A DNA stretch of 64,000 bases from Nocardioides baculatus (GTDB taxonomy: Bacteria > Actinomycetota > Actinomycetes > Propionibacteriales > Nocardioidaceae), in the NCBI RefSeq assembly GCF_016735675.1, contig NZ_JAERSG010000001.1, forward strand, positions 248,001 through 312,000, in the 5' to 3' direction. Positions 1 to 64,000 of this stretch are shown here, piece after piece. Made by a program: the position numbers and the translations under genes. The notes beneath the pieces were generated by a model, which was not told the origin of the DNA, searched no databases, and was given only the letters and a program-made list of their open reading frames with translations. The first letter of the stretch is position 1; every line of letters begins with the position of its first letter.

Positions 1-507
1 GGTCTCGAATCCCAGGTCTGCGTTGGTCACTGCACCGGCCTGCCAGGCGCCGAGCGCGGCGACGAGGCCGTCGATCCGGTCGTGGAACGCGTGCGCGGTC
101 GAGGCGTAGAGGTCGATGTTGAGCACGGCCCGCCCCTCCTCGACCACCGGGAGGCAGACGGTGCTGGCGATGCCGGCGAAGGCGCGCTCGCGGGCCATCT
201 CGGCCCAGCCGCGCTCGTCGAGGGCGAAGTCCGCGTCGGGCCGGGGGGCGGTGTCACCGGCCGGGTCGACCGGCCGCTCGGCACCCGCATCGGTGTCGAC
301 GAGGGTGAAGGTGAGGTCGTCGTCGAGGAGCGTCACGCTCAGCGCGACGCACTCCGGAACGGTGCGCACGGCCCAGCCCTCGATCACGCGCAGCAGGCCC
401 TCCACGTCGTCGACGGAGGGCGTGACGTACTCGTCCAGGGCTTCCCTGCTCTGCGGCAGCAGCTCCACGCGCGTTGCCCCTCGATCCTCGATGGGTCCAG
501 AACCCAC
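1..507 (-). CDS. GAF-domain protein, N-terminal part (runs off left edge)
   Basis: Only the first 169 codons are inside the window; the reading frame is still open at base 1. The GTG start at 507 is chosen because an AGGGGAGG ribosome site sits 5-6 bases upstream. The N-terminus (VGSGPIEDRGATRVEL) leads into a GAF-like fold with typical pieces: AVRTVPECVALSVTLLDDD, then an acidic loop, then FAGIASTVCLPVVEEGRAV and LNIDLYAS. GAF proteins of this size in actinobacteria usually carry a C-terminal ANTAR RNA-binding domain, as does the protein at 7038-7724, but that end is not visible here. Role (signal-dependent regulator) is inferred. Confidence 0.8.
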   Translation of the reverse strand, partial: MGSGPIEDRGATRVELLPQSREALDEYVTPSVDDVEGLLRVIEGWAVRTVPECVALSVTLLDDDLTFTLVDTDAGAERPVDPAGDTAPRPDADFALDERGWAEMARERAFAGIASTVCLPVVEEGRAVLNIDLYASTAHAFHDRIDGLVAALGAWQAGAVTNADLGFET

Positions 508-610
508 GATGTTCCTCCCCTCGCACCCCGCCCCACCACACCCGCCCGGGCGTGCGCCCCGCGGGCCCCCGTGAGCGCATGTCGGCGGGGTGTCGGGGTA
601 CGGCGCGAGG

Positions 611-1282
611 ATGAGCTCTGCACTCCTGCGCCCCACCGTCGTCCTCGACCTCGACGGCACCCTGGTCGACTCGGTCTACCAGCACGTGGCCTCGTGGCAG
701 GCCGCCTTCCACGACGTCGGCCTCCACGTCGGCGCCGTACGCATCCACGAGTCCATCGGCATGGGCGGCGACCGGCTGGTCGCCGAGGTCGCCGGTGAGT
801 CCGCCGAGAGCGCCGTGGGCGACGAGGTCCGGCGGCTGCACGACACCTACTTCCGTGCGGGGCTACGGACCATCTGTCCCCTCGACGGGGCGTCCGAGCT
901 GGTCGACGCGCTGGTCGAGCGCGGGCACCGCGTGGTGCTCGCCAGCTCGTCGGAGGCGGGCCTGGTCGACGAGCTCCTCGACATCGCCGGGGTCGGACAC
1001 CGCCTGCACGCCGTCGTCACCGGGTCCGACGAGGCCGCGAGCAAGCCCGCGCCCGACCTGGTCGAGCTCGCGGTGCAGCGGGCCGGCGGCGGACCGGCCG
1101 TGGTGGTCGGGGACGCGACGTGGGACGTCGAGTCCGCGGCCGCCGCGGGGGTGGCTTCGATCGGGCTGCGGAGCGGCGGGGTCAGCGCCGAGCGGCTGCT
1201 GGCAGCCGGCGCCGTCGCGGTCCACGAGGGTCCGCGGGACCTGCTCGACCACCTCGACGAGAGTCTGCTCGCGGCGCGCTGA
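611..1282 (+). CDS. HAD-IA family phosphatase
   Basis: 223-residue haloacid-dehalogenase hydrolase of the phosphoglycolate-phosphatase/beta-phosphoglucomutase type. Motif I is VLDLDGTLVDS, with the nucleophile Asp13 and Asp15. Motif II is VVLASSSE, motif III the Lys of SKPAPD, and motif IV VVVGDATWDVE. A helical cap lies between motifs I and II. The start at 611 was preferred over an upstream in-frame start at 590 because the conserved core begins almost at once after MSSALLRP and a GAGG lies just before it. The specific substrate cannot be read from sequence. The gene converges on the FMN reductase, with 3 bp between the stop codons. Confidence 0.88.
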   Translation: MSSALLRPTVVLDLDGTLVDSVYQHVASWQAAFHDVGLHVGAVRIHESIGMGGDRLVAEVAGESAESAVGDEVRRLHDTYFRAGLRTICPLDGASELVDALVERGHRVVLASSSEAGLVDELLDIAGVGHRLHAVVTGSDEAASKPAPDLVELAVQRAGGGPAVVVGDATWDVESAAAAGVASIGLRSGGVSAERLLAAGAVAVHEGPRDLLDHLDESLLAAR

Positions 1283-1285
1283 TCC

Positions 1286-1894
1286 TCACTCCGCGGGGTA
1301 CGCGGACTGCTTCAGCAGCCGCGCCAGGTGCGTCGCGTTGCGGGCGAGGACCTCGGTCGTGCCTGCCGTCTTCTCGGGCGTCCGGTCGAGGTCCTGGTAG
1401 TCGACGGCCTGCATCGCCTCGCCGACCCAGTAGGTCACGGCCTGCGCCGGAAGGGTGAACCCGACGTCGTTGAGACCCTGGAAGATCTCGGCGCTCGTGT
1501 GGTGGGCACCGTCCTCGTTGCCGACGACACCCACCGCCGCGACCTTGCCGAAGGTGAGCGGCCGACCCTCGTCGTCCGTCTCGGAGATCTCCGCGTCGAG
1601 ACGCTCGAGCACGACCTTCGCGACGGAGGCGGGCTGGCCCATCCAGATCGGGGTCACGAGCACGAGGATGTCGGCGTCCAGCATCTTCCTCCGCAGCATC
1701 GGCCACCCGTCGCCGTCGCCCTCGTCGGTGCTGACGCCGAACCGGACGTCGTGGTCGACCACGCGCTCGATCGTGCCGGCGACGCCGAGGTCGCGGAACG
1801 CGTCGAGCACCTGCGAGCCGAGGAGATCGGAGCTCGACTCGGCGGGCGAGCGCTTCAGGGTGCAGCTCAGGACGAGGCAGGAGAGATCAGTCAT
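1286..1894 (-). CDS. NAD(P)H-dependent FMN reductase / flavodoxin-like protein
   Basis: 202 residues with a flavodoxin-like fold. The N-terminal beta strand and phosphate loop are LVLSCTLKRSPAESSSD. The second flavin-contact region is LVLVTPIWMGQPASVAKVV, characteristic of the NADPH-dependent FMN reductase / WrbA-like group. The C-terminal half has HHTSAEIFQGLNDVGFTLPAQAVTYWVG. It probably binds FMN and reduces quinones or flavins in the cytosol. The ATG at 1894 (MTDLSCL) is chosen because the sequence before it has no family similarity. No operon partner is evident. Confidence 0.8.
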   Translation of the reverse strand: MTDLSCLVLSCTLKRSPAESSSDLLGSQVLDAFRDLGVAGTIERVVDHDVRFGVSTDEGDGDGWPMLRRKMLDADILVLVTPIWMGQPASVAKVVLERLDAEISETDDEGRPLTFGKVAAVGVVGNEDGAHHTSAEIFQGLNDVGFTLPAQAVTYWVGEAMQAVDYQDLDRTPEKTAGTTEVLARNATHLARLLKQSAYPAE

Positions 1895-1949
1895 GACCGC
1901 CCGTACCCGAGGTCGCCCCCTGCATGCGACGAGGCCCATGAGATGAAGC

Positions 1950-2004
1950 GAGGTCCGTCGGGGTCCTCCGCACGGCGTACGGCGTGAGTCCCCCGACGGA
2001 CCTC
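1950..2004. terminator. 14-bp inverted repeat between divergent and upstream genes
   Basis: A perfect 14-bp inverted repeat (GAGGTCCGTCGGGG at 1950-1963, its complement at 1991-2004) is separated by 27 bases. It lies downstream of the rhomboid gene (minus strand, ends 2077) and upstream of the FMN reductase, so it most likely terminates rhomboid transcription. The long loop and absence of a T-run make this a moderate call. Confidence 0.5.
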
Positions 2005-2076
2005 GACAACTGGGGCTGGGATCGCGGCGGGCGACCCCAGCGCGAGTCAGGTACCCCGGTAGTCGAGCCTCATGCG

Positions 2077-2688
2077 TCAGGAGGAGAAGTCGTCGTCACG
2101 ACGTCGCCGGGTCAGCACCCGGGCCGCGACGACGCCGCCGATCGCGCCGAAGAGGTGCCCCTGCCACGAGACGCCGGGCTGACCGGGCAGCACCCCGAGC
2201 AGGGCGCCGCTGTAGAGCAGGAACACCGCGACGCCGATGAGGATCTCGGTGGAGCTCCGGTTGAGGAAGCCGCGCACGACGAGGTAGACGATCCAGCCGA
2301 AGATCAGCACGGACGCGCCCGCGTGGTTGCTGTCGGGCTGCGCGAAGACCCAGACGCCGAGCCCGCCGACGACCCAGATGATCGCCGTGGCGAGCAGGCC
2401 GCGCGCGATGCCGGTCGCGAGGGTCAGGAAGCCGAGGACGGCGACCGGGACCGTGTTGCTGACCAGGTGTCCGAAGCCGAAGTGGAGCAGCGGAGCCACG
2501 ACGACGCCGACCAGCCCGTCCTCGCTGCGGGGCTGGACGCCGTACGGGTCGAGGGCGTGGCCCGTCGCGGTGTCGACGATCTCGAGCGCCCAGAGCACGA
2601 CGACGAACGCGCCGGTGATCAGCGCTGCTTGCTGCCAGCTGTCGCGGCGCTGCGTGAGCTGTCCCTGCCGCGTCTGCATGCCCTCCAT
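2077..2688 (-). CDS. rhomboid-family intramembrane serine protease
   Basis: About 203 residues with five to six hydrophobic segments. Rhomboid features are visible: HFGFGHLVSNTVPV in the helix-2 region, the catalytic-serine loop GASVLIFGW, and the catalytic histidine in SWQGHLFGAIGG near the C-terminus. The serine motif is GASV instead of the usual GxSG, a modest deviation. The likely role is cleavage of transmembrane proteins within the membrane; the substrate is unknown. The start is uncertain: ATG 2688 is used, but ATG 2679 and TTG 2706 are also in frame, and none has a convincing ribosome site. The tail RRRRDDDFSS is cytoplasmic-looking. Confidence 0.82.
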   Translation of the reverse strand: MEGMQTRQGQLTQRRDSWQQAALITGAFVVVLWALEIVDTATGHALDPYGVQPRSEDGLVGVVVAPLLHFGFGHLVSNTVPVAVLGFLTLATGIARGLLATAIIWVVGGLGVWVFAQPDSNHAGASVLIFGWIVYLVVRGFLNRSSTEILIGVAVFLLYSGALLGVLPGQPGVSWQGHLFGAIGGVVAARVLTRRRRDDDFSS

Positions 2689-2719
2689 GGTGACAAGGGC
2701 TGACAAGGGAGACCCCCCA

Positions 2720-3199
2720 TCAGGAGCGCGCGGCCACCTCCGGCGGGAAGCCGCCGGTCGACACCGTGCCCCACCGGGTGGGCGTGATCCGCAGCAGCGA
2801 CTTGCCCTGCTCGACCATCGCCGTGCGGTACTCGTCCCAGTCGGAGTGCTCGCCGGCGATGTTGCGGAAGTACTCCACGAACCCGTCGAGGGCCTCCTCG
2901 CCGTCGGTGGCGTCGAGCACCTCGCAGGTCCCGTCCACCTGCACCCACGCGTCGTCCCACTCGTCCGACAGCACGACGACCGAGACCTCCGGGCGCTTGC
3001 GGGCGTTGCGGGTCTTCGCCCGCTGGGGATAGGTCGCGACGACGATCCGGCCGCTGTCGTCGACGCCGCCGGCGACGGGCGAGGCCTGGGGCGAGCCGTC
3101 GGCGCGGCGCGTCATCAGGATCATCCGGTGGCGCGGCCGGACGAAGTCCAGCAGCTGCTCGAGGTCCACGTCGGTGTTGGTCGCGATGGAGGGAGCCAT
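2720..3199 (-). CDS. PPOX-class F420-dependent oxidoreductase
   Basis: 159 residues with the split beta-barrel flavin/F420-binding fold of the pyridoxamine-phosphate-oxidase-like superfamily. Recognisable segments are MILMTRRADGSPQASPVAGG, IVVATYPQRAKTRNARKRPEVSVVVL, and WVQVDGTCEVLDA. The C-terminal RITPTRWGTVSTGGFPPE is common in actinobacterial members. These enzymes act on F420H2 or flavin; the physiological substrate is unknown. The ATG at 3199 follows TAGCCT by six bases and has no Shine-Dalgarno site, so it is probably translated from a leaderless mRNA. Confidence 0.85.
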   Translation of the reverse strand: MAPSIATNTDVDLEQLLDFVRPRHRMILMTRRADGSPQASPVAGGVDDSGRIVVATYPQRAKTRNARKRPEVSVVVLSDEWDDAWVQVDGTCEVLDATDGEEALDGFVEYFRNIAGEHSDWDEYRTAMVEQGKSLLRITPTRWGTVSTGGFPPEVAARS

Positions 3200-3205
3200 C
3201 CCGCG

Positions 3206-3211
3206 AGGCTA
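3206..3211 (-). promoter_or_regulatory. -10 hexamer of leaderless PPOX gene
   Basis: TAGCCT on the minus strand ends six bases before the ATG at 3199, the spacing expected if transcription begins at the start codon. Confidence 0.5.
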
Positions 3212-3256
3212 GCGCGGGCACCCCTCTGGGCGATCTGTGCCGCGGAGCGGCGTGCC

Positions 3257-3262
3257 TACTGT
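3257..3262 (+). promoter_or_regulatory. -10 hexamer of leaderless SRPBCC gene
   Basis: TACTGT ends seven bases before the ATG at 3270; no ribosome-binding sequence lies between. Confidence 0.5.
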
Positions 3263-3269
3263 CGACGGC

Positions 3270-3713
3270 ATGACCACTGTGAACCGCACGTTCGACGTCC
3301 ACCCCCAGCCCTCCGTGGTGATCGACTACCTCAAGGACTTCAGCAACGCCGAGGAGTGGGACCCGGGCACGGAGTCCTGCACCCGCACGGACGGGAGCGG
3401 TCCCGTCCAGGTCGGGTCGACCTGGCACAACGTCTCCAAGATCGCCGGCGTCAGCACCGAGCTCGACTACACCCTCGAGAGCCTGACGGCCGACACGATC
3501 GTGCTGGTCGGCCGCAACGACAGCGCCACCTCCACCGACACGATCACCGTCGTGCCGAGCCCGGACGGTGCCGGCAGCCGGGTGACCTACGAGGCGAACA
3601 TCGAGATGAAGGGCGCCGCCAAGCTGGCCGACCCGATCATGAAGATCGTCTTCGAGAAGATCGGCAGCGACACCGAGGACGACATGACGACGGTGCTCAA
3701 CCGCCTGGCCTGA
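3270..3713 (+). CDS. SRPBCC-family (START/Bet v1-like) protein
   Basis: 147 residues that match the polyketide-cyclase/dehydrase-like SRPBCC pattern. An N-terminal strand TVNRTFDVHPQPSVVIDYL is followed by FSNAEEWDPGTESCTR, then curved-sheet strands and a long C-terminal helix (LADPIMKIVFEKIGSDTEDDMTTVL). Such proteins hold a hydrophobic ligand in a deep cavity; no catalytic function can be assigned. The start at 3270 is supported by a -10-like TACTGT seven bases upstream. The 3' end overlaps the convergent kinase/aminotransferase gene by 17 bp. Confidence 0.85.
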   Translation: MTTVNRTFDVHPQPSVVIDYLKDFSNAEEWDPGTESCTRTDGSGPVQVGSTWHNVSKIAGVSTELDYTLESLTADTIVLVGRNDSATSTDTITVVPSPDGAGSRVTYEANIEMKGAAKLADPIMKIVFEKIGSDTEDDMTTVLNRLA

Positions 3714-5967
3714 CGTCCTCCAGCGCGCGGGCGAGGGCGTCGACGAAGTGGTCGACGTGCGCCCGGCCCCAGACGAGCGGTGGGCGCACCTTCAGGACGT
3801 TGCCGCCGGGTCCGGTCAGGCCGGCGAGCGCGCCGCGGCCGACGAGCGCCTGGAGCAGCCGCCGGGCCGTCGGCCGGTCGACGACGTCGACGCCGGCGAC
3901 CAGACCGAGGGCGCGGACGTCGCCGAGCAGGTCGGAGCCGGCGGCGAGGTCGGTGAGCGCGGCCTCGAGGTGGGCGCCGGTGTCGAGGGCCTTCTCGGGC
4001 AGGCGTCGGTCCTCGAGGACGTCCAGCACGGCGTTGCCCGCGGCGGCCGCGGCAGGGGTCGCGGCGAACGTCGAGAAGTACTCCCAGCGCTCGGCGAACC
4101 GGTCGACGACCTCGCGGCGCGTGACGACCGCCCCGATCGGGTAGCCCGCCCCCATTGGCTTGCCGAGGGTGACGAGGTCGGGCACCACGCCGGAGGTGGC
4201 GAAGCGCCACATCGCCGGCCCCGTGCGGCCGTAGCCGATCTGCACCTCGTCGGCGAGCCAGAGCGCGCCCTCGGCGTGGGCGCCGTCGCGCAGCCCCCGG
4301 ACGTACGACGGCGGCGCGTCGTGCACGCCCTCACTGGTGAACCCCGAGTCCGCGAGCAGCAGGGCCGGCCGGTGTCCCCGTGCCGCGACGTCCTGCGCGA
4401 CCGCACGCACCATCGCGGCGGTGGCGTCCGCTGAGAGGTCGCCGTCGGCGTACGGCGCACGGAAGGTGCCGACCGCGTCGGGTCGGTGCCCCGGCGGCCA
4501 CTCGTTGGAGCTCAGGTCGGCCATCCACCGGGTGGTGCCGTGGTAGCCGTGCTCGACGATGAGCGCGCCGGTGCCGCCGGTCCACTCGGTCGCCAGCCGC
4601 CAGGCGAGCTCGTTGGCCTCGGTGCCGGACGTCGTGAAGAGCACCGTGTCCAGCTCGTCGGGCATGGTCGCGGCGATGCGCTCGGCGAGCTCGACGACCT
4701 CGGGGTGCAGGTAGCGCGAGTGGGTGTTGAGCCGGCCGAGCTGGCGACCGACCCTCAGTGCGACCGTCGGGTCGGCGTGCCCGACCACGGCGACGTTGTT
4801 GTAGGCGTCGAGGTAGCGCCGTCCGTCAGCGGCCGTGAGCCAGGCGCCCTCGCCACTGACGATCTGCAGGGGCTGGTCGTAGAAGAGCGGCGCGACCGTG
4901 CCGCCCATCGCGGTGGCCCGGCGGGTCGCGACGTCGTCGCCCGCCTCGACCACGCGGGTCCCGGCGAGCCGGTGCAGCCGCTGCGCCAGCTCGCTCGGGG
5001 ACAGCTGCGCCAGCTCGGTCGTCGTACGCGTGTTGGCGTCGTCGTACTGGAGGATGTACGCCGTGTTGTCGGGGTGGGCGGCCGCGCGACCGCGGGAGAT
5101 GATCGTGCCGAGCACGAGCCGCGACAGCACCAGCTCGCCGAGCACCTCGACCTCGTCGGGCGAGAGCGGGCGGATGCGTTGGTAGCCGCGCAGCGCGGCA
5201 CCGGCGAGCTCCCACGGCGAGGCGGCCTGGGTGTCGCTGGTGTTGCGCAGCACCGAGGTGAGCGCGACCGCGAGGTCGGCGACGTCGGCGGTGAAGCACA
5301 TGTCGCCGAAGTCGATGACTCCGGTGATCGTGCCGTCGGTCGCGAGCAGGTTGGTGAGCGTGACGTCGGCGTGGTGGACCTGGCTGGGCAGCGCGGCCAG
5401 GCGCGGCAGCACCGCGGCCACGCGCTCGACGACGGGGTGCAGGGGGTCGTCGGCCGTGAGGCCCCACCGCGCCGCGACCCGCGGGAGGGCGCGTACGTCC
5501 CAGTCGAGCTCCCGGCTGCCCGCGGCCGGGTGGAAGAAGCCCCGCAGCGCCTGCGCCGTACGAGCGGTGGCCGCGCCGACCTGCTCGGCGACGTCCTCGG
5601 TGATGAGCTGTCCCTCGAGCTGGTCGCCCGGCACCGTCGTGATCAGCCGCGCGAGGCAGGCGCGACCGTCGTCGTCGGTGATCGTGACGATGTCGTCGTT
5701 TCCGGCCGGCACCGTCCGCGGGACCGGGAGGTCGGGGTCGGTCGTCGCGACGTGCCGCATCGCTGCGACCTCCATCTCGAGCAGCGCCCGCGACTCCGCC
5801 GGGTTGGCGACCTTGAGGACGTGCGACGAGCCGACGAGGACGTTGACGTCGCGCTCGCTCGCGAGTGGGGTCACCTCGGCGTCCACGCCCCAGTGCTCGG
5901 CGACCAGCCGACGGACACCGTCGATCGTGAGCCGGGGTGCGGGCTCGTCGAGCACGTCGTGCGCCAT
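3697..5967 (-). CDS. fused aminoglycoside-phosphotransferase-like kinase / class-III aminotransferase (phospho-lyase type)
   Basis: 756-residue two-domain protein. Residues 1 to about 330 form an APH-type kinase: HADVTLTN (His199, Asp201, Asn206) is the catalytic loop and DFGD (219-222) the metal site. From about residue 345 follows a class-III PLP aminotransferase fold. This part has the glycine-rich TTSGTEANELAWRLA, LLADSGFTSEGV, the acidic WLADEVQIGYGRTG, and the PLP lysine in VTLGKPMGAGYP. In animals the same two activities occur as hydroxylysine kinase and 5-phosphohydroxylysine phospho-lyase (AGXT2L family), so a kinase-then-eliminate reaction on an amino alcohol is inferred. The ATG at 5967 is preceded by TACCCT at six bases. 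It is divergent from an aldolase-like PLP enzyme 38 bp away. Confidence 0.85.
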   Translation of the reverse strand: MAHDVLDEPAPRLTIDGVRRLVAEHWGVDAEVTPLASERDVNVLVGSSHVLKVANPAESRALLEMEVAAMRHVATTDPDLPVPRTVPAGNDDIVTITDDDGRACLARLITTVPGDQLEGQLITEDVAEQVGAATARTAQALRGFFHPAAGSRELDWDVRALPRVAARWGLTADDPLHPVVERVAAVLPRLAALPSQVHHADVTLTNLLATDGTITGVIDFGDMCFTADVADLAVALTSVLRNTSDTQAASPWELAGAALRGYQRIRPLSPDEVEVLGELVLSRLVLGTIISRGRAAAHPDNTAYILQYDDANTRTTTELAQLSPSELAQRLHRLAGTRVVEAGDDVATRRATAMGGTVAPLFYDQPLQIVSGEGAWLTAADGRRYLDAYNNVAVVGHADPTVALRVGRQLGRLNTHSRYLHPEVVELAERIAATMPDELDTVLFTTSGTEANELAWRLATEWTGGTGALIVEHGYHGTTRWMADLSSNEWPPGHRPDAVGTFRAPYADGDLSADATAAMVRAVAQDVAARGHRPALLLADSGFTSEGVHDAPPSYVRGLRDGAHAEGALWLADEVQIGYGRTGPAMWRFATSGVVPDLVTLGKPMGAGYPIGAVVTRREVVDRFAERWEYFSTFAATPAAAAAGNAVLDVLEDRRLPEKALDTGAHLEAALTDLAAGSDLLGDVRALGLVAGVDVVDRPTARRLLQALVGRGALAGLTGPGGNVLKVRPPLVWGRAHVDHFVDALARALEDVRPGG

Positions 5968-5973
5968 GCGCGA

Positions 5974-5979
5974 AGGGTA
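5974..5979 (-). promoter_or_regulatory. -10 hexamer of leaderless fusion gene
   Basis: TACCCT on the minus strand ends six bases before ATG 5967. The divergent gene starts only 38 bp away, so both promoters must share this short spacer. Confidence 0.45.
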
Positions 5980-6005
5980 GGGGGTCGGTGCGGGAGCATG
6001 TCGAG

Positions 6006-7034
6006 GTGAGCAGACCCACACCCCACGTGCACGTCGACCGCGAGGTCCTCGAGCGCAACATCGACGCCATGCAGCAGGCGGCGAGCGCCGTCGGCCTCGC
6101 CCTGCGTCCGCACGCCAAGACCCACAAGTCGCTCGAGGTTGCGCGGCTCCAGCTCGCCGCGGGCGCGGTCGGGCTGACCGTCGCGACGGTCGCCGAGGCC
6201 GAGGTCTTCGCCGGGGCCTGCGAAGACCTCTTCGTCGCCTACCCGCTGTGGGTCGACGACGAGCGGGCCACCCGCCTCCGGAGGGTGCTGTCGCGGGCGT
6301 CGGTCGTGGTGGGCGTCGACTCCGTCGAGTCCGTCCGGCAGCTCGCACCCCTGGCCTCGTCGGGGCTCCGTGTGCGGGTCGAGGTCGACAGCGGCCACCA
6401 CCGCAGCGGCGTGCCCGCCTCTGACGCCGCCACCGTCGCGACCGCCGCTGCCGAGTCCGGCCTGGCCGTCGACGGCGTCTTCACGTTCCCCGGCCACGCC
6501 TACTCCCCCGACGGCCGCGCGGCCGCCGCCGTGGACGAGCAGCGCGAGCTGGCCGTCGCCCGGGACGCGCTCGTCGGAGTCGGGGTCGCGTGCCCGGTCC
6601 TCAGCGGCGGGTCGACGCCGTCGGTCGAGTTCTCCCGGGGCGAGGTGCTGACCGAGGTGCGACCGGGTGTGTACGTCTTCGGCGACGCGCAGCAGTGGGA
6701 GCTCGGCGTCGCGACACCCGAGCAGGTGGCCCTCACCGTCGTCGCGACCGTCGTCGGCCGCTACCCCGACCGGGTGGTCCTCGATGCCGGCAGCAAGGTG
6801 CTCGGCGCGGACCGGGCGTCGTACGCCACCGGGCACGGCCGGTTGCTCGACCACCCGGATGCCCGCATCACCGCGCTGTCCGAGCACCACGCGACCGTCA
6901 CCGGCTTCGACGCACCGCGCGGCACCCGCGTGCGCGTCGTGCCCAACCACGTCTGCACCACGGCCAACCTCGCCGATGCGTACGTCGTCGGCGACGCGAC
7001 GTGGCGGGTCGACGCGCGGGGCGCCAACACCTGA
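6006..7034 (+). CDS. D-threonine aldolase / D-serine dehydratase-like PLP enzyme (alanine racemase fold III)
   Basis: 342 residues. The N-terminal alanine-racemase barrel carries the PLP lysine motif RPHAKTHKS (about residues 35-42) and GLTVATVAEAEVF. The C-terminal domain ends with VPNHVCTTANLADAYVV, whose His and Cys are the metal ligands seen in DSD1-type D-serine dehydratases and D-threonine aldolases. It should act on D-beta-hydroxy amino acids, either cleaving or dehydrating them. GTG 6006 is used; GTG 5988 is an in-frame alternative. The gene is divergent from the kinase/aminotransferase fusion, which suggests shared substrates in amino-alcohol or hydroxy-amino-acid catabolism (inference). 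Confidence 0.82.
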   Translation: MSRPTPHVHVDREVLERNIDAMQQAASAVGLALRPHAKTHKSLEVARLQLAAGAVGLTVATVAEAEVFAGACEDLFVAYPLWVDDERATRLRRVLSRASVVVGVDSVESVRQLAPLASSGLRVRVEVDSGHHRSGVPASDAATVATAAAESGLAVDGVFTFPGHAYSPDGRAAAAVDEQRELAVARDALVGVGVACPVLSGGSTPSVEFSRGEVLTEVRPGVYVFGDAQQWELGVATPEQVALTVVATVVGRYPDRVVLDAGSKVLGADRASYATGHGRLLDHPDARITALSEHHATVTGFDAPRGTRVRVVPNHVCTTANLADAYVVGDATWRVDARGANT

Positions 7035-7037
7035 GGC

Positions 7038-7724
7038 TCAGCCGGCCGAGCGGTCCGGGGCCTCCGGCAACCGGCGCGTCCGCACGAGGTCGGCGGCGAC
7101 CTGCACGAGCTTGGTGTTGGTGTGCGACGAGATCCGCTTGAGGTAGGCCAGGGCCTGGTCGCTGTCGACGTCGAGGCGCTCCATGAGGATGCCCTCGGCC
7201 TGCCCGATGACCGTCCGGCTCTGGAGGGCGGCACCCATCCCCTCGATCTCGCGTCCGGCCGCCAGCGCGACCGCCAGGTGTCCGGCGAGCGCCTGGGCGG
7301 TGGCGAGGTCGTCGGCGTCGAACGCGTGCGGGCCGGTGCCGTAGATGCTGAGCGTGCCGTAGGAGCCGCGGGCGGTAAACACCAGGATCGAGACCACCGT
7401 CGCGAGCTGGTGGTCGGCGTGCACGCGAGCGCCCCACCGCGCGAAGCGCGGGTCGGTCGTCAGGTCGTCGACCACGACGATCTCGTCCTCGCGGCCGGGC
7501 GTGTGGCACGGGCCCTCGTCGAGCTCGTTCTGGAGGTCGTTGATGACGTGCAGCAGCGCACCGGAGGACGCGAGCGTGTGGCACTTGCCGTCCCGGTTGA
7601 TGGTCACGCCCGCGTGCAGGCAGCCGGGGATCAGCTCGACGGCCGCCTCGACGGCGATGCCCAGCCGGTCGCTCTCGCCTCCTGCCGCGCCGAGGGCGCG
7701 GGCAAGCTCGGCGAACTCCATCAT
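7038..7724 (-). CDS. GAF and ANTAR domain transcription antiterminator
   Basis: 228 residues. A GAF domain occupies about residues 10-165 (ELIPGCLHAGVTINRDGK, NELDEGPCHTPGRED, DDLTTDPRFARW). An ANTAR RNA-binding domain follows (SRTVIGQAEGILMERLDVD, then DQALAYLKRISSHTN). ANTAR proteins bind paired hairpins in nascent RNA and prevent termination. The GAF domain senses an unknown signal. ATG 7724 is preferred, with GGGGAG nine bases upstream; GTG 7751 preceded by GGAGGA is an alternative that would add nine residues. It converges on the aldolase-like gene, with 3 bp between them. Confidence 0.88.
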   Translation of the reverse strand: MMEFAELARALGAAGGESDRLGIAVEAAVELIPGCLHAGVTINRDGKCHTLASSGALLHVINDLQNELDEGPCHTPGREDEIVVVDDLTTDPRFARWGARVHADHQLATVVSILVFTARGSYGTLSIYGTGPHAFDADDLATAQALAGHLAVALAAGREIEGMGAALQSRTVIGQAEGILMERLDVDSDQALAYLKRISSHTNTKLVQVAADLVRTRRLPEAPDRSAG

Positions 7725-7837
7725 GGTCGTGCGCTCCCCGGACAACGTCACTCCTCCGCTGGCCCGCCGAGGCGGCGGGCTCCCTCGAGGAGCCATTCTC
7801 ACTGCCGCTGCGCCGGGTGCCAACCGGGGTCGCCCTT

Positions 7838-8860
7838 TCAGCCCTCCGAGACGTCGACCAGCACCTTGCCGACGGCACCGTCCTCGACAGCCGCGTGCGC
7901 CTCGGCGGTCCGCTCGAGCGGGAAGTGGTGGAGCGGCAGCCCGTGCTCCTCGCCGACCTGGAAGCCGCCGTCGGCCACGGCCGCGGTGATGTCCTCCGCA
8001 GCGCGTCGCAGCGCCTCCTGGCCGACGGTGTAGAGGAGCACCCACTGGAAGCGGGCATTGGTCGAGAAGGTCTCACGCACACTGATCGCGACCTCGTCGC
8101 CACCGTTGTTGGCGTAGATCGCGATCGTGGCGCGCGGCCTGATGACGGCGAGGTCGAGGCGGAGGTTCTGGGCCGGGGCGACCTCGACGACGAGGTCGAC
8201 GCCGTCGGGTGCGAGGTCGCGGATGGCGGCCGCGGTGTCGCCGTCGCGGTAGTTGACGACGTGGTGTGCGCCGGCAGCCGTCGCCAGCGCACCCTTCTCG
8301 TCGCTGCTCACCGTGCTGATCACGGTCGCGCCCGCCCACCGGGCCAGCTGGATCGCGGCGTTGCCGACGGCACCGGCACCGCCCGCGACGAGCACCGTCG
8401 TCCCGTCCAGGGCGCCGGGCGCGAGCCGATCGGGCCCGTCCTCGCTGGTGGTGAGGGCGCGGTGGGCGGTGACCGCGGGGACACCGAGCGAGGCGCCCAG
8501 GTCGTACGACGCCGCGTCGGGGAGCGCCGTCACCCGGTCCGCCGGGATGACGACCTGCTCCTGCGCGGTGCCGCCCGGACGCTGGTGCTGCGCGAGCATC
8601 GTCCAGACGCGGTCACCGACCGCGAGGTCCGTGACGCCCGCGCCGACGGCGTCGACGACGCCTGCACCGTCCTGGCCGGGCACGATCTCGGGGAAGGCGA
8701 GCTTGCCCATGCCACCGGCGCGGAACTTCCAGTCGGTGGGGTTCACGCCGGCACGCACGATGCGTACCCGCACCTCACCCGGTCCGGGCTCCGCGGCCTC
8801 CCGCTCGACCAGCTCGAGCACGTCGGAGTCGCCGCTCTCGGTGTAGACCACAGCACGCAT
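7838..8860 (-). CDS. quinone oxidoreductase-type zinc-independent MDR dehydrogenase
   Basis: 340 residues of the medium-chain dehydrogenase/reductase family. The catalytic N-terminal domain has VRIVRAGVNPTDWKFR and FPEIVPGQDGAGVVDAVGAG. The Rossmann domain has VLVAGGAGAVGNAAIQLARW, the usual NADPH-binding AxGxVG signature. There is no structural-zinc cysteine cluster, so it belongs with quinone reductases and enoyl reductases. The ATG at 8860 has AAGGA seven bases upstream. The substrate is probably a quinone or small enone. Confidence 0.88.
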   Translation of the reverse strand: MRAVVYTESGDSDVLELVEREAAEPGPGEVRVRIVRAGVNPTDWKFRAGGMGKLAFPEIVPGQDGAGVVDAVGAGVTDLAVGDRVWTMLAQHQRPGGTAQEQVVIPADRVTALPDAASYDLGASLGVPAVTAHRALTTSEDGPDRLAPGALDGTTVLVAGGAGAVGNAAIQLARWAGATVISTVSSDEKGALATAAGAHHVVNYRDGDTAAAIRDLAPDGVDLVVEVAPAQNLRLDLAVIRPRATIAIYANNGGDEVAISVRETFSTNARFQWVLLYTVGQEALRRAAEDITAAVADGGFQVGEEHGLPLHHFPLERTAEAHAAVEDGAVGKVLVDVSEG

Positions 8861-8942
8861 CAGGAGTCCTTCCCTCGGGGATTCGTCTCGTCGGACCAAC
8901 ACCGACCGGTCGCGGTCTATGCCTGCGCTGCCCTGATGGAGC

Positions 8943-10322
8943 TCAGCACTCCACCACGTTGAGGGCCAGTCCCCCGCGGGCGGTCTCCTTGTACTTGTCC
9001 TTCATGTCGCGGCCGGTCTCGCGCATGGTCTTGATCGCCTTGTCGAGCGAGACGTGGTGCGAGCCGTCGCCACGGACCGCCATCCGGGCGGCGGTGATCG
9101 CCTTGATCGAGGCGACCGCGTTGCGCTCGATGCAGGGGATCTGGACGAGGCCGCCGACCGGGTCGCAGGTGAGCCCGAGGTTGTGCTCGATGCCGATCTC
9201 GGCGGCGTTCTCCACCTGCTCCGGACTGCCGCCGAGCAGCTCGGCCAGCCCTCCGGCGGCCATCGAGCAGGCCGAGCCGACCTCTCCCTGGCAGCCGACC
9301 TCGGCACCGGAGATGGAGGCGTTCTCCTTGAACAGCAGGCCGATCGCCGCGGCCGTCAGCAGGAAGCGGACGACGCCGTCGTCGTCGGCCCCCGGCACGA
9401 AGTGGTGGTAGTAGAGCAGCACCGCTGGGACGATCCCGGCCGCACCGTTGGTCGGCGCCGTCACGATCCGGCCACCCGCGGCGTTCTCCTCGTTGACGGC
9501 GAGCGCGTAGAGCGTCACCCACTCCATCGCGGCCAGCGGGTCGGTGACGCCGGAGGCCCACTCCACGTCGATCTTCGTCTTCAGCTCGGCCGCGCGACGT
9601 CGTACCTTCAGCCCGCCCGGCAGCACGCCCGTCGTCCGGCAGCCACGGTCGACGCACTCGCGCATCACCTGCCAGATCGCCAGCAGCTCGCTGCGCACCT
9701 CGCCCTCGGAGCGTCGGACCAGCTCGTTGGCGAGCATCACGTCACTGATCCTCAGGCCCGTCTCGCGCGTGATGGCCAGCAGCTCGTCGGCCGTGGTGAA
9801 GGAGTACGGCACGGGGGTGTCGTCCGGCACGACTGTCGCGTTGCCGAGGTCGTCCTCGCCCAGGACGAATCCGCCGCCGACCGAGTAGTACTCCCGTCGG
9901 CGCAGCTCGGCGCCGGCCGCGTCGTACGCCTGGAAGGTCATGCCGTTGGTGTGGAAGTCGAGGCGCTTGCGGCGGTGCATGACGATGTCGTCGTCGGGGT
10001 CGAAGTCGATGCCGTGCGTCCCGGCGAGGTCCAGGCGCCTGCCGTCGCGGACCACCTGCACCATCGGGTCGGCGGCCACCGGGTCGACGAGGTGGGGTTG
10101 CTCGCCGGCGAGCCCGAGGACGACGGCCTTCACGCTGCCGTGCCCGTGCCCGGTCGCGCCGAGCGACCCGAAGAGCTCGACGTGGACCCGCGCGACGTCG
10201 GCAAGGAGACCGTCGGCGCGCAGCCCGTCGACGAAGAGGTACGCCGCCCGCATCGGCCCGACCGTGTGCGAGCTGGACGGACCGATCCCGACCTTGAACA
10301 GGTCGAACACGCTGATGGTCAT
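8943..10322 (-). CDS. sdaA: L-serine ammonia-lyase, iron-sulfur, single chain
   Basis: 459-residue single-chain L-serine dehydratase that converts L-serine to pyruvate and ammonia in the cytosol. The N-terminal domain starts [20 protein letters not shown], the hallmark of the family. The C-terminal domain contains the cysteines for the 4Fe-4S cluster: [21 protein letters not shown] and [12 protein letters not shown]. The ATG at 10322 has GGAGGG six bases upstream. The upstream intergenic region holds direct and inverted repeats that look like an operator (10397-10437). Length is normal for the type. Confidence 0.95.
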
Positions 10323-10396
10323 CGCGATCCCTCCGCCGCCCGCGCCGTTGCGGTCGACACCTCGCATGATGAGGCTTGCACGGGGCCCGGGCAAGT

Positions 10397-10437
10397 AGTG
10401 CGTTGCGTCCAGTGCGTTGGGTTGCACGGTGCGCAAC
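10397..10437. promoter_or_regulatory. operator-like repeats between sdaA and GtrA gene
   Basis: Two copies of AGTGCGTTG (10397-10405 and 10411-10419) lie 14 bp apart. They are followed by GTTGC-N7-GCAAC (10421-10437), which has similar half-site sequence. The arrangement, in the divergent promoter region of sdaA, suggests binding of a dimeric regulator. No factor can be named. Confidence 0.4.
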
Positions 10438-10465
10438 GTGGGATGTGACGCCGTACGCTTCGCCC

Positions 10466-10897
10466 GTGACGTCCAGCCGCCCCGCCCGCTGGCGCGCCAT
10501 CCTCCTCCAGCTGGTCGTCTTCGCCTGCGTCGGCGGGGCGTTCAACGTGCTGTACGGGCTGCTGTACCTCCTCCTCCGTCTCGAGCTCAGCGCCCAGCCG
10601 GCGAACGCCGTCGCGCTCGTGGTGTCGACCATCGCCGGGACCTGGGGTCACCGCCGGATCACCTTCGGCGTGCGTGGCCCGGAGCGGACCGTGACGCACC
10701 AGACGCTGGGCCTCGCACTGCTCGGCTTCAGCCTGGCCGTGACGGCCGGCTCGCTCTGGCTGCTCGAGGCCCTGGTCGACACCCCGTCGCGGACCCAGGA
10801 GGTCGCCGTGCTGGTCGCGGCCAACCTCGGCACCGGCCTCGTCCGCTTCGCCGTGTTCCGGCTGGCCATGGTCCCCCAGGTGCCGGGCCGCACCTGA
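10466..10897 (+). CDS. GtrA-family membrane protein
   Basis: 143 residues with four transmembrane helices ([77 protein letters not shown]). The segment [14 protein letters not shown] between helices 2 and 3 matches the GtrA signature, where the Asn/Arg-Phe motif follows helix 2. GtrA proteins are thought to move polyprenyl-linked sugars across the membrane for glycosylation of cell-wall polymers or teichoic acids. The GTG at 10466 lies six bases after TACGCT, consistent with a leaderless transcript. Confidence 0.82.
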
Positions 10898-11030
10898 CGG
10901 CCTTCACGTCACGTTCACACCTGTCATCGGGACGGCCCCGCCGTCGGCGTCGGGCGACCGTACGGTCCTGACATGCTCATGCCGCACCCGCCTCCACGTC
11001 CCGCTGCCGAGGTGCTGGCGGACCTCGCTC

Positions 11031-11270
11031 TCAGGCTCGAGGCGATGCCCGCTCCCGGTCGTCGGCCGGCCGCACCAGAGCAGCCGGCACCCACGCCTGC
11101 GTGAGGAGCACCTCGAGCCCGATGCCGGTGGAGTACGACTCGGCGCGGACGACCCAGGCCTCCCACCCGCGGCGCTCGCTGTGTCGCCACGCCAGGAGGA
11201 CACCGGGCGCCGCGCCTGCCCACGTGCCGGTCAGGTCGACCCACACGTGGAACGGGGGCTGGCGCGGCAT
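11031..11270 (-). CDS. small conserved-looking protein under a LexA-like operator
   Basis: 79 residues beginning MPRQPPFHVWVDLTG. It has a regular beta-rich pattern (FHVWVDLTG, GVLLAWRHSERRGWEAWVV, EVLLTQAWVPAALVRPA) but no domain I can name. The ATG at 11270 is preferred over ATG 11288 because TATTCT lies exactly six bases upstream, as in other leaderless genes here. Directly before that hexamer is GAAC-ATGT-GTTCG, close to the actinobacterial SOS box. Small proteins of this type may accompany damage-inducible polymerase genes, but none is present in this window. DNA-damage control is inferred. Confidence 0.65.
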   Translation of the reverse strand: MPRQPPFHVWVDLTGTWAGAAPGVLLAWRHSERRGWEAWVVRAESYSTGIGLEVLLTQAWVPAALVRPADDRERASPRA

Positions 11271-11276
11271 CGACCC

Positions 11277-11282
11277 AGAATA
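11277..11282 (-). promoter_or_regulatory. -10 hexamer of SOS-like small gene
   Basis: TATTCT on the minus strand, six bases before ATG 11270 and immediately next to the LexA-like palindrome. Confidence 0.5.
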
Positions 11283-11296
11283 GAACATGTGTTCGA
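11281..11296. promoter_or_regulatory. LexA/SOS-box-like palindrome
   Basis: TAGAAC-ATGT-GTTCGA matches the actinobacterial SOS consensus TCGAAC-N4-GTTCGA at 11 of 12 defined positions. It abuts the -10 hexamer of the minus-strand small gene and lies about 20 bp upstream of the -10 of the plus-strand oxidoreductase gene, so it could control either one. Confidence 0.6.
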
Positions 11297-11316
11297 TCGG
11301 GGGGCCGGCCCCGCAC

Positions 11317-11322
11317 TACCGT
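11317..11322 (+). promoter_or_regulatory. -10 hexamer of quinone oxidoreductase
   Basis: TACCGT ends seven bases before ATG 11330, leaderless spacing. Confidence 0.45.
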
Positions 11323-11329
11323 GGCCGTC

Positions 11330-12265
11330 ATGGCACAGCACTGGATCGCGACCCGTCCCGGCGACCTCGACGTCCTCGCCCTCGAGGACCACGACGTCCC
11401 ACCCCCCGGGCACGGGGAGGTGACGATCGCGGTGCGCGCCGCCGGCATGAACCCTGCCGACGCCAAGCACGTCGCCGCCGGGAAGCCGCAGGACTTCCCG
11501 CGCCCGGTCGGCTACGAGGTCGCGGGAGTCATCTCCGCGATCGGTCCCGACACCATGATCGCGTCGGGACCGGTGAGCGTCGGCGACGAGGTGCTGGCGT
11601 TCCGGATCAGCGGCGGCTGGGCCAGCGAGGTGACGGTCCCGGCGAAGGACGTGCTCGCCAAGCCGGCGTCACTTTCGTGGGGAGAGGCGGCGAACCTGCT
11701 CCTCGCCGGCTGCACCGCGTCCGAGATGCTGCACATCACGGGCGTCGGCGAGGGCGACACGATCCTGGTCCACGGCGCGTCCGGCGCGGTCGGCGTCAGC
11801 GTCCTCCAGCAGGCCGCCCTGCGAGGCGCGACCGTGATCGGCACCGCGAGCGAGGGCAGCTTCGAGACCGTCCGGCGCTTCGGCGGGCAGCCGGTGGCGT
11901 ACGGCGACGGGCTCGAGCAGCGGGTCCGCGACCTCGCCCCCGACGGCGTCGCCGCCGCTCTCGACTGCGTCGGGACCGACGAGGCGGTCGACGTCTCGCT
12001 GGCCCTGGTCGCCGACCGCGGCCGCATCGTGACGATCGCGGCCGCCGACAGGGCAGGACGGGACGGCATCACCGCCATCGCCGGCTCGATGCCGGCCAGC
12101 TCGGCCTACCGCGACTCGGTGCGCGCCGACCTGGTCGCGCTCGCCGCGGACGGCCGCCTCATCGTTCCCGTGGCCCGCACCTTCCCCCTCGCCGACGCCG
12201 TCGAGGCGTCCAGGCTGCTGATGAAGGGCCACCCCGGCGGCAAGTTCGCCCTGGTGCCCCGATGA
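11330..12265 (+). CDS. NADP-dependent quinone oxidoreductase (MDR family)
   Basis: 311 residues with the MDR fold. The catalytic domain has VRAAGMNPADAKHVAAG and RPVGYEVAGVISAIG. The Rossmann domain has DTILVHGASGAVGVSVLQQA, the NADPH-binding motif of zeta-crystallin-type reductases. The C-terminal RTFPLADAVEASRLLMKGHP is typical. It lacks zinc ligands. TACCGT seven bases before ATG 11330 indicates a leaderless start. The stop overlaps the next start (ATGA at 12262), so the Dabb protein is translated in step with it. Confidence 0.87.
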   Translation: MAQHWIATRPGDLDVLALEDHDVPPPGHGEVTIAVRAAGMNPADAKHVAAGKPQDFPRPVGYEVAGVISAIGPDTMIASGPVSVGDEVLAFRISGGWASEVTVPAKDVLAKPASLSWGEAANLLLAGCTASEMLHITGVGEGDTILVHGASGAVGVSVLQQAALRGATVIGTASEGSFETVRRFGGQPVAYGDGLEQRVRDLAPDGVAAALDCVGTDEAVDVSLALVADRGRIVTIAAADRAGRDGITAIAGSMPASSAYRDSVRADLVALAADGRLIVPVARTFPLADAVEASRLLMKGHPGGKFALVPR

Positions 12266-12576
12266 TCCGGCACTGCGTCCTCGTCCGCTTCGCACCGGAC
12301 ACCCCGCGAGCGACCCGGGTCGGGCTGTTCGACGAGCTGGCCGCGCTGACCGATCGCCTGCCGGGCCTCCTCGCCGTGCACCGCGGTCCCAACGTGAGCC
12401 CGGAGACCGGGATGGACAAGGGGTACGCCGACGGCTTCATCGCCGACTTCGTCGACGCGGCCGCTCGCGACGCGTACCTCGTCGACCCCGAGCACCAGCG
12501 CATCGCGGGCGAGCTCGTCGCTGCTGCCGCCGGGGGCGTCGACGGGATCCTGGTCTTCGACCTCGACGTCGCCTGA
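12262..12576 (+). CDS. Dabb-family (stress-responsive A/B barrel) protein
   Basis: 104 residues. The opening MIRHCVLVRFAPDTP and the central YADGFIADFVDAAARDAYLVD followed by PEHQRI are the classic Dabb signature (dimeric alpha/beta barrel). Members range from stress proteins to small cyclases; no catalytic residues are diagnostic here. The ATG overlaps the TGA of the upstream quinone reductase by four bases, so the two are one operon. A role in the same detoxification or oxidation step is plausible but inferred. Confidence 0.86.
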   Translation: MIRHCVLVRFAPDTPRATRVGLFDELAALTDRLPGLLAVHRGPNVSPETGMDKGYADGFIADFVDAAARDAYLVDPEHQRIAGELVAAAAGGVDGILVFDLDVA

Positions 12577-12676
12577 TCACGACGTCACCGAAGCCTTCAT
12601 GGGGCCGCGTCGATCACCTCGCGCTGGAACGACGAGCGCTCGGCGTCGTCGTCCGCATCTTGGTCGGGACGCAGAA

Positions 12677-12708
12677 GAAGCCCCAGGGTCTCGGGTCCCT
12701 GAGGCTTC
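12677..12708 (-). terminator. intrinsic terminator of tRNA-Thr
   Basis: A 12-bp stem (GAAGCCTCAGGG paired with CCCTGGGGCTTC on the minus strand, one G-U pair, 8-base loop) begins four bases after the tRNA 3' end. It is followed by TTCTG. Position and strength fit the tRNA terminator. Confidence 0.7.
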
Positions 12709-12711
12709 TCG

Positions 12712-12784
12712 AGCCGCCTGTCAGAATCGAACTGACGACCTAGTCATTACGAGTGACTCGCTCTACCGACTGAGCTAAGGCGGC
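12712..12784 (-). tRNA. tRNA-Thr (anticodon CGU)
   Basis: The minus strand folds into a full cloverleaf. The acceptor is GCCGCCT/AGGCGGC, and the D arm GCTC-AGTCGGTA-GAGC. The anticodon stem AGTCA/TGACT has loop CTCGTAA (anticodon CGT), and the T arm is GTCAG-TTCGATT-CTGAC. The discriminator base is U, and CCA is not encoded. It reads ACG codons, which are frequent in this genome. A strong hairpin follows directly, and TATACT lies 31 bases upstream. Confidence 0.97.
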
Positions 12785-12815
12785 CGGCGTCGAGACGCGC
12801 TCGACGACCGCGGCG

Positions 12816-12821
12816 AGTATA
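12816..12821 (-). promoter_or_regulatory. -10 element of tRNA-Thr promoter
   Basis: TATACT on the minus strand, 31 bases upstream of the mature 5' end. This leaves a short leader to be removed by RNase P. No clear -35 was found at 17-18 bp. Confidence 0.55.
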
Positions 12822-12912
12822 CGGAGCACGTCGGCCCGGACAGAAATCCGGGGGTGGGACCGACCGACTAGGTTCGGGAGTGACCCATCCCAGCCACTCT
12901 CAGGAGTCCATG

Positions 12913-13356
12913 ATGCCCACTCGCACCGCCCGCACCGCCTGGAACGGCGGCCTCCAGGACGGCTCCGGCCAGGTCGAGCTCACCAGCTCCGGCGTCGGCA
13001 CGTACGACGTCTCGTTCCCCAAGCGTGCCGCCGAGGACGCGGGCGGGACGACCAGCCCCGAGGAGCTCGTCGCCGCCGCTCACTCGTCCTGCTACGCGAT
13101 GCAGCTCTCCGCCCTGATCGCCGAGGCCGGCGGGACGCCGCAGTCGCTCGAGGTGACCGCTGACGTGTCGCTCGGCGAGGACAAGGAGGCCGGCGGCTTC
13201 AAGCTCACCGGCATCAAGCTCACCGTCCGCGGCGAGGTCGAGGGCCTGGACGAGGCCGGCTTCACGGAGGCCGCCGAGAAGGCCAAGGCGAGCTGCCCGA
13301 TCAGCAAGGCCCTGACCGGAGTCGACATCACGCTCGACGCCGCGCTCGAGGGCTAG
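12913..13356 (+). CDS. OsmC-family peroxiredoxin
   Basis: 147 residues. OsmC/Ohr fold with the two redox cysteines: HSSCYAMQLSAL on the central helix and KASCPISKAL near the C-terminus. The region GTTSPEELVAAAHSSC is highly conserved in OsmC proteins, which reduce organic hydroperoxides. Of two adjacent ATGs, 12913 is chosen because the AGGAG at 12902 is then six bases away; 12910 would be only three. The 3' end overlaps the convergent hydrolase gene by four bases. Confidence 0.93.
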   Translation: MPTRTARTAWNGGLQDGSGQVELTSSGVGTYDVSFPKRAAEDAGGTTSPEELVAAAHSSCYAMQLSALIAEAGGTPQSLEVTADVSLGEDKEAGGFKLTGIKLTVRGEVEGLDEAGFTEAAEKAKASCPISKALTGVDITLDAALEG

Positions 13357-14909
13357 CAGGTCGTCCCGTCGTCGGGGACTGCCCCCTCCAGGAGGTAGTC
13401 CTCGACGATGGAGTCGATGCACTCGTTGCCGGAGTTGTAGGCCGTGTGGCCGTCGCCATCGCGCTCGACGAGCACGCCGGAGTCGAGCTGTCCGGCGAGC
13501 GCCTCGGCCCAGATCAGCGGCGTCGCGGGGTCGCGGCTGGTGCCGAGGACGAGGATCGGTGCTGCGCCCTCGGCCGTGATGGTCAGCGGCTCCTCGCTCG
13601 ACTGCACCTCGATGCCCTGGCACCCCGTCATCGCCCACGCGAAGATCCGGCCGAACGTCGGCGAGGCCTCCTCGAAGGCCGGGAACAGCGACGACACCTT
13701 CTCGAACGGGACCGACGTCGGGTCGTCGAGGCAGTTGATCGAGTAGTTGGCCTCGATGGAGTTGTCGGAGTAGGACCCGTCGGGGTTGCGCGATGCGTAG
13801 GCGTCGGCGAGGTCCATCAGTGCCGACCCCTGACCCTCGAGCGCCGAGGTGAGCGCGGTGCTCAGCAGGAACCAGTAGTCCCGGTTGTAGAGCGGCGTGA
13901 TGATCCCGTAGAACGCGTTGCCGACCTCGAGCTCGCGGTCACCCGCCGGCAGCGGCTGCTCCTCGATCGAGTCGAGCAGGTCGCTGATCGTGGCGAGGCC
14001 CTCGTCGACGGTGTCGCCGAGGAAGCAGTTGTCGGTGGAGTCGAGACAGTTCTGGACGTAGGCGCGGAGCGCGGTCTCGAAGCCCTCGGCCTGCTGGAGC
14101 GCCATCGACTGCGCGTCGAGCGACACGTCGACGGCCCCGTCGAGCACGAGGCGGCCGACCTTCTCGGGGAAGAGCTCGGCATAGGTCGCGCCGAGCTTGG
14201 TGCCGTAGGACGCCCCGAGGTAGGTCAGCGTGTCCTCGCCGAGCGCCGACCGGAGGACGTCCATGTCGCGCGCCGCCTCGATCGTGGTGACGTGGGCGAG
14301 GTCGGGACCCGAGTTGGCCACGCACTTCGCGGCGAACGAGAGGACCGAGTCCTCGTAGGACCGCTCCTCGGCCGGGGTGTCGGGCGTGGGGTCGCCCGCG
14401 AGGTAGGCGTCGAGCTCGCTGTCGCTCAGGCAGTCGACCGGTGCGGAACGGCCGGTGCCGCGCGGGTCGAAGCCGACGATGTCGAAGCCCTCGAGGAGCG
14501 GCTGGCGGAACACCTGGGCAGCGGCGGCGGCGTAGGACGTACCGGGTGCGCCGGGGCCACCCGGGTTGACCACCATCGAGCCGACGCGCGACCCGCTGGC
14601 GGGGACCCGCAGCAGGGCGAGGTCGATGGTGTCGCCCGTGGGGTCGGCGTAGTCGATCGGGACGGTGAGCGTGCCGCAGTCCTGGTCGGTGTTGGTCTCG
14701 CACGGCTTCCAGTCGATGCGCTGGGAGTAGTAGTTCTCGAGGCCGGCCTCGGGCGCCGCCGTCACGGTCGCCGGCGGCGGCGTCGTGGGCGACGGTGTCG
14801 GTCGGGCCGTCGGCTCGTCGGGGAGCGAACCCCGGACGGCGAGGCCGACGGCGACGAACGTCGTGAGGGCGAGCGCGACGACCGCGAGGATGGCGACGAC
14901 CTTCTTCAC
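13353..14909 (-). CDS. secreted alpha/beta hydrolase with TAP-like C-terminal domain
   Basis: 518 residues. An N-terminal signal sequence or anchor (VKKVVAILAVVALALTTFVA) is followed by a Pro/Thr-rich linker and an alpha/beta hydrolase fold. Oxyanion-hole region: VVNPGGPGAPG. Nucleophile: Ser in YLGASYGTKLG. Asp in GTSRDPATPL. His in GDGHTAYNSG. The C-terminal part resembles the TAP-like domain of Streptomyces tripeptidyl aminopeptidases (SlpD/SlpE), so a cell-surface peptidase is likely. GTG 14909 has GGAGG six bases upstream and overlaps the end of holB by four bases, making it the last gene of the tmk-holB unit. Confidence 0.9.
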   Translation of the reverse strand: MKKVVAILAVVALALTTFVAVGLAVRGSLPDEPTARPTPSPTTPPPATVTAAPEAGLENYYSQRIDWKPCETNTDQDCGTLTVPIDYADPTGDTIDLALLRVPASGSRVGSMVVNPGGPGAPGTSYAAAAAQVFRQPLLEGFDIVGFDPRGTGRSAPVDCLSDSELDAYLAGDPTPDTPAEERSYEDSVLSFAAKCVANSGPDLAHVTTIEAARDMDVLRSALGEDTLTYLGASYGTKLGATYAELFPEKVGRLVLDGAVDVSLDAQSMALQQAEGFETALRAYVQNCLDSTDNCFLGDTVDEGLATISDLLDSIEEQPLPAGDRELEVGNAFYGIITPLYNRDYWFLLSTALTSALEGQGSALMDLADAYASRNPDGSYSDNSIEANYSINCLDDPTSVPFEKVSSLFPAFEEASPTFGRIFAWAMTGCQGIEVQSSEEPLTITAEGAAPILVLGTSRDPATPLIWAEALAGQLDSGVLVERDGDGHTAYNSGNECIDSIVEDYLLEGAVPDDGTTC

Positions 14910-16081
14910 GAACGACCTCCGGGCAGCCGCAGTGCGACCGTCATCGACTCGAGCGCCAGCTGTGGCGGCACGTTGAACTCCAGCATCTGCTCGCGGGCGG
15001 TGAAGATCGCGTCGATCATCCGCAGCACCTCGTCGGGCGTGGCCGCCCGGGCGACGGCCTGGACGTCGCCGCGGAGCTCCTCGTTGACGAGCATGCCGGG
15101 AGCCCCGACGCCGAGGGCGATGGCGTCGCGGTAGACCGAGACCAGGTCCATCAGCGCGCGGTCGATCACGTCGAGCACCCGGCGCTTGGCCTTCTGCTTC
15201 TGCAGCTTCTCCAGCGCGCCGAGCGCGGCCCGGTAGGAGCGGCTGGCGGTGTCCTTGCGCTCGCTGCCGAAGATCGCCTGGAGCTCCTCGAGCTCGCGCT
15301 TCTCGGCGTCGGCCGTGATCGCCTCGGTCTCCTCCTTGGCGAGCTCGGCGAGGTTGGTCGCGGCCGTCATGCAGGCGCCGAGCGAGGTCAGCCTCGCCGG
15401 GATGCTCACCACCTCCCGGCGCCGCGAGCGCGTCTCCTCGTCGAGGGCGAGCGCCCGGGCACGACCGATGTGGCCCTGGCTGGCGCGGGCGGCGAAGCTG
15501 GCGACGGTCTCGGAGATCCCGTCGTTGCGGGTGAGGAACCGAGCGACGTCGTCGGTGCCGGGCGTCGCCAGGGTGAGCGTGCGGCAGCGCGACCGGATGG
15601 TCGGCAGCACGTCCTGGACGGTCGGCGCGCACAGCAGCCACAGCGTCTTGGGCGTCGGCTCCTCGATCGCCTTGAGCAGGGCGTTGCCGGTGCGCGGGTT
15701 CTCCGGCGTGCCGAGACGGTCGGCGTCCTCGATCACGACGATCTGCCACCGGCCGATCGAGGGGAACTTCGCCGCCGACTGCACGAGGTCGCGCATGTCG
15801 TCGACGTAGAGCACCGAGGTCTCGGACTTCACCCAGGTGATGTCGGGGTGCGAACCCTTCATCCCGAGCCGGCACGCCTCGCACTGGCCGCAGCCCGTAC
15901 GCCGTTCGCACTGCAGCGCCGCCGCGAACGCGCGCGCGACGTTGGAACGACCCGACCCGGGCGGGCCGGTGATCAGCCAGGCGTGGGTCATCCCGGTCCC
16001 GGCGGCGGCGTGCTTGAGCACCTCGATCGTCGGGCGCTGACCGACGAGGTCGTCCCACACGGTCGTGGTCGCGGTGGTCAC
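14906..16081 (-). CDS. holB: DNA polymerase III subunit delta'
   Basis: 391-residue clamp-loader subunit. The N-terminus reads TVWDDLVGQRPTIEVLKHA. The P-loop is GPPGSGRSN (about residues 39-47), with Arg in place of the Walker lysine, as expected for a delta' that does not hydrolyse ATP. A zinc module C-x5-C-x2-C-x2-C follows (cysteines near residues 58, 64, 67, 70). The sensor-1-like RSRCRTLTLATP is present. It assists loading of the beta clamp with tau/gamma and delta. GTG 16081 overlaps the tmk stop (GTGA), so the two are translationally coupled. Confidence 0.94.
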   Translation of the reverse strand: MTTATTTVWDDLVGQRPTIEVLKHAAAGTGMTHAWLITGPPGSGRSNVARAFAAALQCERRTGCGQCEACRLGMKGSHPDITWVKSETSVLYVDDMRDLVQSAAKFPSIGRWQIVVIEDADRLGTPENPRTGNALLKAIEEPTPKTLWLLCAPTVQDVLPTIRSRCRTLTLATPGTDDVARFLTRNDGISETVASFAARASQGHIGRARALALDEETRSRRREVVSIPARLTSLGACMTAATNLAELAKEETEAITADAEKRELEELQAIFGSERKDTASRSYRAALGALEKLQKQKAKRRVLDVIDRALMDLVSVYRDAIALGVGAPGMLVNEELRGDVQAVARAATPDEVLRMIDAIFTAREQMLEFNVPPQLALESMTVALRLPGGRS

Positions 16082-16716
16082 CGGGTCTCCAGGAGGGGGG
16101 CGATGCGAGCACGGATGGCGGCGGCGATCTCGTCGATCGGCGCGCGGGCGTCGAGGACCGCGTAGTGGTCGGGGTCGGCGGCCGCGAGGTCGAGGAAGCC
16201 CTGGCGCACGCGCTGGTGGAACTCCAGCGACTGGCCCTCGATGCGGTCGCGCCCGTCGAAGCGACCGAGGCCGGCCTCCGGCGCCAGGTCCAGCACGACG
16301 GTGAGTTGCGGGCGCAGGTCGGCCGTGGCCCAGCGGGCGACGGCCTCGACCTCCGACACCTCGAGCGTCCGGCCGGCGCCCTGGTAGGCCAGGGTGGAGT
16401 CGACGTAGCGGTCGGTGATCACGACCTCGCCCCGGGCGAGCGCGGGCAGCACGACGTGGTCGACGTGCTCGGCCTTGTCGGCGATGTAGAGCAGCGCCTC
16501 GGTGCGGTCGGACAGGTGACCGGTCGCCGGGTCGAGCACGATGCGGCGCATCTCCTTGCCGACCTCGGTGTCCCCCGGCTCGAAGGTCAGCAGCACCGTC
16601 CGCCCCTGCTCGACCAGCCAGTCGCGCAGCAGGCGCGACTGGGTGGACTTGCCGGCCCCGTCGCCCCCCTCGAAGCACACGAAGAGCCCGTGCTCGGAGT
16701 AGACGCCTGGGTTCAC
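16078..16716 (-). CDS. tmk: dTMP kinase
   Basis: 212 residues, normal length. The P-loop is FEGGDGAGKSTQSRL. The DR(Y/H) substrate motif is VVITDRYVDSTLAYQGAG. The FEPGDTEVGKEMR segment after the second strand corresponds to the dTMP-binding Arg region. It phosphorylates dTMP to dTDP for DNA synthesis. GTG 16716 lies seven bases after TAGGGT with no Shine-Dalgarno site, so a leaderless start is favoured over GTG 16725. It heads the tmk-holB-hydrolase operon through GTGA overlaps. Confidence 0.94.
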   Translation of the reverse strand: MNPGVYSEHGLFVCFEGGDGAGKSTQSRLLRDWLVEQGRTVLLTFEPGDTEVGKEMRRIVLDPATGHLSDRTEALLYIADKAEHVDHVVLPALARGEVVITDRYVDSTLAYQGAGRTLEVSEVEAVARWATADLRPQLTVVLDLAPEAGLGRFDGRDRIEGQSLEFHQRVRQGFLDLAAADPDHYAVLDARAPIDEIAAAIRARIAPLLETR

Positions 16717-16723
16717 GTCGCAC

Positions 16724-16729
16724 ACCCTA
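16724..16729 (-). promoter_or_regulatory. -10 hexamer of tmk operon
   Basis: TAGGGT on the minus strand ends seven bases before GTG 16716. Confidence 0.45.
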
Positions 16730-16838
16730 CGGGCGGGGTGGGACACGTACCGTCCCGCGCCCGCCGGCGACGGAGACGCGCAGGCATGGGTCCTCCCGCC
16801 GCGCGTGGGCAGATGGGCATGCGGTCCGTCGACCGGCG

Positions 16839-17561
16839 TCAGGCGCCGGAGGTGCCGCCGAAGATCACGGCAGCGAGCAGGAACGCCCAGCCGCCGGTGA
16901 GCCGACGGCCCGGGTGGCGCGGCCGGCCCACCCCGAGTGGGCCGCCGACCAGGACATAGGCGATCGCTCCGATGAGCGGAGACGCCAGCGCGAGCCAGAA
17001 CCACGCCCAGCGCGTCGCTCGCCAGGGCTCAGGCGCACCCATCACCATGAACAGGGCCGCGAACCATAGCACCAGGAGTGCCGATCCGGGAGCGCCGCGC
17101 AGGGTCCATCCCGCTGCCTCGAACCAGCTCCCGCTCCGGTAGTCGTGCCTGACGATCGCCACGTCAGGTCGCAGCTCCTGCAACGTCACCACCGGGTCGC
17201 CGACCACGACGGGCAGGTGGTCCGGGTTCGAGACGCGCCGGCCCAGCCGATCCGAGGAGACGACCAGGATCTCGGTGTAGCGGTGGATGAAGCGCGCCTC
17301 CCACTCGAGGCGAACGGTCGAGTAGCCGCGCCCCAGACCCCCCTTGGGCAGGCCGGTCACCTCGACCTCGGAGACCGACCCGTCGGCCAGGACGCCGTGC
17401 AGCGACCCCAGGTCGGCGCGACGCTCACCCACGGCCAGGATCGTCACGAGGACGATGAGCCAGGCGAGCGCGAAGACCGCACCGGTCAACCGCCAGCGAC
17501 CGTCCCGCCACTCGTCGTACGCCGGTGGCGCAGGCACCGAAAGCGTCGTCGTCTCCCCCAT
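16839..17561 (-). CDS. membrane protein of unknown function
   Basis: 240 residues with four hydrophobic helices: one near the N-terminus (LTGAVFALAWLIVLVTILAV), two centrally (ALLVLWFAALFMVMG, WAWFWLALASPLIGAIAYVLV) and one at the end (GGWAFLLAAVIFGG). Between helices 1 and 2 is an extracytoplasmic region of about 110 residues rich in beta strand. The architecture resembles DUF3592-type membrane proteins, but the match is not certain. It lies between tmk and topA on the same strand. Start ATG 17561 has no strong ribosome site. Confidence 0.78.
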   Translation of the reverse strand: MGETTTLSVPAPPAYDEWRDGRWRLTGAVFALAWLIVLVTILAVGERRADLGSLHGVLADGSVSEVEVTGLPKGGLGRGYSTVRLEWEARFIHRYTEILVVSSDRLGRRVSNPDHLPVVVGDPVVTLQELRPDVAIVRHDYRSGSWFEAAGWTLRGAPGSALLVLWFAALFMVMGAPEPWRATRWAWFWLALASPLIGAIAYVLVGGPLGVGRPRHPGRRLTGGWAFLLAAVIFGGTSGA

Positions 17562-17590
17562 GGTGAAAGGGTAGTGCCGGACGGGGTCGG

Positions 17591-17639
17591 CGACAGTGGA
17601 GCGGGACGCCCCTAGGTCGGGCCGCAGGCTCCACCGTCG
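17591..17639 (-). terminator. inverted repeat after topA
   Basis: CGAC-a-GTGGAGC at 17591-17602 pairs with GCTCCAC-c-GTCG at 17628-17639: 11 paired bases with one mismatch and a 25-base loop. It lies directly downstream of the topA stop and upstream of the membrane-protein gene, so it probably attenuates read-through. The long loop lowers confidence. Confidence 0.4.
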
Positions 17640-17642
17640 ACG

Positions 17643-20348
17643 TCAGGACTTCTTGGCGGTCTTCTTCGCGGCCGTCTTCTTCGCAGCCGTCTTCTTGGCG
17701 GTGGTCTTCTTGGCCGCGGCCTTCTTGGCGGGAGCCTTCTTCGCGCCCTTCTTGGCCGCCTTCTTCGCCGGACCGCGCTCGCGGCGCTCGGCCAAGAGCT
17801 CGGCCGCCCGCTCGAGGGTGATCGACTCGACGGTGTCGTCCTTGCGGAGGGTGGCGTTGTACTCGCCGTCGGTGACGTACTCGCCGAAGCGGCCCGCCTT
17901 CACGATGACCGGCTGCCCGGAGACGGGGTCGTTGCCGAGCTCCTTGAGCGGCGGGGTGGCCGCACCGCGGCCGCGCTGCTTGGGCTGGGCGTAGATCGCC
18001 TTGGCCTGGTCGAGGGTGATGTCGAAGATCTGGTCCTCGGAGGTGAGCGACCGCGAGTCGGTGCCCTTCTTGAGGTAGGGCCCGTAGCGACCGTTCTGCG
18101 CGGTGATCTCGGTGCCGTCCTCGTCGGTCCCGACGACGCGCGGCAGGTCGAGCAGCTTGACGGCCTCCTCGAGCGACACGGTGTCGAGGGTCATCGACTT
18201 GAAGAGCGAGCCGGTGCGCGGCTTGGCGCTCTTGGGCGCGTCGTCGGGCAGCACCTCGGTGACGTAGGGGCCGAAGCGACCGTTCTTCGCCACGATCTGG
18301 AGGCCGGTGTCGGGGTGGTTGCCCACGACCTGCTCCTCGCCGGCCGGGTTGGCCAGCAGCTCCTTGGCCTTGGCCACGGTGAGCTCGTCGGGCGGCAGGT
18401 CGTCGGGGACGTTGGCCCGGACCGGGGCGCCGTCGCCGTCCTCGGACGGCGGCCCCTCGACGTACGGGCCGTAGCGGCCGACGCGCAGGTCGATGCCCTC
18501 ACCGATCGGGAAGGTCGCCATCTCCTTGGCGTCGATCTCGCCGAGGTCGGTGACGAGCGTCTTGAGCCCGACAACGTCGCCGGCGCCGTAGTAGAACTCG
18601 CCGAGCTCCGTCGCGCGGTCCTTGCGACCGCCGGCGATCTCGTCGAGGACGTCCTCCATCGAGGCGGTGAACTCGTAGGACACCTGCCGCGGGAAGTGCT
18701 CCTCGAGCAGCCGGATCACCGAGAACGCCAGCCACGCCGGCACCAGCGCGGTGCCCTTCTTGTAGACGTAGCCGCGGTTGAGGATGGTGCCGATGATGGA
18801 GGCGTACGTCGACGGGCGACCGATCTCGCGGTCCTCGAGCTCCTTGATGAGCGTCGCCTCGGTGTAGCGCGAGGGCGGCTTCGTCTCGTGGCCCTCGGGG
18901 CTGAGCGTGGCGGCGGTCACCGCCGCACCCTGGGTGAGGTTGGGCAGCCGGGTCTCGGCGTCGTCCTTGCGCTTGGAGGCGTCGTCGATGTCCTCGACGT
19001 AGGCCTTGAGGAAGCCGTGGAAGGTGATCGTGCGACCGCTCGCGCTGAAGACCGCGTCGCGACCGTCGGAGGCAGCGCCGCCGATGCGGATCGTGACCGA
19101 GTTGCCGACCGCGTCCTTCATCTGCGAGGCGACGGTGCGCATCCAGATCAGCTCGTAGAGGCGGAACTGCTCACCCGAGAGACCGGTCTGGGCGGGCGTG
19201 CGGAACGTGTCGCCGGCAGGACGGATCGCCTCGTGCGCCTCTTGGGCGTTCTTGACCTTGGAGGCGTAGGTCCGCGGCGCGTCGGGCAGGTACTCGGCGC
19301 CGTACAGCTCACGCACCTGGTCGCGCGCCGCACCGACCGCGGCGCCCGAGAGCGTCGTGGAGTCGGTACGCATGTAGGTGATGAAGCCGTTCTCGTAGAG
19401 CCGCTGCGCGACCGACATCGTCACGCTGGCGCTCATCCCGAGCTTGCGGCTGGCCTCCTGCTGCAGCGTGGTCGTGCGGAAGGGGGCGTAGGGCGAGCGG
19501 CGGTAGGGCTTGGACTCGACCGAGCGGACGTCGTACGTCGCGTCGGCGAGGCCGGCGGCCAGCGCCTCGGCGTCGGCACGGCTGAGGTGGACGCGCTCGC
19601 CCTTGCCCTTCAGCTCGCCGGTGTTGTCGAAGTCGGAGCCGCGGGCGACGCGGACCTCGTCGACGGAGTAGAGCTTGGCGGGGAACATCCGCGGGTCGTG
19701 GCCGCTGCCGGCGTCGAAGGTCGCGTCGATGTCCCAGTAGGACGCGAGGCGGAACTTCATCCGCTCGCGCTCACGGTCGACCACCAGGCGGGTCGCGACC
19801 GACTGCACGCGGCCGGCGGAGAGGCCGGACATGACCTTCTTCCACAGCACCGGCGAGACCTCGTAGCCGTAGAGGCGGTCGAGGATGCGACGCGCCTCCT
19901 GGGCCTCGACGAGGTCGTCGTTGATGTCGCGGGGGTTCTCGACCGCGGCGAGGATCGCCGGCTTGGTGATCTCGTGGAAGACCATCCGGTGGACCGGCAG
20001 GCCCTTCGGCGGCTTCAGCTCGTCGAGGAGGTGCCACGCGATCGCCTCGCCCTCGCGGTCCTCATCGGTGGCGAGGTAGAGGGCGTCGGCCTCCTTCACC
20101 AGCTTCTTCAGCTTGGCGATGTGGCTCTTCTTGTCGCGCGGCACGACGTAGTAGGGCTCGAAGCCGTTGTCGACGTCGACCGCCAGGCGGCCCCACGGCT
20201 TGTCCTTGATCTTGGCCGGGGTGTCCGCCGCGTTGTTCGGCAGGTCGCGGATGTGCCCGATCGAGGACTCGACGACGTAGTCCTTGCCCAGGTAGCCGCC
20301 GATGGTGCGGGCCTTGGCCGGGGACTCGACGATGACGAGCTTTGCCAC
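17643..20348 (-). CDS. topA: DNA topoisomerase I
   Basis: 901-residue type IA topoisomerase. The TOPRIM domain starts LVIVESPAKARTIGGYLG, with its acidic pair in LATDEDREGEAIAWHL. The active-site tyrosine is in GFITYMRTDSTTLS. The C-terminal half holds several short repeats of the GRFGPYVTEVLPDD / GRYGPYLKKG kind, without zinc cysteines. It ends in a Lys/Ala tail (AKKTAAKKTAAKKT) that in actinobacteria gives processivity and DNA binding. GTG 20348 (VAKLVIVESP) has GGGAG nine bases upstream. It relaxes negative supercoils and is essential. Confidence 0.97.
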   Translation of the reverse strand: MAKLVIVESPAKARTIGGYLGKDYVVESSIGHIRDLPNNAADTPAKIKDKPWGRLAVDVDNGFEPYYVVPRDKKSHIAKLKKLVKEADALYLATDEDREGEAIAWHLLDELKPPKGLPVHRMVFHEITKPAILAAVENPRDINDDLVEAQEARRILDRLYGYEVSPVLWKKVMSGLSAGRVQSVATRLVVDRERERMKFRLASYWDIDATFDAGSGHDPRMFPAKLYSVDEVRVARGSDFDNTGELKGKGERVHLSRADAEALAAGLADATYDVRSVESKPYRRSPYAPFRTTTLQQEASRKLGMSASVTMSVAQRLYENGFITYMRTDSTTLSGAAVGAARDQVRELYGAEYLPDAPRTYASKVKNAQEAHEAIRPAGDTFRTPAQTGLSGEQFRLYELIWMRTVASQMKDAVGNSVTIRIGGAASDGRDAVFSASGRTITFHGFLKAYVEDIDDASKRKDDAETRLPNLTQGAAVTAATLSPEGHETKPPSRYTEATLIKELEDREIGRPSTYASIIGTILNRGYVYKKGTALVPAWLAFSVIRLLEEHFPRQVSYEFTASMEDVLDEIAGGRKDRATELGEFYYGAGDVVGLKTLVTDLGEIDAKEMATFPIGEGIDLRVGRYGPYVEGPPSEDGDGAPVRANVPDDLPPDELTVAKAKELLANPAGEEQVVGNHPDTGLQIVAKNGRFGPYVTEVLPDDAPKSAKPRTGSLFKSMTLDTVSLEEAVKLLDLPRVVGTDEDGTEITAQNGRYGPYLKKGTDSRSLTSEDQIFDITLDQAKAIYAQPKQRGRGAATPPLKELGNDPVSGQPVIVKAGRFGEYVTDGEYNATLRKDDTVESITLERAAELLAERRERGPAKKAAKKGAKKAPAKKAAAKKTTAKKTAAKKTAAKKTAKKS

Positions 20349-20619
20349 TTCAGATTGCTCCCTCTTGATGCGTGCCGAGTGTTGCTCGGCGCCGCCACCG
20401 TAGCGCCCGATCGGTTTTTCACCACGCCGCGGCGTCCACAGGGCCTCGCGTGGACTACGTCCACCTCCGTGAAGCGCCGGTCTGGACCGGGCCACCTCGG
20501 GCCTCGTGCCCTGTGGACAGACCGGCCACCGTCGGCCCCTGTGGAGAGCGGAGCGTCGCTGTCGGTCGGGCTGCCGACGGTGGGGACACCGACCCCCGTC
20601 CCGTCACCTGGAGGATGAG

Positions 20620-21404
20620 ATGTACGACCACCGCTACCACGACGACCTGCTCTGCACCCGACCCGCGAGAGGCTCGACGAGGGCGGGCGGCTCAGCCACC
20701 TCGTCTTCGTCGACGGTCGCCTCGTCGACGCCTGGAGCGAGCGGGTGGAGGACAGCGCGTACGCCGACGTGGCGCGCCGCCATGACGACGCCGCCCGGCC
20801 GCAGGTGGTGCAGAGCCCACCGCCGCTGCCCCGGCGCGTCCAGGCGCTCCACTGGCTCGACTGCGTGGCCGGCAGTCGTGAGGGCCTGCTCGCGATGACG
20901 GGATCGCACGTCGCCATGCCGCGGCTGCGCGAGCACCTCGACCCCGTGGCCGACGAGCCGTGGCTCGTCGCCGACGAGCTGCTGACCGACCTGCGGGAGG
21001 CACTGCTCCCGTCCGAGCTGGCGGCACCTCTGCGCGAGTGCCTGCTGCTGGCGCGGGACCGCTACCCCGAGCTCGCCGAGCGGATGACGCCCGCGCGGCT
21101 CGCGGCCGGCGTCGCGTGGGTGGTCGGCAAGGCCAACGCCGCCATCGGACCCGAAGGCCCGGTGACGCAGGTGCGGATCGCCGACCACCTCGGCACCACC
21201 TCGCTCAACGCCTGCGGCCAGCAGGTCCTCGGGCACGTACGCCGTCTCGGCTGGGTCAGTGCCCGCCCGTGGTCGTCCGGCGCGCCCGCGCTCACGGCGG
21301 TGGGGCGGGTCGAGCTGCTCTGCGCCTCGGTCCGGCGCGACCTCGTGGAGCTGCGCGACCGGTCGCTTGCGGAGGGGGCCAGGGCACTGCCCGAGGTCAC
21401 CTGA
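20620..21404 (+). CDS. hypothetical protein with apparent N-terminal frameshift
   Basis: The ATG at 20620 has an ideal GGAGG (20610-20614) five bases upstream and begins MYDHRYHDDLL. Around 20650-20665 that frame turns into low-complexity residues, while the -1 frame becomes protein-like (RERLDEGGRLSHLVFVDGRL) and runs to the stop at 21404. A simple CDS would start at GTG 20745 (EDSAYADVARRH). The intact part has a helical core with LAAGVAWVVGKANAAIG and VTQVRIADHLGTTSLNACG, a possible winged-helix reminiscent of DUF6398. Either a one-base lesion, an assembly error or programmed -1 slippage explains the break. Convergent overlap with the methyltransferase is 8 bp. Confidence 0.65.
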
Positions 21405-22863
21405 CCTCGAGGAAGCCTTCGCGGACCAGCTCGCGCACCACGGGGAGGTAGGCCGACCGCAGCTCGTCGACGTCCCGCTCGAGCAGCGCGGCGAGCGCGC
21501 CGAGGAGCCGGCCGACCGTCAGGTCGCCGTCGCAGGCACCGAGGAAGGCGGCCTCCAGCGTGTCGGCCGTGCGGGCCCGGCGGAAGCCGCGCTGCTGGCG
21601 GAGCACGATCGCCTCCGGGTCCTCCGCACCGGGCCGGCCGACGGTCTCCTGCTGGACATCGTCGCGGGCGACGAGGGTGGTCTCGAGCAGCTGGTCGTCA
21701 CCCAGCCCGCGCAGGTCGGTGACCGCCTCGCCCCAGGCGTGGATCGCGGGCCCGATGGGCTGCTCGACGTCGTACGGCCACTCGAGGAGCTGGTGGCTCC
21801 CCGACCCGCCGAGGCGGACGTTGATCCACCCGAAGCCGATGCCCTCGATCCCGGACTCCTCGAACCACGACAACCAGGTGTCGTAGCGGCGGGTGTAGTC
21901 CGGGCCGCCGTGGTGGCCGGAGTCCTTGAGCCAGAGCTCGACGTAGGACGCCGGGTCGAGCGTCTCGCGCTGCACCACCAGCGCGTCGCAGTCGTCGCGC
22001 AGCCACGACCCGAGTCGCTCGTCCCACGGCCGGCCCTCCACGACCGACCAGTTGGCCAGCACCTGGAGCCAGCCGCCGTCGGTGAGGTGGTCGGGGCCGG
22101 TGCGCACGATGTGCTCGACGACGCTGTCGCCGGGCAGGCCGGAGTCGCGGTAGACCAGCCGCTCGCCCGTGGCCGGGGAGATCACGAAGGGCGGGTTGGT
22201 CGAGACCAGGTCGAAGCGCTCCCCCGCGACCGGCTCGAAGAACGACCCGTTGCGCACGTCGACCTCGACACCGTTGAGCGCGGCGTTGAGCCGGGTCATC
22301 CAGAGGGCGCGGCTGTTGACGTCGGTGGCGACGACGCGGTCGGCGTGGCCGGCCAGGTGCAGGGCCTGCACGCCGCAGCCGGTGCCGAGGTCGAGGGCCG
22401 AGCCGACGGGTTCGCGCATGGTCAGCTGCGCCAGGCTCGTCGACGCGCTCGAGATGCCGAGGACGTGGTCGGGGCCGACGGCGACCGGCGCACCGTCGAG
22501 GCCGGGCGTCAGGTCGGAGACGATCCAGAGGTCGCGGTCCTCCGTCGCGTAGGGGCGGCAGTCGGTCCGCGCGGCGACCTCACTCACGCTCTGCTCGAGC
22601 AGGCCGGCGTTGCAGAGCCGGTCGACGAGCCCGGGCAGGGCGCGCTCGGCGTGGTCGCGCGCCACCGGAGCCTGCAGCAGGAACAGCCGGACCAGGGTGT
22701 CGAGGGGCGACCCCGACGTCGTACGCCGCAGGGCGGGGAGGGTCTCGTTGCGGCCGAGCGCACGGTGCGCGTCGTCGCCGATGTCCCCGGCCACGCGGTC
22801 GTAGGTGAAGTCGGCGGCGACGAGCGCGTCGCGGAGTGGGGCGACGAAGCCGAGGTCGGTCAT
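21397..22863 (-). CDS. class I SAM-dependent methyltransferase (HemK/RlmG-like, NPPF motif)
   Basis: 488 residues. An N-terminal winged-helix-like region (about 1-110) precedes a Rossmann methyltransferase core: SAM motif ALDLGTGCGVQALHL, acidic VVATDVNSRAL, and catalytic FDLVSTNPPFVISP. The NPPF tetrapeptide marks enzymes that methylate planar amides or exocyclic amino groups, such as PrmC glutamine or rRNA guanine/adenine. A further C-terminal domain of about 130 residues contains more winged-helix-like sequence. ATG 22863 overlaps the stop of the phosphoesterase gene (ATGA), so the two are coupled. The target is unknown. Confidence 0.88.
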   Translation of the reverse strand: MTDLGFVAPLRDALVAADFTYDRVAGDIGDDAHRALGRNETLPALRRTTSGSPLDTLVRLFLLQAPVARDHAERALPGLVDRLCNAGLLEQSVSEVAARTDCRPYATEDRDLWIVSDLTPGLDGAPVAVGPDHVLGISSASTSLAQLTMREPVGSALDLGTGCGVQALHLAGHADRVVATDVNSRALWMTRLNAALNGVEVDVRNGSFFEPVAGERFDLVSTNPPFVISPATGERLVYRDSGLPGDSVVEHIVRTGPDHLTDGGWLQVLANWSVVEGRPWDERLGSWLRDDCDALVVQRETLDPASYVELWLKDSGHHGGPDYTRRYDTWLSWFEESGIEGIGFGWINVRLGGSGSHQLLEWPYDVEQPIGPAIHAWGEAVTDLRGLGDDQLLETTLVARDDVQQETVGRPGAEDPEAIVLRQQRGFRRARTADTLEAAFLGACDGDLTVGRLLGALAALLERDVDELRSAYLPVVRELVREGFLEVR

Positions 22864-23672
22864 GCGCGCACCGCCTCCCGCTCGTGGTAGCCGGTGACCG
22901 GCTCGCCCGACCGCCACTCGTCGAGCATGCCCCGGTAGAGGCCGTGGCGCAGCTCGAGCTCGTAGCCGTCGTAGAGCGGCATCCCGAGCTCGCGCGCCGC
23001 CGCCAGCTCGGCCTCGACGTCGTAGGGGACGCGGACGTAGGAGACCGCCCAGGGCGCCGGCTCCTCGGAGCCGAGCACCCCCTCGAGGATGCAGTAGAGC
23101 GGTGTCGGGTCGCCCATGCAGTTGCCGACGGCGCCGGTGTTGAAGGCCGTACGGCCCTCGAGCTGGCACTCGTAGAACGGGTCGTGGGTGTCGCCGTAGC
23201 CGACGAGGTCGGGCTCGGGCGACTCGAAGCCGGTGGCCGGGGTGTTGGTGAAGAGCGCCTCGAACTCGGCCTGCGTACGGACGTAGCGCACGCGCCGGTG
23301 CACCGTCTCCTCGCTCGCGTGGAACAGCCGCACCCGCCGGCCCGACAGGAGGAAGTCGTGGCTGAAGGGCAGCGACCGCAGCCACTCCCCCTGTCCCGGC
23401 CCGAGCTGGGCGAGCCACCACTGCAGCGCCTCGCTGTCGAACTCCCGGTCCGGATCGGGCACGAAGTCGTCCCAGTTGCCCAGCAGGTTGACCTCGCAGC
23501 GCTCGCGGCACAGGTCGACCACCTCGCGCCCGCGCGGCCCCTTCCCGACGTAGTCGCCGAGGTTGTAGACGGCGGTGATCCCGCGCCTGTCGATGTCGGC
23601 CAGCACCGCCTCGAGCGCCGTCAGGTTGCCATGGACGTCCGAGATGAGGGCGATGCGCGTGGGATCAGGCAC
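22860..23672 (-). CDS. metallophosphoesterase, YfcE/diadenosine-tetraphosphatase-like
   Basis: 270 residues with the calcineurin-like metal motifs in order: ISDVHGNLTALEAVL, NLGDYVGKGPRG, LLGNWDD (the usual GNHD is altered to GNWDD), and LVGYGDTHDPF. The loss of His in the third motif is notable because that His normally helps the leaving group. These enzymes hydrolyse phosphodiesters or nucleotides with two metal ions. GTG 23672 lies six bases after TACGCT, leaderless. It is first gene of a two-gene operon with the NPPF methyltransferase. Confidence 0.86.
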   Translation of the reverse strand: MPDPTRIALISDVHGNLTALEAVLADIDRRGITAVYNLGDYVGKGPRGREVVDLCRERCEVNLLGNWDDFVPDPDREFDSEALQWWLAQLGPGQGEWLRSLPFSHDFLLSGRRVRLFHASEETVHRRVRYVRTQAEFEALFTNTPATGFESPEPDLVGYGDTHDPFYECQLEGRTAFNTGAVGNCMGDPTPLYCILEGVLGSEEPAPWAVSYVRVPYDVEAELAAARELGMPLYDGYELELRHGLYRGMLDEWRSGEPVTGYHEREAVRA

Positions 23673-23678
23673 GGTGCC

Positions 23679-23684
23679 AGCGTA
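23679..23684 (-). promoter_or_regulatory. -10 hexamer of phosphoesterase-methyltransferase operon
   Basis: TACGCT on the minus strand ends six bases before GTG 23672. Confidence 0.45.
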
Positions 23685-23727
23685 GGCGTCACGTCCGACG
23701 TGGCTCGGGGGGTGTGAGGATGGGCGG

Positions 23728-24621
23728 GTGCTCGAGCGACCACCCGACGTGACCGACGACGAGGTCCTCGGCCTGGTCCACCAGCACTGGGAGCCGCGCG
23801 CCGACGCGGTCGAGCACCTGCCGGTCGGTTGGGGCGCGCACCACTGGCGCGTCGACGTCGCGGGCGAGCCGACGCTCTTCCTGACCCTCGATCCCGACCT
23901 CCCCCGGCACACGCTCGCCAGCCTCGAGGCGGCGTACTCCTCGGCCGCCTCCCTCGACCTCGACTTCGTCTGGCCGTCGCGGCCGGGCTCGAGCGGTGCG
24001 TACGTCGTCGCGCTGGGCTCGCGCAAGGCCAGCGTCACCGGGTGGCTCGAGGGCTCACGTCCGACCGAGTCGGTCGCCGAGCTGCCGTCACTCCTCGCCG
24101 AGCTCCACGCTGCGCCTCGGCCGGCCGGTGCCCGCACCTGGTCGACGGAGGTCGAGCCCCGGCTGGGCGACCTGCTCCGTGACCTGCTGCAGCAGGAGTG
24201 GTCCGGACCGCTCGGCCCCGCCGCGCGCGAGCTCGTGGGCGAGCACCTCGTCCAGATCGGGACGTGGGCGCGCGAGCACGCGCGCCTGCTCGCCCTCGCC
24301 GACCCGTCGACGTACGTCGTCACGCACGGCGAGCCGCACGTCCGCAACCAGTGGCTCGCGCAGGGGCGCACGTGGCTGATCGACTGGGAGTCGCTGGTGC
24401 TCGCGCCGCGCGAGCGTGACCTCGCGACGCTCGTGCACGAGGGCCGCGACGTCGCCCACGACCGCGAGATGGTCCGGCTCTTCGACCTCGAGTGGCGCCT
24501 CGGGGAGATCTGGTCGTTCGCCCGGTGGCTCCAGGGCCCGCACGTCGGCGACGCCGACGACCGTACGGCGCTCGGCGGGCTCACCGGCGAGCTCACCCGC
24601 CCGCACTTCGACGAGGGGTAG
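23728..24621 (+). CDS. aminoglycoside-phosphotransferase-family kinase
   Basis: 297 residues of the APH/choline-kinase-like fold. The catalytic loop is VVTHGEPHVRNQWL, with HGEPHxRN in place of HGDxxxxN (Asp to Glu), and the metal motif is LIDWESLVLAP. The conserved N-terminal lysine region is weak. Substrates in this family include antibiotics, amino alcohols and sugars; none can be assigned. GTG 23728 follows GAGGAT at six bases. The gene is divergent from the phosphoesterase operon and ends at a strong bidirectional terminator. Confidence 0.82.
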   Translation: MLERPPDVTDDEVLGLVHQHWEPRADAVEHLPVGWGAHHWRVDVAGEPTLFLTLDPDLPRHTLASLEAAYSSAASLDLDFVWPSRPGSSGAYVVALGSRKASVTGWLEGSRPTESVAELPSLLAELHAAPRPAGARTWSTEVEPRLGDLLRDLLQQEWSGPLGPAARELVGEHLVQIGTWAREHARLLALADPSTYVVTHGEPHVRNQWLAQGRTWLIDWESLVLAPRERDLATLVHEGRDVAHDREMVRLFDLEWRLGEIWSFARWLQGPHVGDADDRTALGGLTGELTRPHFDEG

Positions 24622-24638
24622 ACCGAGCCTCCCCACCA

Positions 24639-24684
24639 AAACTGGAGCCTCACCCGCGAAGTTTCGGGGGTGAGGCTCCAGTTT
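24639..24684. terminator. bidirectional terminator, 17-bp perfect stem
   Basis: AAACTGGAGCCTCACCC (24639-24655) pairs perfectly with 24668-24684, and the 12-base interior can pair further (CGAA/TTCG). It sits between convergent genes (kinase plus strand, pyrophosphatase minus strand), with T-rich flanks on both sides. Confidence 0.85.
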
Positions 24685-24700
24685 CCCCGGGTACCCGGGG
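24685..24700. repeat. 16-bp perfect palindrome
   Basis: CCCCGGGTACCCGGGG directly follows the bidirectional terminator. It could form a second short hairpin or be a protein-binding site between the convergent genes. Confidence 0.5.
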
Positions 24701-24737
24701 ATCGCGACCCGGCGCCGGACACCGACGCCGGACGCGA

Positions 24738-27077
<2,340 letters not shown>

Positions 27078-27118
27078 GCGTGTCCTCCTAGGACGTAAAA
27101 GATCGTTGAACGCGCCGG

Positions 27119-27124
27119 AGTCTA
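27119..27124 (-). promoter_or_regulatory. -10 element of hppA
   Basis: TAGACT on the minus strand about 42 bases before the ATG, giving a short leader that includes the GGAGG site. Confidence 0.5.
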
Positions 27125-27131
27125 CGCAGAA

Positions 27132-27145
27132 GTGATCCAGATCAC
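27132..27145. promoter_or_regulatory. CRP/GlxR-type site upstream of hppA
   Basis: GTGA-TCCAGA-TCAC is a perfect GTGA-N6-TCAC palindrome, the core recognised by CRP/GlxR-family regulators. It lies 7 bp upstream of the hppA -10 hexamer, overlapping the -35 position. Confidence 0.6.
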
Positions 27146-27196
27146 GGGCCGGGGTGACCCACACCACACCGGGGTACCGGGTTGGAACGTACAAAG

Positions 27197-27220
27197 CCCC
27201 TCCGGGCGTGCCCGGAGGGG
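27197..27220 (-). terminator. terminator of the STAS gene
   Basis: A 10-bp GC stem (CCCCTCCGGG/CCCGGAGGGG) with a 4-base loop, followed on the minus strand by CTTTGT. It lies about 60 bases after the STAS stop codon. Confidence 0.8.
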
Positions 27221-27232
27221 TGAGGTGCGACG

Positions 27233-27277
27233 GTCCGCTGCGCGGCGGTCTGCTGCGCGGCGGTCTGCTGCGCGGCG
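27233..27277. repeat. three tandem 15-bp repeats
   Basis: Three head-to-tail copies of GTCTGCTGCGCGGCG (the first has one change, GTCC) occupy the space between the STAS stop codon and its terminator. Confidence 0.9.
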
Positions 27278-27278
27278 C

Positions 27279-27614
27279 TCAGGCGCCGGGAGCGAGCCCG
27301 ACGGAGTCGTGGATGACGAACACCTTCGCCAGCCCGGTGATCCGGAAGATCTTGAGCAGCCGCTCCTGGGTGCAGACCAGGTCGAGCGACCCGTCGTGGG
27401 CGCGGACCTTCTTGAGGCCACCGACCAGCACACCGAGGCCGGTGGAGTCGAGGAACTCGACGGCCTCGAGGTCGATCACGATGTCGTAGGTGCCGGCGCC
27501 GACGAGCTCGGTGATGCAGTCGCGCAGCTTGGGCGCGGTGTAGACGTCGATCTCCCCGCCGACGGCGACGACGGCGCGACCATCCACCTCGCGTGTGGCA
27601 AGGGTGAGATCCAC
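27279..27614 (-). CDS. STAS-domain anti-sigma factor antagonist, BldG/SpoIIAA-like
   Basis: 111 residues covering one STAS domain. The phosphorylatable serine is in [18 protein letters not shown], the canonical site for kinase/anti-sigma control. The N-terminus ([20 protein letters not shown]) and [12 protein letters not shown] match the BldG/RsbV group. It would release a sigma factor from its anti-sigma partner in the dephosphorylated state. GTG 27614 has GGGGAG six bases upstream. No anti-sigma or sigma gene is adjacent, so partners are encoded elsewhere. Confidence 0.92.
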
Positions 27615-27777
27615 AACTGCTCCCCGGTTCCCGAATTCTCGGACTTGGACGCGTGCAGGACACCCGGTGTGTCCCCCTGTTCCGGGTGGTATCAAACCAC
27701 GAGTCACACCCGTTGCGCAGGTGTCCCCAACACTTCTCGTCGGACCCGCCGCGCCCGTCGCTGTCGGCGGCATTTGC

Positions 27778-27783
27778 CAGACT
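27778..27783 (+). promoter_or_regulatory. -10-like hexamer of the helicase gene
   Basis: CAGACT ends six bases before GTG 27790 (leaderless spacing). A GGACAC-N5-GTGTCC palindrome (27658-27674) lies in the same divergent promoter region shared with the STAS gene. Confidence 0.4.
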
Positions 27784-27789
27784 CGGTCC

Positions 27790-30132
27790 GTGAACCGCTC
27801 CCACCCCGACGTGCTCCCTCCGGTCGAGCAACTCGTGCGGCGGCTCACCCAGGTGCCCGGGCGCGAGGACCGGCTCCGTCACCTCGAGGTGCTGCCCGCA
27901 CGCGAGGCGGTCCACGAGGACTGGCCGGAGTGGGTGCCTGACGACGTACGGGGCGCGTTCGCCGCCCAGGGCGTCGCGCGGCCGTGGCGCCACCAGGTCG
28001 TGGCCGCCGACGCCGCCCACGCCGGCGACCACGTCATCGTCGCCACCGGCACGGCGTCGGGGAAGTCCCTGGCCTACCAGGTGCCGGCGCTCTCGGCGAT
28101 CCACGCCGCGCGCGGGCCCCGCGGCGAACGGGGAGCGTCCGTGCTCTACCTCGCGCCGACCAAGGCCCTCGCGCACGACCAGCTCTCCGGCCTCGCATCG
28201 CTCGGGCTCGACGTACGCCTCGCCGCCCACGACGGAGACAGCTCGCGCGAGGAGCGCGACTGGACGCGCGACCACGGCGAGTACGTCCTCACCAACCCCG
28301 ACATGCTCCACCGCTCGCTGCTCCCCTCCCACCACCGGTGGTCGCGGCTGCTCGGCTCGCTGCAGTACGTCGTGGTGGACGAGTGCCACCACTACCGCGG
28401 GGTCTTCGGGGCGCACGTGTCCCACGTGCTGCGCCGGCTGCGCCGGGTCTGCGCGATGTACGGCGCGCACCCGACGTTCGTGCTCGCCTCGGCCACGGTC
28501 GCCCAGCCGGAGGTGACGGCGTCGCGGCTGACCGGCCTCGACGTCGTCGCGCTCACCCGCGACGACTCGCCCCGGGGTCGCGTCTCCCTGCTGCTGTGGG
28601 AGCCGCCCTTCACCTCGCACGCCGGGGAGAACGGCGCACCGGTGCGGCGGGCCGCCTCGTCCGAGGTGGCCGACCTGCTGGCCGACCTGGTCGCCGAGGA
28701 CGTGCGCACACTCGCCTTCATCCGGTCGCGCCGCGGCGCCGAGCAGGTGGCGGCCACCGCCCAGGACCTGCTCGCCGAGGTCGATCCGTCGCTTCCGGAC
28801 CGGGTCGCGGCCTACCGCGGGGGCTACCTCCCCGAGGAGCGGCGCGCGCTCGAGGCCGCGCTGCGCCGGGGCGACCTGATGGGGCTGGCCGCGACCAACG
28901 CCCTCGAGCTCGGCATCGACATCAGCGGGCTCGACGCCGTGCTCATCGCCGGCTTCCCGGGCACCCGTGCCGCGTTCTGGCAACAGGTGGGTCGAGCCGG
29001 ACGGGGCGCGCAGGACGCCCTCGGCATCCTGGTGGCCAAGGACGACCCGCTCGACACCTACCTCGTCACCCACCCCGAGACGCTGATCGGGGCGCCGGTC
29101 GAGGCGTCGGTCTTCGACCCGTCCAACCCCCACGTGATGGGCCCCCACCTCTGCGCCGCCGCCCAGGAGTCGCCCCTCACCGAGGCCGACCTGCCGCACT
29201 TCGGGCCCACCACCCGCGAGGTGGTCGACGAGCTCGTGGCCCTCGGACTGCTGCGGAAGCGTCCGCGGGGCTGGTTCTGGACCGATCGCGGCCGGGCGGC
29301 CGACCTCGCCGACATCCGCTCCGCCGGCGGCTCGCCCGTCCAGCTGATCGAGGCCGACACCGGCCGCGTCGTCGGCACCGTCGACGCGAGCGGTGCGCAC
29401 AACCAGGCCCACGCCGGGGCGGTCTACGTCCACCAGGGCGAGACCTGGATCGTCGAGGACCTCGACCTCGAGCACCACGTCGCGTCGATGCGACGCGACG
29501 ACCCGTCGTTCAGCACGACCGCCCGCGAGGTCACCGACATCAGCATCGTCAGCACCCGCGAGCGCCGGTCGTGGGCGGGGTGCGAGCTGTCCCTCGGCGA
29601 GGTGGACGTCTCGCACCAGGTCGTCTCGTTCCTCCGGCGACGCCAGCCGGGCGGCGAGGTGCTGTCGGAGGAGCCGCTCGACCTGCCGGAGCGCACCCTC
29701 CGCACGAGCGCCGTGTGGTGGACCGTGCCCGACGACGTCGTGGCCGAGGCCGGCCTGGCCGCCCTCGACGTACCGGGCGCGGCGCACGCCGCCGAGCACT
29801 GCTCGATCGGCCTCCTCCCTCTCTTCGCCACCTGCGACCGGTGGGACATCGGCGGTGTCTCGACGGCCCGCCACGCCGACACCGGCGTGCTCACCGTGTT
29901 CGTGTACGACGGCCACCCGGGCGGCGCGGGCTTCTCGGAGCGCGGCTTCCACACCGCGGTCGCCTGGCTCTCGGCGACCCGCGAGGCGATCGCCGGCTGT
30001 GAGTGCACCAGCGGCTGTCCGTCGTGCATCCAGTCGCCGAAGTGCGGCAACCAGAACAACCCCCTCGACAAGGTCGGCGCCATCCAGCTGCTGGATGCCC
30101 TCCTCGCGGGTGCGCCGCGTGGTGGCGAATAG
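27790..30132 (+). CDS. DECH-box superfamily 2 helicase of the helicase/secretion neighbourhood (DUF1998)
   Basis: 780 residues. Helicase motifs: Walker [14 protein letters not shown], motif Ib [11 protein letters not shown], Walker [10 protein letters not shown] (DECH), SAT in LASATV, motif [11 protein letters not shown], motif [11 protein letters not shown]. The C-terminal DUF1998-like region carries [17 protein letters not shown], a four-cysteine zinc or metal site like that of MrfA, the mitomycin repair helicase. In actinobacteria it is always found next to the Tad-like cluster (the TIGR03817 DECH_helic group). It may repair DNA, but its link to secretion is unexplained. Confidence 0.93.
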
Positions 30133-30135
30133 GGC

Positions 30136-30141
30136 TAGATT
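30136..30141 (+). promoter_or_regulatory. -10 hexamer of small membrane protein
   Basis: TAGATT ends six bases before ATG 30148. Confidence 0.45.
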
Positions 30142-30147
30142 CGGGTC

Positions 30148-30459
30148 ATGGTCATCCTGGGTCTGGTCCTCATGATTCTCGGCGGCATCGCGATCCTGTC
30201 GGCGCTCTTCGTGAGCCAGCCGGGCACGGGCGGTGAGCTGCTCGGTCTCGACGTCACCACGCTCCAGGCCTTCCTGGTCGGCGTGGCCGCCGGTGCCGCG
30301 ATCCTCTGGGGCTTCTCGATCTCGAAGTGGGGCACCAAGCGCAGCCTCGCCCACCGCAAGGAGCGCAAGGAGCTGACCGAGCTCAACGCCAAGCTCGAGC
30401 GGGTCGAGGCCGAGCGCCGCGCGGACGGCGACACGGTCACCGACCGCGACCGCACCTGA
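30148..30459 (+). CDS. small two-helix membrane protein
   Basis: 103 residues: two transmembrane helices (VILGLVLMILGGIAILSALF, LQAFLVGVAAGAAILWGF) and a charged, coiled-coil-like cytoplasmic tail (RKERKELTELNAKLERVEAE). The layout resembles LapA-type or DUF1049 proteins without a clear match. ATG 30148 follows TAGATT by six bases, so it has its own leaderless promoter although it lies 15 bp after the helicase. No function can be assigned. Confidence 0.75.
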   Translation: MVILGLVLMILGGIAILSALFVSQPGTGGELLGLDVTTLQAFLVGVAAGAAILWGFSISKWGTKRSLAHRKERKELTELNAKLERVEAERRADGDTVTDRDRT

Positions 30460-30543
30460 CCCCGGCCCGCGTGGGCGCTCGCTGAGCACGGAACGTCACC
30501 TGGTGGCTCGGATCTTCCACGGTCCACCGGCGAGCCTCCCGGT

Positions 30544-30894
30544 TTACCCCGGCGACAGCGACCGCGGACCCGCACGGGACTCGGCCGTGACCCGCACGTC
30601 GCGCCACGGCACCCGCGGCCCGGCGACCGACACGGTGACGAGGACCTCCTGGCCCTCGACGAGGCACGCGTCGAGGGCGCCGGCGTTGCGGCTCGCCACC
30701 TCACGGGCGGATGTGCAGGCGTCGTCGAGGTGGGACGCACCGGCGAGCGCCGCGAGGTCGGCCGCGGACTGCGCCCGCCGCTGGGCGGTCACGAGCCCGC
30801 CGGCGGCGGCCAGCCCGGTCATGACGAACATCAGCAGGCCGGCCATCGCCACCACCAGGACAGTGGCGCCTCCGCGATCGGTGCGGGCCGTCAC
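30544..30894 (-). CDS. TadG/TadE-like minor pseudopilin (Rv3654c-like)
   Basis: 116 residues. A short basic leader (MTARTDRGG) precedes one hydrophobic helix (ATVLVVAMAGLLMFVMTGLA), then an extracytoplasmic domain with two cysteines (DDACTSAR and DACLVEG) that could form a disulfide. The GG-ATVLVV context is pseudopilin-like but lacks the Glu at +5. It matches the helicase/secretion neighbourhood TadE-like family (TIGR03816). ATG 30894 overlaps the end of the TadE gene by four bases. It is the last gene of the Tad operon. Confidence 0.83.
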   Translation of the reverse strand: MTARTDRGGATVLVVAMAGLLMFVMTGLAAAGGLVTAQRRAQSAADLAALAGASHLDDACTSAREVASRNAGALDACLVEGQEVLVTVSVAGPRVPWRDVRVTAESRAGPRSLSPG

Positions 30895-31271
30895 GACGCC
30901 TCCGCCTCCATCAACGCCACCGCCTCGGCCGAGACCGTGACGCCCGGCAGCGAGGCCAGCAGGCCACCCGGTCCGGTGATCGTCGCGCTGGTCGTCACCG
31001 TGACCTGACGGTCGCCGGCCTCGATCCGGACGCGCGCGTCGTCCGGGGCGATCCTCAGCGCGACGGACTCCGCCGACGCCACGTCGTCGCCGCGAGCCAC
31101 GGCCCGGGCTGCTTCTCGCGAGGCATCGACGACCCGCACCTGAGCCGCGCCGACGGCCAGCATCCAGACCAGCCCGGCCGTGAGGGCGACCAGCAACGGG
31201 ATGCCGATCGCGAGCTCGGCCGTCGCCGCGCCGTGGTCGTCCCGTCGCCGCGCGCCCCGCCGTCCGCCCAT
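30891..31271 (-). CDS. TadE-family pseudopilin
   Basis: 126 residues. The basic N-terminus MGGRRGARRRDDHG is cut by a prepilin peptidase, most likely before AATAELAIGIPLLV, which carries Glu at +5 and a long hydrophobic helix. The rest is a periplasmic-side domain of beta strands (RVRIEAGDRQVTVTTSATI). TadE-like pseudopilins build or modify the Flp pilus. ATG 31271 overlaps the pilin stop codon by one base (TGATG) and the TadG-like gene starts within its last four bases. Confidence 0.88.
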   Translation of the reverse strand: MGGRRGARRRDDHGAATAELAIGIPLLVALTAGLVWMLAVGAAQVRVVDASREAARAVARGDDVASAESVALRIAPDDARVRIEAGDRQVTVTTSATITGPGGLLASLPGVTVSAEAVALMEAEAS

Positions 31272-31450
31272 CAGCCGATGCCGAGCAGACCCATGACGTG
31301 GTCGAACAGCCGACCCAGCAGCTGGTCGCCGAAGCTGCCGGTCAGCAGCTTGTAGAGCAATCCGGCGAACCCGGCCCCGGCGGCCGTGCCGACGGCGTAC
31401 TCCGCGGTGGTGATGCCGTCCTCTGCGTGCTCCTGGCGCTCGATCCTCAT
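31271..31450 (-). CDS. Flp-type pilin, DUF4244
   Basis: 59 residues: short leader MRIERQEHAEDG, then ITTAEYAVGTAAGAGFAGLL. The Gly/I-T-T-A-E-Y junction is the Flp prepilin motif (Gly at -1, Glu +5, Tyr +6), so this is the probable major pilin of the cluster. It carries the DUF4244 signature. The C-terminal half is short and hydrophobic, so the fibre would be minimal. ATG 31450 has AGGAG five bases upstream. It starts 139 bp after the TadC gene, the only sizeable gap in the operon. Confidence 0.88.
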   Translation of the reverse strand: MRIERQEHAEDGITTAEYAVGTAAGAGFAGLLYKLLTGSFGDQLLGRLFDHVMGLLGIG

Positions 31451-31589
31451 CGGCACTCCTCTCGTCGTGGGGCTCCTGTCGAGCCCCGTCCCGACCAGCC
31501 TCGGAGGATCGGCAGCCGCCCGCACCCGGGGACCCGTGGGCCTGTGGACGAGCAGGTGTCCCGCCGGCCTGTGGACGTCGGGTGGCCCG

Positions 31590-32279
31590 TCATGGCGCGA
31601 CCGAGCCGAAGAGCGAGGCCACCGTCGGCACCACTCCCAGCAGGAGGAACGCGGGCAGGAGGCAGACGCCCAGCGGGAGGGCCGCGCTCACGCCGACGCG
31701 GCGCGCGGCGTCCTCCGCACGTGCGAGGGACTCACGGGCGAGCTCGTCGGCGAGCCGCTCCACGGTCTGCACGACGGAGGCGCCCGACGTCTGCGAGCGC
31801 ACCATCGCCCGACCCAGCGGAGCGAGCTCGTCATCGTCGAGGATCGCCTGCCACGCCTCGACGCCCGAGGATCCCCACGCGGACCGGTCGATGACGGGCG
31901 CCAGCCGGTCCGCCGCCGGGCCGGGCAGCGCCGTGCACACCTGGGCAAGACCGGCGGTCGGCTCAGCGCCAGCACGCAGCGTCGAGGCGAACAGGTCGAT
32001 GAGGTGCGGCAGCGTCCGCTCCACCTCCTCGCGCTCCCGTCGGCGCGACGGGGCCTCCGCCCGCGCCAGGACCCACCACGCAGCGGCGGCCGCCGCCAGC
32101 GCCGCGACCGGCCCGGCCGATCCACCCACGAACAGCCAGGCCCCGGCGCCGACACCCACCGCAGCGACGGGGCGGAGGCCGAACCCGGACGGGACGCGCT
32201 CGCGCGCCGCCGGCCGGACTCCGGGCGACATCCAGCACAGCACCGCCAGCGCGGCTCCGAAGGCGCTCACCCAGGTCAT
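31590..32279 (-). CDS. type II secretion F-domain protein, TadC-like
   Basis: 229 residues. Helices near the N-terminus (WVSAFGAALAVLCWM, ALAAAAAAWWVLA), a cytoplasmic T2SSF domain (LIDLFASTLRAGAEPTAGL, then RSQTSGASVVQTVERLADEL), and a C-terminal membrane pair (LPLGVCLLPAFLLLGVVPTV). It forms part of the inner-membrane platform on which the TadA ATPase acts. ATG 32279 overlaps the TadB stop by four bases (ATGA). Confidence 0.88.
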   Translation of the reverse strand: MTWVSAFGAALAVLCWMSPGVRPAARERVPSGFGLRPVAAVGVGAGAWLFVGGSAGPVAALAAAAAAWWVLARAEAPSRRREREEVERTLPHLIDLFASTLRAGAEPTAGLAQVCTALPGPAADRLAPVIDRSAWGSSGVEAWQAILDDDELAPLGRAMVRSQTSGASVVQTVERLADELARESLARAEDAARRVGVSAALPLGVCLLPAFLLLGVVPTVASLFGSVAP

Positions 32280-32947
32280 GGCGCGCTCGCCCGGTCGGCC
32301 AACCGCTCGATCCACCACAGCCCCAGCGCGACCAGCGCCAGCCCGGACACCAGGCAGGCCCAGCCGAGCGGCGTACGCAGGAGGAAGGACCACGGGTCCG
32401 ACCCGGAACCCGACCCCATCACCAGCACGGCCAGCGGCAGCGACGCGACCAGTCGCGCCGTCGCGCGTGCCGAGGCCAGCTCGGAGTCGACGAGGCGTCG
32501 GGTGCGACGTCGCGCCCGCAGGCTGTCGGCGGTGCGTTCGAGAGCGGCGGCCAGGCCGTGACCCGACCGCTGCGCCACCTGCCACGCGCCCGCCACCCAG
32601 CGCAGGTCGGCGGCGCCGCGGTGCTCAGCGGCGAGCGAGCGGAGCGCGCCCGGGACGTCCGCGCCGAGGCGCATGGCCTCCACCGCGGCGACCAGTGGCG
32701 GCCACCGCTCGGCGGCGGCTGCGAGCGCCGCGCCGGGTGGTCGGCCGGCAGCGAGCTCGGCGGCGAGGAGGTCGCACGCCTCGAGCACCGCCGCCTGGTC
32801 CGCTGCCACGCGGCGCCGACCCGCTCCCCAGGACCGCCCCCACGACGGACGGGAACGGGTCGACGCCTCCAGGGGCAGGTGTGGGTGCGGTGCCCACCAC
32901 ACGGCCACGGCGAGCGCCATCAGCGCCGTCGCGAGCCAGCCGCTCAC
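32276..32947 (-). CDS. type II secretion F-domain protein, TadB-like
   Basis: 223 residues. N-terminal membrane helix WLATALMALAVAVWWAP, then a T2SSF domain (ACDLLAAELAAGRPPGAALA, then AWQVAQRSGHGLAAALERTA) and two C-terminal helices (LVASLPLAVLVMGSG, WACLVSGLALVALGLWW). TadB and TadC together form the platform of the pilus. GTG 32947 overlaps the TadA stop (GTGA), and its own stop overlaps TadC. Confidence 0.88.
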   Translation of the reverse strand: MSGWLATALMALAVAVWWAPHPHLPLEASTRSRPSWGRSWGAGRRRVAADQAAVLEACDLLAAELAAGRPPGAALAAAAERWPPLVAAVEAMRLGADVPGALRSLAAEHRGAADLRWVAGAWQVAQRSGHGLAAALERTADSLRARRRTRRLVDSELASARATARLVASLPLAVLVMGSGSGSDPWSFLLRTPLGWACLVSGLALVALGLWWIERLADRASAP

Positions 32948-34113
32948 CACGCCACCGACCCCAGTCGGCGGGCCAGCGCGCCCGCGGCCGGACCACGGAC
33001 CACCCGGTCGGGCTCGAACGTCGCCGCGGTCCGCAACGACACGAGCCCGGACGGCTCGCGCTCCGGCACCGCGAGCTCCAGCACCCGACGCCTCCCGTCG
33101 CGCCCCCGACCGAGGTGCACGACGACGTCGAGCGCCGACGCGAGCTGGCTGTGCGCGGCCTCCCGCGGCAGACCGGCGGCCAACGACAGGGCCTCGATCC
33201 GGGCCGGGACGTCGGCGGCCGAGTTGGCGTGGAGCGTCCCGCACCCGCCGCCGTGCCCGGTGTTGAGCGCGGCCAGCAGGTCGACGACCTCGGCGCCGCG
33301 CACCTCGCCGACGACCAACCGGTCCGGCCGCATCCGCAACGCCTGGCGCACGAGCGTCTGGAGGGTGATCTCCCCGGCTCCCTCGATGTTGGGCGGTCGC
33401 CCCTCCAGTGCGACGACGTGCGGGTGGTCGGGTCGCAGCTCGCTGGCGTCCTCGACGAGGACGATCCGCTCGCCGGTGTCGACGAGCGACAGGAGGGCCG
33501 ACAGGACCGACGTCTTGCCCGTCCCGGTGCCTCCCGTGACGAGGAAGGCGCACCGCGCGTCGACGACCTCCTCCAGCAGGAAGGCTCCGTCCGGGGGCAG
33601 AGCACCCGCGGTCACCAGCTCGGCCAGCGTCCACACCCGACCGCGCGGGATGCGGAGCGAGAGCACCGTCCCCGAGCGGGCCACCGGAGCGAGCACGGCG
33701 TGGAACCGCGTGCCGTCGGGCAGGCGGACGTCGGCGTGCGGCGTGGCGTCGTCCAACCGACGACCCGCCGAGGCGGCGAGCCGCTGGGCGAGCCGCCTGA
33801 CCGAGGCGTCGTCGGGGAAGGACACCGAGGCCCGCTCGAGCCCGCGGCCACGGTCGAGCCAGACGTCGTCGGGCCCGTTGACCAGCACGTCGGTCACGTC
33901 GGGCAGCCGCAGCAGCTCCTCCAGGGGGCCGGCACCGAGGACGTCGCGGCGCAGCAGGTCGTGCACCGCGAGCACGGTCGCGTCGCCCACCGGCGTGCCA
34001 GACGCACGCAACGCCTCGGCCACCCGATGGGGCGTGAGGTCGCCGGACGCACCGGCCAGCCGACGGCGTACGTCGTCGACCACCTCGGTCGGCACAGCAG
34101 CAGGGGAGCTCAT
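32944..34113 (-). CDS. Tad secretion ATPase, TadA/CpaF-like
   Basis: 389 residues, a hexameric motor ATPase. N-terminal domain ends VTDVLVNGPDDVWLDRGRGL, the typical CpaF entry. Walker A FLVTGGTGTGKTSVL, acidic box IVLVEDASELRPDHP, Walker B DRLVVGEVRGAEVVDLL, His box GTLHANSAAD. It drives assembly of the Flp pilus. It corresponds to the helicase/secretion neighbourhood ATPase family (TIGR03819). ATG 34113 overlaps the CpaE-like gene by four bases. Confidence 0.93.
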   Translation of the reverse strand: MSSPAAVPTEVVDDVRRRLAGASGDLTPHRVAEALRASGTPVGDATVLAVHDLLRRDVLGAGPLEELLRLPDVTDVLVNGPDDVWLDRGRGLERASVSFPDDASVRRLAQRLAASAGRRLDDATPHADVRLPDGTRFHAVLAPVARSGTVLSLRIPRGRVWTLAELVTAGALPPDGAFLLEEVVDARCAFLVTGGTGTGKTSVLSALLSLVDTGERIVLVEDASELRPDHPHVVALEGRPPNIEGAGEITLQTLVRQALRMRPDRLVVGEVRGAEVVDLLAALNTGHGGGCGTLHANSAADVPARIEALSLAAGLPREAAHSQLASALDVVVHLGRGRDGRRRVLELAVPEREPSGLVSLRTAATFEPDRVVRGPAAGALARRLGSVAW

Positions 34114-35120
34114 GCCGCGTCCAGGAGGTCGCGCGCCGCACGAGCGAGGGGCCCGCGGGCGGACAGCGGACCGAGTCCGCGATCGACCGAGGCGGCCAGA
34201 CCGCGCTGCTCCCCCAGCGTCGCCACCACCGGCAGACCGGTCACGCGCGCTGCGTCGGCGTCGCCCACCCCGCCCGGACGCACCACCAGCCCGGCACGCC
34301 CCGCGCAGCCGAGGTGCGCGACCAGGCGAGCGGTCGCCGCCAGCCCCGGGACCGTGGCGGGAGTGACCACCAGCAGGTCGTCGCACCGGTCGACCAGCTC
34401 GACCAGCGACGGACCGCCGTGTCGCGCCAGGTCGAGCACCACGAGCTCGTGTCCGCGGACCGCCGCATCGAGCATCCGTCGGGCCGTCGGCACGTCGAGT
34501 CGTCGTCGGACCCCCGCCCAGGTCAGGACGCCCAGTGCACCGTCGCGCGGCACGCCCTCCCTCAGCGCTCGCGCGCCGAGCCGTCCGGCCGTCTCGGCCA
34601 GTCCCTCCCAGCGCACGCCGCCACGGCCCTCGAGGCCGAGCAGCCGGTCGACGCCCGGTCCGAGCGGGTCGCCGTCGACCAGGAGCGTCGGGCCACGGGC
34701 CGCGTGCCACTGGGCGAGCGCGCACGCGAGCGTCGTGGCTCCTGCCCCACCCGATCCGCCGACCACCCCGACCACGCGACCGGGCGACGCCCGCTCGCCC
34801 ACGTCGGCCAGCGCGTCTGCCAGCCAGGACGTCGCCTCGGGGAGCGCGACCACCGACGCCGCTCCCAGGGCCACGGCGTGGCGGAAGACGGCGTCGCCCG
34901 GTGCCGGCCCGACGACGTGCACGCCGGACCTGCGCGGCGGCGCAAGCTCGACGGCCTCCTCCGCGAGATCGGCGCCGACCAGGACCAGGTCTGCCTCGCC
35001 CCACGCCGCAAGGGACAGCGACGGGTCCGCGCAGACGTCGCTCGCCACGCCTGCCGCGGCGCACAGCGCGACGACGGTCTCGTGGGTGGTGACGGATCGG
35101 GTGAGGAGGAGGACGGCCAT
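34110..35120 (-). CDS. CpaE/Ssd-like P-loop ATPase (Rv3660c-like)
   Basis: 336 residues. Receiver-like N-terminal half (AVLLLTRSVTTHETVVALCA, then ADLVLVGADLAEE) lacking a usable phospho-site. The C-terminal half is a MinD/ParA-type ATPase with a deviant P-loop VVGVVGGSGGAGATTLACAL, in which the expected lysine is absent. In M. tuberculosis the equivalent gene (ssd) affects septum placement. As head of the Tad operon it probably localises the apparatus. ATG 35120 is 134 bp from the divergent HAD gene. Confidence 0.9.
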   Translation of the reverse strand: MAVLLLTRSVTTHETVVALCAAAGVASDVCADPSLSLAAWGEADLVLVGADLAEEAVELAPPRRSGVHVVGPAPGDAVFRHAVALGAASVVALPEATSWLADALADVGERASPGRVVGVVGGSGGAGATTLACALAQWHAARGPTLLVDGDPLGPGVDRLLGLEGRGGVRWEGLAETAGRLGARALREGVPRDGALGVLTWAGVRRRLDVPTARRMLDAAVRGHELVVLDLARHGGPSLVELVDRCDDLLVVTPATVPGLAATARLVAHLGCAGRAGLVVRPGGVGDADAARVTGLPVVATLGEQRGLAASVDRGLGPLSARGPLARAARDLLDAA

Positions 35121-35241
35121 GGCGACAAGGCTCGGCCCGAGGACCGACGCCGGGCAGCCGATGCCTGCGGGGCATGTGGAGAAGGCCGCATCCACGGCCC
35201 CTGTGGACGACTGATGGCCCACGAGCGTGGCCGGCGGCCCC

Positions 35242-35247
35242 TACGAT
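35242..35247 (+). promoter_or_regulatory. -10 hexamer of the HAD-IB gene
   Basis: TACGAT ends seven bases before ATG 35255. Confidence 0.45.
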
Positions 35248-35254
35248 GAGGCGC

Positions 35255-36052
35255 ATGTCCCGCCCGACCGCGGCCTTCTTCGACCTCGACAAGACGATCA
35301 TCGCCAAGTCGAGCACGCTCGCCTTCAGCCGCGAGTTCCAGGCGGGCGGACTCATCTCCCGGCGCGCGATGCTGCGCTCGGCGTACGCCCAGTTCGTCTT
35401 CTTCACCGGCGGCGCCGACCACGACCAGATGGACAAGATGCGCGAGTTCATGTCGCAGCTCTGCGCCGGCTGGGACGTCGCGACGGTGCGCGAGATCGTC
35501 CACGAGACGCTCAACAACATCGTCGAGCCGCTCGTCTACGACGAGGCCGTGACGCTGATGGAGGAGCACCGCGCGGCCGGGCGCGACATCGTGATCGTCT
35601 CCGCGAGCGGCGCCGAGGTGGTCGAGCCGATCGGCCAGATGCTCGGCGCCGACCGGGTGGTGGCGACGCGGATGGAGATCGTCGACGGGAAGTACACCGG
35701 CGAGATCGACTACTACGCGTACGCCGAGGAGAAGGCGCGCGCCATCGAGCACTTGGCCGAGACCGTCGGCTACGACCTCGCCGGGTCCTACGCCTACAGC
35801 GACTCGGTCACCGACGTGCACATGCTGCAGGTCGTCGGGCACCCGTTCGCCGTCAACCCCGACCGCGAGCTGCGGCGGATCGCGACCGCCAACGAGTGGC
35901 CGGTGCTGAGCTTCGTACGCCCTGTCGCGCTGCGCCGACGTGTCCCGCTGCCGCCGGCGAGGCCGACCCTCGCGGCGCTCGCCGTGGGCGGTGCGGTCGC
36001 CGCCGGCGGCGTCATGTGGGCCAACCGCAGGAAGCGGGCTCCCGGGGCCTGA
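35255..36052 (+). CDS. HAD-IB family hydrolase, SerB1-like (Rv3661-like)
   Basis: 265 residues. HAD motif I FFDLDKTIIAKSS (Asp nucleophile and DxDK instead of DxDGT, typical of the IB group). Motif II IVIVSASGAEVV, motif III Lys in YAEEKARAIEHL, motif IV AYSDSVTDVHML. A C-terminal hydrophobic helix (TLAALAVGGAVAAGGVMW) followed by RRKR indicates membrane anchoring. In M. tuberculosis the same gene sits next to ssd. Probably a phosphoserine- or lysophosphatidate-type phosphatase. It is divergent from the Tad operon. Confidence 0.88.
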   Translation: MSRPTAAFFDLDKTIIAKSSTLAFSREFQAGGLISRRAMLRSAYAQFVFFTGGADHDQMDKMREFMSQLCAGWDVATVREIVHETLNNIVEPLVYDEAVTLMEEHRAAGRDIVIVSASGAEVVEPIGQMLGADRVVATRMEIVDGKYTGEIDYYAYAEEKARAIEHLAETVGYDLAGSYAYSDSVTDVHMLQVVGHPFAVNPDRELRRIATANEWPVLSFVRPVALRRRVPLPPARPTLAALAVGGAVAAGGVMWANRRKRAPGA

Positions 36053-36069
36053 CCGCGCGGACCGGTCCG

Positions 36070-36423
36070 TCAGGCCAGCGCGTAGGGCGGGACCAGCAGC
36101 CCGGCGATCACGCACAGCCAGCCGAGGAACAGCCACGGGTAGTGGCGCCCCGTCGAGGGCCACGGGCTGCGGATCTCCCGGAGCCGGCCGCGGTAGCCGA
36201 TGACGGCGAGCACGCTCCCGAGGAGTGCGAGGGGAACACCGATCCAGAACTGCCGGAGGTCGGACGACACAGCGAGGTAGGCGTACAGCCACGTGGTGCC
36301 GATGCCGGCCGCGATGAGCGGCACCGCGCTGCGCAGCAGCTGCCGGCTCTCGAGCCGCTTCACCGTCCGGTCGAGCGGCGACGCGGTCGCATCGTGGCGG
36401 TCGGTGGACCCGTGGTCGGTCAC
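36070..36423 (-). CDS. small membrane protein of unknown function
   Basis: 117 residues. A 30-residue polar N-terminus rich in His/Asp/Arg is followed by three hydrophobic helices: LLRSAVPLIAAGIGTTWLYA, FWIGVPLALLGSVLAVIG, WLFLGWLCVIAGLLVPPYA. No recognised family. GTG 36423 has GGAGG five bases upstream. It converges on the HAD gene with 17 bp between the stops. Confidence 0.75.
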   Translation of the reverse strand: MTDHGSTDRHDATASPLDRTVKRLESRQLLRSAVPLIAAGIGTTWLYAYLAVSSDLRQFWIGVPLALLGSVLAVIGYRGRLREIRSPWPSTGRHYPWLFLGWLCVIAGLLVPPYALA

Positions 36424-36745
36424 GCCATCCTCCGTCGTGTCGTGTCGCCAGGCAGGGGCACGGTACCCGCGGGCCTGGGCCAGGCGGTTCGGGCGCAGAC
36501 GCCACGGATGCGCCCGGCGGGGCGAAAGTCAAGGCTTGTAGGTGCAGGCCCGGAGGACTAGAACTGAAGAAGAACTCCACAGCAGCACGTGATCCAGGTA
36601 CCCACGCGGCGATCCACCCATCCGATGGGGTGCTGGTCCTTCGGGATCTGCCCGAGCCAGCGATTGAGAAGAGCACGCTTGGTAGCCACGGCATCACGTG
36701 TCAGCGGCGGCACCCGATCCTCGTGAACGGGTGCCGCTCGCACGT
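36424..36745. other. 322-bp region without an assigned gene
   Basis: No recognised product. On the minus strand a 43-codon ORF (36558-36689, starting GTG) reads ATKRALLNRWLGQIPKD and ends with TCCCGVLLQF. It uses unusually many A/T-ending codons, but it has no homology I recognise and no ribosome site. A 10-bp hairpin, GCGGCACCCG (36707-36716) with its complement (36728-36737), lies downstream of the Fic-like gene and may terminate it. The region looks less GC-rich than its surroundings. Confidence 0.5.
36707..36737 (-). terminator. hairpin after Fic-like gene
   Basis: A 10-bp perfect stem with an 11-base loop, nine bases past the stop of the minus-strand gene at 36746. No T-run follows. Confidence 0.5.
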
Positions 36746-37462
36746 TCAGGCTCTCAGCGGCGAGGCCTCGGCCCCCGCGGCGAACGCCTCGGCGCCGTAC
36801 AGCGCCCACGCGTGGACGCCGCTCGGACCGCCGTCGCGGTAGGCGCGCAGGTTGGACTCGTACGCCGCCCGGTGGGCGAGGTGCCCGGCCTCGGGCACGA
36901 CGAGCGACTTGGCGTCGACGCCGCGGGAGACCAGCACCAGCCGCTCGAGGGCCCGGGCGACGATCCCGTTGTGCGAGGCGAACGGGGCGGCCGTCGCGAC
37001 ATCGGCGTGCGCGATCGCGGCCACGAGCAACGCCGGTGCCGACGTACCGGAGAGGAGCAGCTCGGACACCCCGCGCAGCCGGTCGGCCGACGCTGCGTCG
37101 CGCGGCCGGCCGAGCTCGTCGGCGGTCAACGACGACGACCCGACGACCGCGTGCAGCCGCGCGATCGCCTGGAGCGGCGCGGTCTTGAGCAGCGGGGCCA
37201 GCGCGAGCATGGATGCGGAGAGCCGGACGGCGTCGGCCGCGATCTCGTCGACCTCGCCCGCTCGCACCTGCTCCAGCGTCGACGCAGACCCCTCGAGCAC
37301 GGCGCTCGCATGGGCGCCGCGGAGCAGCGACTCGGCGGTCATCTCGGGCGACGTACGCCGCAGCCCCCGGTCACGCAGCATCACGTCGATGCCGTCACGC
37401 GTGCCGGCGTAGGCCGAGGGGACGCCCTCGAGCTCGGTCAGCCAGGCGAGCGGATCGGTCAT
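36746..37462 (-). CDS. Fic-like protein with degenerate active site (Rv3662c-like)
   Basis: 238 residues, all-helical. The order of helices and the segment AHADVATAAPFASHNGIVAR align with the Fic-domain loop HPFxDGNGRxxR. Here the first His is replaced (AAPF), the Asp-Gly is lost (ASHNG) and only the terminal Arg survives. AMP-transfer activity is therefore doubtful. A similar gene follows the SerB1-like gene in mycobacteria. ATG 37462 follows TACCGT by six bases, consistent with leaderless transcription. Function unknown. Confidence 0.75.
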   Translation of the reverse strand: MTDPLAWLTELEGVPSAYAGTRDGIDVMLRDRGLRRTSPEMTAESLLRGAHASAVLEGSASTLEQVRAGEVDEIAADAVRLSASMLALAPLLKTAPLQAIARLHAVVGSSSLTADELGRPRDAASADRLRGVSELLLSGTSAPALLVAAIAHADVATAAPFASHNGIVARALERLVLVSRGVDAKSLVVPEAGHLAHRAAYESNLRAYRDGGPSGVHAWALYGAEAFAAGAEASPLRA

Positions 37463-37468
37463 GGGAGG

Positions 37469-37474
37469 ACGGTA
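37469..37474 (-). promoter_or_regulatory. -10 hexamer of Fic-like gene
   Basis: TACCGT on the minus strand ends six bases before ATG 37462. Confidence 0.45.
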
Positions 37475-37488
37475 TCGGCGGGCGGTTG

Positions 37489-38196
37489 CTAGCTCTTCGG
37501 CAGCAGGGAGATCTTCTGCCAGACCTTGCGCGACATGCTCGTCGTCAAGGTCTCGAGGTCGCTCACGGTCGTCAGCACGAGGGAGTCCTGCGACTCCTCC
37601 GCGCACAGGGCCGCGACCTTGCCGATCAGCGAGAGCAGCTCGGAGCAGTACTCGAGGTAGTGCTCCATCTGGCTGCGGTCGAGGTCTCCGATGTCGACCG
37701 TGGCGGTGGTCGGCACGAAGTCGGACCGCAGCCGTTCGGGGTCCTTGGTCAGCTGGTGCATGTCGACGATGTGCGCCAGCGAGCGCAGCTTGTGGAGCAG
37801 GTCGAGCAGGCGGCCACGCACGAGCCGCTGCGGCAGGGCGTAGAGGAACCACAGCGCGAGGCCGGCGAAGACCAGGTCAATGATCGTCGACTCGATCAGC
37901 GGCACCCACTCGAACGACCGGTCCGGCCCCGCCCGTACGGCGTCGCGCGAGGCCAGCACGAAGACGACCACGGTCGCCGCCAGCACGAGGAGCGCCGCGG
38001 CGCGGGACGCGAGCCGCACCCACCGCAGCCGGTCGCGGACGTCCTGGGCCGCACCCTTCACCTGGGCGGTCAGGTCGACGAGCTCACCGGCGACGGCCAG
38101 CAGGCCGCGATCGGGGAAGCGCGCCGCGATGCGCGACTCGAGCCGTGCGACCGTCTCCTGCACCGGCCCCGCGTCAAGGCGTCCGAGCGAGCTCAC
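37489..38196 (-). CDS. membrane protein with two helices and helical cytoplasmic domain
   Basis: 235 residues. An amphipathic N-terminal helix (about 1-60) precedes two transmembrane segments (AALLVLAATVVVFVLA, IDLVFAGLALWFLYAL). A long helical C-terminal region follows (LLDLLHKLRSLAHIVD, HYLEYCSELLSLIGKVAALC). No recognised family. GTG 38196 lies six bases after TAGTGT. The same-strand Fic-like gene starts 26 bp downstream with its own promoter-like hexamer. Confidence 0.78.
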   Translation of the reverse strand: MSSLGRLDAGPVQETVARLESRIAARFPDRGLLAVAGELVDLTAQVKGAAQDVRDRLRWVRLASRAAALLVLAATVVVFVLASRDAVRAGPDRSFEWVPLIESTIIDLVFAGLALWFLYALPQRLVRGRLLDLLHKLRSLAHIVDMHQLTKDPERLRSDFVPTTATVDIGDLDRSQMEHYLEYCSELLSLIGKVAALCAEESQDSLVLTTVSDLETLTTSMSRKVWQKISLLPKS

Positions 38197-38202
38197 GCGC
38201 CC

Positions 38203-38208
38203 ACACTA
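38203..38208 (-). promoter_or_regulatory. -10 hexamer of membrane-protein gene
   Basis: TAGTGT on the minus strand ends six bases before GTG 38196. It lies back to back with the methyltransferase hexamer at 38236-38241. Confidence 0.45.
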
Positions 38209-38235
38209 GGGGCGCTGCCGCCTCCGACCGCGGGA

Positions 38236-38241
38236 TACGGT
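38236..38241 (+). promoter_or_regulatory. -10 hexamer of methyltransferase gene
   Basis: TACGGT ends seven bases before ATG 38249 and decides that start over the in-frame GTG at 38240. Confidence 0.45.
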
Positions 38242-38248
38242 GACCACG

Positions 38249-39100
38249 ATGAGCGACGAACTCCCCGAGACCCCAGCCACCGGCGGACGCGCACGGTCCT
38301 TCGGCACCGTCGCCGAGGCGTACGACCGGGGGCGACCGGCGTACCCCGAGGAAGCCGTCGCCTGGCTGACCGGCGGCGAGGCCAAGGTCGTCCTCGAGCT
38401 CGGCGCCGGCACGGGCAAGCTCACCCGCCAGCTCGTCGACGCCGGCCACGCCGTCTTCGCCACCGATCCCGACGAGGCGATGCTGGAGGTGCTGCGCGAG
38501 CGGGTGCCCGAGGTCAGCGCCAAGGTCGCGACCGCCGAGGAGATCCCGGCCAACGACCGCTCCGTCGACGTGGTGGTCGTCGCGCAGGCGTTCCACTGGT
38601 TCGACCACGAGGTGGCGCTGCCGGAGATCGCGCGCATCCTCAAGCCCGGCGGTCACGTCGCGCTGATGTGGAACAGCCGCGACGAGCGGATCCCGTGGGT
38701 GCGCCGGATGGGCGACATCCTCGGCCGGCAGGACAGCAACACGTCGTCCGCGCAGCACCTCGTGCACAGCGACCTCTTCGGCTTCATGGAGGAGACGTCC
38801 TTCAAGCACTGGCAGGAGGTCAACCGCGAGAGCATCCTCGACCTCGCGCGGTCGCGGTCGAGTTTCCTCGTGATGGACGACGACGAGAAGCAGCAGCACC
38901 TCGAGGAGGTGCGTGCCTTCTACGCCGACTACGGCCGCGGCATGGACGGCATGCAGATCCCCTACGTCACGCGCTGCTACCGCGCTGTCGTCGTCGATCG
39001 CGACGAGCAGACAACTTCTGACGGGGACGCGCCGTCACAGGAGGGACCGGTCGTGAGCGACGGGACCGACACGGACATGTTGCTCATCGACTTCCGCTGA
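38249..39100 (+). CDS. class I SAM-dependent methyltransferase
   Basis: 283 residues. Methyltransf_11/25-like core: RSFGTVAEAYDRGRPAYP, SAM motif I VVLELGAGTGKLTRQL, acidic FATDPDEAMLEVL, motif II VVVAQAFHWFDHEVAL, motif III ILKPGGHVALMWNSRD. The combination AQAFHWF is typical of small-molecule O/C-methyltransferases such as the trans-aconitate or ubiquinone-biosynthesis type. The last 40 residues form an acidic tail (DEQTTSDGDAPSQEGPVV). Substrate unknown. Confidence 0.9.
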   Translation: MSDELPETPATGGRARSFGTVAEAYDRGRPAYPEEAVAWLTGGEAKVVLELGAGTGKLTRQLVDAGHAVFATDPDEAMLEVLRERVPEVSAKVATAEEIPANDRSVDVVVVAQAFHWFDHEVALPEIARILKPGGHVALMWNSRDERIPWVRRMGDILGRQDSNTSSAQHLVHSDLFGFMEETSFKHWQEVNRESILDLARSRSSFLVMDDDEKQQHLEEVRAFYADYGRGMDGMQIPYVTRCYRAVVVDRDEQTTSDGDAPSQEGPVVSDGTDTDMLLIDFR

Positions 39101-39128
39101 CCGCACCGCACCACTTCTTGGGGGAACC

Positions 39129-40544
39129 ATGCGTCGTACGACGCCACTGACGGCTGCCGCGATGCTGGGCCTGGCCCTGCTCGCCCCGACCACCGCCGCG
39201 TCAGCCGCCGGCGAGACCTGCCGGGGCGAGGCCGCGACGATCGTCGGCGAGCGCACCAAGGTCATCACCGGCACCGAGGGCCGCGACGTCGTCGTGACCA
39301 ACGGGAGCGGACAGGTCGACACGCTCGGCGGCGACGACCTGGTCTGTGTCACCGGGCGCGACGGCCCGCGGGGGACGACCTACGGCGTCAGCATCGACAC
39401 AGGGGCCGGCAACGACGTGGTCGACGGCACCGCCGCCCGGTCGTGGGGCGCGGACGTCACGCTCGGAGCCGGTGCCGACCGCTTCGAGGGTGGCGCGTCC
39501 GACGACTACGTGCTGGCCGGCGACGTCGTCGTCGCCGGGTCCGACGTCAGCTACCCCGACGCCGACCCCGACGTGCTGATCGGCGGGGGCGGCGGCGACT
39601 CCCTTCGCAGCGGGCAGGACGGACTGCCCAACAGCGACGTGCTCCAGGGCGGCGACGGCGACGACGGCTTGGCGTACGCCGGCACCCTCACCGACGCCTC
39701 TCTCCTGGACGGCGGGTCGGGTGTCGACCGGCTCGGGCTCGCGCTTCGACCGGGAGCGCAGCTCCTCGACAACGTGGCCGGCGAGCTGCGCCGCGACGGC
39801 GCCCTCGTGCGCCGCTGGACCTCGGTCGAGTCGTTTGCTGCGGGCCCCGCCGACGTCACCGGCGTGACGTTGGAGGTCCGCGGCAGCGCGGTTGCCGAGT
39901 CGCTGCTGCTGTTCGACGCGATGCCCCTCACCGGTGACCTCGGTGCCGGCGACGACAGCCTCCGCGTGATGGCCACCCTTCCCGCCGTCAGCACGCTCGC
40001 GGGCGGCGAGGGGCGCGACCGGTTCGACTTCGGCACCGAGGACGGCTCCGTCGAGTGGGACCTGCGCAGCGGCGCGGTGACCACCGACGACGGCTCGTTC
40101 ACTGCACGGGGCTTCGAGGACGGCTTCGTCTCCGCCGCGCGTACCCGCCTGGTCGGCACGGACGGCCCGAACGACCTGGCCGCCAACAGCTGCGACGCCC
40201 GCATCGACGGACGTGACGGACGCGATCGCCTCTCGATCCACTCCGACGGCACCTTCGACGTGTTCGACACCTGCATCGGCTCGGCGGTGCTCCTCGGCGG
40301 TCGCGGCCACGACACGATCATCAGTCGCGCGGGCTCGAAGGACCGGATGGTGGGCGGGCGCGGCAACGACACGTTCGACGCCGTCGGCAGCAACGACACG
40401 GTCTTCGGCGGCCCCGGCCACGACGGTGCCGACCTCGGCAACGGGAACGACGCGTTCTACGGCGGTCCCGGCCGCGACAAGGTCGACGGCCAGCAGGGCC
40501 GTGACCTGTGCCGCGCCGAGCGTCGTAGGTCCTGCGAGCGCTGA
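39129..40544 (+). CDS. secreted calcium-binding protein with RTX-type nonapeptide repeats
   Basis: 471 residues. Signal peptide MRRTTPLTAAAMLGLALLAP with cleavage near ASAAGET. The rest contains repeated GGxGxDxL-type turns: TEGRDVVVTNGSGQVDTLGG, GGGGGDSLRSGQDGLPNSD, GGRGNDTFDAVGSNDTVFGG, GGPGRDKVDGQQGRDLC. These nonapeptides bind Ca2+ and fold into a beta-roll. Four to six cysteines suggest disulfides. A GGGGGAA ribosome-site-like stretch precedes ATG 39129. Role outside the cell is unknown. Confidence 0.88.
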   Translation: MRRTTPLTAAAMLGLALLAPTTAASAAGETCRGEAATIVGERTKVITGTEGRDVVVTNGSGQVDTLGGDDLVCVTGRDGPRGTTYGVSIDTGAGNDVVDGTAARSWGADVTLGAGADRFEGGASDDYVLAGDVVVAGSDVSYPDADPDVLIGGGGGDSLRSGQDGLPNSDVLQGGDGDDGLAYAGTLTDASLLDGGSGVDRLGLALRPGAQLLDNVAGELRRDGALVRRWTSVESFAAGPADVTGVTLEVRGSAVAESLLLFDAMPLTGDLGAGDDSLRVMATLPAVSTLAGGEGRDRFDFGTEDGSVEWDLRSGAVTTDDGSFTARGFEDGFVSAARTRLVGTDGPNDLAANSCDARIDGRDGRDRLSIHSDGTFDVFDTCIGSAVLLGGRGHDTIISRAGSKDRMVGGRGNDTFDAVGSNDTVFGGPGHDGADLGNGNDAFYGGPGRDKVDGQQGRDLCRAERRRSCER

Positions 40545-40571
40545 CCCGTAGCGACGCCTCGGCCGGGCACC

Positions 40572-40577
40572 TAGGGT
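40572..40577 (+). promoter_or_regulatory. -10 hexamer of the LytS-type operon
   Basis: TAGGGT ends seven bases before GTG 40585; no ribosome site. Confidence 0.5.
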
Positions 40578-40584
40578 CTGCTGC

Positions 40585-41715
40585 GTGGCGAGGTGGAGGT
40601 GGCGGCGTACGTCGCTGGGCGGGGAGGCCGATCGTGCCGCCTTCCGCGCCCTGCACAACGCCTCCCTCGCGAGCCCCGCGCTCCGCGAGGGACTGACGTC
40701 GGCGAGCGCCGAGCGGTCCGTGGGCCACCTGCGCGCACTGCTCGGCACGCCCGCCGCCGGGCTCGGTGACACGAGCGGGCTGCTGGCGTGGGACGGCCTC
40801 GGCGCCCACCACCGCAGCCAGCTCGCCACGACGATCAGCCAGGTCGCCGAGACCGGGCGCACGATGATCGTCGACGAGCGGACCCTGGTCTGCGACGACG
40901 GCGGCTGCCAGGTGACGCAGGCGATCGTCACCCCGCTGGTCGTGGAGGACACCCTCGTCGGTGCGCTCGTCGTCGGGGCCCCGCACACCACCGGCGGCCT
41001 CGTCCGCGCGGCCGACGAGGTCGCGTCGTGGGTCAGTGGCCAGCTCGAGCTCGCCGAGCTCGACCTCTCGCGCACCCGGCTGATGGAGGCCGAGGTGCGG
41101 GCACTGCGGGCGCAGATCAGCCCCCACTTCATCTACAACTCCCTCGGTGCGATCGCCAGCTTCGTGCGGACCGACCCCGACCGCGCGCGCGAGCTGCTGC
41201 TCGAGTTCGCCGACTTCACCCGCTACTCCTTCCGCCGCCACGGCGAGTACACGACGCTCGCCGAGGAGCTCCGGTCCGTCGAGCGCTACCTCCTGCTCGA
41301 GCAGGCGCGCTTCGGCGACCGGCTCCAGGTGACGCTCCAGGTCGCGCCCGAGGTGCTGCCGGTGGCGGTGCCGTTCCTCTGCATCCAGCCGCTCGTCGAG
41401 AACGCCGTACGCCACGGGCTGGAGGCCAGCGCCGACAAGGCCGACGGGATCGGTCGGCTCTCCATCACCGCACGCGACCACGATCAGGAGTGCGTGATCG
41501 AGGTCGAGGACGACGGGACCGGCGAGGACCCCGAGCGGGTCCGGCAGGCCCTCGCCGGCGATGCGTCGATGGACTCGGTCGGTCTGGGCAACGTCGACGC
41601 GAGGCTGCGCAACGCCTACGGCGACGACTACGGTCTGGTGGTCGAGACCGCACCCGGCGCCGGCACGAAGGTGATCGTGCGGGTGCCGAAGTTCGCCCCG
41701 GGAGTGCAGGTATGA
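40585..41715 (+). CDS. LytS/BtsS-type soluble sensor histidine kinase with GAF-like domain
   Basis: 376 residues with no transmembrane helix. The N-terminal 150 residues look like a GAF sensor (MIVDERTLVCDDGGCQVTQA, then VTPLVVEDTLVGALVVG). The His_kinase domain follows: LRAQISPHFIYNSLGAIASF (phospho-His), then CIQPLVENAVRHGLE (N box) and SVGLGNVDARLRNAYG (G box). The CDDGGC pair of cysteines in the sensor domain could be redox or metal sensitive. The stop overlaps the response-regulator start (ATGA). It should signal in the cytosol, likely in response to a metabolite handled by the downstream symporter. Confidence 0.9.
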   Translation: MARWRWRRTSLGGEADRAAFRALHNASLASPALREGLTSASAERSVGHLRALLGTPAAGLGDTSGLLAWDGLGAHHRSQLATTISQVAETGRTMIVDERTLVCDDGGCQVTQAIVTPLVVEDTLVGALVVGAPHTTGGLVRAADEVASWVSGQLELAELDLSRTRLMEAEVRALRAQISPHFIYNSLGAIASFVRTDPDRARELLLEFADFTRYSFRRHGEYTTLAEELRSVERYLLLEQARFGDRLQVTLQVAPEVLPVAVPFLCIQPLVENAVRHGLEASADKADGIGRLSITARDHDQECVIEVEDDGTGEDPERVRQALAGDASMDSVGLGNVDARLRNAYGDDYGLVVETAPGAGTKVIVRVPKFAPGVQV

Positions 41716-42425
41716 GTCCTCTGCGTGTGCTGGTCATCGACGACGAGCGCCCCGCGCTCGACGAGCTCACCTTCCTGCTCGGCCGGGACCCGCGCATCGG
41801 CGAGGTGAGGGGGTCCGACTCCGCGACCGACGCGCTGCGGGTGCTCCAGGCCGAGGAGGTCGACGCGGTCTTCCTCGACATCCAGATGCCCGGCCTCACC
41901 GGCCTCGACCTCGCGCAGGTGCTGTCGCGCTTCAAGAACCCGCCGCCCGTGGTCTTCGTGACCGCCCACGAGGAGCACGCCGTCGCCGCCTTCGAGCTGC
42001 GCGCGGTCGACTACGTCCTCAAGCCGGTGCGCGAGGAACGCCTCGCCGAGGCCGTACGCCGGGTGGTCGAGGCCGGCGGCCCGGCGCCGTCGGGCGACGT
42101 GCAGATCCCCGTCGAGCGCGGCGGCGTCACCCGCTTCATCAACCGCTCCGAGATCACCCACGTCGAGGCGCAGGGCGACTACGCGCGGCTGCACACCGCC
42201 GACGGCTCGCACCTGGTCCGCACGCCGCTGTCGTCGCTCGCCGAGCAGTGGGCGCCCGCCGGCTTCGTCCGGATCCACCGCTCGGTGCTGGTCGCGCTCC
42301 CCCATGTCGAGGAGGTGCGCAGCGAGGGCGGCCGCGTCAGCGTCGTGATCGGCGGCACCGAGCTGCCGGTCAGCCGGCGGCACACGCGCGAGCTGCGGTC
42401 GGTGCTCACGAAGCGCGACTCATGA
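41712..42425 (+). CDS. LytTR-family response regulator
   Basis: 237 residues. Receiver domain 1-120: DDERPALDEL acidic pair, phospho-Asp in DAVFLDIQMPGLTGLD, conserved Thr/Lys in FVTAHEEHA and YVLKPV. LytTR DNA-binding domain about 135-235: ITHVEAQGDYARLHTADG and GFVRIHRSVLVALPHVEEVR. It pairs with the LytS-type kinase through an ATGA overlap, and the next gene overlaps its stop the same way. Confidence 0.93.
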   Translation: MSPLRVLVIDDERPALDELTFLLGRDPRIGEVRGSDSATDALRVLQAEEVDAVFLDIQMPGLTGLDLAQVLSRFKNPPPVVFVTAHEEHAVAAFELRAVDYVLKPVREERLAEAVRRVVEAGGPAPSGDVQIPVERGGVTRFINRSEITHVEAQGDYARLHTADGSHLVRTPLSSLAEQWAPAGFVRIHRSVLVALPHVEEVRSEGGRVSVVIGGTELPVSRRHTRELRSVLTKRDS

Positions 42426-42811
42426 GCGATCCCCTGCCCCGGGTGCGGGTGACCGGACCGCCGCGGCGTCGTGCGGACGTCGTACGGGCTGCGGGGGCGC
42501 GTGAGATCGACGCGGAGTCCGCACTGGGCGAGGTCTTCATGCGCTCGCTGCTGCGCGAGCAGCTGGTGCTCGCGCTGCAGGTGATCGCGGCGCTCGGCCT
42601 CACCGTCGGGCTGCTGCCGCTGGCCTTCCACCTCGTCCCGTCGCTCGGCGAGGTGCGGGTCGGGCCGGTGCCGCTGGCGTGGCTGCTGCTCGGGGTGCTG
42701 ACCTACCCGTGGCTGGTGCTGCTCGGCTGGCTCTACATCCGCCGGGTCGAGAGCAACGAGCGCGACTTCGCCGACCTGGTGGGGACCGTGGTGCCCGAGG
42801 ACCTCCCATGA
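42422..42811 (+). CDS. DUF485-like small membrane partner of the symporter
   Basis: 129 residues. A polar N-terminus precedes two transmembrane helices (LVLALQVIAALGLTVGLLPL, PLAWLLLGVLTYPWLVLLGW), then IRRVESNERDFADLVG. The pattern LTYPWLVLLGWLYIRR with a charged exit matches DUF485/YjcH-type accessory proteins found next to acetate (ActP) symporters. ATG 42422 overlaps the response-regulator stop (ATGA). Its own TGA overlaps the start of a 22-codon ORF. Confidence 0.8.
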   Translation: MSDPLPRVRVTGPPRRRADVVRAAGAREIDAESALGEVFMRSLLREQLVLALQVIAALGLTVGLLPLAFHLVPSLGEVRVGPVPLAWLLLGVLTYPWLVLLGWLYIRRVESNERDFADLVGTVVPEDLP

Positions 42812-42876
42812 ACACCCCACGACGTTCTTCTCCTCCGCTGCGCTCCCCCGAACAACGCCGCGGGGACCCCGCATGA
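42808..42876 (+). CDS. 22-residue mini-ORF coupled at both ends
   Basis: Starts at ATG 42808, which overlaps the TGA of the upstream gene, and stops at TGA 42876, which overlaps the ATG of the symporter gene. Product: about 22 residues, Pro/Arg-rich (MNTPRRSSPPLRSPEQRRGD). The exact ATGA junction at both ends fits translational coupling that carries ribosomes across the gap. A functional peptide is not proven. Confidence 0.5.
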   Translation: MNTPRRSSPPLRSPEQRRGDPA

Positions 42877-44387
42877 GCACCGGCATCCTGCCCGGTGTGG
42901 TCGCCGTCGTGCTGGTGTCGGTCGCGACGCTGGCGATCGGCACCTTCGGGCTGCGGATCTCGCGCACCACCAGCGACTTCCTCGTCGCGTCGCGGAGCGT
43001 GCGGCCGCGGCTCAACGCCAGCGCGATCGGCGGGGAGTACCTCTCCGCCGCGTCCTTCCTCGGCGTCGCCGGCCTGCTGCTGACCTTCGGCGCGGAGATG
43101 CTCTGGTACCCCGTCGGGTGGACCGCGGGCTACCTCGTCCTGCTGGTGCTGGTCGCCGCGCCGCTGCGGCGCTCGGGGGCCTACACCCTGCCCGACTTCG
43201 CCGAGGCCCGGCTGGGCTCGCGCGGCGTCCGCAAGCTCTGCTCGGTGCTGGTCGTCGCGATCGGCTGGCTCTACCTCCTGCCGCAGTTCCAGGGCGCGGG
43301 CGTCACCCTGCGCGCCACGATCGGCGCGCCGCAGTGGGCCGGCTCGCTCGTCGTCGCGCTCGTCGTGCTGGCGTCGGTGAGCCCGGGCGGGATGCGGTCG
43401 ATCACCTTCGTGCAGGCCTTCCAGTACTGGCTCAAGCTCACCGCCCTCCTCGTCCCCGTCTTCGTCCTGCTGGCGGTCTGGATGGCCGACGGCGCCGCCG
43501 ATCCAGCGTCCGCCGCACCCGCGTCGTGGTCGATCCCGCTCGCCACGCCCGGCGGCGGCATCGGGCTCTACACGACGTACTCCCTCGTCGTCGCGACGTT
43601 CCTCGGCACGATGGGACTCCCGCACGTGGTCGTCCGCTTCTACACCAACCCCGACGGCCGGGCCGCGCGCCGGACGACCCTCGCGGTGCTCGGACTGCTG
43701 GGCATCTTCTACGTCCTGCCGCCGGTGTACGGCGCCCTCGGCCGCGTCTACGCACCCGACCTGGTCGCCAGCGGGTCGGACACGCTCGTGCTCGAGCTGC
43801 CGTCGCTGATGGTGGGCGGCGTGCTGGGGGCCGTGCTGACGGGACTCGTGACCGCCGGTGCCTTCGCCGCCTTCCTGTCGACGTCGTCGGGGTTGACCAT
43901 CGCGGTGGCCGGAGTGCTGTCGCAGGACGTGACCGGCCGACGGTGGGGCACGCGCCGGCTCGGCGGGGTCGCGGCCTTCCGGGTCGCGGCGGTCATCGCC
44001 GTCGTCGTGCCGCTGCTGATGTCGCTTCCCGCCCAGGACGTCGCGGTCGCGCGGACCGTCGGCCTGGCCTTCGCGGTGACCGCCTCCACTTTCGCGCCGC
44101 TGCTGATGCTGGGCATCTGGTGGCGCGGCCTCACCCCGACCGGCGCCGTCGCCGGCCTGCTCGTCGGCGGGCTCGGCTCGGGTGCCGCCGTCGCCTGGAC
44201 GCTGGGAACGTCGTCGTCCTCCGGCTGGACGGCCGCGCTCCTCGGCCAGCCCGCCGCCTGGTCGGTGCCGGCGTCGTTCCTGACGATGGTCGTCGTCTCG
44301 CGGCTGACCGCCGCCACCGTGCCCGCCCACGCGGGCCGCTTCATGGTCCGCCTCCACACTCCCGAGGCCGTCGACCTCCAGCGCTGA
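42873..44387 (+). CDS. sodium:solute symporter (SSS family), cation-acetate/monocarboxylate type
   Basis: 504 residues, 13 transmembrane helices. SSS signatures: FLVASRSVRPRLNASAIGGE near helix 2, SFLGVAGLLLTFG, YWLKLTALLVPVFVLL, GTMGLPHVVVRFYTNPDG. The last of these closely resembles the ActP/MctC group that takes up acetate, pyruvate or propionate with Na+ or H+. The upstream LytSR pair probably controls it, in the manner of the pyruvate-responsive LytS/LytTR systems of enterobacteria. The gene is the last of the coupled operon. Function inferred from family and context. Confidence 0.9.
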   Translation: MSTGILPGVVAVVLVSVATLAIGTFGLRISRTTSDFLVASRSVRPRLNASAIGGEYLSAASFLGVAGLLLTFGAEMLWYPVGWTAGYLVLLVLVAAPLRRSGAYTLPDFAEARLGSRGVRKLCSVLVVAIGWLYLLPQFQGAGVTLRATIGAPQWAGSLVVALVVLASVSPGGMRSITFVQAFQYWLKLTALLVPVFVLLAVWMADGAADPASAAPASWSIPLATPGGGIGLYTTYSLVVATFLGTMGLPHVVVRFYTNPDGRAARRTTLAVLGLLGIFYVLPPVYGALGRVYAPDLVASGSDTLVLELPSLMVGGVLGAVLTGLVTAGAFAAFLSTSSGLTIAVAGVLSQDVTGRRWGTRRLGGVAAFRVAAVIAVVVPLLMSLPAQDVAVARTVGLAFAVTASTFAPLLMLGIWWRGLTPTGAVAGLLVGGLGSGAAVAWTLGTSSSSGWTAALLGQPAAWSVPASFLTMVVVSRLTAATVPAHAGRFMVRLHTPEAVDLQR

Positions 44388-44393
44388 CACGAG

Positions 44394-44399
44394 CACAAT
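44394..44399 (+). promoter_or_regulatory. -10-like hexamer of methyltransferase-like gene
   Basis: CACAAT ends six bases before ATG 44406; weaker match than the TANNNT sites. Confidence 0.35.
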
Positions 44400-44405
44400 C
44401 GGCCC

Positions 44406-44864
44406 ATGACCGACGTCGTCAGCTTCCGCCTGTGGCCGCCCGTCGCGATCGGCGTACCCCTGCTCGCCGGCCTCGCCGTCAGCGCGGCCTGGGACGACCC
44501 GGTCGAGCCCGGCTCCTGGCGGGTGCCCGTCGGCTGGCTGCTGGTCGCCGTCTTCGTGGTCTGGAACGGCTGGTCGCTGTGGCTCTTCGCGCACCACGAG
44601 ACCGGCCTCCTGCCGGGCGACGCGACGACCTCGATGATCGAGTCCGGGCCCTACCGGCTCTCGCGAAACCCGCTCTACGTGGGGCTTCTGGCCCTCTACC
44701 TCGCCATCGCGCTGCTGGCGTCGAGCTTCTGGGCGCTCGTCCTCCTGCCGCTTGCCGTCGCCCTCGTCCTCTGGGGCGCGATCCTCCCCGAGGAGCGTTT
44801 CCTCGAGTCCCGCTTCGGCGAGCCGTACGACGACTACCGCGCGAAGGTGCGCCGCTGGCTCTAG
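44406..44864 (+). CDS. isoprenylcysteine carboxyl-methyltransferase-family membrane protein
   Basis: 152 residues, four hydrophobic helices. The signature GPYRLSRNPLYVGLLALYL followed by EERFLESRFGEPYDDYRAKV is that of the ICMT/phospholipid-methyltransferase (PEMT/NnrU-like) fold, which binds SAM within the membrane. Bacterial homologues methylate lipids or unknown small substrates. Its stop overlaps the stop of the convergent propeller gene by four bases. Confidence 0.88.
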   Translation: MTDVVSFRLWPPVAIGVPLLAGLAVSAAWDDPVEPGSWRVPVGWLLVAVFVVWNGWSLWLFAHHETGLLPGDATTSMIESGPYRLSRNPLYVGLLALYLAIALLASSFWALVLLPLAVALVLWGAILPEERFLESRFGEPYDDYRAKVRRWL

Positions 44865-46120
44865 TCCCCCAGTGCGGTGACCCGCTGCTGGTCCTCCCGG
44901 AAGAGGCTCGTGGTGACGAACACCCGACCTGTCGCCCGGTGCACGACGAGGTCTCCCTCGATGACGTGGCGGTCGTCGACCACCACCCTGGACAGTCGCT
45001 TGCCGCGGGTGGTGAAGGTGTGGACCTGCGACGGCGTGTCCCCTCCCCCGCCGAGCACGTGCACCTGCTCGCGGACGGGGTCGATGGCGACCGCGGCGTG
45101 GTAGGCCTCGAAGCGGTCGCGCTCGGTGCGCACCTTGGCCTTGCGCAGCAGCCGCCCGCGCGGGCTGTAGACCCGCAGGCCGGCGCGGTCGACGTCGACG
45201 GCGGCGACGAGCACGCGTCCACGGGGCGTCAGCGCGACCGCGACGTCCGAGATGCTGCCGATGTCCTCGAAACGGCGCACGGTCCGCGCCTTCCCGCGCC
45301 GGTCGTACGTCACGAGCGACACCGGGGACTCGATGCGACCCGGCTGGTCGACGACGTGGACGAGACGGCGCTCGGAGTCGATGGCCATCTGGATGCGGCC
45401 GTCGGGCGTCCGGACCTTCGTCCGCGCCTGCCACGTCAGCTTCCCCGAGGCGTTGAACGACCGGAGCACCACGAGACCTGCCCGACCGTCGTTGAACTTC
45501 CTCGCCGAGGAGGTACCGGCGGCGTACACGCGGTGTGACCTCGGGTCGATGTCGAGCGCGCTGGGGAACGACCTGCCGTCCCCGACCACCTCCTCATCGG
45601 TGAAGACCGCGTCCCCGGCCGACGTCCAGCACGAGGTGTACCAGGTGATCAGCGACTGGCCGGCCTTGCGCTTGGACCCCAGGCTGCACACCTGACCGGT
45701 CGTCTCGTCGACGGCCATCGCGACCGGAGCCGCCGGGATGTCCGTGGCCACCTCCCGTGCCACCTGGCCACCCCCGGAGACGAACATCACGACCTGACGT
45801 TTGTCCCGGAGGCCGCTCAGCACGACCTGGCCCGTGGTCGGGTCGGACACGAAGTCGGTCATCCCGGGCACCGGGACGGCCCACTCGACGGCACCCGTCG
45901 CGGCGTCGAGGCGACGCAGCACCGTGCCGTCACCGGCGTACATGAGGAGCGTGAAGACGTCACCTGACGCCTCGTCGACCTCGAGGTACTGGCCGTACGC
46001 CTTCAGCACGGCGTCGGTCTGCCACTCCACGTCGAGCGCCCGCGCGCTCGCCGGCGCGGCGAGACCTCCGAGCATCGCGAGCGCTGCTGCTACGGACCCT
46101 GCTGTCTTGACGAGCCGCAC
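44861..46120 (-). CDS. secreted beta-propeller protein (paralogue of 49532-50788)
   Basis: 419 residues. Signal peptide MRLVKTAGSVAAALAMLGGL with cleavage near ASARALDV. The body has repeated blade units of the type VAVDxxxGxVYVxG (for example DIDPRSHRVYAAGT, AIDSERRLVHVVDQ, ALTPRGRVLVAAVD, AIDPVREQVHVLGG), consistent with a YncE/NHL-like propeller. About 30-35 % residue similarity to its paralogue by eye. GTG 46120 has a GGAGGGGGAG purine run just upstream. No catalytic motif. Confidence 0.82.
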   Translation of the reverse strand: MRLVKTAGSVAAALAMLGGLAAPASARALDVEWQTDAVLKAYGQYLEVDEASGDVFTLLMYAGDGTVLRRLDAATGAVEWAVPVPGMTDFVSDPTTGQVVLSGLRDKRQVVMFVSGGGQVAREVATDIPAAPVAMAVDETTGQVCSLGSKRKAGQSLITWYTSCWTSAGDAVFTDEEVVGDGRSFPSALDIDPRSHRVYAAGTSSARKFNDGRAGLVVLRSFNASGKLTWQARTKVRTPDGRIQMAIDSERRLVHVVDQPGRIESPVSLVTYDRRGKARTVRRFEDIGSISDVAVALTPRGRVLVAAVDVDRAGLRVYSPRGRLLRKAKVRTERDRFEAYHAAVAIDPVREQVHVLGGGGDTPSQVHTFTTRGKRLSRVVVDDRHVIEGDLVVHRATGRVFVTTSLFREDQQRVTALGD

Positions 46121-46162
46121 GGCTCCCCCTCCCGGTAGGACCTCACTGTCGCCCGACGACTG

Positions 46163-46819
46163 TCAGGCAGGGCGCAACCAGAACTCGTTCCCGTCGGGAT
46201 CGGCCAGCTCGACCGCGTCGCCCGACCGTCCGACCTCGGTCGCACCCAGCGCCACCAGGCGCTGCACCTCGTCGTCGAGGTCATCGGTTGTGACGAGCAC
46301 GAGATGCATTTTGTTGCGAGCAGATTTGTCGTTGAGCGGTGGCCCGCCCCACGCGATGAGCATCCGGCCGTCGGGAGTGCGGATCGCGGTCTCGCCGTCC
46401 TCGTCGTGGACCAGCGGCCAGTCGAGCGCCGCGGACCAGAACAGCCCCACCTCGCGCGTACCGTCCGCGGCCACCTCGCCCAGGAAACCCGTCCCTGCGA
46501 GCCAGTTGTTCGTCGACTCGATGACGCAGAACTCGTTGCCCTCCGGGTCGGCGAGCACCACGTGGTCCTCGTCGGGCAGCTGCCCGACGTCGAGGTGGGT
46601 CGCGCCGAGCGACAGCGCGCGATCGACGTTCTCCTGCTGCGTCGCGGTGTAGCTGGTCAGGTGGAAGTGGATCTGGTTCAACCCCTGGCGCGGCAGGTCG
46701 GCCTTCGTGAAGACGAGCGGGATCGGCACGTCGTGCTCACCCAGGAGGTCGCGCCAGAACAGACCGAGCCTGTCGGGATCGGCGGCGAGGACGGTGAGCG
46801 CGTAGGGACGAGAAGCCAC
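46163..46819 (-). CDS. VOC-family protein, two tandem glyoxalase-like modules
   Basis: 218 residues composed of two VOC beta-alpha-beta-beta-beta modules. Module 1 (1-105) holds ADPDRLGLFWRDLLGE, QIHFHLTSY and LADPEGNEFCVIES. Module 2 (106-218) holds VGLFWSAALDWPLVHDEDGE, MHLVLVTTDDLDDEVQRLVA and LADPDGNEFWLRP. The two-module form is common in actinobacterial glyoxalase/bleomycin-resistance proteins. Metal residues are only partly present. GTG 46819 lies six bases after TAGGTT. Confidence 0.87.
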   Translation of the reverse strand: MASRPYALTVLAADPDRLGLFWRDLLGEHDVPIPLVFTKADLPRQGLNQIHFHLTSYTATQQENVDRALSLGATHLDVGQLPDEDHVVLADPEGNEFCVIESTNNWLAGTGFLGEVAADGTREVGLFWSAALDWPLVHDEDGETAIRTPDGRMLIAWGGPPLNDKSARNKMHLVLVTTDDLDDEVQRLVALGATEVGRSGDAVELADPDGNEFWLRPA

Positions 46820-46825
46820 CCGGCC

Positions 46826-46831
46826 AACCTA
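46826..46831 (-). promoter_or_regulatory. -10 hexamer of VOC gene
   Basis: TAGGTT on the minus strand ends six bases before GTG 46819. Confidence 0.45.
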
Positions 46832-46923
46832 GGCGGGTCCGGGCGTGGGAGCGACCCGGTTTGATCGAGCGGCCGATCCCCGCGATGGTGGAGGGGACAC
46901 ATTCGCTATTCGGAAGGAGAGCC

Positions 46924-47199
46924 ATGCTTGCTCTCACCGAGAACGTGACCGAGATCGTGAAGAAGCTCGAGGAGGAGGTGCCGGCCATCTCCGGCCTCCG
47001 CATCGCCACCGAGCCCGACGGGCAGTCGCTGTCCGTCAGCCCCGCCGACCAGGCCGCCCCCGGCGACCAGGTCGTCGAGCAGGACGGCGCGACCATCTAC
47101 GTCGACGAGGCGGCCGCGGTGCTGCTCGACGACAAGATCCTCGACGGCGGCGTCGACGCCGAGGGCAACATCGAGTTCGCGCTGGGCCAGCAGGCCTGA
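46924..47199 (+). CDS. HesB/IscA-fold protein lacking the Fe-S cysteines
   Basis: 91 residues. The layout (LTENVTEIVKKLEEEVPAIS, GLRIATEPDGQSLSVSPADQ, QDGATIYVDEAAAVLLDDKI) follows the HesB/IscA A-type carrier fold. The three cysteines that hold the cluster are absent; the protein contains no cysteine at all. It therefore cannot be a normal Fe-S carrier. Similar cysteine-free HesB-like proteins occur in actinobacteria with unknown role. ATG 46924 has GGAAGGAG five bases upstream. It ends at a strong terminator. Confidence 0.85.
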   Translation: MLALTENVTEIVKKLEEEVPAISGLRIATEPDGQSLSVSPADQAAPGDQVVEQDGATIYVDEAAAVLLDDKILDGGVDAEGNIEFALGQQA

Positions 47200-47212
47200 C
47201 CCACACGCGTCA

Positions 47213-47251
47213 GTGGAGCCCCGGGCCGGTAGGTACGGCCCGGGGCTCCAC
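47213..47251. terminator. strong hairpin terminator
   Basis: A perfect 16-bp stem (GTGGAGCCCCGGGCCG at 47213-47228, complement at 47236-47251) with a 7-base loop, 13 bases past the HesB-like stop codon. Confidence 0.85.
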
Positions 47252-47264
47252 CTATGTCCGCACC

Positions 47265-47270
47265 TAGACT
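47265..47270 (+). promoter_or_regulatory. -10 hexamer of MFS gene
   Basis: TAGACT ends seven bases before GTG 47278. It favours this start over ATG 47254, which lies next to the terminator stem. Confidence 0.5.
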
Positions 47271-47277
47271 GCCCGCC

Positions 47278-48459
47278 GTGAGCGCGCGCGGGCCGATCTG
47301 GCGAGAGCCGGGGATGGCGGCGCTGGCCCTCATGACCTGTGCCGGCTTCTCCGGCTACGCCCTCCTCCTCACCGTCGCCCCGCTCTGGGCGGTCGAGGGC
47401 GGCGCGGGCACCGCCGGGTCCGGGCTCGTCAACGGCGTCCTCCTCCTCTTCACCGTCCTCACCCAGCTGCTGGTCCCGCGCGCACTGGAGCGCTTCGGCT
47501 GGGGGCCTGTCCTCGCCGCCGGCCTCAGCCTGATGAGCGTCCCCGGGATGCTGTACGGCCTCGACGACGGGCTCGCCGCGATCCTCGGGCTGTCGGCGCT
47601 CCGGGGTGTCGGCTTCGGCATCCTCACCGTCACCGGCAGCGCCGCGGTCGCCGCCCTGGTCGACCCTCGGCGGCGCGGCGAGGCGATCGGGGCGTACGGC
47701 CTCGCGATCGCGATCCCGAACCTCGTCCTGCTCCCTGCCGGCCCGTGGATCGCGGCGACCTTCGGATTCGGGTGGGTGTTCGCGCTCAACGTCCTGCCGC
47801 TCGTCGGGATCCCGGCGGCGCTCCGGCTCGCGTCGACGCTCCGCCGCACCACCGCCGAGGTGGTCGCGCCGGTCGATCCGGTCGACGACGACGAGGACGT
47901 CCTGCGCCACCTGCTCAGCCCGATCCTGATCCTGCTCGCGGTCACCCTGGCCGGAGGCGCCGTCGTCACCTTCACCCCGCAGGCGGTCGACAGCCCGTCG
48001 ATCGCGGCGGCCGGCCTGTTCCTGATGGGATTCGCCTCCGCGGTCAGCCGCTGGCGGGCGGGCGTGCTCGCCGACCGCTACGGCGCGCAGCGGTTCGTCG
48101 TCCCCATGGTCGCCCTCACCGCAGTGGCGATGGCCGGCGTGGCGTGGGCGGTCGCACGGCCCAGCGACATCGCGTTCCTCGTCGCCCTGCTCCTGCTCGG
48201 GCTGTGTTACGGAGGGTTGCAGAACCTCACGCTGCTGATCTCGTTCGCCGCGGTCGCCCGTCGGCACCACAACCGGGCAAGCGCCTTCTGGAACATCGGC
48301 TTCGACGCGGGTACGGCGCTGGGCTCGGTCGCGGTCGGCGTGATCGCCGAGCTCACCTCGTTCACCACCGCCTTCCTGATCTGCGGCGCGATCGCGGCGG
48401 CGACACTGCCCCTCGCCCTGCGGCGTCCGCGTACAGTCCCCGCCCATGACGGCTCCTGA
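47278..48459 (+). CDS. MFS-type transporter
   Basis: 393 residues, 12 predicted transmembrane helices. The loop after helix 2-3 has LVPRALERFGWGPVLAAG, the usual GxLaDRxGrr motif being degenerate. ALVDPRRRGEAIGAYGLA and VLADRYGAQRFVVPMVALTA provide the classic cytoplasmic signatures. Substrate cannot be inferred; drug or metabolite efflux is common for this type. The stop overlaps the next gene by 14 bp, so both belong to one operon. Confidence 0.88.
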   Translation: MSARGPIWREPGMAALALMTCAGFSGYALLLTVAPLWAVEGGAGTAGSGLVNGVLLLFTVLTQLLVPRALERFGWGPVLAAGLSLMSVPGMLYGLDDGLAAILGLSALRGVGFGILTVTGSAAVAALVDPRRRGEAIGAYGLAIAIPNLVLLPAGPWIAATFGFGWVFALNVLPLVGIPAALRLASTLRRTTAEVVAPVDPVDDDEDVLRHLLSPILILLAVTLAGGAVVTFTPQAVDSPSIAAAGLFLMGFASAVSRWRAGVLADRYGAQRFVVPMVALTAVAMAGVAWAVARPSDIAFLVALLLLGLCYGGLQNLTLLISFAAVARRHHNRASAFWNIGFDAGTALGSVAVGVIAELTSFTTAFLICGAIAAATLPLALRRPRTVPAHDGS

Positions 48460-49528
48460 CGACGTCACGGCAGCGCTGGACGCGCTCGTCGCGTCCGGAC
48501 GCGATCCGGGCTGCGCGGTCGCGGTCGTGCGCGACGGGGTCATCGAGGTCGACCACGCGGCCGGCACGGTCGACGGCGAGCAGCCGTGGACGAGCACCAC
48601 GCTCGTGATGACCTACTCCGTCGCGAAGCCGGTTGCAGCGCTCGCCTTCCTCGACGCGGTGGCCGAGGGCGTGTTCGAGCTCGACGACCTCGTCGCCCAC
48701 GTCTGGCCGGACTACGCCGCGGCCGGCAAGCGGTCCACGACGATGCGCCACCTGCTCGCCCACCAGGCCGGCCTGCCAGCGTTCCCGGACGCCGCCGCCG
48801 AGGTGGCGTACGACGACCACGACGCGCTGGTCGCGCTGTTGGCCGAGGCGACGCCGGTCCACGAGCCCGGCGCGGGACTGGCCGAGCACGCGCTGACCTA
48901 CGGCCACCTGCTCGACGAGGTGCTCCGGCGCACGACCGGGGAGGACCTCGCCACCCGGTTCGCCCGGATCGCGGCCGAGGGTGGATGGGACCTGCACCTG
49001 CGCCTGCCCGAGCGCGACCTGCAGCGCGTGGCGGCGGTCGTCGAGATGGGACCGTCGTGGCGCGCGGACTACGAGGCCGACCCGCGCTGGGGACCGGCCC
49101 TCGGCCGGCCCGATGGGCTGCTCGACCCCGAGGTGCTCAACTCCGAGCGCTTCCGGCGTACGCCGTTCCCGGCCGTCGCGCTCCACGCGTCGGCGCTCGG
49201 GCTGGCTCGCTGGTACGACGACCTCTCCCGACCCGACGGACTCGTCGCCGAGCGGCTCGGGCCGAGGTTGTGGCGCGCCTACCTCGCGCCGGCCGCGACC
49301 GGTCACGACCTCGTGCTCGACCGCGAGGTGGTGTGGACGCTGGGCTTCCAGCGCGACGAGGAGGACGGCCGCCCGGAGATCGGCATGGGCGGCGCGGGTG
49401 GCTGCTCGGCCTGGGCCGAGCCGGCCGCCGGCTACGGCGCCGCCTTCGTCACCCGTGGCCTCGGCGGGCACGACCGCGGGGAGGTCGTGTGGGAGGCGGT
49501 CCGGACGGCGTACGCACCGAGGACGTGA
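48446..49528 (+). CDS. serine hydrolase, class C beta-lactamase/DD-peptidase fold
   Basis: 360 residues. SxxK active site: TYSVAKPVAALAFLD; second motif Tyr in LTYGHLLDEV (YxH rather than YxN). A GG-type third motif is weak (GMGGAGGCSAW). The sequence HLLAHQAGLPAFPD is highly typical of the family. Homologues include esterases and D-aminopeptidases as well as beta-lactamases. No signal peptide, so cytosolic. Possibly paired with the upstream MFS transporter (14-bp overlap). Confidence 0.88.
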   Translation: MTAPDDVTAALDALVASGRDPGCAVAVVRDGVIEVDHAAGTVDGEQPWTSTTLVMTYSVAKPVAALAFLDAVAEGVFELDDLVAHVWPDYAAAGKRSTTMRHLLAHQAGLPAFPDAAAEVAYDDHDALVALLAEATPVHEPGAGLAEHALTYGHLLDEVLRRTTGEDLATRFARIAAEGGWDLHLRLPERDLQRVAAVVEMGPSWRADYEADPRWGPALGRPDGLLDPEVLNSERFRRTPFPAVALHASALGLARWYDDLSRPDGLVAERLGPRLWRAYLAPAATGHDLVLDREVVWTLGFQRDEEDGRPEIGMGGAGGCSAWAEPAAGYGAAFVTRGLGGHDRGEVVWEAVRTAYAPRT

Positions 49529-49531
49529 GCC

Positions 49532-50788
49532 TCACGGGCACACCGACACCACCTGGTCGAGGCCTTCCCGCCATGCGTGGGTGGACGTGACCACCGTCCC
49601 GGAGTCGGCGTGGAGGGCGATCGAGACGGGGAAGAGGGACTTCGCGGTGTCCACCAGCACCGACGACGTACGACGACCGGCCGCGTTGAAGGACCACAGG
49701 ACCGCACCGCGAGCCAAGCCGCGGTCGTTGACCACGTGCACGCGGCCGCGGACGGGGTCGATGGCGACCTGCGGGATGAGACTGCCGGGGTTGCCACGAT
49801 CGGCGGTCCGCACGACGTGGGTGGTGCGCAGCCGGCCCGAGGGACGATAGGTGCGGATCGAGGTACGGTCCCCGGCGGCCACCACCGCGACGACGTCCCC
49901 CTTCGGCGTCACCGCCACCGCGCTCTCGAAGGTGCTGCCGACGTCGCGATAGCTCCGGACGAACCTCGAGCGTCCGCGGGCGTCGAAGGAGAACAGCTGC
50001 GTCGGCTGCCGGATGGTCGTCGGCTCCGCCAGGACGTGGATCCGACCGCGCGCAGGGTCGAGGGCCGCCTCGAGACGGCTGGGGAAGACCACCCCCGACT
50101 TCCGCTTCTGCCATCGCAGCGCACCACCGGTGTCGTACGACAGCAGGACGAGGTCCTGGCGCTTGGAGCGCGCACGGTCGACGCGCCTCGTCGTGCCGGC
50201 GACGTACACGCGGTCGCGCTCGGCGTCGATCAGGAGCTCGTCGGCGATCGTCAGCCCCTCCCGCGGTCTCCACCCCCGCGAGAAGGCGAGCGCGCCCGAA
50301 CGGTCCCAGCAGCTCGTGACCCAGCCCGACGCGTCACGCTTGCCACCCACCGGCCCCAGCGCGCAGGCCAGCCCTGACTCGGGGTCGACCTCGAGATCGG
50401 CGACCGAGCTCATCGCGATGCCCGTGTCCTCGTCGCGCAGCACCTGACCGTCGCGGTCGAGCACCACCATCCTCAGCGGTCTCTGGTACGCCCCCGCCAG
50501 CACGACGCGGCCGTCGGTCGGGTCGACCTCGATCGAGGTGAGGCCACCGGTCACCTCGGTGCTCCACTCCACCGCACCTGTGCGCCCGTCGAGGCGACGG
50601 ACGACCTGGCTGCCCTGGAAGAGCACGGTCATCGCGAGCACGTCGCCGTCGGCCTGGTCGACCGCGAGGACCTGCCCGTCGCCGGGCAGCTCGCTGGAGT
50701 CGCGCCACTGGACGTCGTACGCCTGCGCGGGCGCGCCCATGCCGACGACGAGGGCCGCCGCGGCGACGAGGGCGATGGACGAACGCAT
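49532..50788 (-). CDS. secreted beta-propeller protein (paralogue of 44861-46120)
   Basis: 418 residues. Signal peptide MRSSIALVAAAALVVGMGAP, cleaved near AQAYDVQW. Repeats of the type EVDPTDGRVVLAGA, LIDAERDRVYVAGT, ALDPARGRIHVLAE, AIDPVRGRVHVVND form a propeller. It shares with its paralogue the opening DVQW/DVEW, the RRLDGRTGAVEW block and the conserved TSCW, showing that they arose by duplication. ATG 50788 has AAGGAG six bases upstream. Confidence 0.83.
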   Translation of the reverse strand: MRSSIALVAAAALVVGMGAPAQAYDVQWRDSSELPGDGQVLAVDQADGDVLAMTVLFQGSQVVRRLDGRTGAVEWSTEVTGGLTSIEVDPTDGRVVLAGAYQRPLRMVVLDRDGQVLRDEDTGIAMSSVADLEVDPESGLACALGPVGGKRDASGWVTSCWDRSGALAFSRGWRPREGLTIADELLIDAERDRVYVAGTTRRVDRARSKRQDLVLLSYDTGGALRWQKRKSGVVFPSRLEAALDPARGRIHVLAEPTTIRQPTQLFSFDARGRSRFVRSYRDVGSTFESAVAVTPKGDVVAVVAAGDRTSIRTYRPSGRLRTTHVVRTADRGNPGSLIPQVAIDPVRGRVHVVNDRGLARGAVLWSFNAAGRRTSSVLVDTAKSLFPVSIALHADSGTVVTSTHAWREGLDQVVSVCP

Positions 50789-50846
50789 GGACTTCTCCTT
50801 GGGTCAGGTCCCCGTATGACGCGCCCGGGGCCCGATGAGTTGTCGG

Positions 50847-51896
50847 TCAGCGTCGCATCAGCAGCGCCGAGTCGCCGAACTCGTGCCACAGGTAGCCCTC
50901 GGCCACCGCCGCGTCGTACGCCGCCTGCGTCAGGCGCTCGCCCGCGACCGCCTCGACGAGGAGCAGGTGCGACGCCATCGGGTCGTGCCAGCCGGTGACG
51001 AGTCCGTCGACGATCCGCGGCGGGTCCTGGGGCGTGATGACCCGCTCGGTCCAGCCGCGGTGCGCGACGACGTACGACCCGCGCACCGCCGACTCGACCG
51101 CGCGGGTCGCCGTGGTGCCGACCGCGATCACCCGGCCACCGTTGGTGCGGGCGCCGTTGATGATCCGCGCACTGGTCGGCGGGACCTCGAACCACTCCGG
51201 CCCCGGTGCCTCGCCCGCTTCCTGCGACGAGACGCCGGTGTGCAGCGTGACGGGCGCGAGCTGGACGCCTGCCGTGACGAGGCGCGTGACGAGGGCGTCG
51301 GTGAACGGTCGCCCGGCCGACGCCATCTCGGCACTGCCGGGGTGGCGGCCGAAGACGGTCTGGTAGCTCGCGAGCGGGTAGCGACGCTCGAGGTAGCCGT
51401 AGGCGATCGGCCGTCCGTTCCAGGCGAGCTGACGGTCGAGGTCGCCGCGGATCGAGGCCCGCCACAGCCGGTTTCCGACACCGGTCGGGGACGAGGCCGC
51501 GCCGGGCCAGGGCTCGCGGATCGTGAGGCGCACGTCGCCGACCACGACCTCCTGCCCCGGGCGCGCGTCGAGGATCGCGCGGCCGGCGTCGGGTGCGGTC
51601 CGCAGCTCGACCACGCGGTCACCGTCGTCGAGGTGGTGCGCGACGTGCAGCACGATCTCGGCGTCGTCCGTGGTCGCGTCGACCTCGGCGGCGATCGTGG
51701 CGGAGGTGTTCACGACCAGCACGTCGCCCGCGCGGAGGTGGTCCGGCAGGTCCCGGAACCGCTCGTGGGACACCCCGTCCGGGGTGCCGACCAGCAGGCG
51801 GACCTCGTCGCGGGCGAGCCCGCGCTCCTCGGCCGGCTGCGGCGCGAAGGCCGACGCCTTGAAGTGCGTGTGCGGGGTCTCGGTGAGCAGCGACAT
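50847..51896 (-). CDS. QueA-like S-adenosylmethionine:tRNA ribosyltransferase-isomerase family protein
   Basis: 349 residues. QueA motifs are recognisable: PAEERGLARDEVRLLV, HLRAGDVLVVNTSATIAAEV, GRPIAYGYLERRYPLASYQT, LVTAGVQLAPVTLHTGVSSQ, GGRVIAVGTTATRAVES. QueA transfers the ribosyl part of SAM to preQ1 in tRNA. The usual partners (queC/D/E/F, tgt) are not in the window, and this shorter form groups with QueA-like proteins of uncertain substrate. It shares one base with the SDR stop (TGATG), so the SoxR-controlled promoter drives both. Confidence 0.87.
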   Translation of the reverse strand: MSLLTETPHTHFKASAFAPQPAEERGLARDEVRLLVGTPDGVSHERFRDLPDHLRAGDVLVVNTSATIAAEVDATTDDAEIVLHVAHHLDDGDRVVELRTAPDAGRAILDARPGQEVVVGDVRLTIREPWPGAASSPTGVGNRLWRASIRGDLDRQLAWNGRPIAYGYLERRYPLASYQTVFGRHPGSAEMASAGRPFTDALVTRLVTAGVQLAPVTLHTGVSSQEAGEAPGPEWFEVPPTSARIINGARTNGGRVIAVGTTATRAVESAVRGSYVVAHRGWTERVITPQDPPRIVDGLVTGWHDPMASHLLLVEAVAGERLTQAAYDAAVAEGYLWHEFGDSALLMRR

Positions 51897-52591
51897 CAGA
51901 CGTCACCCCTGAGGTCAGCAGCCCGGTAGCGCCCCGTCTCCGGCCGCTGCTCGATGAGCGCGAGCAGGTGCGGGACCACGGTCTCCGGCAGCGGGCGGTC
52001 GGAGATGTCCTCGCCGGGGAACGCGTCCTGGTGCATCGCGGTGCGCATGTCGCCCGGGTCGACGGCGTACGCCGTGAGGCCGGTCTCGGCTCCGTAGGTC
52101 AGCGTCACGTGGTCGAGTGCCGCCTTGCTCGCGCCGTACAACCCCCACGTCTCGTAGTGGTTGACCGCCGCGTCGGAGCTGATCGACAGGAGTACGCCGT
52201 CCGCCTCGCGCAGCCACGGCAGCAGCGTGCTCGTGAGGACCAGCGGGCTGCCGATGTTGGTGCGCCAGACCTGGGTGAGGTCGGCGATGTCGACCTCCTC
52301 GAGCTCCTTCATCAGGAGCGGGCCGAGGGTGCTGGCGTTGTGGACCAGCAGGTCGAGGCGTCCGGCCCTCTCGACCTCGACCCTCAGGCCCTCCCGGTGG
52401 TCGGCGTCCGTGAGGTCGCCGACGATGGTCGTCACCCCGTCGGGGAGGTCTGCCTCCTTGAACTTCTCCTCGCTCCGGCCGTCGGTGATCACGCGCCACC
52501 CTTCGGCCGCGAGCGCCCTGGTCAGGGCCAGGCCGAGCCCGGCCGATCCCCCGGTGATCAGTGCCACCCTTGTCGTGTTCTTGGTGTCCAT
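51896..52591 (-). CDS. short-chain dehydrogenase/reductase in SoxR-controlled operon
   Basis: 231 residues. NAD(P)-binding VALITGGSAGLGLALTRAL, NxAG equivalent LVHNASTLGPLL, catalytic Ser in LLSISSDAAVNHY and YGASKAALDHV, and PGDMRTAM after the sixth strand. The start ATG 52591 lies six bases after AACGAT and the promoter has the 19-bp spacer typical of MerR-type control. Substrate unknown. It is cotranscribed with the QueA-like gene. Confidence 0.9.
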   Translation of the reverse strand: MDTKNTTRVALITGGSAGLGLALTRALAAEGWRVITDGRSEEKFKEADLPDGVTTIVGDLTDADHREGLRVEVERAGRLDLLVHNASTLGPLLMKELEEVDIADLTQVWRTNIGSPLVLTSTLLPWLREADGVLLSISSDAAVNHYETWGLYGASKAALDHVTLTYGAETGLTAYAVDPGDMRTAMHQDAFPGEDISDRPLPETVVPHLLALIEQRPETGRYRAADLRGDV

Positions 52592-52597
52592 GCGACC

Positions 52598-52628
52598 ATC
52601 GTTCAAGTTCAAGTGAACTTGAGTTCAA
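52598..52628 (-). promoter_or_regulatory. MerR/SoxR-type promoter with 18-bp palindromic operator
   Basis: On the minus strand, TTGAAC (-35, 52628-52623) and AACGAT (-10, 52603-52598) are separated by 19 bp. The spacer is filled by the perfect palindrome CAAGTTCA-AG-TGAACTTG (52604-52621, plus-strand orientation). The 19-bp spacer and the central operator are diagnostic of activators of the MerR/SoxR family that untwist DNA. The SoxR-type gene starts 20 bp away on the other strand. Confidence 0.85.
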
Positions 52629-52640
52629 GGGGTTCTTCTG

Positions 52641-53120
52641 ATGGATGCTCGTGACCTGCTGCCGATGGGCGAGATCTCGCAGCGCAGCGGCTTCGCGGCG
52701 TCGGCGATCCGCTTCTACGAGGCCGAGGGGCTGATCGAGGCGCACCGCTCGGGCGGCGGGCAGCGCCGGTTCGAGCGCAGCGTCCTGCGCCGGCTCGCGT
52801 TCATCCGGGCGGCCTCCAACGTCGGGCTCTCGATCGAGGAGATCCGTGCGGAGCTGGCCCGCCTGCCGGGCAATCGCACTCCGACCAAGGCCGACTGGCA
52901 CCGCATCTCCCGTCACTGGGGGGCGAGGCTCGACGAGCAGATCGCCGCACTCCAGCGGCTCAAGGGCGGCCTCGACAGCTGCATCGGCTGCGGTTGCCTC
53001 AGCCTCCGCTCCTGCGCCTTCTCCAACGCCGGCGACTGGGCGGCGACCCAGGGCCCCGGCGCCCAGCTTCTGCCCGACAGCCTGCGCAAGCCCCACCCGA
53101 CCAAGCGTGCCTCCGGATAG
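52641..53120 (+). CDS. soxR: SoxR-type MerR-family redox-sensing regulator
   Basis: 159 residues. MerR winged helix: MGEISQRSGFAASAIRFYEA, then RRFERSVLRRLAFIRAASNV; long dimerisation helix RISRHWGARLDEQIAALQRL; and the 2Fe-2S cluster motif CIGCGCLSLRSC (Cys-x2-Cys-x-Cys-x5-Cys), unique to SoxR. In actinobacteria SoxR responds to redox-active compounds and turns on reductases. Divergent from the SDR/QueA-like operon that carries the matching operator. ATG 52641 has only a weak purine stretch. Confidence 0.95.
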   Translation: MDARDLLPMGEISQRSGFAASAIRFYEAEGLIEAHRSGGGQRRFERSVLRRLAFIRAASNVGLSIEEIRAELARLPGNRTPTKADWHRISRHWGARLDEQIAALQRLKGGLDSCIGCGCLSLRSCAFSNAGDWAATQGPGAQLLPDSLRKPHPTKRASG

Positions 53121-53176
53121 TCCAGTGAGATGTGGCTGTCCGGACGGCCGTTCGGCAGCCAGACGTCACTGGACTA
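53118..53176. repeat. cruciform-forming inverted repeat after soxR
   Basis: TAGTCCAGTGA (53118-53128, including the soxR stop codon) is inverted at 53166-53176. Inside it TGGCTG pairs with CAGCCA. It could form a branched hairpin that ends soxR transcription. Confidence 0.6.
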
Positions 53177-53184
53177 CCCGGCCC

Positions 53185-53210
53185 GGTCGGTCGGGGTCGG
53201 TCGGTCGGGG
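53185..53210. repeat. short tandem GGTCGGTCGG repeats
   Basis: A GGTCGGTC...GGGG unit is repeated back to back over 26 bases, between two larger repeat structures. Confidence 0.6.
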
Positions 53211-53294
53211 TAGTCCACCGGGTTCCTGCGGGTAGTCCACCGGGAATTGGCTGGAGAACGCGCGCCCTCGCGACCAGAACCCGGTGGACTACCC
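53208..53294. repeat. three copies of a 15-bp repeat, two direct and one inverted
   Basis: GGGTAGTCCACCGGG occurs at 53208-53222 and 53230-53244. Its reverse complement at 53280-53294 overlaps the last codons of the convergent VOC gene. Alternative hairpins can form between the inverted copy and either direct copy. Confidence 0.7.
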
Positions 53295-53687
53295 GGGCTC
53301 GCCGAGGGTGAACAACGTCAGCTGCATCCCGTCGGGCGCAGCGACCCGAGCGTTGCGATCACCCCACGGAGTGAGTACGGCGTCCGCGACCGCCGTCGCG
53401 CCGGCGTCGACCAGCGAAGCAGCGGCCGCAGCGGCGTCCGGCACCCGCAGCGCAAACCGCACCTTCCCGGACACCCGCCGCCCGACCTCGAGGTCGTCGA
53501 CCATCGCGGCCTGCGCCTCGTCGAAGAGCTCGAGCGTCGCCCGACCGGCGTCGAGCAGCAGCACCCGCCCCTGGTCGCCGCTCCAGTCCGCCACCTCGGG
53601 CAGCCCGAGCGCGTCGCGGTAGACCCGTACGGCAGCGTCGAAGTCGTCGACGGTCAGCGTGATCCGGAACTCCTGGACATCGGTCAT
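53289..53687 (-). CDS. VOC-family glyoxalase-like protein
   Basis: 132 residues, one VOC repeat pair. ITLTVDDFDAAVRVYRDALG, WSGDQGRVLLLDAGRATLEL, RFALRVPDAAAAAASLVDAG, RNARVAAPDGMQLTLF. It lacks a complete set of metal ligands but belongs with glyoxalase/bleomycin-resistance-like proteins. ATG 53687 (MTDVQEF) is chosen since the residues before it are not conserved-looking. Its last codons lie within the 15-bp repeat shared with the soxR downstream region. Confidence 0.86.
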   Translation of the reverse strand: MTDVQEFRITLTVDDFDAAVRVYRDALGLPEVADWSGDQGRVLLLDAGRATLELFDEAQAAMVDDLEVGRRVSGKVRFALRVPDAAAAAASLVDAGATAVADAVLTPWGDRNARVAAPDGMQLTLFTLGEPG

Positions 53688-53720
53688 GCCCCGATCGTCC
53701 CGGCTCAGGTGCACCTGAGG

Positions 53721-53909
53721 TCAAGGCCTGTCAGCGCGGCGCTTCCCGCCGACCGGCTTGTCCTTGAGGGCCGACTCGGATCGTTGCCGCGGGATGTGGA
53801 TCGAGGGCATGCCGCGGTACCCCTCCGCGCGGCGGATCGCCCAGAGTATGAACACGATCACCGCCGCGATGAGGAGCCACAACACCAGCAGCAACCACTC
53901 CAAGACCAC
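53721..53909 (-). CDS. small single-helix membrane protein
   Basis: 62 residues: one long N-terminal transmembrane helix (VLEWLLLVLWLLIAAVIVFI) followed by a basic cytoplasmic tail (LWAIRRAEGYRGMPSIHIPR, then KPVGGKRRADRP). No recognised family. GTG 53909 is the best start; there is only weak ribosome-site support. It lies 33 bp from the VOC gene on the same strand. Confidence 0.65.
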   Translation of the reverse strand: MVLEWLLLVLWLLIAAVIVFILWAIRRAEGYRGMPSIHIPRQRSESALKDKPVGGKRRADRP

Positions 53910-53992
53910 GCCTTTCCGGTCGGGCACCTTACTGAAGCGCGCGCCACGGGCGGGTGACTGGACCAGACCGCTAGCCCATATTGGTGATGCCG

Positions 53993-55261
53993 TCAGCTGC
54001 TGACAGGGCGCCCGAACCACTCGCGGACGACCTTCACGTCGTGGTCCGCGAGCTCGACGTCGGCGGCGGCTGCACGGGCGAGGATGTTGGCCACGAACGC
54101 GTCCGCGATCTCGTCCGCTGCCGGCGGAGGCTGGCGGAAGAGGGGGCACCCGGCGTACGCCGCCCCATGTACCACCAACGACGGCGCCTTCCTGTTGATC
54201 TGGAGGCCGTCACCCCCGAGCTGGTCCCGCGCCGCCTTGGTCATCTCGCTGAGGTTGAACTCGTGAGTGGCGACGTACGCGGCGAGGAACGAGTGGATGC
54301 GTGTCCAGCTCTCCGGTGTCAGGGCGGTGAGCTTCAGGGCGGAGGTCACCCTTGCCACCACCTCGGGCACGTTCGCGGGATGTACGACGGCCGCCTCGGC
54401 AGATCCATCGGACGGCCGCGTGTGCCGCGACTCGTCCCACAGGTAGTGGCCCTCGATGCGCATCCGGGGCAGGTCCAGGGCGCGCACCGCACGCAGGAAG
54501 CCGCCGCTGCCGAACCAGGCGCTGGCGGTCGTCACCGGCCCCAGCTCGTTGCGGAGGCGACCACCCAGCGCAGACAGGTTGAGCGGTTCTGTCGCCTCTG
54601 CGTAGTACACAGTCATCCGCTGGGCGAACTGCGCTCGCGCGTCGTCCTCGGTCAGGTCCGCTGCAGCCGTTCCGTCCGACGGGGCCGCCGCCTCAATCTC
54701 GAGGCTCGCCTCCAGGTCGTCGACGCGAGTGTCGATCAGCTCCACCAGGTCGTCCCCGCCGATGAGTCGGTCGGCGACCGCCTGCATGACGACCGCGGAG
54801 TCGGACGGCGACATCAGGGTGACGACCCGGTCGGCTGCCCGCAGACGCACGAGGAGGGGTGTCATGTCGGAGTCACCTGACGCGATGACGAACTCGTCGT
54901 AGTGCGCGTCGGCACCGAGCGCCTCGATCGCGTCGATCACCAGCCGGATGTCGGCACCGTTCTTCGCGTGCGACAGGCGGGGGCAGTCGACCACCTCGAA
55001 CCCGGCGTCGGTGAAGGCCCCGCGGAACTTGAAGAAGGTGACGCGCGCGCCCTCCGTACGCGGGTCCGGCACCGAACCGGACGGGTTCATGTAGCAGCGC
55101 AGCACGAGCCAGCGGCGCGAGGCACCCGACTCCGTACGCATGCGGTCGAGCCACTTCGCTGGCGCCTCCGCGAACTGGAAGGCCACGGCCGGGTCCAGCT
55201 TGAGCAACCCACTGAACACATTGTCGAAGTCCAGGTAGAGCGCGCTCCGAACATCCCCCAT
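53993..55261 (-). CDS. NYN-domain nuclease-like protein with LOTUS/OST-HTH domain
   Basis: 422 residues. N-terminal NYN/PIN-like domain with conserved acidic residues: ALYLDFDNVFSG, KNGADIRLVIDAIEALG, FVIASGDSDMTPLLVRLRA. This is followed by an acidic linker and by a winged-helix OST-HTH/LOTUS-like domain (PLNLSALGGRLRNELGPVTT, then WFGSGGFLRAVRALD). Such NYN-LOTUS proteins are thought to act on RNA. The C-terminal 150 residues are helical. ATG 55261 begins MGDVRSALYLDFDN, with ACACTT six bases upstream. Confidence 0.87.
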   Translation of the reverse strand: MGDVRSALYLDFDNVFSGLLKLDPAVAFQFAEAPAKWLDRMRTESGASRRWLVLRCYMNPSGSVPDPRTEGARVTFFKFRGAFTDAGFEVVDCPRLSHAKNGADIRLVIDAIEALGADAHYDEFVIASGDSDMTPLLVRLRAADRVVTLMSPSDSAVVMQAVADRLIGGDDLVELIDTRVDDLEASLEIEAAAPSDGTAAADLTEDDARAQFAQRMTVYYAEATEPLNLSALGGRLRNELGPVTTASAWFGSGGFLRAVRALDLPRMRIEGHYLWDESRHTRPSDGSAEAAVVHPANVPEVVARVTSALKLTALTPESWTRIHSFLAAYVATHEFNLSEMTKAARDQLGGDGLQINRKAPSLVVHGAAYAGCPLFRQPPPAADEIADAFVANILARAAAADVELADHDVKVVREWFGRPVSS

Positions 55262-55376
55262 GCGACGAAGTGTGCCGCCGCGAGAAGACCGGCGATGAGG
55301 AATCACGCGGAAAGTGCACCGCCGAGTCGACCGGGGGACTGCGCATGACGGCGACATACCCGGGGTACTCCGCGGC

Positions 55377-55484
55377 GTGAACACGTTCTACGTCCGCTCG
55401 TTCGCCCAGGTCATCGGCATGCTCACCGCCACCGTCGCCCACGCCGCGGCGACCGCGGTGCACGCCACCCGACGTACGCGCTGA
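55377..55484 (+). CDS. possible 35-residue small protein with overlapping 11-codon leader ORF
   Basis: GTG 55377 opens a 35-codon frame (MNTFYVRSFAQVIGMLTATV, then AHAAATAVHATRRTR). It overlaps by GTGA the stop of an 11-residue ORF (ATG 55345, MTATYPGYSAA). No strong ribosome site. It lies in the 311-bp gap between the divergent NYN gene and the response-regulator fusion. It may be chance, but the GTGA coupling and the amphipathic sequence are unusual. Confidence 0.3.
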   Translation: MNTFYVRSFAQVIGMLTATVAHAAATAVHATRRTR

Positions 55485-55573
55485 GCGGCACCCGACTGGT
55501 CTCGACCACCCTGTTCTGCCCGCCGTCGCGGAAGTAACGTCCGAGGACGGACGGACGACGGGGAGGTGCGCCG

Positions 55574-57211
55574 ATGGCGAAGCCCGCCATCCTCGCGGTC
55601 GACGACGACGTCGCGGTGGTCGCAGCCGTGGTGCGCGACCTGCGGCAGCGATACGGGCAGGACTACCGCGTCCTGCGGGCGACGTCCGGTCCCGAGGCGC
55701 TGGAGATCCTCGCCGACCAGCTCCTCAAGGACCGCCCGATCGCGGCCGTCGTGAGCGACCAGCGGATGCCCGGGATGACCGGCATCGAGGTGCTCCAGCA
55801 GGTGCGCGAGCAGTCGCCCGACACCAAGCTCTGCCTGCTGACGGCGTACGCCGACACCGACGTCGCGATCCGCGCGATCAACGAGATCGGGCTCGACTAC
55901 TACCTGATGAAGCCGTGGGACCCGCCCGAGGACACCCTCTTCCCCGTGCTCGACGAGCTGCTCCGCGACTGGACGCACGGCCACCCCGACCGCGACTCCG
56001 AGGTGCGCGTCGTCGGCCACCGCTGGTCCGAGGCGACCCACGAGGTCAAGACGTTCCTCACCCACAACCACGTGCCCTTCCGCTGGCTCGAGGTCGACTC
56101 TTCCGACGAGGCCGCACGGCTGCTCGAGCTCGCCGGCGAGGGCGAGCTCCCGGTGGTCGCGCTGCCCGACGGCTCGGTCCTCCGCTCCCCCACCTCCACC
56201 GAGCTCGCCACCGCGCTCGGCCTCAACACCCAGGCGACCAAGCCGCTCTACGACCTCTGCGTCGTCGGCGCCGGGCCGGCCGGCCTCGCGGCCGCGGTGT
56301 ACGCCGCCTCCGAGGGGTTGCAGGTCGTCGTGGTGGAGCGCGACGCCCCGGGCGGCCAGGCCGGGCAGAGTGCGTCGATCGAGAACTACCTGGGCTTCCC
56401 CAAGGGCCTCTCCGGCGCCGACCTCACGCACCGCGCGGTCGCGCAGGCGTCACGGTTCGGCGCGGAGATGGTGCTGGCGCGCGATGTCGTCGGCTTCGAG
56501 ACCCGCGGGCCCGTACGCGCGGTGCTGCTCGACGGCTCGGCAGACATCGAGGCGCGCGCGGTCCTGGTGGCCAGCGGGGTGTCGTACCGCCGTCTCGACG
56601 CCCCCGGCCTCGACGACTTCGTCGGCCGCGGGATCTACTACGGCGCCAGCGCGAGCGAGGCGCCGCAGACCGTCGGGGAGGACGTGTACGTCGTCGGCGC
56701 GGCGAACTCGGCCGGGCAGGCCGTGCTCAACTTCGCCAAGTACGCCACGAAGGTCGTGCTCGTCGTGCGCGGCTCGTCGCTCGAGGCGTCGATGTCGCAG
56801 TACCTCGTCACCCGCATCCTCGACACCCCCAACGTCGAGGTACGGCTCCGGACCGAGATCGTCGGCACCCGCGGCGACGGCCACCTCGAGGGCGTCACCC
56901 TCTGTGCTGCGGGCGAGGTCGACGAGGTCGCCACCAGCTCGGTCTACATCTTCATCGGGGCCGCGCCACGGACCGACTGGCTCGGGGACGCCGTCTCCCG
57001 CGACGAGCGGGGCTTCGTGCTCACCGGGCCCGACCTGCCCGCTTCCGCCGCCTGGCCACTGGAGCGCGGTCCCTTCGCACTGGAGACCAGCGTGCCCGGC
57101 GTCTTCGCCGCGGGCGACGTACGCCGTGACTCGATGAAGCGCGTCGCCTCGGCCGTCGGCGAGGGCGCGATGTCGGTCTACCTGGTGCACCGCTACCTGG
57201 CGGCGACATGA
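55574..57211 (+). CDS. response regulator fused to thioredoxin-reductase-like flavoprotein
   Basis: 545 residues in three parts. 1-125 is a receiver: AVDDD acidic pair, phospho-Asp62 in AAVVSDQRMPGMTG, and YYLMKPWDPPE. About 135-215 is a thioredoxin/glutaredoxin-like fold without cysteines (EVKTFLTHNHVPFRWLEVD, then GELPVVALPDGSVLRSPTS). From 225 on is a TrxR-type FAD/NAD(P) oxidoreductase: VVGAGPAGLAAAVYAAS and VVGAANSAGQAVLNFAKY, and GVFAAGDVRR near the end. The redox CxxC of TrxR is replaced (GIYYGASASEA). Coupled by ATGA to the kinase. Redox output of a phospho-signal is inferred. Confidence 0.92.
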   Translation: MAKPAILAVDDDVAVVAAVVRDLRQRYGQDYRVLRATSGPEALEILADQLLKDRPIAAVVSDQRMPGMTGIEVLQQVREQSPDTKLCLLTAYADTDVAIRAINEIGLDYYLMKPWDPPEDTLFPVLDELLRDWTHGHPDRDSEVRVVGHRWSEATHEVKTFLTHNHVPFRWLEVDSSDEAARLLELAGEGELPVVALPDGSVLRSPTSTELATALGLNTQATKPLYDLCVVGAGPAGLAAAVYAASEGLQVVVVERDAPGGQAGQSASIENYLGFPKGLSGADLTHRAVAQASRFGAEMVLARDVVGFETRGPVRAVLLDGSADIEARAVLVASGVSYRRLDAPGLDDFVGRGIYYGASASEAPQTVGEDVYVVGAANSAGQAVLNFAKYATKVVLVVRGSSLEASMSQYLVTRILDTPNVEVRLRTEIVGTRGDGHLEGVTLCAAGEVDEVATSSVYIFIGAAPRTDWLGDAVSRDERGFVLTGPDLPASAAWPLERGPFALETSVPGVFAAGDVRRDSMKRVASAVGEGAMSVYLVHRYLAAT

Positions 57212-58599
57212 GTCTGGTCTCCGAGCTGCGCGCCATCTCGATCCTCGACGGCTTCACCGACGAGCAGGTGGCCGAGCTGGCCGCCGCCGGCGAGGAGGTG
57301 GCGTACGAGCCGGGCGACCGGATGTTCGACGAGGGTCGCCCCGCCGAGCACTGGTGGGTGATGCTCGAGGGCCGGATCGACGTCGTGCGCCGGGTCGGCA
57401 ACGAGGAGGTCGCGATGGTGACCATCCAGAACCCTGGCCAATGGGCCGGCGGCTTCCGCGCGTGGGACGAGCACGGCGTCTACATGGGGTCGGCGCGCGT
57501 GATGGACGCCAGCCGGGTCTTCCGACTGAGTGCCTCCGAGCTGGCGCGGTTCGGGCAGGAGTGGTTCCCGTTCGCGGTGCACCTGCTGTGCGGGCTGATC
57601 GTGACTGCCCGGCGCATCGAGCACAACGCCCGCGAGCGCGAGGCACTCGTGGCCCTCGGCACGCTCGCCGCCGGGCTCGCACACGAGATCAACAACCCCG
57701 CGTCGGCCGCGGTCCGCTCGGTCGGCGCGCTCCAGCAGTCGAGCGACGACGTCTTCGCCTCCCTCCAACGGCTAGCCGGGGCAGGGATCGACGCTGCGCA
57801 GTTCACCGCCCTCGACGAGCTGCGGCGCTCGATCGACGTCTCCGCCGCGCCTTCCGGTGTCGCACTGGCCGACCTCGAGGAGTCCCTCACGGACTGGCTC
57901 GAGGACAACACCATCGACCGGTCGTGGGCGATCGCTCCGGCCCTGGCTGCGGCGGGCGTGCAGTCGTCCCTGCTCGACCGGGCTGCTTCGTCCCTGTCGG
58001 GGCCGGCGCTCCAAGCGGGCCTTGAGTGGGTGGCCTCCGCCGTCACGACGACCGCCCTCATCAACGAGGCGCAGGACTCGACCCGCCGCATCTCGGACCT
58101 CGTCTCGGCCGTGAAGTCCTACTCCCAGATGGACCGCGCCGCCGTCCAGGAGATCCGCGTCGTCGACGGCCTCGAGAGCACCCTGATAATGCTCGGCCAC
58201 AAGCTCCGCGAGGGCGGCGTCACCGTCGTCCGCGAGTACGACGACGCCGTCCCGCCGATCACCGCCAACCCCGGCGAGCTCAACCAGGTCTGGACGAACC
58301 TCATCGACAACGCCGTCGACGCCATGGAGGGCGGCGGCACCCTGACGGTGCGGACGTACGCCGACGAGCGCCACGTCGTCGTCGAGATCTGCGACACCGG
58401 CCCCGGCATGACCGACGAGGTCGCCGCCCACGCCTTCGAGCCCTTCTTCACGACCAAGGAGGTCGGCAAGGGCACGGGCCTCGGCCTCGACATCTCCCGG
58501 CGGATCATCGTCGAGCGGCATGGGGGTGAGATAGGTGTGGAGTCGGTTCCGGGTGCGACGGTGGTGCGCGTGCGCCTGCCTCTGGGAGTTGAGCGTTAG
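57208..58599 (+). CDS. histidine kinase with cyclic-nucleotide-binding-like sensor domain
   Basis: 463 residues, no transmembrane helix. N-terminal cNMP/CRP-like sensor domain (about 10-130): VAYEPGDRMFDEGRPAEHWW, MLEGRIDVVRR, VMDASRVFRLSASEL. HisKA-type dimerisation with phospho-His: LAAGLAHEINNPASAAVRSV. HATPase: QVWTNLIDNAVDAMEGGGTL, ICDTGPGMTDEV, KGTGLGLDISRRII. It overlaps the response-regulator/flavoprotein gene by ATGA, so the two form a dedicated signalling pair. Confidence 0.93.
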   Translation: MSLVSELRAISILDGFTDEQVAELAAAGEEVAYEPGDRMFDEGRPAEHWWVMLEGRIDVVRRVGNEEVAMVTIQNPGQWAGGFRAWDEHGVYMGSARVMDASRVFRLSASELARFGQEWFPFAVHLLCGLIVTARRIEHNAREREALVALGTLAAGLAHEINNPASAAVRSVGALQQSSDDVFASLQRLAGAGIDAAQFTALDELRRSIDVSAAPSGVALADLEESLTDWLEDNTIDRSWAIAPALAAAGVQSSLLDRAASSLSGPALQAGLEWVASAVTTTALINEAQDSTRRISDLVSAVKSYSQMDRAAVQEIRVVDGLESTLIMLGHKLREGGVTVVREYDDAVPPITANPGELNQVWTNLIDNAVDAMEGGGTLTVRTYADERHVVVEICDTGPGMTDEVAAHAFEPFFTTKEVGKGTGLGLDISRRIIVERHGGEIGVESVPGATVVRVRLPLGVER

Positions 58600-58794
58600 G
58601 GCCTTCCGACGACTGTCGGGGGCTTGACGCACCGGGGGTTCCTTCTCTGAGCGCTTGGAGGCGCATGCTCAGTGATCTGCTCCTACCTATGGGAGCGAGG
58701 TTGGCGCGGCCGATGCGATTTTCGGATTCGGCATCGGCACGGGTTGGGGACGTTTAGCCTCTCGGGGATCATGAACCAGAGGGAGTCCCCGAGA

Positions 58795-59535
58795 ATGACC
58801 CACGTCTTTCGCGTCGTCATCACCGCCGTTGCCAGCCTCGCGCTGCTGATGGGCGCAGTGGTTGGACTTAGCGCCGTAGGCGCATCGGCTGCCACCGATA
58901 TGGACTGCACCGATTTCTCCACGCAGGCCTCGGCACAGTCGTTCTTCCTGGCCGCCGGTGGTCCGTACTCGGACCCCCACTTTCTTGACTCCGATGGTGA
59001 CGGGGTTGCTTGCGAGAGCAACCCCTGCCCTTGCTCCTACGGCACGACGCCGACGACGCCCGCGACGACGCCGACACCCACTCCGACACCCACTCAGACA
59101 CCGACTCCGATCCCAACGCCGACGCCGACGCCGACTCCCCCAGCCGAGGTGATCCACGTAGTGAGGGTCATCAACGGCCAGTTGATCAAGGTGCGCGAGG
59201 GCGCGAATTCTCCCGAAGTCGTGCACCTTCTCGGGGTCACCGTTCCGAAGCGATCTTGCGAGGCCAGGGCGGCCAAGAGGGATCTACGCTCGTGGGTGAA
59301 GCCGGGCATGGTCGTGATATCCCACATCGACGAGAAGGCACCCGACCGCGACGCGCAGGGCAACCTCTACCGCGCCCTGGAGCGCCAGAAGGGTGGATGG
59401 GACATCGGAGGTAGCCAGATCGACACCGGTTTCGCCAACGTCGATCGCAGCGTGCGCTTCAGCTTCAAGAACACCTATCTGCGGTGGGAGCGCAAGGCGA
59501 TCGCCCGGTCCAAGGGCTACCACGGCACTTGCTGA
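58795..59535 (+). CDS. secreted excalibur-domain protein with degenerate nuclease-like C-terminus
   Basis: 246 residues. Signal peptide (VFRVVITAVASLALLMGAVV) then an excalibur calcium-binding unit: DMDCTDFSTQASAQSFFLAA, then DPHFLDSDGDGVACE. A TP-repeat linker (TPTPTPTPTQTPTPIPTP) joins it to a domain resembling staphylococcal nuclease: VVRVINGQLIKVREGA, VVHLLGVTVP, QGNLYRALERQKGGWD, then GFANVDRS. The catalytic arginine and glutamate positions seem lost (VHLLGVTVPK), so nuclease activity is doubtful. Base composition and codon choice are less GC-rich than its neighbours, hinting at horizontal origin. ATG 58771 is an alternative start. Confidence 0.8.
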   Translation: MTHVFRVVITAVASLALLMGAVVGLSAVGASAATDMDCTDFSTQASAQSFFLAAGGPYSDPHFLDSDGDGVACESNPCPCSYGTTPTTPATTPTPTPTPTQTPTPIPTPTPTPTPPAEVIHVVRVINGQLIKVREGANSPEVVHLLGVTVPKRSCEARAAKRDLRSWVKPGMVVISHIDEKAPDRDAQGNLYRALERQKGGWDIGGSQIDTGFANVDRSVRFSFKNTYLRWERKAIARSKGYHGTC

Positions 59536-59642
59536 CCACCCCACGCTTCAGCTGCTGTTCACACGAGAGACAGTCCGCCGCCAGCGACGCAAGTCGTCCG
59601 CTTGCCGTCCTCAGGGGTGACCGGGCACCGACGAGCCGTGGC

Positions 59643-59648
59643 TACTGT
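59643..59648 (+). promoter_or_regulatory. -10 hexamer of aldo/keto reductase gene
   Basis: TACTGT ends seven bases before ATG 59656. Confidence 0.5.
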
Positions 59649-59655
59649 CGAACGC

Positions 59656-60450
59656 ATGACCAACTCTCCCCACATACCCGACCACACCCTCACCCTCAGC
59701 GGCGGAGCAACGATCCCGCTCCTCGGCTTCGGCACCTGGCAGATCAAGGGCGACGACGCCGTGCGCGCGACCGCCGCTGCGCTGGAGGCCGGCTACCGGC
59801 ACCTCGACACTGCGACGGTGTACGGCAACGAGGCTGAGGTCGGGCGGGCGCTGGCCGAGAGCGGCGTGGCGCGCGACGAGGTGTTCGTGACGACGAAGTG
59901 CCCGCCGGACAACGTCGGCAAGGAGATCGACACCCTCAAGAAGAGCCTGGAGCTGCTCCAGCTCGACCACGTCGACCTCTGGCTCATCCACTGGCCGGGC
60001 AGCGGCTCGGACAACACCACGCTCTGGCAGGCGTTCATCGAGGCGCGGGACGCCGGACTCACCAAGGAGATCGGCGTGAGCAACTTCGACGCAGCCCTCC
60101 TCGACGAGGTCACCCAGGCCACCGGCGAGGCTCCCGCCATCAACCAGATCCGCTGGAGCCCGCTGCTCTTCGACGCGCAGACCGTCAGCGAGCACCGCGA
60201 CCGCGGTGTCGCGCTCGAGGGCTACAGCGCGCTGCGCGGCGGCACCCTCGACCACCCGGCGATCGGCGAGATCGCCGAGCGCCTGGACCGTACGCCCGCC
60301 CAGGTCATCATCCGCTGGCACCTCCAGCACGAGACCGTCGTCATCCCGAAGTCCGTCAACGCCGACCGGATCCACTCCAACGCCGACGTCGGCGGGTTCG
60401 AGCTCAGCGCCGAGGACATGGCGACGCTCGACGGGCTCGGCGGCAGCTAG
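59656..60450 (+). CDS. aldo/keto reductase
   Basis: 264 residues, complete (beta/alpha)8 barrel. Catalytic tetrad: Asp in [18 protein letters not shown] with Tyr, Lys in [13 protein letters not shown], His in [10 protein letters not shown]. Cofactor motif [20 protein letters not shown] near the C-terminus binds NADPH. Closest to 2,5-diketo-gluconate reductase-like AKR5 enzymes. The exact substrate is unknown. TACTGT seven bases upstream of the ATG indicates leaderless start. It converges on the SDR with a 4-bp overlap. Confidence 0.93.
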
Positions 60451-61256
60451 GCCCGCTCCTCGGCGATGCTGTTGCCGCCGTCGACGACGAGGCACTGGCC
60501 GGTGACGTACGACGAGCCGGGCGTGCAGAGGAAAGCGACGGCGGCGGCCACCTCGTCGGGCGTCGCGCTCCTGCCGATCGGCGTACGACGTCCCTGCCGC
60601 ACCTCGTCGTCGGTCTGGCTGCCCGTGGCGATCCACCCGGGTGCGACGGCGTTGGCGGTGATGCCGTCGGCGGCATGGTCTACCGCCACCGATCGCGCGA
60701 GGCCGACCATCCCGGCCTTGGCAGCGGCGTACGCCGCCTCGTCGCGCATCGCCATCACCGCCCCGGTCACCGACGTCACCATCACGATCCGACCCCAGCG
60801 GGCCTCGCGCATGCCGGGAAGGACCGCGCGGGTCGCGAGGAACGCGGTGTCGAGGTTGCGGGACAGCGCCGAGCGCCACGCCTCGTACGACAGGCCGTCG
60901 ACGCCGCCGGTCTCCGCGCCGCTCCCGGAAGCCAGACCGAAGGCGGGCGCGCTCGTGCTCGTCATCCCCGCGTTGTTCACCAGGATCGTCGGCGGGCCGA
61001 GCACGTCGGCCACGCGGGCATGAGCGTCGCGCACCTGCTCCTCGTCGGTGAGGTCCGCGATGACACCGACGGCCCGAACGCCGCGCTCGGTCAGCTCGGC
61101 CACCCGGTCCTCGACGCGGGCGGAGGTCGCACCCAGCGCGACGTCCGCACCCAGGGCCCCGAGGAGCGACGCGGTCGCGAAGCCGATCCCGTCCGGCGAG
61201 CCGGCACCGGTGACCCAGGCGACCCGTCCGGCGAGGCTGAACGCGTCAGGCAGCAT
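60447..61256 (-). CDS. short-chain dehydrogenase/reductase
   Basis: 269 residues. NAD(P)-binding [22 protein letters not shown] in [13 protein letters not shown], catalytic Ser in [13 protein letters not shown] and [14 protein letters not shown], and [11 protein letters not shown] at the end. The loop [10 protein letters not shown] is longer than the usual TGxxxGIG, as in some 3-oxoacyl-ACP reductase-like or FabI-like SDRs. Substrate unknown. It lies 26 bp upstream of the protease terminator structure, on the same strand. Confidence 0.9.
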
Positions 61257-61282
61257 GGGCGAAACCCTCCCACGACGCGGAA

Positions 61283-61314
61283 GGGCCCTCGACCGCCGCG
61301 ACGGTCGAGGGCCC
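61283..61314 (-). terminator. terminator of trypsin-like protease gene
   Basis: A perfect 13-bp stem (GGGCCCTCGACCG at 61283-61295, complement at 61302-61314) with a 6-base loop, eight bases beyond the stop codon. Confidence 0.8.
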
Positions 61315-61322
61315 GGAGCCGG

Positions 61323-62183
61323 TCAGGAAGTGGCGAGGAACGGCGCGAGCCAGTCCTGCGCGACCTCGATGTCGACGCGCTGGTAGCCACCGAGGTATCG
61401 GCAGTTGTCGGTGTAGGCGTAGCTCGTCACGGTCACGAGGTAGCCGTTGAGGAACGTCGGGCCTCCCGAGTCGCCGAAGCAGGTCCCGCCGGTGCCCTTG
61501 GTGTCGTTGGGGTTGCCGTTGAGCTGGAGGATCTGGTCGGTCAGCTTCTGCCCCGGCTGGTCGGCGTATCTCCGGATCAGCGGGAACGTCATCGGGGTCG
61601 GCTTCTGCGGGCCCGAGTCGGGCTTGCGGACCTCGGTGCCGTAGCCGACCGACGTGAAGATCGTCTTGTTGAGCCTGGGCTGGGCGTAGTCGTCCAGGTA
61701 GTTCAGCGGAGCGATCTTCGCCGGCTCGATGCCGGTGACCGGACGGTCCAGCACGATCACCCCGACGTCGTTCCAGTTGTCCAGGTCGGTGAAGTCGGAG
61801 TACTCGGGGTGCGTGTACGCCGTGCCGGACCGGAAGCCGGCCGCCTCGATCTCAGCCTGCGTGTAGCCGTTGGCAGGATCCGCGGCGGCGGCGTAACCGC
61901 TGCTGGGGCCGGTCTCCTTCACGACCGACCGGAAGTCCACGAGCGTCTTGCCCTTCGTGCCGTCCGTGCAGTGGGCGGCCGTCAGCAGCACCGTGGGCGT
62001 GACGAGGGTCGCCGAGCAGCGGAACCGGCCGGTGCCGTCGTAGAAGAGGATCAGCCCCACGTTGGGGTGGGCGTCGCCGTCCGGCGTACCGCCGGTCACG
62101 GCAGCGGCTGGAGCCGCCGTCATGGCACCCAGCGTCAGCGCGGTCACCAGCACCGCCATGGCGGCCTTGAGTCGAGATCGCAT
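61323..62183 (-). CDS. secreted trypsin-like serine protease
   Basis: 286 residues. Signal peptide MRSRLKAAMAVLVTALTLGA, then AAPAAAVTGGTPDGDAHPNV, which resembles the IVGG-type mature start. Catalytic triad: His in LLTAAHCTDG, Asp in NWNDVGVIVLD, Ser in CFGDSGGPTFL. Four cysteines allow two disulfides. Family S1, exported. ATG 62183 has AAGGA seven bases upstream. Role probably in extracellular protein degradation. Confidence 0.93.
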   Translation of the reverse strand: MRSRLKAAMAVLVTALTLGAMTAAPAAAVTGGTPDGDAHPNVGLILFYDGTGRFRCSATLVTPTVLLTAAHCTDGTKGKTLVDFRSVVKETGPSSGYAAAADPANGYTQAEIEAAGFRSGTAYTHPEYSDFTDLDNWNDVGVIVLDRPVTGIEPAKIAPLNYLDDYAQPRLNKTIFTSVGYGTEVRKPDSGPQKPTPMTFPLIRRYADQPGQKLTDQILQLNGNPNDTKGTGGTCFGDSGGPTFLNGYLVTVTSYAYTDNCRYLGGYQRVDIEVAQDWLAPFLATS

Positions 62184-62315
62184 GCACTCGTCCTTCGTTC
62201 GTCGGTCCCCGGGCCCATCGATGCTAGGCACACGTCCGCGCGACGGGAAGGACCTCGACACCGCAGGGACCGTGCAGGTTTGTCAGCGCGAAGGACTAGT
62301 CCAGTGCACATGCAG

Positions 62316-62351
62316 AAGAGCCCCCGACCGCCGAGGCGGTCAGGGGCTCTT
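62316..62351 (-). terminator. terminator of the cold-shock gene
   Basis: A stem of about 16 bp (AAGAGCCCC-x-GACCGCC with its complement) directly after the CspA-like stop codon, one mismatch, very short loop, followed by TTCTGC on the minus strand. Confidence 0.75.
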
Positions 62352-62362
62352 CGTGGTTCAGA

Positions 62363-62566
62363 TCAGGAGACGCGAACGTTCTCGGCCTGGGGACCCTTGG
62401 GGCCCTGGGCCAGGTCGAACTCGACCTTCTGGTTCTCGTCGAGCGACTTGTAGCCGTTGCTCTGGATCGCGGAGAAGTGGACGAACACGTCCTCGCCGCC
62501 ACCGTCCTGCGCGATGAAGCCGAAGCCCTTGTCAGCGTTGAACCACTTGACAGTTCCTGAAGCCAT
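62363..62566 (-). CDS. cspA: cold-shock-domain protein
   Basis: 67 residues, a single cold-shock domain. Motifs [20 protein letters not shown] (RNP1 in KGFGFI) and [11 protein letters not shown] (RNP2 in VFVHF), then [19 protein letters not shown]. It binds single-stranded RNA or DNA and prevents secondary structure. ATG 62566 has AAAGGA eight bases upstream. The 207-bp upstream region holds mutually exclusive hairpins that may form a temperature-responsive leader. Confidence 0.96.
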
Positions 62567-62658
62567 GATGCTGTTCCTTTGTTTTCGTTCGCGGGCTGTG
62601 TGCCGGCGACCTGCTGAAGACATCCACCTGATGGAGTCCAGCGAACCGAAAACCAGGA

Positions 62659-62713
62659 GTACAAGACACGAGCCGTACGTCTTGTACGGCCAGGACGACC
62701 TTGGGGGTCGTCC
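62659..62713 (-). promoter_or_regulatory. structured 5' leader of cspA with alternative hairpins
   Basis: Three inverted repeats: GTACAAGAC/GTCTTGTAC (62659-62667, 62679-62687), CCGTAC/GTACGG (62673-62678, 62684-62689) and GGACGACC/GGTCGTCC (62693-62700, 62706-62713). The first two share bases, so only one can form at a time. The block lies about 95-145 bases upstream of the start codon, where E. coli-like cspA leaders carry thermosensing structure. Confidence 0.5.
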
Positions 62714-62773
62714 CTTCAACACCCTCCACAGTAGGGCATCGACCACACTTGTGGCGTTTCCGCGACCTTCGAC

Positions 62774-63238
62774 CTAGCCCGCCCGGGTGAAGGATGCCTC
62801 CAGCGCGTCGAGCACAGCGGTCCGCTCGCGCAGGGCGATGCGCCTCATCACCGGCGTCGCGGGGCCGTAGAGGCCGTACGTCTTGAGGCGGGCGTCGTGG
62901 CGGACGAGGGTCTCCTGCGCGCTGACCACCTCGAGCGTGTAGCCCGGCCAGCCCTCGGCGAGCCGGGAGCCCCACGGCGCGTCCTGCCACCAGTGGTAGA
63001 CGAGCCGCGTCGGCTGCTCGAACGTCGCCACCTCGCCGGGCGCCTTGCCGAACAGCGTCCGGTCCTCGTACGTCGTCCCGAGCCCGACCGGGCCGTCCGA
63101 GGTCTTGCGCGAGCCGCGCCGGATGCTGCCCTTGTGCGGCTGCCACTCGTTGATCGACTCGATGTCGGCGAGCTTGTCGAAGACCGCCTCGATCGGCGCC
63201 CTGACCACGCGTTCGAGGTGGAGCTCCGTCTCGCCCAT
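62774..63238 (-). CDS. SRPBCC-family protein
   Basis: 154 residues. Pattern of the polyketide-cyclase/AHA1-like START fold: LHLERVVRAPIEAVFDKLAD, ESINEWQPHKGSIRRG, PTRLVYHWWQDAPWG, then GLYGPATPVMRRIALRERT as C-terminal helix. It would enclose a hydrophobic ligand; no active-site motif. Reading starts at ATG 63238. It is upstream of cspA on the same strand, with cspA having its own promoter region. Confidence 0.85.
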   Translation of the reverse strand: MGETELHLERVVRAPIEAVFDKLADIESINEWQPHKGSIRRGSRKTSDGPVGLGTTYEDRTLFGKAPGEVATFEQPTRLVYHWWQDAPWGSRLAEGWPGYTLEVVSAQETLVRHDARLKTYGLYGPATPVMRRIALRERTAVLDALEASFTRAG

Positions 63239-63308
63239 GCACTCATGATCTGCCTGCCGTGGGTGGGGTGGAAGGCCGGTCTAGTGGGGCTGCGGCAGGA
63301 TCGGCGGC

Positions 63309-63722
63309 ATGACGACCGAGGGCTACGAGCTCCGCACCGAGCTCGCCGACATGGACTTCGACCGCATCCACCCGTGGCTCAGCACCGACGCCTACTGGGC
63401 GATGGGGCGCACGCGCGACAACGTCGAGACGGCCGCGCGGAGCTCGCTCAACTTCGGGATCTTCACCAGCGACGGGCAGCAGGTGGCGTACGCCCGGGTG
63501 CTCACCGACCACGCGAACTTCGGCTGGCTCGCCGATGTGTACGTCGACCGCGACCACCGCGGTCGCGGCGTGGGTCGGATGCTGGTGGAGGGCGTGATGG
63601 AGCGGCTCGAGCCGATCGGGCTCAGCCGCGTCCTGCTCGCGACGCGCGACGCGCACGACGTCTACGCACGGTTCGGGTTCGAGCCGCTGCCGAACCCCGA
63701 GATCTTCATGATCAAGAGCTGA
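63309..63722 (+). CDS. GNAT-family N-acetyltransferase
   Basis: 137 residues. Acetyl-CoA pyrophosphate loop: VYVDRDHRGRGVGRMLVEGV (motif A, R/QxxGxG/A). Strand pair FGIFTSDGQQVAYARVLTD is motif D and the C-terminal VYARFGFEPLPNPEIF is motif B. The segment WLADVYVDRDHRGRG is typical. Acceptor unknown. The end overlaps the convergent epimerase gene by 11 bp. Confidence 0.92.
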   Translation: MTTEGYELRTELADMDFDRIHPWLSTDAYWAMGRTRDNVETAARSSLNFGIFTSDGQQVAYARVLTDHANFGWLADVYVDRDHRGRGVGRMLVEGVMERLEPIGLSRVLLATRDAHDVYARFGFEPLPNPEIFMIKS

Positions 63723-64000
63723 AGCGCCACTCGATCGTCGAGCGGTAGGTCTCCCCCGGCTCGAGCACCGGCGACGGCCAGTCGGGGTGGTGGGGCGAGT
63801 CGGGGAAGAGCTGCGGCTCGAGGGCGACGCCCGACCTGGGCGCGTGGACGGTGCCGTCGAATCCGTCACCGGTGTAGACCTGCAGCCCGGGCTGGTCGCT
63901 CCACACCTCGAGCCTCGTCCGTTCCGACGACAGCGCCGCGTGCCGCCGGAGGCCGTTGCCCCGCACGACGTAGTTGTGGTCGATCGATGCTCGCAACGGA
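63712..64000 (-). CDS. aldose 1-epimerase (galactose mutarotase), C-terminal part, runs off right edge
   Basis: About 95 codons are visible. Family features: SIDHNYVVRG, then PGLQVYTGDGFDG, RSGVALEPQLFPDSPHHPDW, and EPGETYRSTIEWRF at the end. The VALEPQLFPDSP segment contains the catalytic glutamate of galactose mutarotases. The start codon lies outside the window. It interconverts alpha and beta anomers of aldoses in the cytosol. Confidence 0.9.
   Translation of the reverse strand, partial: PLRASIDHNYVVRGNGLRRHAALSSERTRLEVWSDQPGLQVYTGDGFDGTVHAPRSGVALEPQLFPDSPHHPDWPSPVLEPGETYRSTIEWRFSS

Follow-up and report, generated by a model that had tools for sequence, protein, structure and literature searches.

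Response regulators that join a receiver domain (REC) to a thioredoxin reductase-like (TrxR) output have been published and called "Mycobacterium-like" (PMC5847659, PMC9953108), and one regulator of the TrxB class was counted among thermophilic cyanobacteria (PMC9953108). The regulator analysed here, which the first-pass annotation had put forward as a possible new redox output, is therefore not new in kind. The portions of the two reports considered here make no mention of a missing CxxC, of a glutaredoxin (Grx)-like middle domain or of partner genes. A literature search found no biochemistry on any member of the REC-TR family (TR, the TrxR-like module), and publications on zf-UBP together with TrxR, a kinase or a regulator yielded nothing on the REC-TR system; regulator and kinase thus form a system that is known in outline and biochemically uncharacterised. 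In AhpF and NTRC, a thioredoxin (Trx)-fold domain and a TrxR module share one chain, and both parts have working dithiols. The regulator described below has the same two parts but, unlike AhpF and NTRC, has lost both dithiols and gained a receiver. In 2011 Burroughs, Iyer and Aravind (Mol BioSyst 7:2261) reportedly predicted that the ZF-UBP domains of bacteria belong to a new kind of redox signalling that depends on cyclic nucleotides, in which zf-UBP was linked to proteins of cyclic-nucleotide type and to redox proteins. The genome that harbours our locus has CNB (CRP-like), TrxR-like and zf-UBP domains as well; however, its operon differs from the 2011 system in containing no zf-UBP gene and in a CNB domain that lacks the usual cNMP signature.

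The window is a stretch of 64,000 nucleotides from Nocardioides baculatus (contig NZ_JAERSG010000001.1, positions 248,001 to 312,000), and all window positions given below refer to its + strand. It encodes a REC, Grx-like and TrxR-like response regulator of 545 aa, stop included (55574..57211), followed downstream by a CNB-type histidine kinase of 463 aa (57208..58599). The two reading frames overlap in an ATGA, and both their coordinates and the overlap agree with the first-pass annotation. Pfam matches in the regulator comprise Response_reg at residues 6-118 (4.8e-18) and Pyr_redox_2 at residues 226-531 (9e-34). The only cysteines of the chain are C87, C229 and C444; a CxxC elsewhere in the regulator, which had been named in advance as grounds for giving up the proposed reading, was looked for and none was found. 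Just 3′ of the pair, 58672-59535 (+) encodes a secreted protein that, judged by eye, resembles an Excalibur calcium-binding motif linked to a nuclease-like domain.

The TrxR-like FAD/NAD(P) module spans residues 224-543 (56243..57202). Its presence in the same chain as a receiver is borne out by the Pyr_redox_2 match and by the fold of the predicted structure, and the FAD/NAD(P) fold is shared with low-Mr TrxR (TrxB; Z 35 to TrxR structures). In contrast to TrxB, the regulator has no CxxC, no HRRxxxR and no active-site CDGFF, and carries R for Q at position 523. At the TrxR CxxC site (56642..56653) it has GASA (357-360), then E362, so that it reads Y356-G357-A358-S359-A360 where the genome's own TrxR has WCATCD. 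The replacement by GASA noted at the outset therefore stands, and the question of whether the loss is family-wide can be answered as well: among 148 relatives drawn from a number of phyla, not one carries a Cys at 356-361. This set consists of 119 REC-fused proteins and 29 classed as not REC-fused, the latter including a few truncated or pseudo-receiver forms. The former CxxC site is now a conserved stretch of small residues plus E362. A conserved substitute cysteine near the site was considered and rejected: position 366 is often a Cys (in 77 of the 119 REC-fused proteins and 26 of the 29 others), but the window regulator has Thr there.

The motif HRRxxxR, which contacts the NADPH phosphate in TrxR, is replaced by the nearly invariant family motif R399-G-S-S-L..M407-S-x-Y-L411 (56768..56806); the window regulator reads VRGSSLEAS there and retains R399 alone. 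The FAD-binding motifs are kept. VGAGPAG (231-237) has the GxGxxG pattern with invariant glycines, VGAANSA (374-380) can be counted as a degenerate form of the second, dinucleotide-binding motif GxGxxA/G with G375, N378 and A380 invariant, and GDVRRDSMKR (57113..57142) forms the C-terminal FAD motif. R523 is invariant in 148/148 relatives, whereas the genome's own TrxR has Gln there; Y356, G381-Q382, M407-S408-x-Y410-L411, R517 and R523 are all invariant or nearly so across the TR family, and the genome's own TrxR differs at most of these positions. In comparison with the two closest of the relatives tested, the TR module has a dN/dS of 0.14-0.18, below that of the receiver and Grx-like parts. 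Taken together with the family-wide invariant residues, these values rule out a decaying enzyme. A loss of cysteines confined to this locus, or the decay of a single copy, is likewise ruled out by the same dN/dS values and by the lack of a Cys at the CxxC site in all 148 relatives.

A predicted structure of the regulator matched the TrxR structure 5mh4 (FR form) with a Z score of 35.5 and an rmsd of 1.7 over 300 residues, compared with an rmsd of 7.9 to the FO-form TrxR 5mjk. This suggests an FR (flavin-reducing) conformation for the model, which is a single prediction without a control model. The top Foldseek match was AhpF, and ferredoxin-NADP reductases (FNRs) built on the TrxR fold (8c16, 8c3m) were also among the fold matches. 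Such FNRs likewise have no CxxC. Their appearance, together with the intact FAD and dinucleotide motifs, the invariant family-specific residues and the conserved small residues and E362 at the former CxxC position, speaks for a phospho-regulated NAD(P)H oxidoreductase that would take electrons from NAD(P)H and hand them on by way of FAD to an acceptor other than a thiol, be it a quinone, ferredoxin/flavodoxin, O2 or a small electrophile. However, HRRxxxR is lost, and the recurrent neighbours of the family are the kinase and zf-UBP, with no ferredoxin or quinone-enzyme gene standing out among the conserved neighbours, so that we regard such an enzyme as a tentative alternative. The loss of HRRxxxR could also mean weak or no use of NADPH, and a TR without any NAD(P)H use has been documented (PMC5627308).

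Between the receiver and the TR module lies a Grx/mycoredoxin-like domain without cysteine (residues 143-216; 56000..56221). The domain had been annotated as thioredoxin-like and cysteine-free, in agreement with its predicted beta-alpha-beta-alpha-beta-beta-alpha fold of the Trx/Grx type and with the absence of any Cys from segment 139-222. Its affinity can be specified further: a family profile of the middle domain matches the M. tuberculosis mycoredoxin Rv3198.1 (2lqo) with an E value of 5e-8, which makes mycoredoxin-1 the best sequence match of this part of the window regulator, and the Pfam Glutaredoxin model gives a weak match in 10 of 14 family members. Where mycoredoxin has WCGYC, the regulator family has WSxxS/T and hence no dithiol chemistry; in the window regulator the active-site WCxxC has become W151-S-E-A-T155. 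The middle domain is therefore a Grx/mycoredoxin relative that has lost its own CxxC, a point absent from the first-pass annotation, and on the evidence of the sequences both dithiol sites, the Grx-like WCxxC and the TrxR CxxC, are gone. Although the overall fold and the FAD site are TrxR-like, it is highly improbable that the regulator is an ordinary thioredoxin or mycoredoxin reductase which borrows cysteines from another chain, given that no Cys occupies the FAD-facing site in 148 relatives, that both cysteines of the Grx-like domain are missing and that the genome encodes a separate TrxR with CATC. In the bacillithiol disulfide reductase YpdA/Bdr the catalytic Cys is part of the FAD motif (GGGPCG). 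The regulator reads GAGPAG at this site, without a Cys, and scores 54 with the NCBIfam YpdA model against a cut-off of 340, and identity with YpdA/Bdr was rejected.

In contrast to the two thiol sites, the phosphorylation site of the regulator is intact. The receiver (residues 5-118; 55586..55927) has conserved D10, D11, T90 and K113 and the phospho-acceptor Asp62 (55757-55759), and this quintet, the full residue set of a response regulator, is invariant in 39 aligned relatives, as expected from the initial assignment of Asp62. In a first genome scan, 76 of 82 loci had a member of the CNB-type kinase cluster near REC-TR, with very few exceptions on the same strand. Long read-through frames and, in cyanobacteria, intervening genes bring down the number of strictly adjacent pairs; nevertheless, the kinase adjoins the regulator in most relatives, so that the same pair does occur in other genomes; the first-pass annotation had proposed to look for it in other actinobacteria. 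In Bacteroidota the kinase lies upstream of the regulator, and orphan REC-TR copies without a kinase nearby exist, mostly in cyanobacteria. One clade, comprising loci L105-L112 and a second copy in the window's genome (L002), has no adjacent kinase, and in most but not all of these proteins the phospho-site is gone. Since both losses are confined to one clade, they count as one event. Signalling from the kinase to Asp62 would fit both the adjacency in most relatives and the mostly degenerate receivers of the kinase-less clade. In several cyanobacteria and in Meiothermus a single REC-TR is accompanied by a tandem of two CNB-type kinases (L048, L049, L050, L051, L052, L082), and in several cyanobacteria gene pairs resembling toxin-antitoxin modules (Phd/PIN-like, by eye) lie between regulator and kinase (L045, L051, L052, L082).

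The kinase itself has the residues expected of a histidine kinase, with H159, N364/N368, D396, F413 and G422/G424/G426 conserved among its homologues. The phospho-acceptor His159 (57682..57684) lies in LAAGLAHEINNP and is invariant in 40 homologues, and the catalytic ATPase domain covers residues 314-460 (58147..58587; Pfam HATPase_c at 355-459). Model and alignment indicate an all-helical insert of residues 196-262 (57793..57993) in the DHp hairpin, where it separates the phospho-His helix from the second helix. W240 and W274, in and just after the insert, are nearly invariant in 40 homologues. At the N-terminus, residues 5-118 (57220..57561; Pfam cNMP_binding at 31-115) form a CNB sensor domain. 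The CRP-like fold assigned in the first-pass annotation is thus upheld, with the correction that the signature of Glu and Arg which usually contacts the cNMP is absent: in place of the typical phosphate cassette (GE...RTA type) the window kinase reads WAGGFRAWDEHGVYMGSARV, while RTA is retained in a few of its distant relatives. Because this cassette is missing, binding of cAMP by the window kinase in the usual way appears unlikely. The profile of the kinase CNB matches the CNB fused to TR no better than it matches the CRP-like regulator of the genome.

Relatives of the regulator number in the hundreds, and of 149 sampled genomes of Actinomycetota, 29 contain the TR family. Some members are plasmid-borne, in Paraburkholderia, Rhodococcus, Deinococcus, Nostoc and others (e.g. 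NZ_LR134454.1, NZ_AP024327.1), with 83 plasmid records matching the family, 12 of them spanning most of the query. In Pseudomonadota and some other groups, the Grx-like-TR module shares a single chain with a CNB domain, a form that the first-pass annotation did not include. As the CNB domain is fused in cis in some taxa and resides on the kinase in trans in others, the sensor fold would be wired to the flavin module by two routes, directly or via a phosphorelay. There is a weak indication that the REC-fused forms are rooted inside the CNB-fused ones, in a tree whose outgroup branches are very long. The fusion to CNB sensors, the joint loss of both thiol sites and the lack of a DNA-binding or other classical output in the regulator are also compatible with a redox-inert sensor, in which binding of FAD and NAD(P)H would do no more than report the ratio of NAD(P)H to NAD(P)+ and, by way of the receiver, act back on the kinase, so that the supposed output domain would in truth be another sensor. 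Such a sensor seems rather unlikely to us, however, as the very strong conservation of the flavin module, with R523 in 148/148 relatives, suggests chemistry or a specific redox tuning.

A further component that the first-pass annotation had not considered is zf-UBP (PF02148). Although uncommon overall, the domain shows a strong association with the TR family. It is encoded in 21 of 29 TR-positive as opposed to 10 of 120 other genomes of Actinomycetota (p 5e-12), in 8 of 16 as opposed to 2 of 102 genomes of Bacteroidota (p 7e-7) and in 5 of 18 as opposed to 0 of 182 genomes of Pseudomonadota (p 3e-6), all three comparisons ignoring ancestry and genome size. Moreover, zf-UBP lies within about 1.6 kb of TR in 8, 7 and 5 genomes of these phyla, respectively, and such physical linkage is harder to explain by shared ancestry or genome size than co-occurrence. 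The gene order is TR, kinase, zf-UBP at L169, L171 and L172; in Bacteroidota zf-UBP lies upstream at a kinase-sized distance, and in Pseudomonadota it adjoins the CNB-TR form. Kinase and zf-UBP even form single chains in one actinobacterium and one cyanobacterium (L170, L064). Judged by gene content and order, zf-UBP is, with the kinase, a recurrent third partner of the TR family. It is not adjacent to the window pair, and the zf-UBP genes of this genome are located elsewhere. One of them encodes a free-standing zf-UBP protein of 133 aa (L177:6283-6684, -), which is a possible candidate for a partner of the window pair in trans. Another zf-UBP domain of the same genome forms the C-terminus of a Na+/H+ exchanger (L178:3780-5642, -) whose gene adjoins the TR paralogue with the degenerate receiver, and similar-looking exchanger-zf-UBP chains are found in other actinobacteria (L174-L176).

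Regulator and kinase probably constitute a redox signalling system. The CNB domain of the kinase would sense a small molecule or a redox cue, conventional recognition of cAMP being improbable, and the kinase would then phosphorylate Asp62 of the regulator. Phosphorylation may alter how the NAD(P)H-FAD module moves about its hinge (FR/FO) or how it assembles. The flavin could still accept hydride from NAD(P)H, but thioredoxin would not be reducible in the usual way: since the regulator has no dithiols, electrons should not reach thioredoxin by that path, which leaves contact with a partner, most likely a zf-UBP protein, or transfer to a non-thiol acceptor as the putative output. Such a phospho-gated, thiol-free NAD(P)H-flavin module, signalling by protein contact or through a non-thiol acceptor, is the reading we favour, at slightly better than an even chance. 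The fusion of CNB to the module in cis, the linkage to the kinase, the co-occurrence with zf-UBP and the conserved flavin module all point in its direction. A more specific version, in which a phosphorylation-gated flavin switch senses NAD(P)H and, through a change of shape, signals to zf-UBP docking proteins including the Na+/H+ exchanger, is a long shot; if true, it would couple the redox state of the cell to ion transport without thiol chemistry.

In routine annotation, a protein with the TrxR fold is called a disulfide reductase or simply an "FAD-dependent oxidoreductase". The TR family is a large, multi-phylum family for which the usual disulfide chemistry is impossible and which is nevertheless under tight constraint and coupled to two-component signalling. 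It offers a clean and testable case of phosphorylation directly controlling a flavoprotein. Moreover, while the eukaryotic counterparts of zf-UBP serve the ubiquitin system, the TR family may provide a function for the zf-UBP domains of bacteria.
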